The notes under the pieces are model-generated. The model ran no database searches. It had not been told where the DNA came from and worked only from the letters and a program-made list of their open reading frames with translations. From Heliocybe sulcata (taxonomy: Eukaryota; Basidiomycota; Agaricomycetes; Gloeophyllales; Gloeophyllaceae), in NCBI GenBank assembly GCA_004369045.1, contig ML213512.1, positions 449,453 through 513,452 of the forward strand: a DNA stretch of 64,000 nt, written 5' to 3'. Positions 1 through 64,000 of the stretch are shown piece by piece. Position numbers and translations under genes: made by a program. Each line of letters begins with the position of its first letter. The stretch's first letter is position 1.

Positions 1-1422
1 GGAATAGCAGCCCAAGCATCTTCGTGTCTGGATTTAGGGTTGTTTCGTACGAAAAGGCAGGGTTAGTCGGGAGGAATACATTGCAGGAGCCTTGCAGCCT
101 GCAGGTGGGGTTCTGACAGCGGCTGAAAGCCATCTGGAATGATGTTCTAATGACCTGAGGACGGCCATTAGTGTTCAATTGTGATCATAAAAAGGCAGGG
201 AAACACAAACTGCTGGTGGGCGAATGAAACAGTGTCCTTCGGGCCTCACGGCAGGCGACTTCTGTGTAGTGTCGCAAGAGAGAGAAGGGACAGGGGCAGG
301 GGGCGGGATGCGCCTGAGTTCCAAACTCCGCTCCGGCACCGCTGCCGACATTGGATGGTGTAGAAACCATAGGACACTGTCTGCGATGACCAGCGCCTTG
401 TCATATGCAGCCTATCAACTTATGAAGCAGATCAATTTGTGTAGAATAGAGACAGTTGTATTGATACGCACATTGCATGCTCGTTGACATCGCAGAAGAG
501 TGGTATCGGTGCGAATTTCTCAGGGAAGCTTGGTCTAGCAAGACTGAATGGTAAAGTGCCTGCTATCTCGCAATTGTCCATCATCAGTATTTGAGCATAT
601 TCAAACAAAGCAGACATACCATAGTGTAAGAGTGCTATGTTGTCCCATCGGCTATGGCTACTAAGAAGACCGCCCAAGCGAGAGCAAACGTATGCTCCCT
701 CTTAGGCGACCTTCTTGAGACCACGAGCTATTGCACTGGGTCTGAGATTACAAAAGTACCCATCTGTTAAAAGGACCAAGAGAGTTGGGCGGATACAAGC
801 TCATGTCAGACGATCCAAGACTATGCAATAGTGGACAATTACCGGATGAGACTCACGATGGGTGTGGATCGAAGATCTTTAGGTGGGAAGAGTGCAACCT
901 ACAATCAGCTGACATGTTAGAATTATCGACATTTTCGCAACTTGCCTAACTTGCCCGGGCTGCGAGCATGTCTCAACCACGCCACCACGCAGGGTGTCAG
1001 AAAATGCACGTACATACCAACATGTAGCGACTTTGATGTTCCTTCCAACCTGCATTCTTCGGAGTAGGGCAACATGTAGCATACTGGGTAGAACCCAGAG
1101 GTGCATCGGAGGACCGCTCTGCGCTGACGTGTTCGAAATGCGCAGCCTATCCCACATGCGCGTTTATAGTACAGTTTAAAACCACGTGTACTATATAAGC
1201 CTGATATGGCGGACATGTGTCGGATTGGCGCAAGGTGTAGTCGCAGATACTTTCTGCACACTATATCGCCCATACAGTAAATATTCATTTGGAAACTAAT
1301 TAGAATTGTGTGTGATGTACTTGGATAAAATAAGCTCTCCCTGAAGTAGGTGGGAAACCCACATACAAGCCATATTAAGGCTGACTATTCGCTCGAACGG
1401 GGGTTCCCCACAGCTCATTACC
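1..1422. other. Intergenic, no gene recognised
   Basis: Only short overlapping open frames without codon structure, splice context or family motifs. The right end is the upstream region of the first HSP70-like gene. Unlike the two other HSP70-like genes, no coiled-coil partner gene is visible head-to-head here, although one could lie left of the window. Confidence 0.5.
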
Positions 1423-3914
1423 ATGACCAGCGCTCAGTTTCGCAGGCCGTATACAGGCGCTTCACGCAAGCTTGTTCTTGCGCTCGACGTTGGGACGACG
1501 TACAGCGGTATCTCGTACACCATTCTGGATCCAGGAGAAGTGCCGCAGATTCGGACGGTGACCAAGTATGGCATCTCCTTTGCGAGTGCTGGTTATTCTG
1601 ATCGCCTAGGTATCCAGGTTTCCAGGCCAAAACACGTCTGGGGCTGATTCTAAGGTACCCTCGGTACTGTATTATGATGCGAATGGCGCACTGCAGGCCA
1701 TCGGTCAGGAGGCAGAAAATCTGCGTGAGGATGGGGAAACGGATGAGAACGAATGGATCCGCGTCGAATGGTAGGCACGTCCCCAAGGAAGCTTTTATCG
1801 TAATCCATGTCCTGTTCCACAGGTTCAAGCTTCATCTCCGGCCAAAGAATCTCTATGCTTCTGACATCACGGACGAATGCATACCTCCACTCCCGGTCAA
1901 CATCGCCATCACGGACATATTAGCTGACTATCTCAGTTTTCTCTTCGAGTGCGCGAAGGAGTACATCAGAACTTCCCATGCAGCTGGTGATGCCCTCCTT
2001 CGCTCACTGGAGGGAAGCAATGATTTCGTGTTGGGACATCCGAACGGATGGGGTGGGTTGGAAGAGCAGCGCGTTCGCGAATCCGCTGTCCAGGCTCGTC
2101 TGGTACCCAATATGCAGGCTGCCCGAGACCGAATACAGTTTGTCACGGAAGGGGAGGCGAGTCTGTACTATTGTCTGGAACACGGCCTGTCCTCTGATGC
2201 ACTCAAGGTTGGACTTACCTTACTTACATTGCATGTGCACTGTATTGACTATCACATTCCCACAGGCCGGCAACAAAATAATGATTGTCGATGCAGGTGG
2301 AGGAACCATTGACATCAGCTCTTACCTCGTCAAAGAGTCCCATCCTGTCAAAGTAGAGGAGGCTGCATCGCCGGACTGTCCGTTACTCAACAATCTTTCT
2401 GTATGATATGGACTGATCTACGGATGTTGCTAAGGTCGTCTACAAGGGTCTGTTTTTGTCAATCACAGAATTGAGGCATTCCTTTTCGGTGAGCTATTCA
2501 TTAGAGAAGTCCACTGCTTCGAATGATGCTCGAGCTGGCACGAAGTAGATAAACTCAAGGGCTCCGCTTACGACGACCCTGAAGATATCGAGAACATCGT
2601 ACGGTCCTTTGAGAAGACGGCAAAGCGAAGATTCAAGTCCGCCAGCGAGGCAGTGCACATACGGTTTGGCTCGAGGGCTGACGATGATTCAGACTACGGT
2701 ATCTCGAAGGGAATTCTAAGATTGACAGGGTGCGTCGGCAGTGAAGCTCCCGTGACAGAGTATGCTGATCCACTATTATCCAGGACGGAGGTGGCCAGTG
2801 TTTTCGACCCTTCGGTGCGAGCTATAGTCGAGGCTATTCAAGAGCAACAGTCGGCCAGTGGACCCATAAAAGTGCGGTCTTCGTTATCTGGAATCGGCTG
2901 TTAGCTGAATGATCTGGTCAGAACACCCTTTTGGTGGGCGGCTTCGCTTCCAGTGAATACTTATTCAACAGTCTGAGTCGTGAACTCACCTGCCACTCGA
3001 AGGGTATGGAGATATCTCGACCAGAGGGCTACACGTAAGTGCGAAGGTCGAGTCGTTCCCATCACATTGACCATCTTTTCGGCAGGAACAAAGCAGTGGC
3101 GGACGGCGCAGTTGCGTTCTATTTGGACAACGTCGTGTGCTCTCGTGTGAGCAGGACGACTTACGGCGTTAAAGGGTTAAGGAAATATAAGAAGAAGTAC
3201 CATTCACGAAAGCCGAGCGGATTCAGGGATGCCTCGGGGTCGTGGATGCTGCCGCAAGCATATCACTGTTTAGTCAAGAAGGTATGTTGGAGCATCAACC
3301 GGAATAACTCCTTTTTGAGCCGTCGCATGGTCCAGAACCAGAAAGTCCGAACGGAAGAAGAACTTACAATGGACTTCTGTCGAGATTGGTCAGAGTCAGA
3401 ATTCCAAGACGGCAGTGTGCATTATCAGCCTTTCACAATCATTACCTATGATGGGACCTCCGACTGTCCTCAGTGGACAGATGTCGACAGCGGTGAGCAT
3501 GAAGATATGCTCGAAGGCAGATCCACCGGCTTATCAACGTTCTCCAGGCTCGTACCATACGTTGTGTACAGTTCACGCCGATATCTCTGGGGCAATGCCA
3601 TCCATGAAGCCATCCAAAGATAACGAGGGCAAGAGATACTATCGCTTCAAATACAAACTTATTTTGGTCTTTGGACTCGTAGAACTCAAGGCCCAGGTAG
3701 CTTGGATGGTGAACGTGCGTCTCGCTCTCAGGCTATACTCGATGTCCTGACACTCCAGCTGATGTCCCTTCATAGGGTCAAGAGGAGCGGTATGCATCCA
3801 CCTTTCCCGTTTTATTGAGCGACTGGAGGGCTGACATGGAATCGCAGGGGCCCGGGTACCATTGTGTATCTCGGGGATGACAAAGTCCCGAGGGCTTCGT
3901 TAACAGCTTTATGA
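1423..3914 (+). CDS. HSP70-like protein (HSPA12-type), copy A
   Basis: Atypical HSP70/actin-fold ATPase related to the HSPA12 group, which keeps the nucleotide-binding fold but lacks a canonical substrate-binding domain. Visible: phosphate-1 motif LALDVGTTYSGISYTIL near residue 18, the family signature GHPNGWGG, the stretch RIQFVTEGEASLYYCLE, phosphate-2 motif IVDAGGGTIDISSY, and an adenosine-region motif LLVGGFASSEYLF. About eleven exons joined by GT-AG introns (for example 1566-1617 and 1771-1822) give one uninterrupted frame of roughly 580 residues, ending with TIVYLGDDKVPRASLTAL and a TGA at 3912. The intron near 2400 uses the weaker donor GTCCGT. Intron positions match copies B and C, so the three arose by duplication. 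Client and function are unknown; the role as a chaperone-like ATPase is inferred from the fold. Confidence 0.85.
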
Positions 3915-5615
3915 GCCGGTCAACTACTGTATCTATCAAGCTCGGTCCGAGTCGGTAGGCTCGAGTGCGCACAGTGTACGATATCAAATTGCTGAAGTTC
4001 GTCGCGCTTGATCTATATAATGTGCCGCCGGAGAGTCGCTTTTCGCTATGCATGCCTTCGACGCGACCACGTAGTTCGGTTACTGTATAATAGTGCTCAG
4101 GCAAGGCTTGTAGTCGCCACGGTCTGCTGCCCGCGAATCCAGTTCAAGAGTACGAACTCGTTGGGATAAAGATAGCCACGCCGACAAAGGTGACACCCTT
4201 GTGCATCTTGTACATGAACGGTGCAAGAGGGAGTACCATCAGGAAGAATATGACGCATGTCCCCGCATATAATAGAGTGTCATGCATATCAGCATGCGAT
4301 GTGACTCAGAGTAGCGAACTGAGCGAGTACTTGCGTAACTCGAGCGGGGAGTCCCTTGACATGCAGTTCAGCAGTTCTTCATGTCTTCAGGCACATGCGG
4401 ACGACTGACCGACACCAGAAGGTACGGTGCATTTCACATCAGTGCCCGAGAGACCTCTGTGCAATAGAACCAGCAAGCAGACCAACGACGAGGCCCAGAC
4501 GTAGATGCGCTGGACGACACGCACCTTTCCAACATAACAATGGGACTCGCACAAGTCTTCACTTGGACAATCTGCGGTCGGAGGTACATCGGTGGCGCTT
4601 GTTCCACCTGAGTCGACATTAATTGAATTGCAGTGGCGTGAGGCCATCAGAGTAACAGATCCACACGCGAAGATGTGCTGTCGCGACGGACTGTGGGACG
4701 GTGTTTGTTGCACTTACGAGAGAAGAAGAGAAGCGACCATAGCAACAGCATAATTGAGATGCTATGCAGGAGTTCATTACACTTGGTAAATTTCGGAGGG
4801 AGAAGCATCGGAGTCCTTTCTTGCCGCATCTTCACTGATGTCCTACGCCTACACCTGGAACGGGATATAGAGCCAGTCTCTGGTAGAGAATATTAAACAC
4901 ACGCCTGGCATAGCGTGTAGACCTGTGACATATGGCAGATTGCATGGAAGATATCCCGTTGCTTGAGGATCTGGATGCACCGGCCCATGTTCCTCTGATA
5001 CTGTCAAAATCGGTATTGTTCTGTACCTGATTGATGCATTAGTATGGCCCCCAAGGGCAAGATCTCAGTCACCCATAGTCCGTGGATCGAGGCGCTACTT
5101 TTGAGTCGTTACGACGGTTGCGAGAGAGCTGCAGGAAAATAGAGTTCTATAGGTGATGCGGCGGTATTGCGCCCAAGTAACTTTGCCATAGGCCGTGCCA
5201 CAATTTGCTTCGCTCTCTTCTGGCCCTTGAGGCGCAGCTGCGCAAAGAGTCTAGCCAGGCAAGGATACACGCGGGCCGTCCATCGACATCAATGTTCGAG
5301 GTTCAATCAACCGCTTGAAATAGCGAGCGCGAATCAGAGAGAGAGATCAGAGAGAAGCGGACATTACCGTGTTTATTTCCGTCTGGTATACTGCTACGCG
5401 AACTATACCACTTTCGTCCGCCTCGCTCTCTCTGTCGGCGACGACGTGCCCGCTCTTGCCCAGGTCTTTGTTGGTAGCCTCAGGGAAGAGTTTATCCGTC
5501 GGAAACCGTGCAGGACCCGTGGGACGACGTCAAACGCAACTATCACTGGTAGCGAAGGTGTAACTTCCACGCTCATTGTATCTGTCGGGTTGCGGTGGCG
5601 GCGTAGGAGACGACG
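3915..5615. other. Intergenic, no gene recognised
   Basis: About 1.7 kb with only short unrelated open frames on both strands. The right end, rich in CTCTCT and pyrimidine runs, is probably the promoter and leader of the downstream Bem2-like gene. Confidence 0.5.
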
Positions 5616-8600
5616 ATGAAGAAAGGCGGGCAGCCCCCTCCGAGCTCGCTGAATCTACCAGAGCCCTCTACGCCGTCGTCTGGTGCTCCTCCCGGCTTCC
5701 ATATCTTCCCTCGTTCAACTTCTCCCAATATCGCGACCTTCTTCTCGAAACCTTCCAAATGGTTTGCCAAAGGGCCCAATTCCCGTCAAGTTCCCGGAGG
5801 TGCTGAGCCAAGGGCTAGCATCAGCTCCAACCCGCGCAAACCTAAGATATCCCACCCTACCGATCCCAGACCCATTCTACCCAGTCTGAAGTCAGAGCCC
5901 TATATCTCTGGTGCCAGCAGGTGAGTTTATTCACTTCCGAAGTCTCGCCATGACTTGAGGACGGTGTGGGGTCCAAAAGAATGGGCATGTTCGGAATGGT
6001 CGCATGCTGAAACTACGCCCTTAGATCTGTGCTTGACTTGTCGTTACAACGCACCGAGTCCAGCTTTGATGCCTCTCTCTCCTTCTCCAACCCAGGATCC
6101 CCAGTCTCCCCGTCGCGCACTGGCAGTAGTGGTCTTGGCGACCTGCGTAGTATCTCCCGAAAAGGTTGGTCTCGCTCAGCCGACGACCTGAGCCAGTTCT
6201 CTGCTTCTCAGGACACAACTTTCCATACCAAAGTGGAACAGTACCGCAACCGCAGTGCGAGCAATAGCGGCTCTCCTCAGTACCACCATCCCTTCCCAAC
6301 CTCCAATATTACCCCGCTCTCCTCATCTCCACCCCAAAGTATACTTGGGTCCTCTCCAGCACATGTGGGTCCTTCCCCTACGCCCTCTCAATCACCCAGT
6401 CAGCCTGGGCATGTCCACTCCCGCTCGCACTCATTCACGCCTCGCTTGCCGTCAAAACTCTCTGCCCCAAAGCTCGCACTTGGACCTTCAAGTCCGAGTA
6501 GGAAAGGTTCTGGGTCATCCGAAGCTGAGGTTGCCCTCAATCCTAATCAGAGGGATGGGAAAGAGAAAGACCGATATAGTCCTGCCTCGCAGGCCCGCGC
6601 TGCCTTCCCTTTCTTCAGCGCAGCAGCGGCTTCGAGCAAAGTAAATCTGGCCTCCTCGCCTAATCCTCCGTCGCCTTTGCTCGCGCCTCCTGCTATCATT
6701 GAGCCAGAACAAGAGCCAGATGAGAAAGACCGATCGAAGCGAACTTCGCAGATAATTCACCATTCCGGATTTGTCAACTACCACTCCGATTTCACGCTCG
6801 CTGCCTGCAGTAATGGGAGTCTAAATCTGAGCAAGGGCTGGAAGCCTTATAAGCTCGTACTTAGGGGGACGAAGCTGTATTTCTATAAGCCTCCAAGTGA
6901 TAGAGCGGCTGCAGTCAAAGAGCTGTTCCCAACATCCCTTGTACCTGCGCTTGACGACGCGCTCCAGACCGGTGAATTGGACGAGCCAGCTGTGAAGGAG
7001 AGAGAGGACGGCAGGGACATGCGGAAGAAGCGAGCGTTTTGGGGCCGCAGGACTCATCCTGAACTCGTCCACGAGGGCAACACGATTACCAAAGGGACTC
7101 TAGAAGCTCTCATCCACGAAGCTGTCTTCGGCACGGTTACTCTAAGCTCAACTGAGGGCAAGGAACCGACCGATCCAACAAGCTCGGCTTGGCTCGAGTT
7201 TGCCTCGTTAGTGGTGCTGTCCTTGCCTGCGTTAGCAGGACGCGCCAAGGTGGAGAGCGAGTTGGTCCGGTGCTGCAGCTACTTGGTTAGCGGTGCCTCT
7301 GGTGATGAAAAGGATGCGCTGCGCAGGAGGGTAACTTGGATTGCAGGCGAGTACCTGCGATATCACGGCTTCCCGGTTAACGCCGAGAATTGGGAGGAGT
7401 TCAGAAAGGAGACGATTCCCGACTTCCCTGCCGAAGCTGCTTTCGTAGGAGAGCTGTCTTCGATGGCGGCGTCTTCTTCTCTTCAAGGGTTGTATGTGCC
7501 TTCGCCTAGACCGGAAGGGGAGGGTGCCACGGAGTTCTCACCGAGCTTGGGAGTATTTTCGCCTAGACCCGGACAGAATGACAAGATGGTGTCTCTTCTG
7601 GACGCTTTGAACATTAGAGAGCCGTCGTCGTCCAAGCCATCCACGTCTGGGAGAGAGCGCCTTGACAGCACCACTACTACTTCTTCTGCCGGTGGAGCTT
7701 TGTGGGCGTCGTTGGAGCGAGAGGGACTCACGAGAGAGAATTTCTTGAGGCTCGATCCGCAGCTTGTTGCTCTTAGCTTGTCTGTCTATCATCGATGCGC
7801 TCTGGAACGTGCTCCCGTTAATCTGACATTGGAGCAATGTATCCAACCCGACGAGAAGGCCAAGGAGACGTCTTCGCCTTTCGATCTCTTCTTTGGGAAC
7901 GAAGAACATCTGCATTGGCTCACAAAGCTAATCCTTAGCCAAGTCTTAGGTGCGGACCGGACCTCGCGCATGTCGCAAATTTGCCCACCTGTCTCGCCTG
8001 GTGCTCCACGGCAGTCGGAGGACGGCAGTCGGCAAACATCCAGGACGCATTCTCGGTCGGAGATCATCTCTACGTGGGCTAGGATCGCAGAACTGTGCCG
8101 CTTATCAGGGGATGAAGGTTCTTGGCAGGCTATCAAGGCAGCTCTATGCTCGCGCCCTATAGCTCGTCTGGAGAAGGCTTGGAAGAGGGTGGATCCTCAG
8201 GCTCAAGCTGCTGTTCGCTCATGGGTCTATCCGGACGATGATGGCGCTGTCGTGTCCATCAAGGAGCCTAGGACTACTCCTTGGGGAGGCGATGCGAAGA
8301 CCCGGTTGAAGGCGCTTCTAGCGAAAGCTGCTGTCCCTGACAAGGAGGACGAGTGGCTGGTTGCCCCTCTGCGCAGCCTCAGAAGTGATTTCGAGGAACT
8401 ACGGAATAGCTTTTCGCTATGTTTCCGCAGGTCCGAACTCACGGAGACCTCGGACAAAGATGTTGGCAGGCTGGTTGACATGTGGCATGACTATACTCTT
8501 GATGGTCCTGCCAACGGCAAGTTCAGTCGGTAAGCGTGCTGCGATGGTTGTTTACTCGAGTGGCTGATCGATTTTCTCTAGCATGGAACAGTTCATGCCT

Positions 8601-11600
8601 CTGTCGCTTGCAGCGGAGCCCCGTCGCAAGGGTCTATTTGAACCCCACTTCTGGACAAGAGGCTCTCCTAGTGCTTTGCAGTCATCGCATCCTCTGATGC
8701 CCCTGTTACTTGTGGAACCGCTTCCAACTGTTACTTTCATAGATCGCGCGCAGCTGTCGCGGAGTCGAGTTGACAGTGGCCCGACAAGTTTAGTTATCCA
8801 AGATGACCAGTTCGAGCAGTTGATGGGATCTGGTTCGCGTTTGAGACGTCGCAGCTCCGATCGGATTGCCAGTAAAGGCCTAAACAACTTAAATGGTCGT
8901 GATCTTGGAGGCACCGTCATACCTATCTTTGACGGTGAACTTGTACTGGTGGTCCAGCAATGGAGTGCCGATTCGAGGGCGCCCTCACGTTCATCATCTC
9001 GTGTGCAGTCTCGCCCACCTACCCGCGGTGCGGACGCTGGGAGTCCAGAAAAGCAAGTCAGCCGTGCTCCGTCCATCCGGGTGAAGCCTGGTGCCTTACA
9101 GCTGGATCGGAAACCTAGCGTAGCTCGCCGAAACTCCTTCCCTGTCCTCTCGCAGCGTTCTGATCCTGTCATGTCCGATACATCGGCAGACCGACCGCTG
9201 CGAGTAGGTGTCAAGGCTGGCACGCTCGATCGCCTAGTAGATATCCTCGTTCATGGTCTTCGCGGAGTGTCCGTGTCCGTCGCCGACGACAACGGTGAAA
9301 TGCCTCTCAAGGAGGGCCGGACGCGGGAGCTCCGGGTCGATCGAGCAGAGTTCGCTTCCCTGTGGTGGAATGCTTTCCGCAGTTTCGTGACGCCTCTCGT
9401 ATTTTTCGAAGTAAATATTCGTCTCCAGGTTTCCCATTTCAAACTGATGACCCTTATCATTTCCATTTAGCTGCTCGTCAAGCGATATGTCGGCGCCCAG
9501 CCGAAGTCAGGATCCGAAGAATCTTCCCAGTATATTGGAGCCGTGGAGACGCGTCTTGCCGTCATCGACGCTGTCGAGGATTGGCTGGAGATTGGTGGAG
9601 GAGCGCAGGACTGCTTAGATGATTCGCAACTTTTCTCTTCCTTGCAGACATGGCTGAGCCGCGAGGATCTTGATGCCTTCAATGAGACTGCCCCTATGGG
9701 TGACGCGTCAGTCCAACAAGCGCAAGAAGGTCTTAAGGCTGAGGTGAAGGCCCTTCGTCAACTGTTCTCTGCGCAAACGCAGAGACCTACCGCGGTCTCG
9801 GTGCACATCAATGAGAACAGCAGCAAGATCGACAGGCATGACTACGGTCGGGAAGCGCCCGATATTGACAAGATCGATGAAGACGAACTGGTCGGCAATC
9901 TGGACGCGATGGCTGCGGCTGTCTTCAGCAATGTCACTGAGGAGGTATATCCATCAGACGTTTCGTCGCGAATTCCTCCCGTACTGAAGCTGAATTTACA
10001 GGATCTCTTCGTAACAGCAGATTTACTGGAGGTACAAATGGCCGATAAAACAGCCTGGTTTCTGCCTCCACAGTTCTCCCAAGCCACTGAGGAAGTTGAT
10101 ATACATACCATCTACTCGCATATCCTCAACTGCGAACCATCACCACTTATCGCCGAGTTGACCCATGATGCGCTATATCGGCTCTTACCACCTAGCATCC
10201 GAAGCTGTATCCGCGCATTTACCATCCTGCATAAATGGCTGGTGTCTAAACTTGTCGCCCCAAAACTCGGATTGCGTGCCCGACAAGCGCGTATGGATCT
10301 ATACCTTCGCGGACTCGAGGTATGCAGGTTGAGAAGCATGGATACAGCCTTGGGTGAGACCGTCGCCAGTCGTTCTTGCACTCGGTCTTTCGTTGAGGCA
10401 GCCCTGGTCTCTGCTATACTCAGTGTAGAAAGTCGCGTTCACCATGGCTCTTGGTATAACGTTGCTGCGTCTCGGGCTACTACATGCGAGTCCGTGTCTG
10501 CCTTCCTCAGCAAGGCTCAAGTTACGTCAGCCGGTAACAAGGAGCCACTCACCGTCGACATGGGCTGGGTTTTAGAGCGGATGCTCGAGGTGATGAGTGT
10601 GCCCGATACGTTAAATGCCTTCGAAAGCGATGCCCAGACGACGCTAGTGAACCTGGAAAAGCGACGGTGCGCTTGCATTTCCTTTCCCTAATGTGTCGAT
10701 CTCAGGCATCAATGCAGGTACCTCCGTTGCATCATTGTGAACACCGTCTCTGAAACTGGGTCTCGTCGGATTCGCAAGCGTAGGGAAGTCGATCGTCGTG
10801 ACTTTGATAGGCTGAACAATATAGAGAGAGAGGTGAATCAGATCGATTTTGATTATAGAGTCATCAAAGAGGAAGCATACCGAGAATCCATGCAAGCGAC
10901 CGGGGGTTTAGCCGGCCCTAGGAAGGGACATCGGCCGTTCCATAAACATGTCGTCGCTCAACAGGAAAAGAACAAGCGGGACAAGTACCTCCGAGACCGT
11001 CTTAGCAGAGAGAAGAAATTGGAGCAACAACGGATGGACCGTCGCGAGGACTATCTCAATAAAGCAATGCACACTCGAAGGCCTATGGCTCCTGGAACGA
11101 AGCAGCATAGAAATAAGAAGAGCGTGTCCACAGCCTTCTTCCAATTCATGAGACCCATCTCTAGCGCGTTCGTGTCGGAAACCATTCCGGGACACTCTGT
11201 CAAGCGTACTCCGGAAGAACTGGATTTTGTGCCTGGCAACAAGCCCTCTTTCACCCTGAGCGTCGCTGATGCAGGTGTAGCTCCGTTCATCAACAATGAG
11301 CGTTCTTATCTTTTCCGACTGGATACGGAAGACGGTGGACACTATCTTCTTCAAGCCCTGAATAAGGATGAGTCAAAGAAGTGGATGGACACCGTCAGCC
11401 GACTGTCGAAGACTGCTGCTCAGCGGAGGCTGACGTATCTCGGACCCTCGACTCAGTCCGACCTCTCTGATCACTTGGCCTCGGGATCTACACCTCATTC
11501 CAGAGACCCCAAAGCAGGTAGGTCCATTGTCTTTAGTTTCATAACATATCTAACCGGCTCCCAGTTTTCGGTGTTGATCTTGAGGTGCTGCTTCAGCGAG

Positions 11601-12589
11601 ACAAGTCCCAGGACGACGCTGTCATTGTTCCGATCTTTATCGAGCGGTGTCTGTCTGTAATAGAGACTCGTGGACTCACCGAGTCTGGAATATGTAAGCC
11701 TGGCAGTCGTAGCTCATGGCCTTCCCTCACTGTTCACTGGTAGATCGTGTCGCCGGAGCCAACTCTGATATCCAGATGTTCAAAAGCGCGATCAATAGAG
11801 GTATGTGTACCGCTTGAGACGCAAGACCAAAACTTACATGGTGTCTGTCTTAGGTGAATGGCCGATTACCGGCCAGACCGATATTTATGCCGTCTGTGAC
11901 CTTGTGAAGCACTGGCTTCGTGATCTACCACAATCTGTGCTCCCCGAGTCCTCGTATATGAGGATCCTTGCCGCTGCTAGTGTGTCGCTTACTCAAGTGT
12001 TTCTACCGAATCGAAGATTAACTCTTTCGTCCAGAAATCGATGATCTTGACGCAAAGTTGCCTCAGTTACGGGAGATTATTCAGGCTCTCCCACCAGCTA
12101 ACTTCCATCTGCTTAAACGCGTCGCTGAGCATCTTGACAGGTTCGTACTTCGACTTTCTTGTCCTTCGTCGCGCTCACCACAGAAATCACAGAGTCACCG
12201 ACTACGAGGATCAAAATCATATGACTGCCAAGAATTTGGCTATCGTATTCAGTCCAAGTTTGTTGCGCGCCCCTGACGGCAACTTCATGGCTTTCATGAG
12301 TAACCTCGGGTATCTGCACGACTTCGTCAAGGCTCTTATCGGTCATGTACGTCGATAATCGTTGCTCTTAGACGACGCGAAGTTGACGTAGGCTGCTTAG
12401 TTCCACGTTATCTTTGATGAGGATCAAGAAGCGGAGGTGGAGCCAGATGAAGAAGAAGACGAATTTGACGAGCCCATCTTAGAGGAAGATGAGGATGAAG
12501 ACATGTCCCCATCTCCGTCTACGTCTCCAGAGCCGACTTCCACACCAGCTGTACATCAGGACGAAGATACCCCTCAAGCACAATCATAG
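5616..12589 (+). CDS. Bem2-like Rho GTPase-activating protein (PH, RasGEF, PH, RhoGAP)
   Basis: Large signalling protein of roughly 2,000 residues. The Ser/Pro-rich N-terminus (exon 1 starts MKKGGQPPPSSLNLPEP) is followed by a PH-like segment around 6760-6950 (GWKPYKLVLRGTKLYFYKP), a RasGEF N-terminal module (GNTITKGTLEALIHEAVFG, about 7077-7420) and a RasGEF-like catalytic region (DPQLVALSLSVYHRCALE to about 8250). A second PH domain (YLFRLDTEDGGHYLLQAL, about 11300-11430) precedes a C-terminal RhoGAP domain. Its arginine-finger loop TESGIYRVAGANSD is spliced across 11680-11780, and the motif HMTAKNLAIVFSPSLLRAP lies near 12220. The acidic tail ends at TAG 12587. This order recalls budding-yeast Bem2, which acts on Rho-type GTPases in polarity. 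Whether the RasGEF part is active cannot be judged. Start chosen as the first ATG of the long exon; the first intron follows GASR at about 5922. Confidence 0.85.
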
Positions 12590-12852
12590 CCGCTGTACTA
12601 TTTTCGGCGCGTTCTTTTCATTATTAGTTATTTCATGGGTTTCCGACTGTCTTCGCAAGCACCTCCACGCAACAATCATACATCATAGACGCCTGCTGTC
12701 TTATAATTTGCATTATCATCTACTCTCATCCGTGTTTTAGTAGTGTTCCATTTACCGTCATGCTGTCAAGGATAATAATAAGGCATCCGGGAGCCACAAG
12801 GCAGACCAGGTCTACATACGCGAACGCAGTCCGGGAAACAGGAGTGCAAGTA

Positions 12853-14300
12853 TCAGCTGGACCTCAGAGAGACGGAACCCTTCGACCCCTTGCTCCGTCC
12901 GTCCCCTAGCTCCTTCCACCACTGCCCTGATTTTCGCTTCGCTGCACTCGACGGCTTGTCGCTCCCGCGCTCCCTCATCTTCTGTCCTCCAGACCGCTTA
13001 ACGATCACTGATAACCCTGAGCTGATGCCTTTCCTTCCTCCTCCGGGAAATTCTGTCTTCTCCTCGTCTTCAGCACCATCCACGTCATCCACGTCAGCGT
13101 CGCCATCGCCCACTCGTTTCCGTTTCTTGGAGCTCTTTTTCGAAACCGCCGCCGAGACTTCTGGAAGGGGCATCCTTTTGCCTCTGTCCCAGCCCTTGCG
13201 GTGTATTCGATATAGAGCCATTGTGGCTCTCGCATCTGTGACCTACGGAAGGGTGACATAAGCAACACGAAGAACATGGCATACGGGATAATAAAAAATC
13301 GGCTTACACTAGAATGCTCGCCACTCTGAATGATCACGCCAAGCTCCTGCTCCACGAGCTTTCGAAGAGCTGGGAAACGGCTCTTAGTGAGCTTGTGCTT
13401 GCCAGCCAGGTGCTGGGTATCCCTCGTTTGCGGGCGAGGATGTGATAGCAGGAGAGCCTAGTCATAGCTAAGCTCGAGGGTTCTATAGCACCAGTCCGAA
13501 CTCTCTCTTTACCTTCAAGTCATTAAAGACTGCATGCCCGACTAATATTCGATCTTTCAGCAGCTCTGCCACCTTCTCCTGCACTTCGTTGAAGGGCTTT
13601 GCTACAGCACCATATATCATCACGCCAGGCAGAGATAACAAAATAACGCACCATTCACCATATCTGACGGTCGTATGCCACTGTACTGAGTCCGGTAGTC
13701 GACGACTCTCTCCCTTTGTCGCACGAACTCGTCTAACTGTACGGCTCCGTGGTAGTTGACCAAGCTAACTCTTGCAAGCGAGGACTCGGACCCATCGATT
13801 CCGACGCCTACCATCTCGCAATCGAGAGCGAGATACTTCCCGGTTCTGGGATGAAGCTTTAGCTGCCTCCAAAGGCGACGAGTGTGGCTGCGACTCACCC
13901 TTGCTGGGCCGGCGGGTACTCCAACTCGCCCAGAATCATTTTGCGGAGCAGCGGCAGCGATTCACCATTTTTGCTCGCTGGAATATTGGTGGCCGCTGTG
14001 TGGACATAGGCTGATACTTTTGAGGAGGATTTGTGGCTGACTTCCTGAGAATCCGTAGAGCTTACGACAGAGGCGGATGCTTGCCGTTCTTCTGTCTTAC
14101 GACGTTTCCAAGGGCGATTATCTCCTCCATTGTATATTTTTGAAGAGGAGACAGCTGCTGTCTAGATCAGGTATAGTCAGGTTATAAGCTGGTATATAGT
14201 TGAATGCGAGACATAAAACTCATTGAATTTTGATCGTGCGTACCTTCTTTAATGCCAGCCAGTTCCCTGACGGTGGAGCATGGCTATCTGGTGCTCCCAT
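12853..14300 (-). CDS. rex4: RNA exonuclease Rex4 (DEDDh 3'-5' exonuclease)
   Basis: Nucleolar exonuclease of the Rex4 family, involved in pre-rRNA processing. The start at 14300 gives a first exon ending in GNWLALKK, matching the NW-x-L motif at the family N-terminus; an intron runs 14243-14162. A Lys/Arg-rich linker leads to [20 protein letters not shown], then the exonuclease core with Exo I motif [22 protein letters not shown] (Exo II region), the [19 protein letters not shown] segment and a final [19 protein letters not shown]. The basic C-terminal tail ([12 protein letters not shown] and more) resembles a nucleolar localisation region. Five introns are needed; all give in-frame joins. 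It is divergently paired with the mitochondrial carrier gene, 247 bp between starts. Confidence 0.92.
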
Positions 14301-14547
14301 AGTTCCAGTTGAAGAGGGCGTTCCAGCAGAGTCGAACGGTCTGACCGTAGGTCGAGCTTCGAGTAGTACTGCGTGCGACGTCGGTGGCGGGAGCGAAGAT
14401 TATTTATGTACATTTGTCCTTCATGATGTAGATTCGGGCGCTTGCGCCATTTCTGCCTCCTCTTCGCCTCTTCGTATCTGCTGCAGGCTGGTGCACGGCT
14501 TGCTGTCTTCCATTAAACTGTTTCCTGAGCAGCTTCCTCTCCTGAGT
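14301..14547. promoter_or_regulatory. Shared divergent promoter region, rex4 / mitochondrial carrier
   Basis: The 247 bp between two divergent start codons must hold both core promoters. No clear TATA box or repeated motif is seen. Bidirectional function is inferred from layout only. Confidence 0.4.
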
Positions 14548-16152
14548 ATGGCCTCACTGGAGATTTTGAACGAACTGGCAGCAGGGAGTGTTGCAGGCGC
14601 TGCCCAAGTGATTGTCGGGCAGCCACTAGACACTGTCAAGACCCGCGCACAGACAGCTCCGAGTACGATGCCCTAGCGTTTTACGAGAGTCTTTATGGTG
14701 AATTAAAATGCATTATCCATCTCGTCAGAGGGCCAGTTTGTGAGCAAGGATGCAGTCCAAGATCGTCTCAGGACATACTGATGGGACAGGGTAGAAAGGC
14801 CCTATGGATATTCTGATGCAGACCGTCCGAAAGGAGGGCGTTCTGGCACTGTACAAAGGTCGTTGAGTCGTTAATGCATTTTTATTCTATTCTGATTTAT
14901 CTCCCAAGGCATGCTCAGTCCATTAATCGGCATCGCCGGCGTGAATTCGCTACTGTTTGCCGCATACGGTGCATCCAAGCGCATAGTGTCACCGTTTCCC
15001 GAGCTTTCGTTAAAGGAAATTGCCCTCGCTGGAGCGATGGCGGGAGCAGCCAACGCTATCTTGGCCAGCCCAGGCTCGTACTCCATTCTACGGTGAAACT
15101 TAGAGTCCTAACCGCGACGTTTGAAATAGTCGAAATGTTCAAGGTTCGAATGCAAGGCCAATACGGTGGACCTTCCGATAAACGCCTCAGCGTAGTAGCT
15201 CGTGAGATGTGGAAAGAATGGGGGTTCAGGCAGGGTGTGATGAGAGGATACTGGGTATATCGTGGTTCCGGTCTGCGCCAGCTCTGCGTGCTAACGATAT
15301 CTTACAGGTCACAGTCGCCCGAGAGATTCCTGCGTATGCAGGGTATGTCGTACCTATACTCCGAATATGCTGGATTTCATGAGACTGTGACAGCTGATCG
15401 CTATACAGCTTCTACTCTGGTGCGCGCCTCCACGTTTGGGCCTCAGGTGTTCGGGCTGATGAAGTTATAATCAGCCTTTGAATTCTCGAAGCGCAGATTC
15501 TCCCACAAATACGGCCAGCAGGTGCCTGTCTGGGCCCTCCTAGCGAGTGGATCTACCGGAGGGGTGAGTTTGGCACCCTGCCCTCAAGTGTACAGTCCTC
15601 ACACACGTTGCGTGCAGATCGCGTATTGGCTGGCCTGCTATCCTCTAGGTGAATCCTAACATCGCACACAGTGCTCTACGAGTTCTGACGAGATCTCTCC
15701 AAGACGTTATTAAGTCCCGTGTTCAACTCCGCCCTATCCCGCCGACCGGAAACCCATTCCAGTACATAAACGCGGAGTTCAGGGCCATACTAGGCGAATC
15801 TGGGTTGTAAGACTCATTCTCTACTCCATCTTCCATCTTCAACTGATGCAAGTGTCCTGCAGCGTTGGCTTGTACAGAGGATTGACGCCATCTCGTACGT
15901 ACTGTTGCCGTTTCTTTACCCATTTTACGATGATTTTAACATGTCCGTCATTCGCTAGTAATAAGGAGGTACGTCATTCACGATCCCCCGAATTTCAGAC
16001 CTCTGAGAGGGAGATCGCGACAGTATACCCGCAGCTGCAAGCACCTTTGCAGCATTCGAGTTAACACGAGGTAAACACAGTTACCAAGCAGGTTGAGATG
16101 CTGATACAAATCTTGGTTCGCAGAGTACTTGAAGGAACTGACAGGGACATGA
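14548..16152 (+). CDS. Mitochondrial carrier family (SLC25) transporter
   Basis: Inner-membrane metabolite carrier with the three-fold repeat. Repeat 1 has the signature QPLDTVKTRAQ, repeat 2 has SPVEMFKVRMQGQYGG (spliced) and repeat 3 has CYPLDVIKSRVQLRP; each repeat also shows the Gly-rich second helix. The protein is about 300 residues, usual for the family, ending FELTREYLKELTGT. It resembles the acylcarnitine/ornithine-type carriers, but the substrate cannot be set from sequence. The gene is split into many small exons. Completing the conserved repeat-3 segment requires a 10-nt microexon at 15959-15968: the exon ending at 15894 (TPS) joins it to give L-I-R-S, then the exon at 16024 gives IPAAASTFAAFELTR. 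Both flanking introns have GTACGT donors. Confidence 0.88.
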
Positions 16153-16719
16153 GACTGACGTGTATGCATGGAAGAGACACTTGTATATGCTATTGGATCG
16201 CATTATGCTTGCTTCCTGACGGTACTACTGAGTACATGGTTGAAGCCAAGCCGCACCCGCAAGGCTTAAGAAGCGAGCTATGCAGGTATACTTCTCGGGA
16301 TCTCCCTGCAAAACCCGCGATCGAGCTTCCTCCTTATTCTCCGTCGCGATCGATCATCTAAAGTTAACTTAGGGAGGGAAGCACGGCCTTGCCAAAACCT
16401 TGGGCCGCATGTACAACGACTTCGGGCTGTCAGTCGTCTTGCATTCCTGGCTGACTGTTCCACACAGATCGCGCCTCCGAAGAGCTTCTGGATTGCAGGC
16501 GACGAAGACATACTGCGCCGTAGTGATGGTATGTCATAGCTCATATACGATAGGGGCTGACCACAACACCGTGTTGACGATAACAATGCGGCTCAGCCAG
16601 GCTGCAGTCCGGACCATAGCGTATGAACGCAGCACTCTCACCACGCATACTGGCTGCCATCGCAATGTTCGCTGCATTGGACGACCTCTGTTGACCACAC
16701 CAAACTTGCACCATCCACG
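16153..16719. other. Intergenic, nothing recognised
   Basis: Tandem orientation between the carrier stop and the coiled-coil A start. Only short open frames; presumably the carrier terminator and the coiled-coil A promoter. Confidence 0.4.
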
Positions 16720-18359
16720 ATGTTCCTGCTTCGCCGAGGAAAGTCCAAGCCTAAGAAAACGAACGGTATCAATTCGAAGAGCGCACCAGTGACGCCACAG
16801 TTTGCTATCAGCGCCGTTGCGACGGATGCTGGGCATGAAGTGCTGACGAATGGACCGAAGGTCGAAGGCTTTCAGGTCGGATTGGTCGGGAGGGAGGCGG
16901 CGCTGGAGGCGGAACTAGCCGAGATGCGAGAGGAGAGCGACGCTATGCGGGCCAAGATGCGGTCACTTGCGCTGGAACGAGATGCTGGCCTCCGCGATGC
17001 CCATGCGAAGGAGCGGGAGGTCTTGGATGCGAAGCGATATGTGAATGCTCTCAAAGACCAGCTGGCTGCTGCGGAGAACCAGCGGGACATGTACCGGCGT
17101 GATGCGGATGATGTCCGGCATAGGGTGGCGCTCTTGGAGGAGCAGGTGCAGATGGCCGAAGAGCTCTTGAAGGTCAAAGTGAGTCGTCGCAGGACTGATG
17201 ATTGTCCCAGTGCTCGAATAACGTGATGAATAGGATGGTGCTATCGTTGAGAACCAACGTAACCATGCGAGGACATTGGCCTTATTACAGACGAAGGCTG
17301 TGGAGCTTGAAGCCGCCCAGGCCTTTGTCGACACCAGCAGAATGGATGCCGTCTCAGAAGACGATGTTACACGAGGGATCCACGATCTGAACGCCAAGAT
17401 TTCAGATACTGCGGTTGTCCTGGCGGGCGCCCTTCAGTACGAGAGCAAGCACAGGACTCCTGATGAAGAGAAGACTCCAGCTGAAAAGGCGGTAACTCGA
17501 GTGAAGGAGATGCTGGGCCCGTCTATGGTTAAACGACTTCGAGAATGTCCAGACCGCGAGGACGCGGCCCTTGTGATCCAGATTGCCTTCCAGGGATGTA
17601 TGGTCCTTCATTGCGCATGGATTATCGCAGCTTGGCACTTCGACTTCGACCTTCCCAAGGAATTGAGGCTTCTCCAAGACATGCTTGACCATGTACGGCA
17701 GTCTGGTGGGTACAACCGCTCCTGGTAACCCTGTATGACTGACGTGGTTGCTCTCAGAGCCTCAGGCCGTTTCCGGGAAATGGCGGAGTGTCACGCGCAA
17801 GCATATCCAGTCGATGCGACACGGCGAATCGTATGACTCCGTGAAATCCTCTCTGGTCACGTATCTGGTCAAGCGCCTTGTGGATGCTCTGCTGGTCGCT
17901 GGGTGCAATGCGTCGAAGGAGCCCCAGGTGCATGATATGATCATGAACGTGTACGGAGACAGACTGGACTCGCTCATCCACGTCGCGCTCGGACTGAACA
18001 GAGTCGTGGGCATCGACGCCTTATCCTGCGACTACGAGCCAGTCTGGACCAGGCCAGACGTTCCCTTCAACCCAGTGTGGATGGAAGATATAGATGGCCA
18101 GCTAGGCGTGGATAATCTGGTACGCGATGAGCCCACAATCGTCCGTGTCCTCTGCACTACCAGCCTCGGTCTACGCAAGAAGGTCAAAGGTGCGGCGAGG
18201 CAGAGACGAAGATCGCGGAACGAGTTGAGGAGTCTGTTAGTCCTCAAGCCGAAGGTTGCTCTTGAGAGCTCGCTGTACAAGCTGCGGCGGTTGGAGGTAC
18301 GGAACAGCTTACCTGGAAGTGGCGCGAGCGTCCTTGGCAGCGAGGGATCAGCTACATGA
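16720..18359 (+). CDS. Coiled-coil protein A with conserved C-terminal domain
   Basis: Not a named family that I recognise. Three exons (16720-17178, 17234-17704, 17757-18359) give about 510 residues. Residues 50-165 form a heptad-rich coiled coil (EAALEAELAEMREESDAMRA and following). It is followed by a helical region containing DLNAKISDTAVVLAGAL and a C-terminal domain beginning EPQAVSGKWRSVTRKHI, with LSCDYEPVW, FNPVWMED, VLCTTSLGLRKK and LKPKVALESSL. The same landmarks occur in the genes at 18966-20911 and 24655-26078, so this is one paralogous family. This copy is the only one on the plus strand and the only one without an HSP70-like gene next to its 5' end. Function unknown. Confidence 0.75.
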
Positions 18360-18965
18360 GCATGCTGATTTGTAGGAATGATCCATGCAGACCATATAGA
18401 TTCATGCGAGCGTTGTATAGGGTGTTTGAGTGCAGTGGCGACTGATTGTTTTGTTAACTTATGGATTTGAGACTAGCACCATATATATCAGTATATTACG
18501 GTCTCCTAATAAGAAGTGTAGACGTTCATTTTGTTGGAATACCGCGTTAAAGCCACCGACGCCATGGCATCTGCCGATGACATCGCGACTCGAACGTCCT
18601 TCGGACGACTGACGACTGGAAGGGAATACTTCTTTCGCACCGCTTCCGAGTATATTTTGCAAACGACCCAGATGGTCTACCAACTGCAGAGGCAATTATT
18701 GGCTCAAGCTCATTGACGCCGCGTAAGATTAATTCCACGGCGACAACTTTGCAGCTCTGGGGGAAAAGGCAAGTGCGTTGAATACGCTTAGCTACAAGCG
18801 ATAAATAGAGCTAATATAATATGATGTATCGATAGATGACAAGAGATCTCGGCCTAATGACAAGTCCACAATCGTCACGGCATAGAGTATCATAAGTGTC
18901 CTGAGGAAGGATGTGAAACGAGCGCTCGAAATAACGCCAGTCTACTCTCGCAGCACAGACTTTGC
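18360..18965. other. Convergent intergenic region between coiled-coil A and B
   Basis: The 3' ends of two paralogous coiled-coil genes face each other across about 600 bp. AT-rich in places (ATATATATCAGTATATT near 18480), with no gene or RNA recognised. Confidence 0.4.
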
Positions 18966-20911
18966 CTACCTTGTCCCTCGGCGACGCATCTGCCTTGTAT
19001 CACGTCGAGTAGGACGCCTCTGTCTTGGACCAGGAGGCGCTTCCGAGGCTCGTAGGAGGGAGACTAGGGCTACTTTGGGCAGCAGGACGATGCCTTGCTC
19101 AAAAGGCGCCCCAGCCTCCATTCCGCCCTTCTCGCGTCGCATCAGGCCCAACTGAGTGGTGCATAGGACGTGAACACCGTTGCTATCTGACAAGTCGTCT
19201 CCTCCATCCTCCTCCATGCGTTGAGGATCAAAGGGCTCTCCCGGTCGCACTAGCAACACAGTATAATCACAAGACGTGATAGACTCGCCGATCACATTCC
19301 GTATGCGAAACGAGAGCTGGATTATCCTGGCAAGGCGGCGTTCTATGGTTCCGAGGATTCGTGACCAGAGCTCATCGCCGACGCACCCAGTTACGCGACA
19401 GACCTGCTGAATAGCTTGTCTTGCTTTGGCCAACAAGTCCTGATACTGTGTGTCGCCGTCCCTGCATTGTCGCCGCATGTGCTCCCGAGCCAAAGAGCGC
19501 CAACGACCCGCGACACTATGAGGTTCTAGAGGAAAGTAAGTCGTTACTGCACTTTTGAGAGGCGAAATCACTGACGGTTAGCCAGAATGCTTTCGTACAG
19601 GTTCTTGTAGGCAATGTCTTCCTGCTCAGACTCTTCATTCGCCCGCGGCATGCCGTTCGCGAAGCCCAGCGTCCAGCTACTTATTATGCGCTCACTCCAC
19701 AGACAGACCGTGCACTCGATCGCAGCTAAAAGCACAGACGTGTCCTCAGTCGTCGCCAGGGCCTCTGCTAGAGTTTGCCCTAGAGATAGCCGAACGTCGT
19801 CTTGATACTGGGCTATCTGCGCTGGCTCGCTTCGATTGCGGAGGTCGACCGCATCCATTACAGTGGCCCCGAGGTGGAGCGTATCTGCGTTGAGATCGTC
19901 GAACATGTTCTTGATCTCCATGGCGAACATTGGTTCCACGGGTTTCAGGAACTTCTCCGCGAAACGGAGCTGCTTAGTGCGGTCCTGTAGAAGCCTTCCC
20001 TGGTCTTCATACGCCCTTGCCAGGGCCGCATAAGGCGCGGGCGCCTCTTCTGCTCCTGTTCTCTTCTCTTGCCGCAGGGTATGTAACTCCTGCTCGAGCG
20101 CTCTTCGTTTGCGGACCTCCTCGTCCAATCGTCTATCCCTATCCTCGACGCTCCTGTTCGCCGCCTCCAATACCTCCTCAGTTTGCTCCCTCTTCAGCTG
20201 TGAAGCGAGCAACTCCTGCTCCAACGATGTGCGCTTTCGGGATTCGTCGTCGAGCTGCCTATCCCGGTCCTCTACGTCTCTTCTCATCGCCTGCAAATCT
20301 TCCTGGGTTTGCTGGTCCATTTCCTGCGCAGCGTGCAATTCCTGCTCGACTGCTCTTCGCCTTTGAACCTCTGCATGGAGCTGCCTAGCCCGCTCCTCGA
20401 CCTCTCTCTTCACGGCGTCCAGCACCCCCTGCGTTTGCTTTCTCTCTTGCTGAGAAGTGTGCGATTCCTGCTCTAGCGTTCTTCGGGTTCGCATCTCGTC
20501 CTCGAGCTGCCTATCAACGTCTTCTATATATCTCGTCAAAGCCTTCAACTCCTCCTCCTTCTTTTGTTGCTCCGCTGTTGCCTCTTCCTTCTGCTGCTGC
20601 ACAGTATGTAGTCTCTGCTCCAACTCTCTTCGTCTTCGTGCTTCATCTTCCAGCCCCCTCTCCAGATCCTCTAATCTCCCTTTCGCGACCTCCAAGGCAT
20701 CCTCTGAGTAGCGCGGTGCCTGCTCTGGCGCGCTTATCTCGTCATCATCCCTGTCCCTGCTCTGGCCCTCATGCTCGACGTCTTGCTGTCCATTCGTGCG
20801 GTTTGTTCGTGCCTGACGTTCTAAGAACCTTATGACTGGCAACAGTATGGAGAGTAGGATATGCGCTGCACCGATCTTCACCCTACGAAGAAAACATCGA
20901 ATCCCAGGCAT
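18966..20911 (-). CDS. Coiled-coil protein B with 42-residue repeats
   Basis: Two exons (20911-19576 and 19525-18966) give 631 residues. Residues 7-30 are hydrophobic (AAHILLSILLPVIRFL) and could be a membrane anchor or signal anchor. Residues 78-289 are built of near-tandem 42-residue repeats, six heptads each. The C-terminal half matches coiled-coil A and C: DLNADTLHLGATVMDAV, then HSVAGRWRSLAREHMRR, ITSCDYTVLLVRPGEPFDP, VLCTTQLGLMRREKGG and LLPKVALVSLL, with a very basic end. It is head-to-head with HSP70-like B, 493 bp between starts. No enzymatic motif is seen; a structural or adaptor role is a guess. Confidence 0.78.
20045..20680 (-). repeat. 42-residue (126-nt) tandem coding repeats
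   Basis: Inside coiled-coil B: residues 78-127 (with an 8-residue insertion), 128-169, 170-211, 212-253 and a partial unit 254-289. The unit consensus is roughly VEDRDRQLDDEVRKRRALEQ followed by EL-x-A-x-Q-x(5)-QTQEVL-x-A-x-R. The last two full units are the most alike, which points to recent unit duplication. Confidence 0.85.
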
Positions 20912-21404
20912 TGTCCTACAATAGCGCGAGACGGAAGGTCATACCAGGGTGAGCTGCCAGTTCCAGAGGACGTGCGCGGTCTGCATGCACAAGCTAGTTG
21001 CTTCAGAGTAGCCCTTGAGCTGCGATAGAGTCTTCGTATCCGACTATACTCCGCCTGCTGCGCCAACGCTCAGCATGGCCATAGGTCGGTCAGTGGTTCT
21101 TAATGAAGACTGGCATCCCTAATGCGCAGGTCAACGCCGTCGCCTCGGAGAACTACAGGGATGGGCTACGATCCAATGGCCTTGCATGCGGCAACTGCGT
21201 GTACCATCGTCTTCATGTCCGGCACCCTGCACGTAGCTGCGCTCAGTCCATATGTCCTCATTCTGTGCGGAAGTACAATGAGTCCTTCCTATGGAAGGGA
21301 CTCTGCTGAAGGCATGCACCAAGGCCCACAGGCACTGCGTCCCTATGGTATCGCTTATAAGATACCTGTCTTTTTGCGATGACGTTCCGTTATAGCCTCT
21401 CACC
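20912..21404. promoter_or_regulatory. Divergent promoter region, coiled-coil B / HSP70-like B
   Basis: About 490 bp separating the start codons of a coiled-coil gene (-) and an HSP70-like gene (+). The same arrangement recurs at 26079-26488. No obvious heat-shock element array (alternating nGAAn units) was noticed by eye. Co-regulation is inferred from layout. Confidence 0.4.
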
Positions 21405-23844
21405 ATGTCTAAGCTCCAGACGCCGTACGGGGGGTCTAATCGCAAGCTTTTGATTGCTCTAGATATCGGTACAACGTGCAGTGCCGTCTCTTATACCATT
21501 CTCGATCCTGGTGAAATACCGGAAATTCGGAGAGTACCAACGTATGTTTCATATGCGACTCATTAGTTGCCTCTCAGAACTTTGCTCTCAGGTTCCCGGG
21601 TTTGAACGGTTCACGAGCAGATGCCAAGCTGCCTTCAGTACTCTACTACAATGCAAAGGGTGATGTCCAGGCCGTTGGCTATGAAGCTGAAGACGCGTTT
21701 GAAACCGGGAAAGCCGAAGATGAGGACTGGATTCGGGTTGAATGGTGGGTACGCCCGCTGAAATCCGGAGGTCACTCTCACAGATAGAATACAGGTTCAA
21801 ACTCCACCTGCGTCCTAGGGGGTTAAGCGATCCGCATATACAAGATGAATCCATACCACCGATTCCGGAGAACAAGACAGTCACAGAAGTACTTGCAGAT
21901 TTCCTTCGATATCTCTTTGAATGCGCCAAGCGCTACATAACGACGACGTATACAGGTGGCGACGAAGTCCTCAAATTATTCGAAGGCGGTACAGAGTTTG
22001 TCATGGGACATCCCAATGGTTGGGGTGGTTTCCAGCAGCAGAACATGCGCCAGGCGGCGGTCAAAGCCGGGCTAGTACCCAGCATGGATGCCGCAGGAGA
22101 TCGGATCCAATTTGTGACTGAAGGAGAAGCGAGTCTATACTACTGCTTGACGGATACCTCTACATCTGACCACATCAAGGTGGGATTTCCGCGCTTCTCA
22201 TGCGAACATCCTACTGACGTGCGTTTGGCCCTCTTAGCCTGGAAACAGAATTATGATTGTGGATGCGGGAGGAGGCACTGTAGACCTGAGCTCTTACCTT
22301 ATCAAGCAGGTAGGACCTATAAAGCTGGAAGAAGTTGCCTCGCCTAGCTGTACATGAGCCGTCCACCTTTCTCTGCCAGATCTAACCCTTCCTCTGGCAG
22401 GTCGTCTACAGGGATCGGTATTCGTCGACGACCGAGCCAAGTCGTACATTCGTGGTGAGTATCCGGTATCACCGAGTTCGCGCTCTGACAGCTTCCTTGC
22501 ATCCGGTAGAGAAACTCAGGGGCTCTAGCTACGACGATCCTGAAGATATCAACCTCATTGCTCGGCGTTTCGGAGAAACGGGGAAGCGTTCGTTCGAGAG
22601 TGTTGATCAAGTGGTGATTATTCCATTTGGCGGCACTCGTGACAATCAGCCAAAGTACGGAATTATAAAAGGGAAGTTGAAATTGCAAGGGTAGGTCAGA
22701 AGGTCGGATGTTGATAATCAAGCTTACTGACGAGTTGATGGATTAGTGACGAGGTCCATCCCTTCTTCAATCCCTCTATCGAAGCGATATTGGACGCTAT
22801 ACGAGATCAGCGTCGGGAAGGTGGAGATATAAAGGTGCGATCTTGAGCGCTTATGCTCTGCGGGGGCATTCAGAACCAAGGACAGACGGTATTCTTTGTC
22901 GGAGGTTTCTCCACCAACCGGTACCTGTTTGACACCTTGCGCGCAAGACTAGCAGCTATTGGCATCGACGCCTCTCGTCCGGATGGATACACGTAAGTAA
23001 CCGCAGCTCCGAAGCATTGGCAGACCGGAGCTCATACACGACCTCCAGGAATAAGGCAGTCGCTGATGGCGCAGTGGCCTTCTACACGGAGAATGTGGTG
23101 ACCGTGCGGTTCGCCCGTGTCGCATACGGCACTCGAGGTATCAGAACGTACGACCGGACGAATCAAGAGCATAGAGCAAGGACACACGCGGTCATTCGAA
23201 GTGCGACAGGCATCGAGAATCTTCCTAATGCATTCCATTGCATTCTTCCTAAAGTGAGCACGAAATTGACTGAATACGACCATGTCTGACATAACTTCGT
23301 TTCCAAGGGGAGCAGGGTGGTACATGACCGCGAGCATGTGGAGACCTTTGCATTCGAAGTAAAGGACAAGAACTCCTTAAGAGACTCTGATATCACGCTC
23401 GTCACCTATAGTGGATGCTCTCCAGAACCACGGTGGACGGACGTAGACAGCGGTGAGTGGAATTCAATGATCAAAAGAAAGAGACTAACTGCAGTCCAGC
23501 TTCATACCGTGAATTAGGAAGAATCCGCGCTCCTGTATCTCAGAACTCGCACTTGCTCCAACTCGTCGATGACGGCAAAGGTCGCCAATTTTATCGTTTC
23601 ATCTTCCGCGTGGTATTGAAACTGGGACTCACTGAGCTTAAGGCGTGTATCGCGTGGACCGAGAATGTCAGTACAAGTTATTTTCTTGATCTTCCTGAGA
23701 CAAACTGATCATTCTTCGCTTGCTTTGTTATAGGGTCAAGAGAAAAGGTACGCACGGGCATCCGTTGTGGGATTATGGGCGCCCTAAAATCAATATTACA
23801 GGAGTCCAATATCCATCGTGTATGTTCGTCCTGAGGTCGATTAG
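21405..23844 (+). CDS. HSP70-like protein (HSPA12-type), copy B
   Basis: Paralogue of copies A and C. Motifs: IALDIGTTCSAVSYTILDPG at the N-terminus, GHPNGWGGFQQQNMRQAAV, RIQFVTEGEASLYYCL, MIVDAGGGTVDLSSYLI, and VFFVGGFSTNRYLFDTL. Exon joins follow the same positions as in the other copies; the last exon follows a GTACGC donor at 23755 and ends SPISIVYVRPEVD with TAG at 23842. The frame is open throughout, so this looks functional. It is the most divergent of the three at the N-terminus (Cys-Ser-Ala replaces Tyr/Phe-Ser-Gly after the DIGTT loop). Divergent partner: coiled-coil B. Predicted ATP binding is by homology; client unknown. Confidence 0.85.
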
Positions 23845-24654
23845 AATAGCAGCTCGTAAGCGCGCGGCTAGGATCATCCAGCGTATGTGATGGTCCCTGG
23901 CAGAGGCCCGAGTGTACAGACGTCTTTAGATATGCTACTAGTTGGGCTGATCAAGTACTGAAGTTGGCGGACTATATGGATCCGTCAAGGGTTTGTTATA
24001 CTGTTATATAGTACATATGCCATGGGTATCTAGAGACTCGTCCCTTGATCACGAGACGCGCACACGCGCGTCGGACACTTTGGGCGCTCGGCATACACAG
24101 TAATATGCGTGCGTTCTCATCCCGATTCCCAACTGCCCACCAGGTGATTTAGGTCGACCAGCTGGCTCGCTCGTAATTTCGATGCTATGTACTATGTGCC
24201 AAGGAGCGCCCACGACTTTTGCCGCTAAAAATCCAATTAATACATCGATCTGGCCCGCGGGTCGTATTAATATTGCTGCTTGCTATTGCAGTCCGCCGAC
24301 CCTTGACAGTACAAATTCTCGCAAGCAGCAAGCGCCAGTTCTCTCTCCAATATAAGGCCTGGCTCGTTTCTGCCGACTCGGGGTCTTCGGCGAGGCAATA
24401 TAGCCTGTCCGTCAGTGCAGGACTAGGTATCGCAATTCAGTGGTTTCATCGAGCTTTCACTGTTCGTAGATTGTTCGTGGAAGATACGTATTTCCAAGGG
24501 TAAGCCAGATCAAGGTGAGTTTACATAGTCGTCCAGGCGTACAACTCCCATATCGCAGCGGCGGCCATGTACAGAAATATCAAGAACTAGCAGGCCTCAT
24601 GTCATTCTCCGAATGCACTCTCCTTCGGCTACGTTTACCAACTGTCGTGGAGAC
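23845..24654. other. Convergent intergenic region, nothing recognised
   Basis: About 800 bp between the HSP70-like B stop and the coiled-coil C stop. Short open frames only. No RNA gene or repeat seen. Confidence 0.4.
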
Positions 24655-26078
24655 CTAGTCTCGGGCACGCTTCTGCCTCATACGCGCCCTGTCCTTGCCA
24701 CCTGAAGAGCCGTCTTTGCGCGCCGCATGACGGGCATGCTCGCCTGATCGCGGCTCCCTAGCGCGTTCGGCCCGTCTCGCGTGCGTCTGTTCCTCTGAAG
24801 AGTGGAGAAGAGAGACTAGCGCCACTTTTGCCTTCAGGATGATATCTGTGTGGAACTCTGGCTCGCTGTTTGTTGTGCCCAGTCTCTCTCTTCGCATCAA
24901 CCCCAGCTCTGTAGTGCACAAAACAGACGGATCCGTTCGCTTTAAGGGTTCTCCTCTATCCTGCTCCATGCACTGTGGGTCTGCCTGGTTCTTCGACGTG
25001 TACAGCAGCGTATAATAATCGTAGGAAGTAACTTCCTCTCCTATTATGTTCCGGAGGCGCAGGGCCAGCTCGACTATGGCAGCTAAAGCATCGTGGCTGG
25101 CGCATTTGATGTCCTGCCAACCCGAGGCGTCAACACAGCCAGTGGCTTCACAAACGGATTGGATTGCCATCTGTGTGCTTGCCATCCAGTGATCGATCTC
25201 TGCTTTTTCTTCTGTGGTACATCGCCGCAAATGCTCGCGAGCTAAGGATCGCCAACGACCGGCTACTGCCTGCGGTTCTGTGCGGACATATATCAGCTCT
25301 CACATCATGCAAGGAAGTGGGGCCACGGACGGTGTGCTCGAATGCTCCGGTAGGTCTCTTGATAAGCCATGCTGATGTACTCTTGCTCGCGTTCTCCATG
25401 GATAGGCCAGCCGCGGATCATATCGGCAGAAGAGAGGCACATGATAGCCTGTAGCGCAGCCGATACGACGGACGAGTCGTCAGTCTTGGCCAACGCTCGC
25501 ACGACTTCACGCCCCAGGAAGTGATGAATAGAGTCCTGGACCATCCTCGCGTTGCCGCGACTCGTCTTGTCGAGATCAATGGCATCTGCTATGGTTGCTG
25601 CTGTCTGGAAGATATCCGCGTTGAGATCGCAAATCATGGTCTTGATTTCGGCGGCGGAGGTCGTATCTGCCTTCGTTAGAAACGTCTGGGCGACCTGAAG
25701 TTCTGCAGTGCGGGCTTCAAGTAGCTTCTCTTGTTCCGCCAACCGCTTTTCCAGTGTCATCCGGTGCCCATCGAGGTGCGATATGCGCTGATCGCGACTA
25801 GCTAGGGCAGCCCTCCACTCGGCAACGCATGTGATATTTTCTTGTTGTACACGACGCAATTCGGATTCCACCATTATCCTCCTCTCTTGTTCTTCAGCTA
25901 TCGAGGCATCGCGATCTTGTACTGCTCTCATCCATCCCTGCAGCTCATGTACAGCTCGGGGGTCCGCGCGTATTTGATCTGTTGCTTCTACCCCATTGGT
26001 CTGGGCATGCCTCAGCGTAGCCATCTGGTCGGCTTCGTACAGCTGTGTCGTGCTCCAAGGGAAAGTGAAAGAGAACAT
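24655..26078 (-). CDS. Coiled-coil protein C
   Basis: Third member of the coiled-coil family. Two exons (26078-25331 and 25277-24655, donor GTCCGT) give 456 residues. A shorter coiled coil (about residues 45-150, no 42-residue repeats) is followed by CDLNADIFQTAATIADAIDL, then QPQAVAGRWRSLAREHLRR, VTSYDYYTLLYTSK, VLCTTELGLMRRERLG and LKAKVALVSLLHSSEEQ. The extreme C-terminus is rich in Arg, Lys and His. Intron position and phase equal those of coiled-coil B, confirming common origin. It lies head-to-head with HSP70-like C, 410 bp apart. Function unknown. Confidence 0.77.
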
Positions 26079-26488
26079 CGCAGGATCTCAAGGCTCGCTG
26101 CTGAGAGTAAGGGGATGCGGCTGGCCCCGTGCTGTATGAGAGCAAGTGAATCGTCAGCGCTCAGCATCCAGCTCCAATTCTTGCAATGCTCGTTCTACCC
26201 CCGGAAGCGGCGTTGATGCTGCACGTTGAGGCAGCATGGTCGATAAGAAGGCTCTAAATGAAGATAGAACTGGCATCTTCGTATTATCGTACCAACGATA
26301 CGGGTCTACTGTATTCACTTCAGATACAGTCCATATTTGTATTGGGTCGTTCAATTCGCCCGACTTCCCCGCAGCCATGAGGCCGCGGCGCCTCATGCGC
26401 TCCTAGGCCCTATAAGACCCTCTTGCTAAGACTCATCTCTGGATAAAGTTCCTCCTTTGCCTGCAGGGTTGCTCTATTCTGCTCTCTA
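26079..26488. promoter_or_regulatory. Divergent promoter region, coiled-coil C / HSP70-like C
   Basis: The 410 bp between divergent starts mirrors the layout at 20912-21404. It is a natural place to look for shared regulatory motifs; none was obvious by eye. Confidence 0.4.
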
Positions 26489-28961
26489 ATGCCGCCCTCT
26501 CAGTCTCGCGAACCGTACGACGGCTCTAGCCGCAAGCTCGTTCTCGCCTTGGACGTTGGTACAACTTTCAGTGGAATATCGTACGCTATCTTGGATCCCG
26601 GGGAAGTCCCGAAGATATTGACGGTGACATCGTATTACGGTTCTCGATGCCCCATTTTTCTTTGGGGTGACCATATCGTTTCTAGGTATCCTGGTCAAAC
26701 AAGCACCGGAGGAGACTCCAAAATTCCTTCCGTCATGTACTACGATGACGAAGGCGTTGTCCAAGCGGTTGGCCAAGAAGCAGAGAATTTGGCTGAGAGC
26801 GGAGAAGCAGAGGAGATGGAGTGGATCCGAGTTCAATGGCGCGTCTCTCTTCTGTTCGTGATGTCAGCAACGCTGATACCCGCGTACGCAGGTTCAAGCT
26901 GTGTCTTAGACCGAAAATGCTGAACGCTCCCCGTATCGCGGATGACTTGCTGTCTCGACTTCCGGTGTTCAAGACTATCATTGATGTTTTCGCTGATTTC
27001 CTCTCATATCTCTTCACTTGTGCGAAGGATTACATCAGGACTGCCCATGCAGCTGGTGATGCGCTCCTCCGCTCGTTGGAAGGGAACATAGACTTCGTGA
27101 TGGGGCATCCTAATGGGTGGGGTGGTTTACAGCAACAGCGAATGCGGAAGGCTGCTGTCGAGGCGGGACTAGTGCCTGATATGAAGGCCGCAGAGGACAG
27201 GATCCAGTTCGTGACTGAAGGGGAAGCCAGCCTGTACTACTGTCTGGAGAATGGCCTATCGTCCGACGCGATCAAGGTTCGATCTGTCTTATGTCTTGTC
27301 CCTGCAATTCTGACCAGTCCTCTCTTTAGCCGGACAACAAGATCATGATTGTGGACGCAGGAGGCGGAACCATCGACCTCAGCTCTTATCGTATCACGAA
27401 GGCGAAGCCTATCAAAGTCGAAGAAGTTGCAATACCTGGCTGTGAGTGAGAATGCGCTGCGTAGGTTCACTGCAGCTCGGCACTAAATTTTCGTCAGGCC
27501 GTGTGCACGGCTCCGTCTTCGTCAACGAACGAGCTACTGCATTCCTTTTTGGTGCGTACAATGGGCTACTACAGTATCCGACTTATGTGCCGTGCCGAAC
27601 TCTGTGGAGCAGAGAAACTCAAGGGTTCCATATACGATGATCCGCAAGACATCGACAACATCGTACGATCGTTTGAGAAGACCGTGAAGCGCAGGTTCAA
27701 AGCATCTAATGAGACAGTCCATATCCGTTTCGGATCAAGGAACGACAACGACCCAGAGTACGGTATATCGAAGGGGATTATGAAGCTGACTGGGTACGTT
27801 TCCCCTTTCCCGTATTCCCGTCTCGCTGGAACGTGTCTCGATCAGGAACGAGGTATCACAGTTCTTTAACCCTTCAGTGGACGCCATAGTCGACGCTGTC
27901 CAGGAGCAAAGACGGCAAGAGGGAGATATAAAGGTGAAGTCATCAGTATCATTGGTTCCGCTTCGAGTTGCACCTGACCTCTAGCTACAGACAATATTCT
28001 TTGTTGGGGGTTTCGCTGCCAACGACTACCTGTTCAGCAAGCTGCGTGGAGAACTGGCAGGCACTGGCATCGAAATCTCTCGTCCTAATGGATACACGTA
28101 CGTCTATACAATCCTACCTCCTTCGCAGCTGCTGTGGTCACTATGAACGGACCTTTTGCATGCCCAGTAACAAGGCAGTTGCCGACGGCGCACTGGTGTT
28201 CTACATGGACCATGTAGTGTGCACAAGGGTGGCTCGAACGATGTATGGCACCAAAACGAGCGTAGCTTACGATCCTAATCAATGGGAGCACAAGATGCGC
28301 TCGCATAGTATCTTCAGCTGGCCGTCAGGGCGCAAGGCTTTGCCTCACGCATACACACTCATGGTCATCAAAGTAGGCAGTTTCTCGATTGGCATATACA
28401 TACTAACATGCATTATCCTACTTAGGGAAGCAAGATCAACACGGAAGAAGAATACGTCAGCGACCTCTTCAGGGAGGCGATAGACCCAGATACCATAATC
28501 TATGGACTTGAATCCGAGGCTGTCGTCGCCTACAGTGGCGCTTCCACTTACCCTCAGTGGACCGATGTCGAACCTGGTGAACCTGTCAGCTCTTGAGAGA
28601 GTAACGAACTAATCACACGTACCAGAATCATATCACACGCTCTGCACCATTCGCGCTGACGTTTCACAGGCAGTTCAGTGCCTTAAACCCATGCTAGGTC
28701 CGAGGCGCCAAATTTACTACAGGTTCGACTTCAAGATTGTGCTGAAATTCGGACTCACGGAGCTCAAAGCTTATACGGCATGGACGGAAAACGTGAGCAG
28801 TCGCCTTGTTTACCGTCCTCGATGAGATAGCTAATCATCGTAATTAATTGTACCCGTCAGGGTGTGGAGAAAAGGTGTGACAGATTTCTTCGATCCCACT
28901 ATCACTGCGCTGACCTAGGACCTGCAGAAGCCCGGCAAGCATTGTGTATTTGGAGGAGTGA
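26489..28961 (+). CDS. HSP70-like protein (HSPA12-type), copy C
   Basis: Closest to copy A. Motifs: LALDVGTTFSGISYAILDPG, FVMGHPNGWGGLQQQRMRKA, RIQFVTEGEASLYYCLENGL, IMIVDAGGGTIDLSSYRI, IFFVGGFAANDYLFSKLRG, and NKAVADGALVFYMDHVVC. Introns lie at the same positions as in A and B (for example donor GTGAGT near 27444 and donor GTGCGT near 27552). The last exon ends SPASIVYLEE with TGA at 28959. About 580 residues, intact. Adenine-nucleotide binding is predicted from the phosphate loops; there is no canonical HSP70 substrate-binding domain after the ATPase-like part, as is usual for HSPA12 relatives. Confidence 0.86.
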
Positions 28962-29456
28962 TAGGGTCGCCGCAGTGGCAGTATTGTTGTTTTTGCTAGG
29001 GTCATAAGTGCCTCCGACGACTGTTCGCTCCTAGTTATTTGAACGTTCTGGAACATGCGTACCTACAGGCAATGTATGAATTGCAAGGCTCGCATGGATT
29101 ACATTTCTCTAGATTATCCGAAGGTCCTGGTGACTTCGCCTAAGAGGCCCTGTATATGGGCCCAATAGCAAGGGATGTCACTTCTATATGCAACTTAAAG
29201 CTTGAGCACTTGAGCCTGCTTCCATGTAGCAGCTATAAGAGCGGGATCGAGGGCGCTGCCTCGCGAGACACATGCACGACAAGAGCATGGAGCAGCTAGC
29301 CACCCCACGAGTTTAAGATGAATGGATATTACATTGTGTCTTTAGGTCGTTAGTACGATGCAAATACCATAAACTGCTCGCGCCAGTCCCATGTACCAAA
29401 ACTGCAACCATACGTCAATCGGACGGCATAATTCTAGTCTAGGCGAGACCTCACCT
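28962..29456. other. Convergent intergenic region
   Basis: Lies between the HSP70-like C stop and the cct8 stop. No gene recognised. Confidence 0.4.
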
Positions 29457-31456
29457 CTAGTCATCATCGTCCCAGTTGCCCGCCTGCTGCGGTATTTTAG
29501 GCCCGCCGGCCGGCTTACTCATGATGATACTGTCGACACTGAGTACGGCCACAGCAGCTTCCGTGGCCAGCTTGACAGCCCACGACTTCGCCGCCAAAGA
29601 ATCCAAGATCTTGTGATCGACAGCGGATAGCGTGCCATCAGTCTCCGCCTGCAAGGACTTTAATCGTCATATATGTTCTTTAACGGAAGACCCACCTCAA
29701 CGTCCACACCCCAGGCCTCGCCATCCTTTTCTTCGTGCTTCGCCCAGAGCCGGCTGAGCACCTCGTTTCCCTCAGCAGCGCCAAACGCGTTCTCCGCTAG
29801 CGTCCTCGGCACGACCTCGAGGGCGCTCGCATACCGCCTCACCGCGTGCTGCGACAATCCTTTCAGACCACTCCCGTACACCTCGATACGCTTCGCCAGC
29901 TCGAGTTCCGTCGCGCCCGCACCAGGAACAAGCTTCTGGTCCTTCATGAGCGACTTGATCACGTTCACACCATCGTCAATAGCGCGTTCGAGGTCATCCA
30001 GGTGGTTCTGCGTCGCCCCGCGGAGCACTATCGTTGCAGTGCGTGTCTTCTCCTCGCCGCCCTCCTCTTGCCGCAGGACAGTCACGCGGTCCCCGCCGAC
30101 TTCGACAGACTCAAAGACGTCGACGAAACCGGCTTCTTCCGGCGTGGGTGCGCCGATACGCGCTAGTGGCGTCGCGTTCACCACGCGACAGAGGCGGCGC
30201 AGGTCGAATTTGGAGAGGACTTTGAGGACGGCGATATCGAAGCGGTTAAGGTAGTGCATGGCGAGCTCCCCGACGTTCGATCCGGCGATGATGACTTTTA
30301 CGCCCGAGTCTGCGATCTCTTTGATGATCTGAAGAGTATGAGGTGGCGTACACGAGTAAATATGCATAAGCTTACTTTCTCTAGTGCCTGTTCTTCACCA
30401 CGAGTGAAGTTTAGCATCTCCTCCTTGTTGTGGATAAGGACCGTCCCTTTTGTCTCCGTTTGTGCGACGTCTATTCCGCATGTATATACGGCAACCTTCG
30501 CCTTTTTGACATTCTTGATGTTGCCTGGGCCGATGCTTTAGAATTTTCTTGCTGAGGAATGAGTACACTCACCTTCAGGCTCCCGGCCAAACACCATACC
30601 CTGCACGACTCTGCTGTTGGCTAAACTTCCACCCATGATCTTAACGACGCGAACATTATCCACGTTGAAGTTCTTGGGGTTGGGAGGCATCACAACCATG
30701 GCGGCTTCTGCCACTAATGATGATAGCGTGTCTTCGTATCCATACTGTTTTGATGCAATGGCAGGTTTGAGTGCAGAGGAAAGGGCGTCTTGTGTGAAAG
30801 GGATAGACAGACTGCTACATGATAGATCTGGCACAGGCATTAGCTTCCACTGAAAACAACGAGGACGCGATCACACGCACTGTCAAATTCTGCGAGGGTT
30901 TTCGTGCATGCCAGTTCATAACCACGGATGATTTCGCTCGGATGTAGCCCCATCACCAGCAAATGCTCCGCCTTCTTGAGCAGCTCTCCTGCAAGCATGA
31001 TCACCATATTCGTCGCATCGCCCATCTGCATAAGTCAGCCACATAAAATTGATAAACATTGTACGACAGACCTCAGCTTCCTGTGCTTGCGATGCCATGA
31101 CCACCAATTTCGCAGCAGGGTGCACGACCTCCATCTCGCGCAGAATAGTAGCCGCATCCGAGGTAACGAAGAGCTTGCCCAGGTGGTTGATTAGAAGCTT
31201 GTTTCTTCCTGTATTTCCATGTTAGTACACAACGTATATGGTCTGCACTATACGCACCATTTGGACCAAAACTCGTCCGGACCAAGTCCGACAATTCTGA
31301 TACAGCTTGGATATTCCGGAGAACAGCATCCTCGATGCCTTGCAGATGCTAATCTCGTGCGCATTAGTAACACTGGGCCGACATAGCAGTTGAGCTGACC
31401 TTGTATCCATCCTTAAAAAGCTGAATCTGGTTCGCTTTTGGTACTTTCAACGACAT
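29457..31456 (-). CDS. cct8: T-complex protein 1 subunit theta (CCT8)
   Basis: Subunit of the cytosolic TRiC/CCT chaperonin, which folds actin, tubulin and other clients. Starts MSLKVPKANQIQLFKDGYK, then LSDLVRTSFGPNGRNKLLI (nucleotide site), MGDATNMVIMLAGELLKKAE (the usual GDGT reads GDAT), FNVDNVRVVKIMGGS, KFDLRRLCRVVNATPLARIG, TIVLRGATQNHLDDLERAID, KLVPGAGATELELAKRIEVY and the theta-type tail IIMSKPAGGPKIPQQ ending WDDDD. About 550 residues in six or seven exons; first exon 31456-31400, donor GTCAGC. Its 5' end is about 190 bp from the SDR-like gene on the other strand. Confidence 0.95.
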
Positions 31457-31645
31457 GGCTGCAGCAGGCAGAGAGGAACAAATGCGCGTAGTGCGTACGC
31501 TATTCCAGGATTACAACCTTCCTTTCTCACGAATACAAACCAGGTCTACAAAGTCCACCAGTGCTGCCTTTCCCACGAGTACAACCCTGCTTCCCTCCTA
31601 CCAGCTGGCTGGGTGGATCTGCGCTTCGTCAGCTATAAACACATC

Positions 31646-33071
31646 ATGGTCGTTCAAGTACTGTGGAATGTCGTCGATGCAGTAATTCCCAAAGGCTACT
31701 ACTGGCATGTTGCACTGAGCATTCTGGCCATTGTTGTGATCCATGCTTTCGCGCAAGGTCGCACAACAAACCGCGACCGAGACCTACATGCTCGTGTGAT
31801 ACTAGTCACCGTCAGTACTTGAGGCAACTACCGGGTTTTATGCTGAAATGACGCGCAAAGGGAGGCTTCACGCCATTAGGGTTGACTCTCATCCAGACGC
31901 TGGCGCAACGTGGCGCCCATGTCATCGCATTATCGCCTGAGCCAGTAGACGCGTTCCAGACGGAGGTACTCATAGATGTGCTGAGGTCGAAAACCTCAAA
32001 CGAACAGATCTATGCCGAAGAATGCGACCTGTCATCGCCACAGTCCGTCAGGGCGTTCTGCACGCGTTTCCTCACTGGCCAGGACACTCGGCTCGATGCA
32101 ATCGTGTTTGCACACGAATATCAGCACATCGGATCACTCTTTGCTAACAAGAGTGCTGCGGAGGCATTGGAATATCGAAGACAATCTGGTTCAATGGCGA
32201 CATTCCTGATGACCACTCTCCTGCTTCCTGCGCTCCTGACTGCACCTGTAGAGCGGGACATCCGAGTCATCAATGTTGTGAATCCCTTCTATGCAGCAGC
32301 GGTGCCGATCTTTTCGCCCACTATCACGTCGCCGCCCTCAGCTTCCACCTTCCTGCGCGAAGGCTGGCGCTCCCTAAGGCAGATCGTCCTCACGCGTCAC
32401 CTGCAGCGCATCTTGGATGCACTGCCATCAGGTGCACAAGTACCTACTACGGATGAGACCAGCTCGGTCCCTGTCGTTAGCGACAAGCTCCAGCGGTCGA
32501 ACATTGTAGCCGTGTCTGTCTCGCCCGGTATGAGCAGGGCAGATACTGTTGCGGGGCTGCTGGGTGCCGACTCTGCTGCCAATCGCTCGGTACTCGGAGT
32601 CATACTGTAAGTGCATGCAAGCCTTCTCGACACTGAAGCCGTTCCATTTAACCTTATGCCAGATACATGTTGTTGCAACCCATCTTGCGTCTCGTGACCA
32701 AATCACCCAGCGCCGCCACGCAAAGCGTGCTACACGCTCTCTTCCTCCCTACGCCTTACAAGGAACACTCAAGCGAGGGCCAGCTCACCGAGGTTCTGAA
32801 GCCGGGCGCGCTCTACTCAGAATGCGCGGTCGTCACCCTTCGCGTGCCGTCCTTACCCGAGTCAGAAAAGGAGAAGCTGGGGCTGAAACCCGAAGGTGGC
32901 AATGAAGTAGTGAAAGATGATGGCGAGATTGGTGGCCAGGATGTTGGGAGAGTTGTCTGGGAGGGATATGAGGAGAGTTTAAAGCGTTGGGAGGCTTCTG
33001 TTACGACGGAAGTTGAGAAGTCTGGGAGTGGGAGTGTTACCCCGCCGTCTGTCGATACTCCTAATGCGTAA
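31646..33071 (+). CDS. SDR-like protein with N-terminal membrane segment
   Basis: Rossmann-fold protein related to short-chain dehydrogenases. A membrane segment (YYWHVALSILAIVVIHAF) precedes the dinucleotide loop VTGGFTPLGLTLIQTLAQRG, which is joined over an intron at 31812-31860. Then come AEECDLSSPQSVRAFC and LDAIVFAHEY (acidic/NAG-like positions). The usual catalytic Ser and Tyr-x3-Lys are not evident; the corresponding region reads INVVNPFYAAAVPIFSP. A second intron lies near 32609-32662, and the C-terminus is acidic and Ser-rich. About 450 residues. It may belong to the fungal DUF1776-like group, but I cannot confirm this. The start is uncertain: 31646 is the first in-frame ATG before the membrane segment, and an upstream exon is possible. 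Confidence 0.7.
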
Positions 33072-33263
33072 CAGATTCTCGTATATGCCTACGATATTTA
33101 TTGGACTGTTGCAACTGAATCAAATTGCGAGTGTAGCCACTTCCCCGTATATATAGTGGCGCGGAAACCTAAATCAGACGTTTCCATCAATATCACGCCT
33201 CGAGTCGCGGCCCGTTGAAATCTGAATCCAATACACTGTGCAGGGCCAAAGCGCGAACAACAA

Positions 33264-35026
33264 GATGGCAAAGGGAAAGCAGAAAGTATATGAAGAGCCC
33301 GCACAACCGTACATTGTTGTGACGGATCCTTTCCGTATGCCGCGCTCCAGCCGGCAACAACGCCATTTCGATGAGACCGCTGCATGGCTTAACCATGTCT
33401 TTGGGTCTCAAGATGCAGTTGATACCATTTATACTATGCGGACTGTAAGTGACGTATCTTCGCTACTCGTAATAATATATCGACTGATCTCTAATGCATG
33501 ACAAGAGAACAGAAATAATCGTGGCCGTCAGTGAAGACGTCGACATTGCTCCCGCACTGGGAGCTCACCGCTGGAGCATGTTTATGCCGCATATGAACCC
33601 AGCAGACGGGGATAAAGTCTCTTGCATTTTCAGATACAACTACAAGACGCAGGGAGATCCTTTGTCGCGTGTGTTGTCCTCAAATTTGCTGCACGTGAGC
33701 TACTCTGACCTACAAGTTCTGTAGGTCAATGGATTGCAATGTATCCCGAGACGCCGGTGAACATTACATTCGTGTCCCCGTATCCCGAGCCTGCTTCCAG
33801 GTATGAACTGCCGCCTCCTAGTGTTGCTCCTTTGGTTGTGAGGGTGCCACGACCGGAATTAGAGCCAATGCCCATCCAAGAAGTACCATCTGGAAGGTCC
33901 CCGCCGCAACGTCAGCCCCTCGAGACCCCTACGATCTTCTCCAACTCTGCACCACCGACTACTACCGATGATCCAGTAAGTAAAATCCACATACTTTGAT
34001 CTGATGCCTCCGCTATATGCCCACATGACCGAATGTCAGCACACATCCTCACCATACCAGCGACCATCGCACTACACTGGAAGCTCTGCCACCTCTGATA
34101 CTAATAATACCCGACCTCCGCCCGTCAAACGGGAACACGTAGAGGCTCCGCCCGGTCAGTTCAGGCATGCATCTCTGATCGCTATCGTAGTTTCAACTTG
34201 CAAAACTATGATTTCTAGGGTTTGACAAGAAATTTGATCCATACGAAGATGGTCAGTATCCCTGATTCTAGGTTTTTATTGGGTTCTGACAAGGCCCACT
34301 AGAGGAGGCCGCTCTCCAGCTACTGCGAGCAGTATCACAGACTAAAAAGGAGGAACCCCAAGATTACCTCCTTGAAGGCGGCTTTGCCTCTAATAGAAAT
34401 GTTATGATCAAGGCAGAATCGGGTCTTGAACAGGCTGATATGCTGCGGCGCAATGGTGAGTTTACTCTGCTTTGCGATGCTACGCCCTAGTGAAACAGTA
34501 TGCTCCAGGAGATACCAGACCGAACTCTGCACTTGAGGACGCCTTCAACGAGCTCCAGAGGACCAGAGAATCCAATGGCAAGGCATTCTACAACATATAG
34601 TTCTGCATTGGATAGCTGATCCAGGTCCTCCGATAGATAATGTGAAACCAGAGCCAGTGTCTTGGCGTCTGGAGAGGAACCCGGCTGATACGCAGCAAGT
34701 GTCTTCATCGCTGGCTGAGGCGTTGAAGGAATATGAAGCCAACGGCTCCGGCAGTCCATCAACGCATGCTGGAATGGCTACATCAGATATTGAGGTCGTA
34801 ACTACCGGTCTTAAGCGCCCGATGGACGAGAATGAGGATCACGGCAGTGGTAAGTCAAAGTTTATTACATCTTCCGGTATCTATTGAATAATACTGCATT
34901 CAGAAGGATTGCGAAAGAGGATCAAAGAGGAATCAGGTCATTGACTTTGGATACTGACAATCTGTAGGAATATGGCGATTTCTCTGTCCTGAGTGTCGCC
35001 TTCGGTTTCTACTCTTGGACTACTAG
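33264..35026 (+). CDS. Unrecognised fungal protein
   Basis: No family recognised. Starts MAKGKQKVYEEPAQPYIVV; the first 150 residues look globular (HFDETAAWLNHVFGSQDAVD, ALGAHRWSMFMPHMNPADGD, VSCIFRYNYKTQGDPLSRVL). A proline-rich middle and a charged C-terminal part follow (ALQLLRAVSQTKKEEPQDYL, then LEQADMLRRN joined to EDQRIQWQGILQHIVLHW). Late exons are joined by GT-AG introns at about 34456-34551, 34851-34902 and 34941-34968, giving an end RFLLLDY at TAG 35024. Exon joins after 34450 are less certain; an alternative frame stops near 34600. Its stop is 42 bp from the stop of the convergent kinase gene. Confidence 0.55.
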
Positions 35027-35067
35027 TACCTTTTGGAGGCAAGTTTGACCCTCGTCGCATATGCTAT

Positions 35068-36546
35068 CTAGCACCCCAAAAGGCGCCGCATACAGGGTCT
35101 CTTGTTGGGGTCAGTCCTCCAGCTGGGTACTGCCCAGCCCCACAGCACATCCGACATCTGCCGATGGTTTCTCACAGGTCGTCCCGGTCGCTCGCCATTC
35201 ATAATTGCGAGTATAGTAGCGCCATCGCTGAGATCTTGGAATGGAGGCTTTCCAGTGAAGACCTGCCACAGAGTCGACCTTGAGCAAGGTTCCATGCGCG
35301 AGTCCAAGGCAAGTAGCGATAGCTCACCTCAATGCAGAGCATTCCGAAAGCAAAGACGTCCGACTTTTGAGTTCTTGTATTGCAGCTGAATAACTCGGGC
35401 GCCATCCATCGCACACATCCACCCGAGCCGCTATGGCTATTACTACTCCCCGAAGGGCAGTTCACCATGTTGTCCACATGCGCGAGACCGAAATCAGCAA
35501 TCCGTGGATTTAATCCCTCGTCGACAAGTACATTTGCCTTGGGAACGGTCAGACTGCACGTAGCGTCGCAGGATAGAGGGGAGGATATTCACCCCTCGTA
35601 TGTCGCCATGCACGAGGCCGCGTTCATGAATGTAAGAGAGGCCTTCAGCGACCTCGCGAAGCTTAACGAGCAGAAATGATGAAGGACGAAACAAACCTCC
35701 CAAAGAGCAAATATCCTCACCATTTCCTCCATAACAGTTTGCGATGGAAATTGTTTGATGTACTGGACGATGTCGCCATTCTCAAGCCACGGAGAGACCA
35801 TGACATATGGATACAAAGGGTCGTCGACGCTGACCCCGATAAGCGGGAGGATGTTGCGATGCTTCAACGAACACCATATAATTGCTTCTCGAAATAAGGT
35901 CTATACTTGCGTTAGATAGACTCTTTCAGAACTCAGGCGCACTCATACCTGTTTTCTTTGCCGCCGGGTTTGGTGGGTGTCACTATTGTATTCGCGCAGA
36001 CGCTTGACTGCTACGAGATAACCATTCCACGTCCCCTTATGGACATCTCCGAAGCCACCCGCACAGGCGGAAGACTTTCCAGTCCTGATGCCAGTGACGA
36101 AAAGAGAGGGAGGAAACAGAACATTGTCGAGGGCCAGTCTCACAAGCAGATTTGTTCCCCTCTTACACAAGTCGTTGGGCGGTAAATCGGCGGACCATTC
36201 CTGTAAGGTCTGGTAGTTGTAAGCGAAAGGGAAAGTCGCGCAGTGGAGATATGGGACCCACCTTCAAGAGACAGTTCAAGTACCTTTCGGTTCGATCACG
36301 TCCCCATGTCTTCAATATGTCGCGTATGCTATTCTTTTCCGCATTGTCGAGAAAAAGGCGCGCTTCCTCTCCATCGAAATCGCTTCGGGTCTTGCGAACG
36401 GTAGCTCCGTGTATCTGGGGAACGAAGTCAGCGCCGCTAGCGAGTGCCGAAGCCTCTGGATTGCTCGATGAATGGTAGAATGGAAATCCACGGTTGAGGG
36501 CTTCGGATTGCACTAGGGTTAAGATAGGCATTTCGCACGCAGACAT
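35068..36546 (-). CDS. TKL-like protein kinase with HGD catalytic loop
   Basis: Protein kinase of the type expanded in Agaricomycetes. The N-terminal region (about 150 residues, IHGATVRKTRSDFDGEEARL and following) is joined to LQEWSADLPPNDLCKRGTN by a 51-nt intron. The glycine loop reads AGGFGDVHKGTWNG, the ATP lysine lies in LVAVKRLREY, and helix C lies in LFREAIIWCSLKHRNILPL. The catalytic loop is LVHGDIRGVNIL: HGD replaces HRD and Arg replaces the usual Lys. DFG is present (RIADFGLAHVD), as are the activation-segment end VRWMAPELF and SDVFAFGMLCIEVFTGKPPF. All metal- and ATP-binding residues seem present, so activity is likely. Target unknown. About six exons, end RRLLGC. Confidence 0.82.
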
Positions 36547-37561
36547 TGCTGATGATGCTCAATGAGCTGGGCTAAGTGATGAGTGACCGGGCTAGATGGC
36601 ACGAGTGGCCAGACACAGCGGGAAGTAAGTCAGTAGAGGCATAGACGGCGAGAGGATTGCATGCGGTTTGGTTCTTCTCTTATAGTCCCTTGATATCCAG
36701 CTCAGGGTGAACAGCATTAGGCGCATCTTAGGTGTGCCAAACCCCCGTTTTCACAGCCTAAAGTTGCGAGGACTCTTGTCAGCGTGTATGGTCTACAACA
36801 TCTGGCCGGTAAACAGCCGACCCAAGGGTACTGCACCCACTGGAAACAATCAAGTTCACTGCAGTGGTAAAAGAATCATGTCACGTAAAGTGATGACATC
36901 AGGATGAATAGCCGCCTGCGCGCACAAAAGGAACTATGCATTACGCGGGGTCGTGAGTCAAAGGCGAGCAGCCTGCCACAGATACAGAGCTCACTTTGTG
37001 ATTTCAAGGATTTGTCAGACAGAAATCGTCCTCCTTTCATGTAGGGGCAAGGTTATTCGTCCAGAATTCTGGTAGCTCCGCGATTGCACTAATGCAAACC
37101 TTGTCAATTGAAGCACAAGGTGGTAGTGAATGGTGCAACGCTTTCCGAACATCACCGACCGGCATTCCGTTAAGCACGTGGTTCCTTAGGCCAGTCCCAG
37201 ATTCCGTGGCCGAATTTTGCCCCATTCTGCTCATTAGCAAGACAGTACAATGCTGTACAACTTGCAGTCCTCGCCTTTTCGTCGGTTTCTATGATGATGG
37301 CACTAGATCATCAGTATCACCGCAGCTTTTGTGATATATGTTTGCACAGCAACCAACATCATGCTCGGTAGTCTTTGGAGGCAATGATCACCGAAGCCTC
37401 ACTTATCGGTCCTGAAGCATATGTAGTACACGAAGCAGCTTGAATGGGACCAATGTCCGAGAAAGTCCCTTCAGATCTTGAGCGGCGCACTTTACGCCAA
37501 GGACCATTTCCCCAGGCTGGCATGCAGTGGCTTCGAAGTAATTCCGTTCAGTCCTTGGACC
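36547..37561. other. Intergenic, no gene recognised
   Basis: About 1 kb between the kinase start and the oxidoreductase stop. Contains only short unsupported open frames; part is kinase promoter. Confidence 0.45.
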
Positions 37562-39221
37562 CTAGAGACGAGACCGTTCCATAGTGACCTCTGGAGGAAC
37601 ACCAAGATCCTCTGCTGAACAGAGATCCGAGAGGCGCAGGATCTCTGTCTTGGACGGCGATCGAGTAGTCGCGTGCGGTACGAACGCCCTGTCTACTGCG
37701 AACTTCTTGACCACAGAGGGATCCAATGTTCCAGAGACGAGATCCGCTGTTATCTGCCCGAGGACGGGTAGAAACTGATGGCGACGTCCTTGTCTGTTCG
37801 ATCTCTGGCATCTGAACGAGGTCGCGATGCACTTACCTTGTATGCGTGGCCGCTTCCTCCAGTTGCGATCACCAGACCGGTGTCGTCAGGATAATACCCT
37901 ATGAGCCAATCTTCGTCAGGCGTATCCGTGTACCTGCATGGCGGAGTCAGAACCACTGGAGACCGCGTCATTACTAGCGAGTCTACGGACCAGCACAATC
38001 TGGTTGTGGCGAACGGTTTCTTGGAAAGATCTGGATACGTCGTGGACAGAAGAGCTCGTATATCGTGCAACATTGTTTTCGGCACGCGGAGGCCATCGTC
38101 TCCGTGAGACGATAGTGTTCTGGGCGTAGATATGGACGACTTGCTCTGGCCTATCACGACTGGATTGATATGACCACCACAGTGTTTGCCCATCTTTAGG
38201 ATGTTGTCTTTATTGGGCTGAATGAACCGGCGCGCTCTGTAAAATATCTATCCGGAGGACACATGAGAGAACTTACAGGAAATATGTAGAACCCGGTCTT
38301 GTAGTTGACCATGCACGGGCAGTCTCGATACTGGTCGCCTTCCTCTGGGGTTAACTGCATGGTCACCACGCTCTGCCTAGCAAAGACGATCTCATTAGCA
38401 GGTTTGCTTCTGCTACGTCTAAACGCCTACCCTGCCGCAACGCATGTCTCTTGCAGCCGTAGTTCTGGAAAGTTGGAAGCGGTCCAGGATCCTGTCGCGA
38501 TGATGACGAAGTCCGCCTTGAAAGTGGTTCCATCAGCACACTCGACGCCAGCTGTCCTGCTATTCTCTCTGACAAGCTTTCTGACAGCTTTCCCAGCATA
38601 TACTTGACCGCCCATGGCCTGAACCTTGTCGATCATGAGCGAAGTCGCCTTTGCAGCGTCCACCCACCCGCCATCCCAACTGATGTACCCCTTGAATAGG
38701 CCCGTACGAACGCGAGAAGGCAGCACGGATTGGATAGCAGTATTGTCAGGTAGGTCCTGAACACGAGCGCCCATAGCAAGATCAGTCTTGTATGCGGCAT
38801 CGGTGTAGGGATCATTGCCCACGCCGCCCATGAGCACGCCTGATCTGCAAACACTCGTAAGCAGCCACAGAGCGAGTCTGCTTGACATAAATTGTGTTAC
38901 TCGTGGTAGACGCCTGGCCACTCTGCCTGGTCGTTCCATGCCGCTATCGCCTGGCGGCATAGTTTGTTGTAGAACGGGTCGGAGTACGAACTCCGGACCA
39001 CTAGAGCCAGAAGGTCAGCTATCAGTCAGTACAGCGAGCCAGATGTTGTACACACTCCGATTGATGTCAGTACTGGCTGCGTCTGGAGCAGGCAGCATAG
39101 GAGATTTGTCCAGGACCGTCACGCATGTGTATGCGCGTTTCAAGAGATGGTAGGCAGTCGAAATCCCGAAGCATCCAGCGCCAATTATGACTATCCTGCT
39201 GGAGGACTCGATAGACTGCAT
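37562..39221 (-). CDS. FAD-dependent amine oxidase (sarcosine / saccharopine / fructosyl-amino-acid oxidase type)
   Basis: DAO-fold flavoenzyme oxidising secondary amines. The N-terminal FAD loop is RIVIIGAGCFGISTAYHLL, followed by DINRMVRSSYSDPFYNK over an intron. Further motifs are WVDAAKATSLMIDKVQAMGG, VIIATGSWTASNFPEL, LCWYTDTPDEDWLIGYYPDD (the Cys aligns with the covalent-flavin Cys of amadoriase-type enzymes) and VIATGGSGHAYKFLP near the end. About 440 residues in seven or so exons, stop TAG at 37564-37562. No clear peroxisomal SKL-type ending (ends SRL, a permitted variant of the PTS1 tripeptide, so peroxisomal import is possible). Substrate among proline-like, saccharopine or fructosyl amino acids cannot be decided. 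Confidence 0.87.
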
Positions 39222-39648
39222 TGCGGCGCAGGTTCAAGTAACAGGCAGTAGTGCACTTCAGCTCTCGATAGTGGTCCATGGCCGACGCTGGTTATCTCCA
39301 GAGAAGCAAGCACAATTATAGGACATTCTCGGAGCGCACTAAAGCAGCGTTGCGCAGATCATACCACAACAGCCTGGGAGCAATTGTTGACTTCGCAAGC
39401 GCGTGTATTGGAGGAATTTGTACTGCCATGCTGCAGAGCTTCGCAAACTGGCCGGCAAAGACGTCCTTTCGCATGCTGGCATGCGTCGTAACACCATACG
39501 CCCTTTTATCCGATGCATTATGCATATACAGCACGTCGTGTTCAATAGACACTAGCATGAGTAGGTACATCGTCGCCGGCGGTCGATCACTGCATAAGAA
39601 ATCTCCAGAAGTTCGAGGTAGAAAAGGACATGGTTTGGCGCAGCAGGC
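39222..39648. other. Intergenic up to the transposon
   Basis: Promoter side of the oxidoreductase and the original flank of the insertion. No gene recognised. Confidence 0.4.
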
Positions 39649-39656
39649 GCTCAGCC
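39649..39656 (+). repeat. Target-site duplication, left copy
   Basis: GCTCAGCC directly outside the left terminal inverted repeat, identical to 45915-45922. Confidence 0.88.
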
Positions 39657-39693
39657 CAAGGGGCGGACACCGGGAGATGCCGAGACCGGACGT
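39657..39693 (+). repeat. Left terminal inverted repeat
   Basis: Blocks 39657-39669 and 39683-39693 are the exact reverse complements of 45902-45914 and 45878-45888. The 13-nt spacer differs completely between the ends, suggesting that the two blocks are separate transposase contact sites. Confidence 0.9.
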
Positions 39694-39733
39694 GGGGGAG
39701 GGGGGGGGGCTCCGAGGGCCTTAACGGAGATTT
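39694..39733 (+). repeat. Subterminal G-rich 40-mer, left copy
   Basis: Starts GGGGGA followed by ten G, ends CTTAACGGAGATTT. It matches 45835-45874 at 33 of 40 positions in direct (not inverted) orientation and abuts the terminal repeat. Confidence 0.8.
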
Positions 39734-39977
39734 ATTTGGAATAAAAAAAAAATACTTATAGAGGCTCTCCTGAGAGGCAGCATGCATTGTAAAGTGCGCT
39801 AGAGTGTATACAGCCATTAAACAGCCCCATAGAACGATGGAATTGCACTTTCCGGTGCCGGAGTGACCCGCATGAGTGACATAACGCGTCAAAGTGACGA
39901 GTATACGCGAGCGACGCGACCTACTTTTACCTCATCATTGTTCTATCACGTCAAGAGTGTCTATTTACAGCTGTATA

Positions 39978-42900
39978 ATGACCCACGGAAGGAAGAAGAA
40001 GGCCAATGCAGCGGTGAGCCTTTGCAATCCTATCCCTAAGTGGTCCGCTCATGGCTATTACAGTTGGACCTGGCTTCACGCTGGTGCGACATCTGCGGCA
40101 GACATATCACAGTGGGAACGGGCGGGGACGCGAACTGGGAACACCATCTCAGAAGCAAGAACCACGCTGACAACGACAAGCTGAACGGACCGAAATTCAA
40201 GAAGCTCACTGCATGGTTCACGCATCCGCAGTCTTCTCGCAATGTTTCGGCCAGTTCGTCCACCTTGACGGACAACGGGACTACCGATAGACAGCAAGAT
40301 ACCATCGACGTTGACTCCCGTTCCGATGCCTGTTCATCGGACACTGCCATGGATGTGGACGGTCTCCCTTCTCTGATGACATCTATGACTGGTGACCCAG
40401 TCGGAGAGCAGAGCGGTCCGCCAAGTGCTTCCCTTGTCGAGCGCATTCGGGTCTTAGCAGCAGATCTCCCTCCTACTATTCCCCTGGCGACGAAGGAAGA
40501 CTCTTTGGCGGCATTCAGTACTGACCCAGTTGGCACGTTCAGGGCCGGCGATGTGGAGGATCCTTGGGAAATGGTCAATACAATGCTCCATAGTGTCTTA
40601 GGTTACGCAGCAACAATACATACCATATTGCCTATGATTCGCCGTGGACCGTTGGGAGTGGAAGCTCTGTGTACATGGCTGGAACGGTGTTTCCAAGAGC
40701 TGAACATCGATCCTGTGCTTGTGGAGAGCAGGCTGGAGGTGGTCTGCCAGGCTTTGAGAAAATGGTAGGTGGAGCCCATCTTCGACGACGAGCACCCGCG
40801 ACTAATTGATGTACCTTCTACAGTCTTGCACCATCTATCTGTCATACCGACAAGAGTACCGACTCAACAAGGAGCTCGCTGATCACCAGCTATAGTACGG
40901 GCGATACACCCGCCTATGACCGCACAGAACTCAGCTGTCTGACAAGGTGTCCAGGTCTCGAGCTGGAAATGCCGAAAGGTGCACTCCCATATGGTGTTTA
41001 TCCTTTTGGTCTCCACACGATACAATCGCTGCCCTGGAACACACTCGTCACCAACAAACAGCTCTTTCTTATATCCACTCATTGCCGCGGCGTTGCTGCT
41101 CTCGAAAATGGACATGCATTTCCGTGCCGTAAATGCAGGGAACTCTCCAAGCATGACGCTCTGCTAGGGATTCGCGACCGGATTGCCAATGGCTGTCACG
41201 ACAGCTTGAAACATGCATATCGCTCTCATTTCCAGCTCGTTGATGTTGTTCATTGCTGCCAAAACCAGGTGGACACTCTCCGATTCGGAGGGTTGAATAT
41301 GGGCCGCAAACTCACAGTCAAATGTCGAACTATGGGCCTCGCTAACCGCATCCTCATGGAAATTGCGAGAGGAGACATACCAAGTGTCTCTCGGAAGCTA
41401 CGAGTTGCCCTACGGAATGGCACAGGCTTGATGGGTGTCCTAGAAAAATTCGTAGCTGCAGTAGAGCGGCTCAGCACCACGACAGACCCCATAGAAGCAG
41501 ATCTGCATCGGATGTATCTATTTGCCAAGTTAGGTGGTGCGCAAGTTGCCCGTATCGCTCAACACAGCTTGAACTTGCCCTTGGCACGAACTGCAACCCG
41601 TCGACTGGATGTTCATCCACTCTGCGCATCTCCGAGCTATCCCACTCCAGACGATATACACCACAATCTGTCCATTGTATTCCCTCCGAAGGTGGAAGAC
41701 GTCAATCCGCACCCTTTTGAAGAGGCGGTAACGATGTTCGCCGATGAGCTGAAGCTCGAGGAGAGATTGCGGTGGGATGCTGCAACAAATAATATTCTGG
41801 GTGTTTGCCGTGAGCATTCAAAATTGGTTTCGCTCGAGTTCCGGTCGATGCTGCAGGCCGATGCTCTTCATGAAGCACTCAGGAACACCTCCTTGCCGGA
41901 GCATGACCGTGTACATCTAGCGACGGAGGTAAGTGTACGCCGATGATCTTTTTGTGTATACGCTGAAACAAGGTGCCAGGCCACTGTCATAGCTGTGCGT
42001 GTGCTCTCTGACAATGCTCGTCAAAATGCTGCTCGTCCAATAATTGTCTCCGGCACTTGCAAGCGGGAGAATGTACAAGCGCAGCACAGTCTACTATTGA
42101 ATGCCATCAACACCTTCGATGCTCATGAATGCGGACAGCGGCGTCGACTCTATTCCATCGCTACAGACGGCGACTCCCGTCGCCATCGTGCTGTAGCTCT
42201 GCTTACTCTCCAGCACAGTCTAACATCGGCTTCATTGATCTATCAGCATCTGCATCCGCTACCGTTGTTCAATCTGCTATGCGGAGAGGATGACTTGACC
42301 GGGGATCTCGACTACAAGCATGTCATTAAGCGCTTCCGCAACACACTGCTCCGAGGACGTGGCATCACCATCGACGGAATAAGCATTACAAGAGCTATAC
42401 TCGCTCAACATCTTCTGCGGGAAGGCCAAGAGCATTGTCATATTCATTCCCTGCTATCACCCAACGACAAACAGGATGTTACGCTTGCCTATACACTCTT
42501 GCTCTCCATCTCCGATTTTGACTATGATCCTGAATCATCTCAAGGATCTCCCGCGTTCTTGGAGGCCCGCCGTGTCCTAGCCCTGCTTGGACATATGTAT
42601 CGATATATCCTAGAAGCATATACTGATGTTCAGCTTGATCTGAGTGGACAGCTGGAGTCTCTTTCGGCGGCCGCTCATCTCTGTCTGGCGCTCTATGCCG
42701 AGAACAAGGGTGGCTTCGTTCCAGTTCAATTGTACTACGATGTGATGACCATGATCAAGAATGCATACTTCTGTGTCGCGAAAGCAATGTCAGCAAACCC
42801 GAATGGCAAGTTCTACCTGATCCTTCTGGGAACAGACTCTCTGGAAACACTATTCGGCATTGTACGGACTATGGTCGGGAATGATACCAACGCAGATCAG

Positions 42901-45571
42901 CTACAGTTATCGTCTAGACTAACAACCGCCTCCCTCTGCTCTTCGCTACTTCAGTTGCATCCGGAATGGGATCAGGGTCCTCGCCGCCTGAAGTTACTGA
43001 CTTTACGCTCGGGTGATGGGGTAGTGGCTCGTAAGTACGATCATATAAATCCCTCCTCGTGGAAGGGTGATGTATCCTTGAATCGTGTTGTCTTACTCAC
43101 GTCATGGCAACTCGGGAAGCACAAGGCGGTAAAAGCACTTCAGCAGTGCCGGTTCACGCCTCCGTTCGAAAAAATGGAGTCATCTGGCAGCTTTGATATA
43201 CTCTGCCCGTTCGGTCAAGATAAAGTCGTGCTCATCGGTGGTATATGTGCCGGGGAACGAGAAGAGGATGTTGAAGAGCAAGACGAGACAGGCATCACAC
43301 TCCAAGGGAGCCCAGTCGCTGTCACTGATCCCACCGAGATACAGCCTGGCTATGGAGCTCCGGAAAAGTCGGCAGTCAACCAGGATGAGGATGTGGAACC
43401 TGACCTCGAGGACTTGGTCTCGTCTGAAATGCCCATGGTTGTGAATCCTCAGGAGCCGGGCGATACTACTATGTGCGCGACATACAGCGCCTGGATTCCG
43501 ATGGATGCTGGGGTCCCGGATCTAGCCAATCGACAGCACAAGGCGAGGATCTTACGGATGTACTCAAAACCAATGAGTATCCAGAGCTCAAAGGATCGCC
43601 TGCGGCGCATCAATGGCTTGTCTGCATATAATGAATCTACAGCCAGGACCCTTGTGTGCTCGTACGACGAGGGGCTGTCTCTTCTCGATATCCACAGCCC
43701 CGTCCTCACTCTTGTACGATGTAATGGCCGTGTATTTCTTGCAGCTGCCCTTGTCATCGACATTCGTATCAATAACGAAACCGTACAGACCGTACCATGC
43801 TCTGATCTGCGTGAGCCAAGTGTCCGTGTCAGAGTGCAGATTATGCACCTTGCGCAGCGGTCTCGCGCACAGCTGGAATCGGTCGACGCTGCACGCAATA
43901 CATCCACGGAAGAATGGGAGTGGACGAGTGAATTCGAACAATTACCCAGAGTCTCGTCGTCGAGGGAGCTTGAGGGGCGCTGGGTTGAAGTTGTGAACCC
44001 GGAGCTCAAGCCTAGCACTCGGAAGACCCAGGATAGTGCACCGACATATATTTTTGATTCAGAGTCGCTGAAGGCGGCCTCCCTTCTCTTATATGAACGG
44101 CTGAAGCAGGAGATCGACGATCTCCCCAAATTACCCCTGACTTTGACATTTCCTTACCGTTCTTTCGATGGTGCGTGTTTCGTCATTTTCTCGCCATTCC
44201 TGGCCTCACGATCCTTTAGAGAAAGCTTGCTTCTTATGCGACGTGGATGTCGATTCACAGGATAGCCGCAATGAAGAACACCGCTGCCACCTCTGCCCAT
44301 GGCTCGTTATCGATAAAGGACCCAAGCTCATTGAACATATTTCACTTCACCTTCTTTTCGACGCCCAAATCCTCCACGCAGATTCGCCATGCGGCTTGTG
44401 CCTTAACTTGGGGAATCTGTGCAGAATCCGGCTGTGCAAGGGTCCCAGCGGTAAGGATATCATTGACATGCAACACTCCCAATGTCGGAACCTCTACAAG
44501 GTGCAACTCACTAGTGCAGGAAAGTGCACGAAGACTTCACCATGTACAAATGTCCCAACAGTGTGCCCTGCTTGTCCGACTCCGTCGGATGCAATCTGGA
44601 AGTATAACTTCGATGCACACTTTGACACGGTTCATCCCAGGGTAGACAAAGAGCGCCATCGTGCGGCCTTCGCAATCTCAGATGCCGAAAGGGACTCAAT
44701 GCGAGAGCGGTACAAGACCAAGCCAAGGAAACAATGTGCCAAAGCGAAGCGAGTTGTTGCGCTCCCTATTTCCGAAGCTCACAGTTCTCGCGTAGTGATG
44801 AGGTATTAATCTTTTCTATATTGTTCGGTGATTATGCTTACTTCGGCTATGCAGGGCTCCCGATACCCGTAGTTTGGAGGAGACCGATCCTACTGTGTAT
44901 GACTTCTTTGGCAGTTCCATGCCACTGTCGCCCTCTGTGACCTCCTGTGATATACCCACCACTTCGAATGCCGGACTCGACCAAGCTGTCATTGCAGGAC
45001 CCCCATCCCAGGCCACCACTGCTACTGAGCAATCAACGACCGGACACGACGATGCTGAGGATTTTCGAGCACCAGCACCGTCGTGCGTTGTTCCTGACTT
45101 AAGGAACAGGAAGCGGACTGCCGCTGATGCAGAGATCAATGAACCTGACATCGCGGCTTTGGTGAACGGTAAGTGTGATCCTTGTGTCATACAAGCGGCG
45201 CCAGGCTCATCTATTTACTTTATGAAGTCGAATATTCTCAACAGTGTGAGTCTGTAACTAGCACGGGTCGTAATGCTGCACCTCCGGAGAGAGACGATGC
45301 AGACAGAGACGAGTTCTGCTGGTGCAGGGGTCCCGAGGAAGGCGACATGGTGAAGTGTGATGGACCGGACTGCAGCGGATGGGTCAGGCTAATTCTAATC
45401 TTCGCTGTTCTTTTGCTGACATATCCTCAGTTTCATTTCGAGTGTGTCGATTTGCTCGAAGAGCCCTCGGGCGCTTGGTTCTGCTCAGACACCTGCGAGT
45501 CGAAAGCCCGCTTGAACCTCAAGATCAGAGTCCCTTCTCTTGGCTCAAGAAAGAAGCAGAGGACAAACTGA
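39978..45571 (+). CDS. Transposase: C2H2 finger, RNase H-like core, C-terminal PHD finger
   Basis: About 1,550 residues over eight or so exons, all in frame. The first exon MTHGRKKKANAA joins LDLASRWCDICGRHITVG, which starts a U1/C2H2-type zinc finger (C-x2-C, then H-x5-H in HHLRSKNH). The core has candidate acidic catalytic positions: Asp in LRWDAATNNILGVCREH (about 41770), Asp in YSIATDGDSRRHRAVAL (about 42150) and Glu in GTDSLETLFGIVRTMVGNDT (about 42835). The last resembles the D-x-LE-x-FF-x-IR motif of P-type transposases. A Cys/His-rich block follows at 44220-44640 (ACFLCDVDVD, HRCHLCPWL, CGLCLNLG, TVCPACPTP). The C-terminus is an ING-like PHD finger: FCWCRGPEEGDMVKCDGPDC, then FHFECVDLLEEPSGAWFCSD. 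It ends RKKQRTN. Catalytic residue assignment is inference; the fold and fusion are read from sequence. Confidence 0.85.
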
Positions 45572-45817
45572 ACTATCCCATATGGACGTAAGCAGCTTGC
45601 GGCTTCGTTACCCGTTGCCCGATTAATGCGACGTATATTGCTTAACTCTCTCTTATATACCACTTTGGATAGTCTTCTATAAAACACTTGCTTCTCATTA
45701 AAACTATTTTCCAAGTAATAACAGAGCCATAGACCACTGTCCAGAGTGCCGGGGCAGGTACAGGATATTTATCACACTACGGAGAAACATATGTTTTGCG
45801 ACATTTGCCTTTTTAGA

Positions 45818-45836
45818 CCGTGGGACATTCCCACGG
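45818..45836 (+). repeat. Perfect hairpin CCGTGGGA-CAT-TCCCACGG
   Basis: An 8-bp stem with 3-nt loop, overlapping the start of the right G-rich 40-mer. Absent from the left end. Could act as a terminator-like or protein-binding structure; role unknown. Confidence 0.7.
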
Positions 45837-45874
45837 GGGAGGGGGGGGAGCCTAGAGACCCTTAACTGAGATTT
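45835..45874 (+). repeat. Subterminal G-rich 40-mer, right copy
   Basis: Direct-orientation partner of 39694-39733, three bases inside the right terminal repeat. Contains GGGGGA followed by eight G and CTTAACTGAGATTT. Confidence 0.8.
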
Positions 45875-45877
45875 CTG

Positions 45878-45914
45878 ACGTCCGGTCTTTTATTTTATTT
45901 CTGTCCGCCCCTTG
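45878..45914 (-). repeat. Right terminal inverted repeat
   Basis: Reverse complement of the left end in both blocks (11 of 11 and 13 of 13), with an AT-rich 13-nt spacer. Confidence 0.9.
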
Positions 45915-45922
45915 GCTCAGCC
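45915..45922 (+). repeat. Target-site duplication, right copy
   Basis: GCTCAGCC, identical to 39649-39656. Confidence 0.88.
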
Positions 45923-46652
45923 ACATTTTCCACGCGTGCATCTTGAATCTCATCCTTGTTGACTTGAGCATATTACTGGCCAAAATATCCTCTATCGAGG
46001 ACTTTAGGACATCTGCGCGCTGCATTTATTCTCCTCTGCGCCAGTGACATTATGCCACGACTTCCGCATCCCCCAAAATCTCGTTTAGGTACGCGAACAG
46101 TTACTTCGTATGCTATTATCTCATCGAACAATGGCCTGATCGATTCCAGAATACCAGCGGAGTGAGGTCGGCTGAAATGGGGATTAATATAACGTCGCCT
46201 TGAAACACCGTTCCTCGCTTTAGAAGTGCTGCAAGCAGCTGGTGAATGTTAATGAACTCCTGAATCTCGTACGTAAAAGAGACGTTCCATGCGGCAGGAA
46301 CGACAAATCGCAGCACAGGGGCCTCGGCTAAGCAATTAGCCGAGAATCCAACCAATCCGAGCGAACCCGTCGGACCCTGAAACGCTCAATCAAAATATAT
46401 AAAGGTCGCGCCAGAAGGGCCCTATTTTTCCTCGTCGCGTTTACATTCCATTCGACGTCCTTCACAGCTCTCTCCTGACGCGTCTATCACCACTCACAGC
46501 TCTCTGAGCTTTCCTATCCAGCCCCGTTGCATGTTCTCGAACCAGCTGGGCAGCGTTCACAACCCCCACCGCGGAAGCAAGCACTCTGCTCCTCCCCCTC
46601 TAGCAAATCATTAATTTCGCCTTGTCTCTTTGGTCACATTTACTCTTTCAAC
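45923..46652. other. Upstream region of inositol-phosphate synthase
   Basis: No supported gene. A 79-residue minus-strand open frame at 46116-46355 has no family features. The insertion duplication ends 730 bp upstream of the INO1 start codon, so the transposon may sit close to its promoter. Confidence 0.45.
46396..46403 (+). promoter_or_regulatory. TATA box of INO1
   Basis: TATATAAA about 250 bp before the start codon, followed by a pyrimidine-rich leader. A textbook TATA is consistent with a highly expressed, regulated metabolic gene. Confidence 0.5.
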
Positions 46653-48423
46653 ATGGCTCCCGCTACGAACTCGTCCGGTCTGAACACCCCTGAGTCGGAA
46701 CTTGAGGGCTTCGTGCCCGTACACCCGACCGCTGCACGCCCTGTTCCCATCGCTGTGCAGTCCGAGAGCGTTTCATACTCGGATGAACATATTGTGTCCA
46801 AGTTCTCCAACCGCGGCTCTGAGGCCGTCTTCGCTAATGGCCAGTACAGCGTCAAGCCCACTGTCAAACCGTTCGAGTTCCAGACGACTCGCAAGGTCTC
46901 CAAGACTGGGTGAGTGCTAGAGTATTTTTTCAAGGCGAACACCGCTAATGTGCTCCTTTCAGTCTCATGATGGTCGGTATGGGCGGCAATAATGGCACGA
47001 CGCTGTCCGCTACCATCATCGCGAACCGTCACGGCATCTCTTGGCGCACCAAGTCCGGCATCCAGCAGCCCAACTACATCGGCTCCGTCCTGCGTGCGTC
47101 CACCGTCAGCATCGGAACGGACCCCAGCACTGGAAAGGAGGTGTACGTCCCCATCTCGTCCATCCTGCCGATGGTCCACCCCAACGACCTCGTGCTGGGT
47201 GGGTGGGACATCTCCGGTCTGCCCATGGACAAGGCGATGGAGCGGGCGCAGGTGCTCGACTGGGACTTGCAGCGCCAGGTCGCACCGCATATGGCGGAGA
47301 TCGGCAAACCCCTCCCATCCATCTACTACCCCGACTTTATCGCCGCGAACCAGGAGGCCCGCGCGGACAATGTCGTTCCAGGCACCGACAAGCAGGTGCA
47401 CCTCGAGCACCTGCGCGCCGACATCCGGACCTTCAAGGAGAAGCACGCGCTCGACCGCGTCATTGTGTTTTGGACGGCGAACACCGAGCGTTACAGCGAC
47501 ATCATCCCCGGTGTGAACGACACGGCAGACAACCTGCTCGCGGCGATCAAGTCGTCGCACTCGGAAGTGTCGCCGTCGACACTGTTCGCTGTCGCGGCGA
47601 TCCTCGAGGGCGAGCCCTTCGTCAACGGTGCGCCGCAGAACACGTTTGTGCCGGGCGTGATCCAGCTCGCGGAGCGCCACCACTCGTTCATTGGCGGTGA
47701 CGACTTGAAGTCCGGACAGACGAAGCTGAAGAGCGTGTTCGCTGAGTTCCTAGTGAATGCTGGCATCAAGCCGTTGTCGATCGCGTCGTACAACCACCTC
47801 GGAAACAACGACGGGCACAACTTGTCGGCGGAGCCGCAGTTCAAGAGCAAGGAGATCAGCAAGAGCAGCGTCGTGGACGATATGGTGAATGCCAACAGGC
47901 TGCTTTACAAGCCGCCTGCGGAGGGCGCGACGGGCAAGGCGGCCAAGGGCGAGCATCCTGATCATATTGTCGTGATCAAGTATGTCCCCGCGGTGGGCGA
48001 CTCGAAGAGGGCGATCGATGAGTACTACTCGGAGATTTTGATGGGTGGTCGCTCGACGATCAACATCTTCAATGAGTGCGAGGTCTGTGTCAATCTTCTA
48101 ATGCTACGGTCCGTGATTGATGTGACGTATCATATTTCTAGGACTCGCTTCTGGCTACGCCGCTCATTCTCGACCTGAGCATCCTTGCCGAGCTCCTGAC
48201 CCGCGTCAAGTACCGCGATGTCTCTGCCGGGCAGACCGAGTTCAAGCCGCTGTACCCGATCTTGTCGCTGTTGTCGTACATGCTCAAGGCGCCGCTCGTC
48301 AAGCCCGGCACGGACGTTGTCAACAGCTTGAGTCGCCAGCGTAACGCGCTCGAGGCGTTCTTGAAGGCGTGCATTGGTCTGGAGGGCAGTGGGGATCTGC
48401 TGCTCGAGACAAGGATTTGGTAA
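46653..48423 (+). CDS. INO1: Inositol-3-phosphate synthase
   Basis: Converts glucose 6-phosphate to 1D-myo-inositol 3-phosphate with NAD, the committed step of inositol and phosphatidylinositol synthesis. Exons 46653-46909, 46963-48082 and 48142-48423 give 552 residues, the usual fungal length. NAD loop [17 protein letters not shown]; further family motifs [80 protein letters not shown] (active-site region) and [20 protein letters not shown]; ends LLLETRIW. Strongly GC-rich at third positions (a long open frame arises on the opposite strand), typical of highly expressed genes. Confidence 0.97.
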
Positions 48424-48969
48424 ATTCTGATTCGCGTCGTGAGAGAGATTGAGACGTGGGGTTGGAAAACGGTTTTCAACAAGCTGCTAGAATGTTTCGT
48501 TATTGGATTGCGCCTCTGTTTAGATTTTGTATGGAGACCATTCAACTGGTCTGTTTGTTTTCTGATAATCCATGCTGCATGATAATTTGCCGCGTTACAA
48601 AACCCCCCTATGCACTTCACTTGCTCGACGACGTCCAAGAATCAGTGGAGCGTGGCTCGCTGTGTACTCGTAAACTGTAGTTTCCAAGAGAAGTTGAAGG
48701 AGAAAACTGTAGTTTCCAAGGTGAGGCCGATACCGGTGAGGTTGAAGGAGAGACCAATCTAATACTGTACTGTGCTACGAAGGACGTCCGAATGAGTTCC
48801 CGGCTTCCATCCGTTCGCCCCCGTCTCTCCGTTGATCTCCGGCGCACTAAGCCCCGTCTTTGTGAAATAATGTTGCAGATGCTCGATGCTTCCCAGTCCT
48901 ATATCATCCGCCGCGTGCGTGGGACTAGAATCCAAGGAGCAACTTCATGAGAAGTCCAGATCTCGAGCT
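48424..48969. other. Convergent intergenic region with a short direct repeat
   Basis: Contains AAACTGTAGTTTCCAAG twice (48672-48688 and 48704-48720), each followed by a related GTTGAAGGAG block, that is a roughly 32-bp tandem duplication. No gene recognised. Confidence 0.5.
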
Positions 48970-49863
48970 TCATGGTTCCACTTCGATGAGCGATGAGGAT
49001 GGCGACTTCTAAGGCGTATGAAAACGCAATACGATGAGCACTTAGCCTTCGAAACTTACGCTGAGAAATGCATCACAAACCTTTCTCTTATGTTCATGTC
49101 TCAAAAACATCACTGCAGACAATAAGTTAGATCATAACATCGCCGTATCAGCCGTAAAAACTCACGATAGGCGGCGATAGTCTCGCTGCCCCGGAGTCTA
49201 GCATCGGCGTCGCTGCAGTGGAGATACACGATCCCTCCTTCTTGGAGAGCAGTGTGAAGGAAGAGCATGAGATGCAAACGCGCTTCTGCCTCACTGTCGG
49301 GCGGGAGTGACTGGAACGACCAAGACTGACACCAAGTATTCTCATGAAGCGCGGGCTCTTGGTCCATGCATATGATGTGTGTTATGAAGCGTGCGTCCAT
49401 GCCAGCGGTCCAAGAACCAACCACGACGCGAGAGCCGTTATGCGGAAAGAATATCTTGCGCGAAGGGAACGCGACGAAGTGACGGCGGAACGTGAAAAGT
49501 CCTGGATGGAGCGGGCTTTGACTCTAGTAATGCCGTGTGAGCAGCAGCCAAATTATCAGGTACCAATGGATTCACCATCCGCCTCGTTTTTTGGTCCAGC
49601 AGGAAAAAACCGTGACGGGTACGGACGAGTTGGTCCAAAAATGCCTGCTGAAGTCGCTTGCGGTGCCATCGTTGGAGGACATTTCCGATGGCACCATCTA
49701 GCATCCTTCCTAGGCTCGAGGCATCAACGGTCCTGCCAGGCCCTGTAAGATTGGATGCCGTAGAGCTGGACACATCCGAGAGGACGAACTCGGATGAGTC
49801 CTCGAGCGCCTCTTGCGCGTCATGATTGAGCTCTGCTATCGCTGGATGGGTAGATGGTGACAT
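48970..49863 (-). CDS. Unrecognised small fungal protein
   Basis: No family recognised. Starts MSPSTHPAIAELNHDAQEAL; exon 1 ends RRMVNPL and joins over a 40-nt intron to SQSPLHPGLFTFRRHFVAFP. Then VVVGSWTAGMDARFITHIIC, SWSFQSLPPDSEAEARLHLM and GGIVYLHCSDADARLRGSET follow. A further GTGAGT intron leads to a short exon MFLRHEHKRKVCDAFLS, and a last one ends SSSLIEVEP. All joins keep frame. A decayed copy of the 3' exons lies about 1.4 kb away at 50390-50570, with the GTAAGT donor conserved, which supports the exon call. Confidence 0.55.
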
Positions 49864-51067
49864 AGACGCTGGAGGCAATTGGGATAAGGGCGGCTAGCAT
49901 CCTTTGAGGGGATGAAGATGCGTTGGTCACCCCTGCACCGCAATATGAACGCTTGAGGAACCGAAGACCTGTAGGAGGAATCACACGCCTTTGAGTCACA
50001 CATATTAGTACTGGTGGTTCTCGTACCTATTTCACATGTAGCTGCTCTTTGATATTAGTGGGAGTCTAAAAGTAGGCCTACCTGTCTTAGCTGCAGGAGT
50101 ACAGATGCTACCAGCGTCTCACCGGGGGTCGAGGCCCATCGGATATGGGGGCAAAATGGGATAGACTCCGACACAGAATCATCTCAAGGGAGTCATGAAG
50201 ACATTTGAGCCAGCGGGAGCTGTTTCTTGTGTATAGCTGCCAAACTAGGGACTCCTGATGCCCATCGAACGTGGTTACATGTTCACACGAGCATCACGGT
50301 CCTGGAATATGACATTAGCCAATTCCTTGAATGGATATATACTATCATTCACGCCTGCTACGGCAGATGGTCGCCAGTATTAATCTAGAGGCGTATGAGA
50401 AAGCAGTACGATGAACCTGAATTATCAAGACTTACGCTAAAGAAAACGTCACGCAACGTTTCCCATAAGCTCCTGCTAAAAGCACCACTATATGTTCAGT
50501 AAATCATACCATAACAGCTCCGAATCGACCGTAACACTTACGATACGCAGCGACAGTCTCGGTGTCGCAGAGCCGGCGCGAAGCGCGAAGCACAGGCAGC
50601 TATCAAAACGATCTCCCCATCCTAGCGTAAGCACCATAGCCATGATGTATGCCACTCACTGCGACATGTTTCCGGTTCATCGCATTAGCTTGTAGTTCTG
50701 GAGTTGGGTCCTCGAGTTAAAATCCGAAACTTGACACGAGCCTCAAGCAGTATGTGCCTCCGTTGATACTACAGGAGCTCCTAGAATACAAACTAGCGAA
50801 ATATTAGAACGGATCCTGCTCGCTCGTGGATATAGCAAGATGTTCTACGCAACAAAGGGACGCACTCTTGGAAGGAACCCACGCGTTACGACGCGTACAT
50901 TACGAGGATGTGGCTGAGAACAAGCCGGTCCGCAAACCGGAGCAAACAACAATTACTGCATCCAAAAAATCGAAGCGCCCGACTCAGTTCGTATTCTCTC
51001 TGACAGTCTTCGCCGCTGTGCGCCTCGACGCCGAACGCCTCTTTCACGCCGCGTAGGGCGTCCGAAC
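49864..51067. other. Intergenic, with a decayed gene fragment
   Basis: Apart from the fragment at 50390-50570, no gene is supported. The 76-residue open frame at 50826-51056 lies in the TIM50 promoter and has no family features. Confidence 0.45.
50390..50570 (-). pseudogene. Partial copy of the 3' exons of the gene at 48970-49863
   Basis: Aligns base by base, with gaps, to about 49005-49195. Shared landmarks include AGGCGTATGA, CTTACGCT (reverse of an exon-donor boundary) and the ACTCACGATAGGCGGCGA / ACTTACGATACGCAGCGA block. The coding sense around it is lost, so it is a duplication remnant. Confidence 0.65.
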
Positions 51068-52966
51068 ATGTATTCCCACCTCATTGCCAGGTCTTCGGCG
51101 CGGCGGGCTCTGGCCTCTGTCCGGCAGCGGTCAGCAGCCACAACAGTGCGCTACATGGCCTCGGGGTCGAAGCAGACACCAGACGAACCTGAGGCCTCCT
51201 CGTCTGCCCCGCCACTGCCGTCTGAAACAGCACCTCCTGCACCCAACCCGCCTACTGCTACACCACCTTCGAATCTGCGATCGCTAGATTTTGAGACTAC
51301 TGCTACTGATCTGCCGACCTCGCTAACCAAACGTACTGAAGCTGGGACACCGGAGGGTCAAGGAGGGGATGAAGGACCACGGAGAGAAAGGACTGGCGCT
51401 CGGTCGTCAAAGGACTCGTTATCTAGCATCGAAAGGAGAAGGCGAATGATGGGGAGGGTTAGTTTGGCGATCCTGTTCCTTGCAGCGATCGCGGAGGGGT
51501 TGTACATGGGACGGCCATGGGAGGGGGACGAGTTGAAGGAGAAAAAGATGGTAAGCACGTTATTGCATGTAGTGTGCTGTAGTGTTACTACAGCTTGCGT
51601 GACAGACGCTCGAGACAGCACCGTCATCAAGATGGGGACGTACCAAAGCTCGGTTCTGGGACTTCTTTGGAGTAAGTTCTTTACTCTACGCGCTTATTCA
51701 CATCCTTATAGACACATCGCTTGTAGGTGTTCTCCGAGCCGCAGTGGCCTGAACTCCTTCCACCGCCTCTCCCCCCTCCACATCAAAAACCCTACACTCT
51801 ACTCCTCTCGCTAGAAGATCTGCTTGTGTGGAGTACATGGGATGTATGTCAATCATCTGACTGCTTTTCCGTTGTGCATGGTATTGACGTGGTAACGCAG
51901 CGTCAGCATGGCTGGCGAACAGCAAAACGGCCAGGCGTGGACTACTTCCTCGCCTACCTCTCACAATTCTTTGAAATTGTGATCTTCACAACTGATCCTA
52001 GTTATGTAGGTGCTAACATCGCTCATGATGAGCTCTTCTGATGGATCGGCAGACTGCAGCACCCATAGTGGAGAAGCTCGACCCTTACAACATGTTCGTG
52101 ACTTACAAGCTTTTCCGAGAGGCGACGAGAGTTGTGGACGGCGTTGCTGTGAAAGTACGCTCTTGAATATTATCTCATCTCAGTCCTCACGAACGTCATC
52201 CTCAGGATTTATCGTATCTGAACCGACCACTAGAGAAAGTGATTATTTTAGACGCACACCCTGAGCACGTCAAGACGCAGCCCCAGAATGCCGTCATAAT
52301 GAAGCCTTGGAAGGGGGAGCGCGGCGACAAGGGCCTCATCGCGATGATTCCATTCCTCGAATGTGAGTGTCACGTCAGAGGTCGGGACGTGGAGTGACAT
52401 GGTCGGGAAATTTTAGCAATAGGAATCTACAAGCCTCCAGATGTCCGGCCTATTCTGACTGCGTATGGAGGGAAGGATATTCCCGTCGAATACGCCAAGA
52501 AGGAGGCTGAGCTGAGGGCGAAGCATGTCGTCGAATGGAAGGAAAAGCATAAGCACGGCGCCGGCTTAGGTGGATTCACCCTGAGCAGCTTGTTCGGGGG
52601 TACTTCGGTGCGTATTGTTCCATGCTTACCTCCGAATTCATCATCATCCGTGCTGATTGACGCTACGCTTTACTGAAACAGAACAATACCTCGCCGATCC
52701 CGCCTACTTACCTTGAACAGAAGCGCGCAGAGGCGCAGCAGCTGTATAAGGAGGAGCAGGCGTACATTGCGTCGCATAAGGACGAGTTCGAGCGCTTATT
52801 GGAGGAGGACAGGAAGGCGATGGCGAGAGAGATGAGCGGGAGCTTGTGGGGTGCTCTAGGCAAGATGACCTCGGCTCAGGAGCAGCAGCAGGCTCAAGGC
52901 CAGACAGGAGCACAGGCGCAAGCGCAAGCGCAGGGACAACTTATGCCTGTGCAGGGCAAGTCATAG
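51068..52966 (+). CDS. TIM50: Mitochondrial import inner membrane translocase subunit Tim50
   Basis: Receptor of the TIM23 complex. The Arg/Ser-rich N-terminus ([20 protein letters not shown]) is a mitochondrial presequence. A Pro-rich linker leads to a membrane span ([18 protein letters not shown], about 51460-51510). The intermembrane-space FCP1-like domain starts [20 protein letters not shown] and includes [15 protein letters not shown], where the phosphatase D-x-D-x-T is replaced by SLEDL as in catalytically dead Tim50. Then [40 protein letters not shown] and [20 protein letters not shown] follow. A Gln-rich tail ends VQGKS. About 500 residues, seven or eight exons. Confidence 0.95.
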
Positions 52967-53925
52967 TCTACGTTGATGTGCTTGCTGGGACGACGGCTTA
53001 TTGACACTCTCCACTCTTGATTGTTGGCGGTTGTGAGAGCACGGATGTTTATCGGAAGTCGATTAGGTGCGTCGGGAGACACGATTACTATTCATTCGCA
53101 GGTGTATATGATACAGGGAGGAATGTGGTACGTGGCTTATCCTCGACTTTCGATTAGGACAGAGTAACTGATGAAAGCTCTATCCACGGAGAGAAGAGTG
53201 TCTCTCTTGGGCCTGCAAATGACTGTCGACCTTGCATAGGAACCTAGCAAGGAGGACTACCTTGTGGCCCGCTCTGTTTGGATAAGCTTATGGTCGTCCT
53301 GGCTGCGTGAGACGTCGCGGACGGACTCGACGGTTCGTGAGCGTTATACTGCTTCCTGAGGTGTCGTCCGATTGCTTGCCCTTCACTTTGTGTCTTGCAC
53401 GACGGTGAAGCGCTCGATCAACGACGTGGCAGTCGTCTGTCTACAGACTCGAGTGGGGTGGTTGAAGAGCAGACGAGCGGTGTGAGCATTCACTGGTCAC
53501 ACGACAGTACTTATATACGCTCAACTCTGATTTCGGGCGTAGTAGGGTCAGCTGTGGTAGAGCGACTCCCATATCTATTTTCCTGCCTTCTTTCTCTCAT
53601 ACACCGGCGCATGCGCTGCACGGTCTCTGAGTAAAGAGCAGACAGGAAGACCATTTATAATGAAACATCGGTGGACTAGATGCATAAATTTCGTAATGTT
53701 ATATACCATATAGATAGCTTTCCAAGTATTATTGGTCTGCCTTGCAGCAGAATTTAGGGAAGCTCGGATTGCAAGATGCGCTCAGTACTGGTAGTGGATT
53801 GCGCAGTTAACTCGTCATGAGTGTGCCCGCTTTTAGCTTCACGTTTGTTAGAATAATAATGCGGACTCAGTTACCCACTTTCTACAGGCTCACGACCCAA
53901 ATCCCGTCTCGTCTAGATCTTCTGC
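52967..53925. other. Intergenic, no gene recognised
   Basis: About 960 bp between Tim50 and the BTB gene. Short open frames only. Confidence 0.45.
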
Positions 53926-55455
53926 ATGTATGGCTTTTCGTCAGTCCCGGACGGCATGGAGTGCACTGAACGACGTGTCTCGCACCTCCACTCTCGCTAC
54001 ACCTATTCTTTCAAGATTGCATGGGCCCGACATTCGTTGCCCTCTCCTAAGGGCACTCTGTTACCTCAACTGGGCGGAATCGCTGGATTTAAGGATCCAT
54101 TTAAGCGCTCTCTGCCACTGGAGTCAGGTTTCCGGTTTGGATTTGAAGTAATCGGGCCTGCGGATGCATATGCGGGTCTCTCCATCTTTGTGGATACATC
54201 AGAAGTAGTGCCAGATTCCCATCTCTACTCTCTGGATTTGCGCGTCGATAGCCCTAACGGGACTGCGATCTTGCTCAAGGCCAGAAAGATTGAGTTGCGA
54301 AGGCCACGGCTCGTCCTCTGCGACTACAAAGCCAAAGACCACATACCGGACGGTACTGCTGCGTATACCACGACTTTTATATTCACTCTTACGAGCCGTG
54401 ACCCTCTCGCCGATGCTCCACGTGAAGATCTCCACCTGCAAAAGATGCTGGATGTATCCATGTCAAGCGGATCATTCATAGATACCCGTTTCTATGTGTA
54501 CTCTCGGCGGGGGCCCCATGGGGGAGCCTGCAAGCCTCTACCGCTGTTTCTCAATAGCACTATTCTCAAGGATAAATGTGCTTATTTTGATACATGTACG
54601 TGAATGTTATAAACATCCATCCGCTATCTCTAGGCAATCTAACATATCTAATTTCTAGTGCTTTCAACTGCGCACTTCTCCGAGTCGACGTTGAAGCTAT
54701 TGAACGACGGATTTCCGCCGAACGAGGAACGAGAATTCCTCGAGTACGACTACGACTCTGACAGTGATCTATCCGAAACTCCGGATCTTGCTGACGTGAT
54801 GGAGACCGATAATAAGCATGGTCCTGCAATGTTGGGCAGGACCGTTGTGGTGAAAGACATAGCTTACCGAACGTGAGTCCTCTCCATATCATCAGATCAT
54901 GCATGTCCTCAATCGTTTTCCTGAATAGATTGAAAACGCTCACCATGTACCTGTACACGGGGAAGATATCTTTCCTGCATCTGACATCGTGCGAAGCACG
55001 CCCCATTGCACGCGCCGTTGAACGACGACAGGGGTTCAAATGCTCTCCCAAATCTATGTACCGTCTGGCGGACAAGGTCAGTCCTATCTCAACATCCATT
55101 CCACGGATACTCAGCTCTATACAAGCTCGGGATGGAGGACCTGAAGAGACTGGCCTTCGACGCGATCAAGAAGGACTTGTCCGAAGAGAACATCCTGGAG
55201 GAAGCATTCTCCAAGTTCACTTCGACGTGTGTACTATCTCCGATTTCGGACTGGTATCGTCACTGACCAGTGTCTGTCTGTAGATACAACGAGATAGAGA
55301 TAATGGAGGTTGAAATCTTGAAGCAGAAGTCTCGCTCACCACGACTGGTGGCTGGAATGGACAGTATTATAACAAAGGGGATAGAGAATGGTGAACTTCC
55401 GCATGCGAAGCGAGTTTTTGCGGCACTTTTCAAGCATCTCGCCAGTGGCAAGTAA
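53926..55455 (+). CDS. BTB/POZ-domain protein
   Basis: N-terminal MATH-like or beta-rich region (YTYSFKIAWARHSLPSPKGT, GFRFGFEVIGPADAYAGLSI) is followed by a BTB domain. After an intron (54598-54657) come STAHFSESTLKLLNDGFPPN, the acidic insert DYDSDSDLSETPDL and LKTLTMYLYTGKISFLHL, then SMYRLADK joined to LGMEDLKRLAFDAIKKDLSE and ENILEEAFSKFTSTYNEIEI. It ends HAKRVFAALFKHLASGK. About 420 residues in five exons. Such proteins often act as cullin-3 adaptors, but the partner is unknown. The start at 53926 is the first ATG of the long exon; upstream coding is possible. A frameshifted copy of its last two exons lies at 56190-56493. Confidence 0.75.
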
Positions 55456-56189
55456 TTGAGGTATTGTTTCGGGCTGTCAGGTATATCTACAAATCTCTTG
55501 TATTCACGTATGGGTGCTCGTGTACGCTAGCAGACGATGGGTGAAGAACTCCGTATAACTATCTCTCTCCAATCAATCCAGGCGAACGATCTTGTGTGGG
55601 CCTCAGAAGCAAGGTAAAATATATCGACGTTTGACAATCAGTTATAGGTAGTACCGGGTCAAGATGCGGACTAGTGTGTGACATAAGTGCACCGGTTCCG
55701 ACGTCAAGGTGCTATGCTGACAAGCAAGTAACAGTCCGGAGTCAAGGCTCAAAATACTACACAGAACAGAAGTATTATTGTAGATACACTATAACGCTAC
55801 AGCTTTTGAACATATAGGCTGGACGTGTAAGAATTCGGAGGTGATACCCCTTACATCGATCATGGCTATGAGCTAAATGGTAACTCGCAAAACATTCTGC
55901 GATGAATTATACGCTCAATTGCAATAAAAATATACCTAAATTACACAGACTGTGTGAGTGATGGCGCAGCATGGCTTCGCAAATGGCATGCCAGTAATGC
56001 GTTCGTGCTAGTAGTACAAGTCACACCCAGCCACAAGCGCGCGATAGACAGGCACGTGATTACGGTCACAGTGTCACCGACTACTTACTCCTGATACTAT
56101 CTTATCTGGAGTGGTCAGGCAACCTCCTCGAGGTAAGCTCTCCTGTAGACTCTTTCCGGTAGAACACACTAGCCGCCAGATTTGGGTAC
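55456..56189. other. Intergenic, no gene recognised
   Basis: AT-rich stretch between the BTB gene and its fragment. Nothing recognised. Confidence 0.4.
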
Positions 56190-56493
56190 TCAAGGCTCTA
56201 GCACTTTATGCCATAGAGGCGATCTGTCGGAAGCGAATGTCCTGGAAGAAGCATTCTCTAAGTTTACCTCCACGTCAGTACCGCCCACGCAATGATTACA
56301 CCTGTTACTGACGTGCAACAGTTACAGCCAAGTTGAGGAAATGGAGGATGCAATCCTGAAGAAGAACTCACGCTCTCCCGGCGTCGTCGCTGGTATGGAC
56401 GAGCTCCTACGTAGAGCAGTCAAAGAAGGGGAGCTGCCTCATGCAGACAGAGTCCTTGCGGCGCTGTTCAAACACCTCGCCGATGGGAAGTGA
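56190..56493 (+). pseudogene. BTB protein 3' fragment, frameshifted
   Basis: Corresponds to the last two exons of the BTB gene at 53926-55455. LKALALYAIE aligns to LKRLAFDAIK in one frame. The frame then shifts by one and continues DLSEANVLEEAFSKFTST. A GTCAGT...CAG intron at the same position leads to YSQVEEMEDAILKKNSRSPG, VVAGMDELLRRAVKEGELPH and AALFKHLADGK with TGA at 56491. No upstream BTB part is visible, so it is a truncated relic, although most of the frame is preserved. Confidence 0.75.
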
Positions 56494-56781
56494 TCAAGGC
56501 ACCAGGGCGCAAACCGACTGCCTCCGACGGCGAGCAGCGTCATCCTACGGGAACGTTCCGTCATGACAGGACGAAATTGTGGCACAGTGTGGTTCGGTGC
56601 GCGGTCAGGAAGCCGCTGCCACATCGATCTTCGCGGGTTAGGGTTTGCATCGCCTATTCATAGTGAGCAAGTGTGAAATAGTTCTGACCGTCAGGTGGCT
56701 CGACCCATGACAGTATGTCCCTTATTCTATTATGGCCTATATCCAAGAATCCCAATTGTAAAAAAAACAATGCACTGTACA

Positions 56782-57929
56782 TTACTGCATTTCATCACTG
56801 GAAAGTCGGATATCGTGAACATCGGTGCGATGTGGAGAGAAAAGAGAAGTACGTACTAGCGAAGCACCACCGCACGTCTTGACCGTCTGGCCGGTGATAT
56901 ACTCGCCTTCGTCGGAAACTAGGAAGGAAACCAGTTTTGCGACATCTTCAGGCTGTTGGATGCGGCCGAGCTTGACGTCGCGCTTTATTCGTAGGGCTTT
57001 CGCGGCTCCTACTGAGATATTTTCCTGCGGTTCCCAGTCAGCATACGCTCATAGATGGAGTTTTATGAAGACGCACGATCTCGGCAAGCTCGCGGTCGAT
57101 GTGATCCCACATGGGTGTGTCAACGATACCGGGAGCGTATGCTAAGCGATGTGACGGTCAGCAGGATCGTCGCAAAGGAGAGTGAAGTGACTTACCATTA
57201 ACGCGAATGTCGTACATTGCCCACTCCTTAGCCGCTACCTCGGTGAAACCGCGGACAGCGAACTTGGTCGCGCCGTAAGGGCCCAAGTTCTCTGCACACA
57301 GAATAGGTGAATGCAGAGCACGGATTGAAGGCGAAGGTACTCACCAGCTGTACGGTACGATGCTATCGAACCAGCACCAAGAATACGCCCGCCGAAACCT
57401 TGCTTGACCATCTGCTTGGCGGCGGCAATGTGCGTATTCATCAGGCCCAGGACGTTCAGGCGGACCTCGTTCTCGATGAACCTAATTTATGACACGCTGC
57501 TTTACGTACCGCGGAGGGTCATGGGATGATGTACTTACTCAGGCGTGCACTCGAGGAGGGGCTTGACCTGGGTCACGCCAGCATTGGCAACGCTGACGAA
57601 GAGGGTAGGTCCGAGACGGTGAACCGTCTGCTCAATGGCGGAGTAAACTTGCTTCGCATCTCGGACATCTGTGGCAGTCGGCGAAGTCAACGTAGTCCTG
57701 AGTGCGTATGAAGAGAGTGCTTACCTGCGAAGACACCAATGGCCTTCCGTCCAAGTCCCTCAATCTCCTTAACAGCGTCGTCAAGCCTTCCCTTTGCCTG
57801 GGGAATCTCAGCGATGGAGATATCGTAGCCGTCCCTCGCAAGGCGTGTGGCGATGGCACGGCCGATACCTTGTGCCCCACCCGTTATGAACGCTGTCTTG
57901 CCCAAGGCAGCCTTGACGGGTGAAGCCAT
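56782..57929 (-). CDS. Short-chain dehydrogenase/reductase (acetoin/diacetyl reductase-like)
   Basis: Classical NAD(P)-dependent SDR. Starts [20 protein letters not shown] with the TGGAQGIG nucleotide loop. Further motifs are the NAG-type motif ([18 protein letters not shown]), the catalytic Ser in AGSIASYR and the catalytic Tyr/Lys in [20 protein letters not shown], followed by [16 protein letters not shown] and [20 protein letters not shown]. About 270-290 residues in six exons with 45-60-nt introns. It resembles acetoin/diacetyl reductases and related polyol dehydrogenases; exact substrate undetermined. The C-terminus after GGASL may be extended by read-through of a GTACGT site, so the end at 56782 is less certain than the rest. 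Confidence 0.88.
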
Positions 57930-58273
57930 CGCGAGTCAAGTATAGAAGATAAAGTAAAAATGCGGGGTAGGTATATGACCCCGGGCCATGGTAGCTATTT
58001 ATTGAGGCGCCCCGGCCCGCCGCAGCAGTCGAAGCTCGTCTCCCTGCTGACGTCCGGGAAGGCAGGTCCGGTCAACGTGCTCATTCACAGCATTATTCCA
58101 AGCGGAAGTCGGACCCGCCCATCAGCGTGAGCGCCGAGCGGCGTTTCGAAAGCGATTCAACGAAGTTGCAGTCCAATGGTAAGAAACAGGACTCGTGATA
58201 ACCGAAGTCGTGGGATTACTTAGTAAATCAGTCATATTTAGTACAATAATTATCTATTCTAGAAAAATTCCTA
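57930..58273. other. Intergenic between SDR promoter and tRNA
   Basis: No gene. Holds the SDR promoter side. Confidence 0.4.
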
Positions 58274-58354
58274 GCCCTTATAGCTCAGTGGTAGAGCGCA
58301 TCACTCGTACGTAACGGTATGATGAGGTCCGTTGTTCAATCCAGCGTGGGGGCA
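58274..58354 (+). tRNA. tRNA-Thr (anticodon CGU) with a 9-nt intron
   Basis: Acceptor GCCCTTA pairs with TGGGGGC (two G-U pairs), discriminator A. D arm is GCTC-AGTGGTA-GAGC (A box TAGCTCAGTGG). Anticodon stem CATCA/TGATG has loop CTCGTA plus A once the 9-nt intron CGTAACGGT after position 37 is removed. Variable loop AGGTC; T arm CGTTG-TTCAATC-CAGCG (B box). Total 81 nt, 72 without intron. A TTTT run for Pol III termination lies about 18 nt downstream. Confidence 0.9.
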
Positions 58355-60322
58355 TGAACCGACTTGAACTCTTTTCTTACCTCAGTCTTGTCCCCTTCGT
58401 TGCTCGAAGCCTTGGGTCTCTTGCGAAACTTGCCAGGTTGTCGTCTGGACTTAAAATATTGCTGCTGCGTTCAGTGCAGCTGCTGACAAGGTTTACGCTG
58501 ATGGATATCCTCTCTTCTACGAAGTCCAAAGCAAAATCTGTAGTGGCTCAGTGAGGACTGTAACTCCCGGTGATGCAGTCTGACCTGACTATATGATAGT
58601 TTTATGGTGGGGAACACCCATGTGAGCTCGCGTCCGGTCGCTGCATGATGACTGACAGTAGCTCGCTCCCGAGCCATATAGCATTACAGATTGGTTACAA
58701 GACATCGAGACGGCTCATAGACACGACATGTTAGCATTCTCATCCTTCTCATTCTCAGCACCTAGTGCATAACCTCCGGATCAGAGATGGATTCGCACTC
58801 AACGTCGGTCGAGAGAGCTGGCAAAAGGACCGCGTCGTCGACTGCTATACAGCAGCTCTTCAGAGTCGGCTCCCGTTCAGGCTTTTCATCAGCTTTGATA
58901 TGACGTGAGATCCTTTGCTCGAGTCAAACTAGACGTGATGAACTCCTGTTAGGTCCATCCCGTCCGGACGCAAAGAGGATATCGACCTGCTCCTCGACTA
59001 TGTCAGGCTATTTGCACGCCATCCTAATCAATTTCTGTACGACGGTAAAGTCTTGATATCTACTTTTGCTGGCGAGAACAGCAAATTCGGCTGCGGAACT
59101 CTGAACCACGCCTGGACCGCCGTGAAGGAAGCCATGGAGGAAATTGCGCCTGTCTGTATGCACATTCTTGCTCGTTTTGTGACTACTAAGGCTTTAATTC
59201 CCCAGATCCATCTTGTTCCGTCATTTTTCGTGGAACCAGCTAGACATCACGAACTGACATGCAGTGACGGCTACTTCAACGTTAGTCGTTTTCGCTCGTT
59301 CATAAAGAATTCTCACCCATGTCCTCAGTGGAACGGCGGATGGCCCATACACCTCACACCCGACTCCCCTCCGGAGGAGATCCGATGTCCCAAGCTCGAC
59401 ACCGACTCTCACCACATCCCCCACTTGCACGGGAAGACCTTTATGGCTGCTGTATCACCGTGGTTTTTCACCGTACGCCTCTTTCACAATCGCATCGTTG
59501 CATGTCCTTACATAGCAAACTGTGATATAGCACTACGGCGCCGATTCATGGAATAAAAACGTGAATCTCGACAATCTGCCTGTCTTCAACTGACATTGAT
59601 GTCGTAGTGGCTATACCGCGGTGACGACTGGCTCATCGTCCGGCGCTGGGAACAACTAATCGCAGCCCGCGACACAGTCGACATCGTGCAAATACTATCC
59701 TGGAACGGTCAGCCTCTAAAATCTCCCACGTCCCCGCTTCTTGCTCATCCGTGCACACTTCAGACTACGGAGAATCGCATTACATCGGCCCTATCAAAGG
59801 CGCCCAACCAAACTCCCATGCATGGGTAGACGGGTACCCTCACGACCCGTGGCTCCGTCTCAACGCCTATTTCGCGCGGGCGTTCAAGGCGGGACGCTAC
59901 CCTCCGCTTGCCAAAGACACGATTTATGTCTGGGGTCGTCCGCACCCAAAGGACGCTCGGGCGCCCGACCACGTCCCGCGTCCTCGAAACTGGGAACTCG
60001 TGAGCACAATTCGATTCATCTCGCGTACGCGCTGTTGATCTCATCCTGCATCCTGCGCAGACGGACGACCTCTTCTGGGTCGTCGTAATGGCTAAAACCC
60101 CATGCACCGTCACCCTCTCATCGAAGCACGAAGACGCCACGTCTTATCAAATGTACGCGGGGCTATCGAAGCTCTCGCACCCACTGGTCCCGGGGGGGGT
60201 CCATGCGCGCAGAGCTGTGGCGGGACGGCGTTCTCGTCACATCTTGTGAGCCGGATGGCTTCGAGTTTGAGCGGGACCCCTCTGTGTATAATTTCAACGT
60301 CTTAGTTTCCGAGTCGTCCTGA
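58354..60322 (+). CDS. GH71 alpha-1,3-glucanase (mutanase) with a probable frameshift
   Basis: Glycoside hydrolase family 71, hydrolysing alpha-1,3-glucan of fungal cell walls. Assembled motifs: KSVVAHFMVGNTH (exons 1-2), YSITDWLQDIETAHRHDIDG, FALNVGRESWQKDRVVDCYT, RLFISFDMTSIP, FLYDGKVLISTFAGENSKFG, IHLVPSFFVEPARHHEL, WNGGWPIHL, HLHGKTFMAAVSPWFFTHYG, WLYRGDDWLIVRRWEQL, SWNDYGESHYIGPIKGAQPN and TDDLFWVVVMAKTPCTVTLS. After LSHPLVPGG the frame is broken at a G8 run (60192-60199). One G fewer would continue into MRAELWRDGVLVTS and end VLVSESS at TGA 60320; as written it stops about 50 nt after the run. Start uncertain: ATG 58354 gives a signal-like LFSYLSLVPFVARSLGS but overlaps the last tRNA base; ATG 58501 gives no signal peptide. 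Confidence 0.82.
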
Positions 60323-60672
60323 AGTCGCTCGTCTGTGCACGATCACCCATGGAACCGCAAGCAGAAGGGGCTCCGTATTTCGGCTATCGGGGAAGTACAA
60401 TTTGGGATAGTATCGTACAGAGTGACAGGGACAGTCCAATACATTGTAGCGACGAACTAGCAATCAACATTAATCAGCTATTACGGCTCAAGCGACTGCA
60501 TGTATAAATGCGAAAAAGACAAAACCCAGAGCGAACCACATGTGAATCGGCAATGCGGGTGCCAGTAGCCCTGCTACTCTGTCAAGTAAAAATAGCCAAA
60601 AAACCGCGGCGCCCAATCGACCAACAACCCAAACATCGAGACCAGCAAGTACCCACCTCACGCCAACTAGTA
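60323..60672. other. Convergent intergenic region
   Basis: Lies between the GH71 end and the unrecognised minus-strand gene. A-rich in part; nothing recognised. Confidence 0.4.
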
Positions 60673-61128
60673 CTACGCCTGCTGCAAATACGCCACGAGG
60701 CGCCTCAACCCAAACACTTTCTTACCACCCGGCTTCCGCGGCGCGAACTGGACCGAGTACTCGGGGCCAGACAGCGGGGCCAACAAGACAAACGAAACAC
60801 GCCGGCCCTGGCTCGTGTAGATCTCGACGGAATGGCTGGCCTGTAAAGAGCACATCAGCTTCATGCGTAGTTGTGAATGGAGAACCTCACGTACTCCCTC
60901 GACCAACACGTTCTTCTCCTCGCGCGACGGCGGGCACTCCGACTCCCCCTCCGACTCCTCCGCCTCCTCCTGCTCGTCCTCGCTCACCGCATCCGCCCAG
61001 CACACCTCCGCGAACGCGTCCATCGGCGCGCGCACCAGCTGCTCGTCCAGCTCTTCCAGCCAGGACACATCAAACTCCGTGCGGCCGAGGCAGTCCCTCC
61101 CGTCGTCCTCCCACAATCTCGCGCCCAT
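60673..61128 (-). CDS. Unrecognised acidic protein, 151 residues
   Basis: Starts MGARLWEDDGRDCLGRTEFD. An acidic stretch (SEDEQEEAEESEGESE, about residues 50-65) is followed by VLVEGVREVLHSQLRMKLMC and a compact end HSVEIYTSQGRRVSFVLLAP, then YSVQFAPRKPGGKKVFGLRR. A GTGAGG...TTTACAG segment looks like an intron but removing it breaks the frame, so the unspliced frame is preferred. Codon use is strongly GC3-biased, as in INO1, supporting a real gene. Function unknown. Confidence 0.5.
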   Translation of the reverse strand: MGARLWEDDGRDCLGRTEFDVSWLEELDEQLVRAPMDAFAEVCWADAVSEDEQEEAEESEGESECPPSREEKNVLVEGVREVLHSQLRMKLMCSLQASHSVEIYTSQGRRVSFVLLAPLSGPEYSVQFAPRKPGGKKVFGLRRLVAYLQQA

Positions 61129-61748
61129 CCGATTAGGGCAGTTATTATTGTTATAGCGTGTGTCCAGTCTCAGTGGCGAGGCAAGCGGTGTAGGCGAGGC
61201 CGCAGAGGGGTCCTAATATCACCACTCAGATCAGCGCGGATACGATGAATGCGTAAGGCGACATACCCAGTCCATCGGGGGCGTACGGGATACATGGCAT
61301 GCTGATGAAACGTGACGAGGCATGGACGTGTGGAATGTTAGCGATACAATTCGGGTAGGCGCTCAAGAACAGGTCGTCGAAAGGTCGTAAGGGAAGGGAA
61401 AGCTGTGAACAGTGAGTGCCAGTGACCACCAGCAGGCTATATAAGCCGCTAAACCATGCCATGACACAAGAGGCGCCGGGGACGCTTTTTGTCTCGGACC
61501 TGGCAGTTAATTGTCAACGTCCGACACCGAGACTCCAGAAGCACGCGATCACGTGATGCGTGGAATGCACTGCCAGGATCGGAGCAGAATAGAGAGATTG
61601 CATTGCATTGCGAAAGCAGAGCACAAGGATGGGATGGGATGCTAAGAGACACTAGAGTAAACGAGACGAGTAAGCAAAGCTATAAGACAGAGCAAGATGA
61701 GATACGACGAAATCCGACAGTAAAAGAAAAAAAGGGGAGGGGGCGCTG
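61129..61748. other. Intergenic, no gene recognised
   Basis: A 78-residue minus-strand frame (61226-61462) has no support. Probably the promoter of one gene and the 3' region of the next. Confidence 0.4.
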
Positions 61749-62586
61749 CTATGGGCTGCTAGCCGTCTGGCCTTCCACAGGCGGCGACTTGCTCTTGCGC
61801 CGGAACTTGTGCGTGACCTTTGCCACCCAGCTGTCGCGGTTACGCCGCAGCGGCCCGTACGCCGTCGACGTATTCGAGCTCGGTTCCTCTTCGACTTCCA
61901 CCTCCACGGGGACGGTCGCCTGCTGGACGGAGACGCCGATGACGAGCGCGTCCGAGGGCGGGATGAGGGTGCGCGAGTTGGAGCGGGAGCGCGACATGGA
62001 GCGCGCGAGGATCTCGCCGACGGATTTGGTTAGCGTGCTGCGCCCGGTGATGGTTTGCATCTGCGTGATGTGCTCGCTGTCCTCGTCGGCGGCGGCTTCG
62101 GCGTGCAGCGAGGCGAAGGAGTCGTGACTGCTGTTTGCAGTCTAGGGAAGGGATATAGGACGTGGAATGGAGGTAAAGAGGGAGACGTACATGCATCCGG
62201 GACTGGTAGACGTTTGACTTTGATGCGATCCGCGAGAGGCGGGCGGTGTTGCTCACGCTGTTCGAGCTCGATTCTGTTGCGGGTTCTATTGGCTGGGAAG
62301 GCAGGGGAGGTGTCAATGCATGGTGAAGGTGGCGTTGGCTGGTGCATACATACCTCTCCGAAACGAGAGACTGAAACGCTTCCTCCACGTCGCCGGCCCC
62401 CTGCTGGCGCGCCCGACGACGAGGGTCTCGATCGCTGCCCCTGCGAACTGCTCTCCTCCTCGGCTGCACGTCTCTCTGACTCCTCTTCCACTCTCTTGAA
62501 CAGCTGTCACGTTTGTCAATACACCTTGGACATTTCGCTTTGCTTCCAAGACAGACCTCTTCGATGTGTTCTGGGGCCGAGGACAT
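61749..62586 (-). CDS. Unrecognised Ser/Arg-rich protein
   Basis: Four exons, all phase 0. MSSAPEHIEE joins LFKRVEEESERRAAEEESSS across a 53-nt GTCTGT intron; SVSVSRFGE joins PIEPATESSSNSVSNTARLS; SNVYQSRMH joins TANSSHDSFASLHAEAAADE. The C-terminal half is ITGRSTLTKSVGEILARSMS, RSRSNSRTLIPPSDALVIGV and a basic end WVAKVTHKFRRKSKSPP. About 240 residues, low-complexity and probably disordered apart from the middle. No family recognised. The consistent exon phases support the model over the two alternative overlapping frames. Confidence 0.6.
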
Positions 62587-63838
62587 TGTGAGTTGCCTGC
62601 AGGCTGTGGAGGAGAGGAGGAACAAGAGTGGGCTCAGGTCAAGTACAGCATAGTAGAAAAGTATATAAAGGGGAATCTGTATTTGGGAGTTCCGAGAGGG
62701 CCTTCTGGAGCGTTGATTCTGGAAGCGCCTATAAGCGGTGCAAAATAGAACTTTCCGAGGGCGGGGGCTCTATGCTACTTTCCCCTCAATCTCCGTTGGC
62801 GACGTTTAGGGAGTGGATAGCACTCTTAGGGGACACCTCGGCTCTGCTAATCGTGGGGCGGCAGAGACGATGCTCCCGCTCTGCTGTCAATGCCGCCTGC
62901 AGCCGCGGCTCTAGAGAGAGAAGCCGAAGACGATGCTGCTTCTCCCAAACGCGCATATAGCAGCGTTTCACCATTGCAATATGTACGTATCCTTTGTGTC
63001 AGACTCTCAGTGGTCCATGTGTAAAGTGGCGTGTCAAGCGTCGTTGTAGCATATATGTTTATATGGCCCGCCAGGCACGATCCTGGAGTCTGGCATGACG
63101 TGGTAAACGCAGCCACCGAAATGTGGCCCCTCGGAGGACAGCACTCGGAACGGACATCGAAAGAAGACGCGATTGCAAATCCGAACCCAGCTCGAAGGCG
63201 GTCATTCCTCAAAACGCGCCAGGTCTGTCTCTGATGCCTTTTCCACTCTTCGAAGGAGCCTCGTTAGGAGGGAAGCCGGATATCCGAAGATCCCGAGAAG
63301 AGATACGTATACAGCGGTCTTGCATCTGGGCGCGGGAGGTCGATCAGCGGATGGCTGGGCGGTGACGGGAGACTCACCTCGCTCTCTCGCTGCCTTCCGC
63401 CGCGGAACGTTCCGGCATACTTCTTCGCTAATGAGCTTTTCTCTTGTCTACCTCCTCCACCTCAGGCAGGGCGAGATGTATGATGTCATACACTGCGAGG
63501 CCCTTTTTTGTGCTTGCTAGAAAGGGCTTCGCAGGCCTCATCTTCGCAGATGTTCCCTATACATTCCATTAATAGTTTTGGCCTCATTTGGACATGATCC
63601 GCTGCATCTACCGCTCCTCTGTTGCGGTCGGGCAGGCCCTCGCAATGACATCGTGCGGCATTCATCTTGTGTGTCCTTGCAACATTTCCACTTGAATTTA
63701 TTGGTTTGTACTCCATAAATATCACTGTGTAGACTGGCATCCTGTACATTCCTGTATTAATTGACATTGTATATACTATTTATAGGCTACTTGAGCCATG
63801 TGGGAGATGTTCCACCAATGTCATCTGCGACAGTAGCT
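62587..63838. other. Intergenic, no gene recognised
   Basis: About 1.25 kb. A TATAAAG-like site near 62662 and other AT motifs occur, but no gene, RNA or repeat could be supported on either strand. Confidence 0.45.
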
Positions 63839-64000
63839 TTAAGCCTGGACCTTATAATCACAGTTGCCAGCAGGGTCAGCATCCACATTGAAGTGTAAAT
63901 TGAAGTGCCCCGATGTGCTTGATGAGCTACTAGAACACTCATTGCAGATGCCAGTAATTACCCCCTTTTTCTAGCTGCACATATATTCAGGCCATTTATA
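63839..64000 (-). CDS. 3' exon of a gene extending beyond the window
   Basis: On the minus strand a CTAG acceptor near 63975 opens a frame KKGVITGICNECSSSSS, continuing STSGHFNLHFNVDADPAGNC and ending DYKVQA with TAA at 63839. Cysteine spacing and a Ser run suggest a small secreted protein, but this is a guess from about 45 residues. The rest lies right of the window. Confidence 0.35.

Follow-up and report, generated by a model that had tools for sequence, protein, structure and literature searches.

A complete DNA transposon of Heliocybe sulcata with a probable relationship to the P-element superfamily and a PHD finger in its predicted transposase

Within a window of 64,000 nucleotides of the Heliocybe sulcata genome (contig ML213512.1 of assembly GCA_004369045.1, positions 449,453–513,452 of the forward strand; the window is the whole stretch of DNA analysed, and all positions below count from its first letter), we found what is probably a cut-and-paste transposon, autonomous and belonging to a fungal lineage akin to the P-element superfamily. 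The initial annotation had already described a complete DNA transposon, and a complete and autonomous element is well supported by its ends, its target-site duplication, its intact gene and a transposase-like core. The element is a good specimen of an already catalogued kind and not a wholly new one. The name ‘P-Fungi’ comes from RepeatMasker/Dfam naming. Two reports use it as a category of fungal DNA transposons: for Pleurotus ostreatus PC80 the entry gives a number of 10 and a length of 46,557 (PMC12387193), and for Phakopsora pachyrhizi it gives one element (PMC6136362). Our element may belong to this category.

The transposon proper spans positions 39,657–45,914 (6,258 bp, boundaries read from a single copy) and is flanked by two copies of an 8-bp target-site duplication, GCTCAGCC, at 39,649–39,656 and 45,915–45,922 (no strand assigned). 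Its terminal inverted repeats are 13 bp long and perfect, with CAAGGGGCGGACA at 39,657–39,669 on the plus strand and its reverse complement at 45,902–45,914 on the minus strand. A second inverted block, of 11 bp, lies 13 nt inward of the terminal repeat at both ends: AGACCGGACGT occupies 39,683–39,693 on the plus strand (positions 27–37 from the end), and its perfect reverse complement occupies 45,878–45,888 on the minus strand. The exact terminal repeats, the identical 8-bp flanks and the second inverted block at 13 nt were all noted in the initial annotation, and each is correct base for base. Its term ‘bipartite’ for the terminal repeats captures the inverted blocks but is incomplete, because a 40-nt direct repeat, which was overlooked, is also present at both ends. 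The left copy, with a run of G and then ...CTTAACGGAGATTT, is at 39,694–39,733 (positions 38–77 from the left end) and the right copy, in the same plus-strand orientation, at 45,835–45,874 (positions 41–80 from the right end). The two copies are 83% identical and adjoin the inverted blocks on their inner side.

The ends and the duplication are exact, beyond what chance would give. Among 3,000,000 random position pairs drawn within the 64-kb window as a control, an in-register inverted match of 13 bp occurred in none, one of 11 bp within positions 14–60 in 18, and the two together in none; matching 8-bp flanks occurred in 94. Alternative boundaries with 14-bp repeats and a 7-bp duplication were rejected because the 7-bp flanks are not identical. 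Across the window, the terminal repeat had no matches with up to two mismatches besides its own two, and no second copy of the element was seen by tblastn or self-blastn. The subterminal block had one extra match in the window with one mismatch (46,671–46,681), and at least three matches also occurred in 10 of 100 shuffles; for the 37-bp ends, the best match elsewhere in the window outside the element was 22 of 37.

The single intact gene described initially holds up in our predicted model once introns are removed. It lies on the plus strand at 39,978–45,571 and would encode a transposase of 1,741 residues, with no internal stop, from eight exons (39,978–40,013, 40,064–40,764, 40,824–41,928, 41,980–44,170, 44,220–44,802, 44,855–45,168, 45,228–45,382 and 45,431–45,571). 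The model follows from GT...AG introns and frame continuity, and its seven predicted introns are 48–59 nt each. Two of them are a multiple of three in length: 41,929–41,979, which contains a stop, and 45,383–45,430, which contains none. The order of domains is a C2H2-like finger, a DDE-type core, Cys/His clusters and an ING/YNG-type PHD finger. Both the N-terminal C2H2-like zinc finger (residues about 19–46; 40,082–40,165, plus strand) and the C-terminal Cys/His-rich cluster of putative zinc fingers (residues about 1348–1485; 44,228–44,641, plus strand) were read by eye and had no Pfam match above cut-off. An AlphaFold prediction of the core, made without relatives, had a mean pLDDT of 35.3, and phmmer searches of the core against the PDB returned one and two matches only (E 0.38–1.6), which we took as chance. 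No relatives were confirmed among 4, 19 and 36 pattern matches in viral contigs or among 54 and 178 in bacterial and archaeal genomes, as expected because the element is fungal.

At the level of sequence, the predicted core has a relationship to P transposase that is beyond chance. In global alignment with the Drosophila P transposase, three settings gave scores that 0, 0 and 3 of 1,000 shuffles reached; with a fourth (z = 4.8), 0 of 1,000 did so. The fourth setting pairs D553, D677, D725, H728 and E903 with the P signature, and one of 1,000 shuffles did likewise. In a collinear-segment test the score was 111, where the null distribution had a mean of 65.1 and a maximum of 102 (0/300 shuffles); a reversed sequence gave 76, about one standard deviation over the null mean. 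Run together with control segments, this test gave the core z = 4.8 (60 shuffles), and all ten control segments fell between −2.0 and 0.9, with no signal. Local alignments were weak, their scores being reached by 6, 39 and 44 of 1,000 shuffles, and at least one of 300 shuffles lay above the observed score in a separate local run.

None of the P-type Pfam models PF21787, PF21788 and PF21789 reached cut-off on the core or the whole protein, and all three match the Drosophila P core; no Pfam transposase model came over cut-off anywhere in the protein. PF21789 (TNP-like_RNaseH_C), alone of the three, gave E = 0.054 and 13.9 bits (cut-off 24) on a 77-residue piece across the candidate catalytic Glu, a weak match seen with this short piece and not with larger pieces or the whole protein, and it was outscored in the same scan by IcmR, a meaningless family (E = 0.012). 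The whole-protein scan includes residues 246–294, which are absent from the piecewise scans, and the HMMER filters discard most matches above E 0.1 even where matches up to E 10 are listed.

The motif [C/D](2)H is not exclusive to the P superfamily. The P signature as a whole is D, D, [C/D](2)H, E (PMC8230255, section 3.4), and candidates for every one of its residues are present, in order, in the predicted core. The candidate first Asp, D553 (FADELKL; 41,743–41,745), aligns to D230 of P transposase. For the second Asp, the counterpart of P D303, we prefer D677 (ATDGDS; 42,166–42,168) on inferred strand order; the alternative is D625 (IAVRVLSD; 42,010–42,012), whose spacing from D553 is 72, against 73 in P. 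D725xxH728 (DYKHVIKRFRN; 42,310–42,321) would be the counterpart of P D339xxH342, and E903 (TDSLETLFGIVR; 42,844–42,846) that of P E531, all of these codons lying on the plus strand. The pairs D230–D553, D528–D900 and E531–E903 appear in all four global settings, the last also in three of four local ones. H342 pairs with H728 in four of four local settings and D339 with D725 in three of four, each in one of four global settings. P D303 pairs with D677 in one global setting, with D625 in another and with no Asp in the other two, and in the collinear-segment chain it falls on D625. As an ungapped block, the catalytic-Glu region of P falls on E903 (2 in 1,000); the D230 block supports D553 in its short version and favours another site in its longer one, and the D303 and D339 blocks miss the proposed residues in four of four cases. 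As aligned here, the middle of the core varies with the settings, and alignment cannot fix the second candidate Asp. The distance from D725 to E903, 178 residues, is near the insertion reported at 339–528 of the fly enzyme.

An 8-bp duplication is not unique to P. Among P elements, such duplications go together with binding sites in the interior and an 11-bp inverted repeat in subterminal position (PMC7776569). The Drosophila P element (transposase structure PDB 6P5A) resembles ours in its 8-bp duplication and also in having perfect terminal and 11-bp subterminal inverted repeats with further internal sites and a single intron-containing transposase gene (PMC7776569). The cores can be aligned end to end, and each has a long insertion ahead of its known or candidate catalytic Glu. 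The two elements differ in the terminal repeats (31 bp in Drosophila, 13 bp here) and in length (2.9 kb against 6.3 kb). Fly and vertebrate members of the P superfamily carry an N-terminal THAP domain. No THAP match appeared in Pfam scans of the whole fungal protein or its parts; the protein has C2H2-like fingers in place of the fly domain. The fly GTP pocket is likewise largely not recognisable, and most of its residues are not found in the core alignment. The insertion before the Glu is similar in length to the GTP-binding insertion of P. Under the one setting with every signature residue paired, P D528 and V401 are kept as D900 and V781, K385 is replaced by Arg, K400 by Asp, S409 by Leu, and F443, D444 and N447 by Gly, His and Arg.

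These differences bear on a rival reading in which the element belongs to a separate, fungus-specific superfamily that shares no more with P than the overall RNase-H/[C/D]xxH plan, through deep common ancestry or partial convergence. It would accommodate the failure of every Pfam transposase model to reach cut-off, the missing THAP domain and GTP-pocket residues, the second Asp that alignment leaves open, and a protein more than twice the length of P transposase. We nevertheless regard it as unlikely, given a core that aligns with P beyond shuffles and control segments, the marginal match of the P-type RNaseH_C model at the candidate catalytic Glu and a D725–E903 spacing close to the fly insertion.

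Two known superfamilies were also weighed. An 8-bp duplication and CAAGGGG-type ends are compatible with hAT elements, and the short terminal repeats starting with CA and the N-terminal Cys2-His2-like finger would suit one as well. Yet in a profile-level comparison no Pfam model tied to hAT, whether for dimerisation, BED or another domain, was listed among the matches passing the HMMER filters at E up to 10 for the whole protein or its parts, nor at E up to 1 in a further scan; the catalytic-Glu region resembles P, and GCTCAGCC lacks the nTnnnnAn form of the hAT target preference, which leaves a hAT assignment very improbable. Zisupton duplications are 8 bp long, and the large size of this fungal DNA transposon and its Cys-rich accessory domains could recall the Kyakuja-Dileera-Zisupton (KDZ) group, which is common in mushrooms; since the scans, again at profile level, contained no KDZ, CxC or TET/JBP model and the core aligns with P, we give this assignment hardly any weight. 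The reading we retain places the element in a fungal lineage that is kin to the P-element superfamily.

The predicted PHD finger, of ING/YNG type, covers residues about 1673–1719 (45,314–45,502, plus strand, interrupted by the intron at 45,383–45,430). It matched 34 PDB sequences at E up to 0.001, the best being YNG2 (1e-15); the Pfam PHD model gave 24.7 bits on a 100-residue piece (cut-off 24) and 18.9 bits, under the cut-off, on the whole protein. Its ligands (C1674, C1676, C1687, C1692, H1697, C1700, C1713 and C1717) form the Cys4-His-Cys3 set of ING/YNG fingers, and it has a YNG1-like Cys-x3-Cys ending. Two residues of the cage for methyl-lysine, Met and Trp, are kept. Unlike the ING/YNG family, it has Phe at the cage Tyr position and is part of a transposase. 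The domains listed for the fly P protein include no PHD finger, and the best-ranked titles and abstract openings of the open-licence literature contained no P-type transposase with one; searches of that literature for the P superfamily in fungi gave no paper. RAG1L-RAG2L and Rehavkus are likewise PHD-associated DDE recombinases or transposons (PMC6446971, PMC7204232), but their catalytic superfamilies differ from that of our element. In RAG, moreover, the finger is on the partner RAG2, whereas here it is on the same polypeptide.

From these features a mechanism can be sketched. The zinc fingers and the region before the catalytic core would bind subterminal sequences (the 11-bp inverted block, the 40-nt direct repeat or both), and this binding would pair the two transposon ends. 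A split RNase-H core, with D553, D677 or D625, and E903 as candidate catalytic residues and an insertion of about 178 residues from D725xxH, would cut at the CA...TG ends and join them to the target with an 8-bp stagger, which would leave GCTCAGCC duplicated. Through the ING-like PHD finger at its C terminus, the transposase would probably be tied to H3K4-methylated nucleosomes, and hence to promoters. Taken further, a P-type transposase with a captured ING-like PHD finger, insertion into active promoters steered by H3K4 methylation, and two ends told apart by their combination of inverted blocks and direct repeat, much like the unequal spacings in the fly P element, make a tentative picture that we hold to be possible though doubtful.

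As a clock, the perfect identity of an 8-bp duplication and 24 bp of inverted repeat is weak, and the open 5.2-kb coding sequence serves better. A stop would arise from 3.7% of the single substitutions possible in it, so its lack of stops suggests less than about 2% of neutral decay after the element last worked, which fits the recent, perhaps ongoing, mobility proposed at the outset. If our reading is true, the element would provide a fungal relative of the P element that is complete and has all its ends intact, and it would help to ask whether the THAP domain and dependence on GTP span the whole superfamily or the animal branch alone. The fused PHD finger predicts insertion at H3K4-methylated promoters, and the positions of copies alone would suffice to test this.

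The element (39657–45914) is flanked by the 8-bp target-site duplication GCTCAGCC (39649–39656 and 45915–45922) and bounded by the 13-bp terminal inverted repeat CAAGGGGCGGACA (39657–39669; inverted at 45902–45914), and the 11-bp inverted block AGACCGGACGT lies 13 nt inside each terminal repeat (39683–39693; inverted at 45878–45888). The ends, the duplication and the equal spacing of the block described in the initial annotation are all exact, and its 6.26-kb element measures 6,258 bp without the duplications. Among 3,000,000 random position pairs in the window, none gave a 13-bp in-register inverted match, 18 gave an 11-bp inverted match within positions 14–60, and 94 gave identical 8-bp flanks; chance is excluded as the source of the combined end features. 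The inverted match reaches 14 bp if the flanking base is counted, because the duplication starts with G and finishes with C. A reading with 14-bp repeats and a 7-bp duplication was rejected, as the 7-bp flanks would not be identical, and the 8-bp duplication is therefore the consistent reading.

The two ends are identical in register at 26 of their outer 37 positions. Across these 37 bp they are alike, and further inward they are asymmetric, since the longest direct repeat within the element (40 nt, 83% identity; 39694–39733 and 45835–45874), absent from the initial annotation, has the same orientation at the two ends. It consists of a long G-run and then a 24-nt section with 18 of 24 positions identical, and it adjoins the inverted block at the left end and lies 3 nt from it at the right end. 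The asymmetric subterminal layout is a suggestive parallel with the ends of the fly P element. With the repeat, a GGGGGAGGGGGGGG run also lies close to each end, on one and the same strand, as a possible G-quadruplex sequence.

The transposase gene lies on the forward strand in eight predicted exons (39978–40013, 40064–40764, 40824–41928, 41980–44170, 44220–44802, 44855–45168, 45228–45382, and 45431–45571), the open pieces being joined across seven predicted GT...AG introns of 48–59 nt. The interior gene had been called intact, and its predicted spliced product indeed has 1,741 aa and 0 internal stops. Two of the seven introns have a length divisible by three: 41929–41979, inside the DDE-type core, contains an in-frame stop, and 45383–45430, inside the PHD finger, is free of one, so that retention would truncate the protein or disrupt the PHD finger, respectively. 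Regulation by intron retention is described for the fly P element (PMC7776569).

Pfam scans of the predicted protein and its parts gave no transposase model above cut-off. The published P signature comprises D230, D303, [C/D](2)H at D339, and E531 (PMC8230255), and candidates occur in order as D553 (FADELKL), D677 (ATDGDS) or D625 (IAVRVLSD), D725YKH728, and E903. The third candidate reads DYKHVIKRFRN, versus DTPHLIKLVRN in fly P, and E903 stands in TDSLETLFGIVR, versus NQDIVEHFFGSMR in fly P. Spacings are 124, 48, and 178 with D677 or 72, 100, and 178 with D625; those of fly P are 73, 36, and 192. As the second catalytic Asp we favour D677 over D625, because the preceding stretch VIAVRVLSDNARQNAARPIIVSGT would match the strand-turn-strand that leads up to D303 in the fly enzyme.

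The fly P core used as query agrees with PDB 6p5a_A along its full length. Local alignments with the core of the element's transposase were weak, their scores being reached by 6, 39, and 44 of 1,000 shuffles under three settings, and in a further local alignment the score was exceeded by at least one of 300 shuffles. Global alignments under three settings were reached by 0, 0, and 3 of 1,000 shuffles, and under a fourth, which took over the gap costs of the 300-shuffle local test, by none of 1,000 (z = 4.8). D230–D553, D528–D900, and E531–E903 were paired in all four global settings, and D303–D677, D339–D725, and H342–H728 in the fourth only; D303 was paired with D625 in one setting and with no Asp in two. 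All five signature residues were also paired in one of 1,000 shuffled sequences under the fourth setting. When ungapped blocks of two lengths were placed round four fly residues, both E531 blocks found E903 (0.064 and 0.002) and the short D230 block found D553 (0.086); the long one did not place D553 first, and both D303 and both D339 blocks missed the proposed residues. A chain of collinear ungapped segments scored 111, versus a mean of 65.1 and a maximum of 102 in 300 shuffles and 76 for the reversed sequence, with thresholds and the stretch 481–960 picked after a first alignment had been seen; this chain puts D303 opposite D625 and has the D339 region out of register. Run again with 60 shuffles per sequence, the chain test gave z = 4.8 for the core and −2.0 to 0.9 for all ten control segments (three from the same protein and seven from other frames of the window, some of which overlap, and two of which were assembled from a pair of frames placed end to end).

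The Pfam models PF21787, PF21788, and PF21789 all match the fly P core. A 77-aa piece of the element's transposase over the catalytic Glu matched PF21789 at E = 0.054, below cut-off and outscored by the meaningless IcmR (E = 0.012), and PF21789 was not listed in scans with longer queries. The rival superfamilies hAT and KDZ were compared through Pfam models only. No relatives were confirmed in three scans of viral and two scans of prokaryote sequence collections. On all these tests together, kinship of the transposase with P is likely but not proven, and the element would then be an autonomous cut-and-paste transposon of a fungal P-like lineage.

The fly enzyme binds GTP through D528, K385, K400, V401, S409, F443, D444, and N447 (PMC7776569), D444 being essential (PMC8230255). 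In the global setting that pairs the full signature, D528 and V401 are unchanged, K385, K400, and S409 become Arg, Asp, and Leu, and F443, D444, and N447 become Gly, His, and Arg. GTP dependence of the element's transposase should not be assumed.

Residues 19–46 resemble a Cys2–His2 finger and residues ~1348–1485 hold several Cys/His pairs, neither region matching a Pfam model at cut-off. A PHD finger occupies residues 1673–1719, with eight zinc ligands in the order Cys4–His–Cys3. It matches 34 PDB sequences by phmmer at E ≤ 0.001, led by yeast YNG2 (1e-15) and followed by YNG1, ING4, and ING5; with Pfam PHD, the C-terminal 100 residues taken alone reach 24.7 bits (cut-off 24) and the whole protein 18.9 bits. 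At what we take to be the methyl-lysine cage positions, Met and Trp are retained and Tyr is replaced by Phe. ING PHD fingers bind H3K4me3, which makes histone binding by the transposase PHD finger plausible.

The element sits between two divergently transcribed genes. About 436 bp separate its left end from the inferred start of an FAD-dependent oxidoreductase with a GAGCFG motif (39221, minus strand), and about 740 bp its right end from that of an inositol-phosphate synthase gene (46653, plus strand), both starts being read by eye. P elements prefer promoters as insertion sites (PMC7776569), and this position would be expected of a promoter-seeking element, as a single insertion and no proof. 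A short open minus-strand frame at about 46110–46380, between the element and the synthase gene, could be open by chance or represent a small gene; in the second case the right-hand neighbour would be different. Neighbouring genes in the window are myo-inositol-phosphate synthase, TCP-1, RasGEF, and the FAD oxidoreductase; these genes and the short introns point to a eukaryote and are compatible with a fungus, presumably a mushroom-forming basidiomycete. Self-blastn of the window showed parts of 1433–2735, 21844–22351, and 26499–27799 to be mutually 65–67% identical, and these are probably paralogues within a local gene family; the reading frame at 1602–2309 had no Pfam match at E 0.001. Internal repeats at 20082–20556 (68–70% identity, offsets 126 and 252 nt) lie in a minus-strand frame with a weak coiled-coil match, and 55178–55456 and 56225–56494 form a 67% identical pair ~1 kb apart.

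The category 'P-Fungi' stands in printed repeat tables for Pleurotus ostreatus PC80 (number 10, length 46,557; PMC12387193) and Phakopsora pachyrhizi (one entry; PMC6136362), and the label appears in a Daphnia table as well (PMC8594854). Fungal P-like elements are therefore already catalogued, and the element may belong to that category. Mushroom genomes presumably hold many hypothetical proteins similar to the one predicted here. A PHD finger, either on a transposase or associated with it, has been described for Rehavkus and proposed for piggyBac, and RAG2 is a known case (PMC6446971, PMC2533014, PMC7204232); among the papers listed in the literature searched, none was seen to describe a P-type transposase that carries such a finger. 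The element is best taken as belonging to an already known kind, of which it may be a variant because of its PHD finger.
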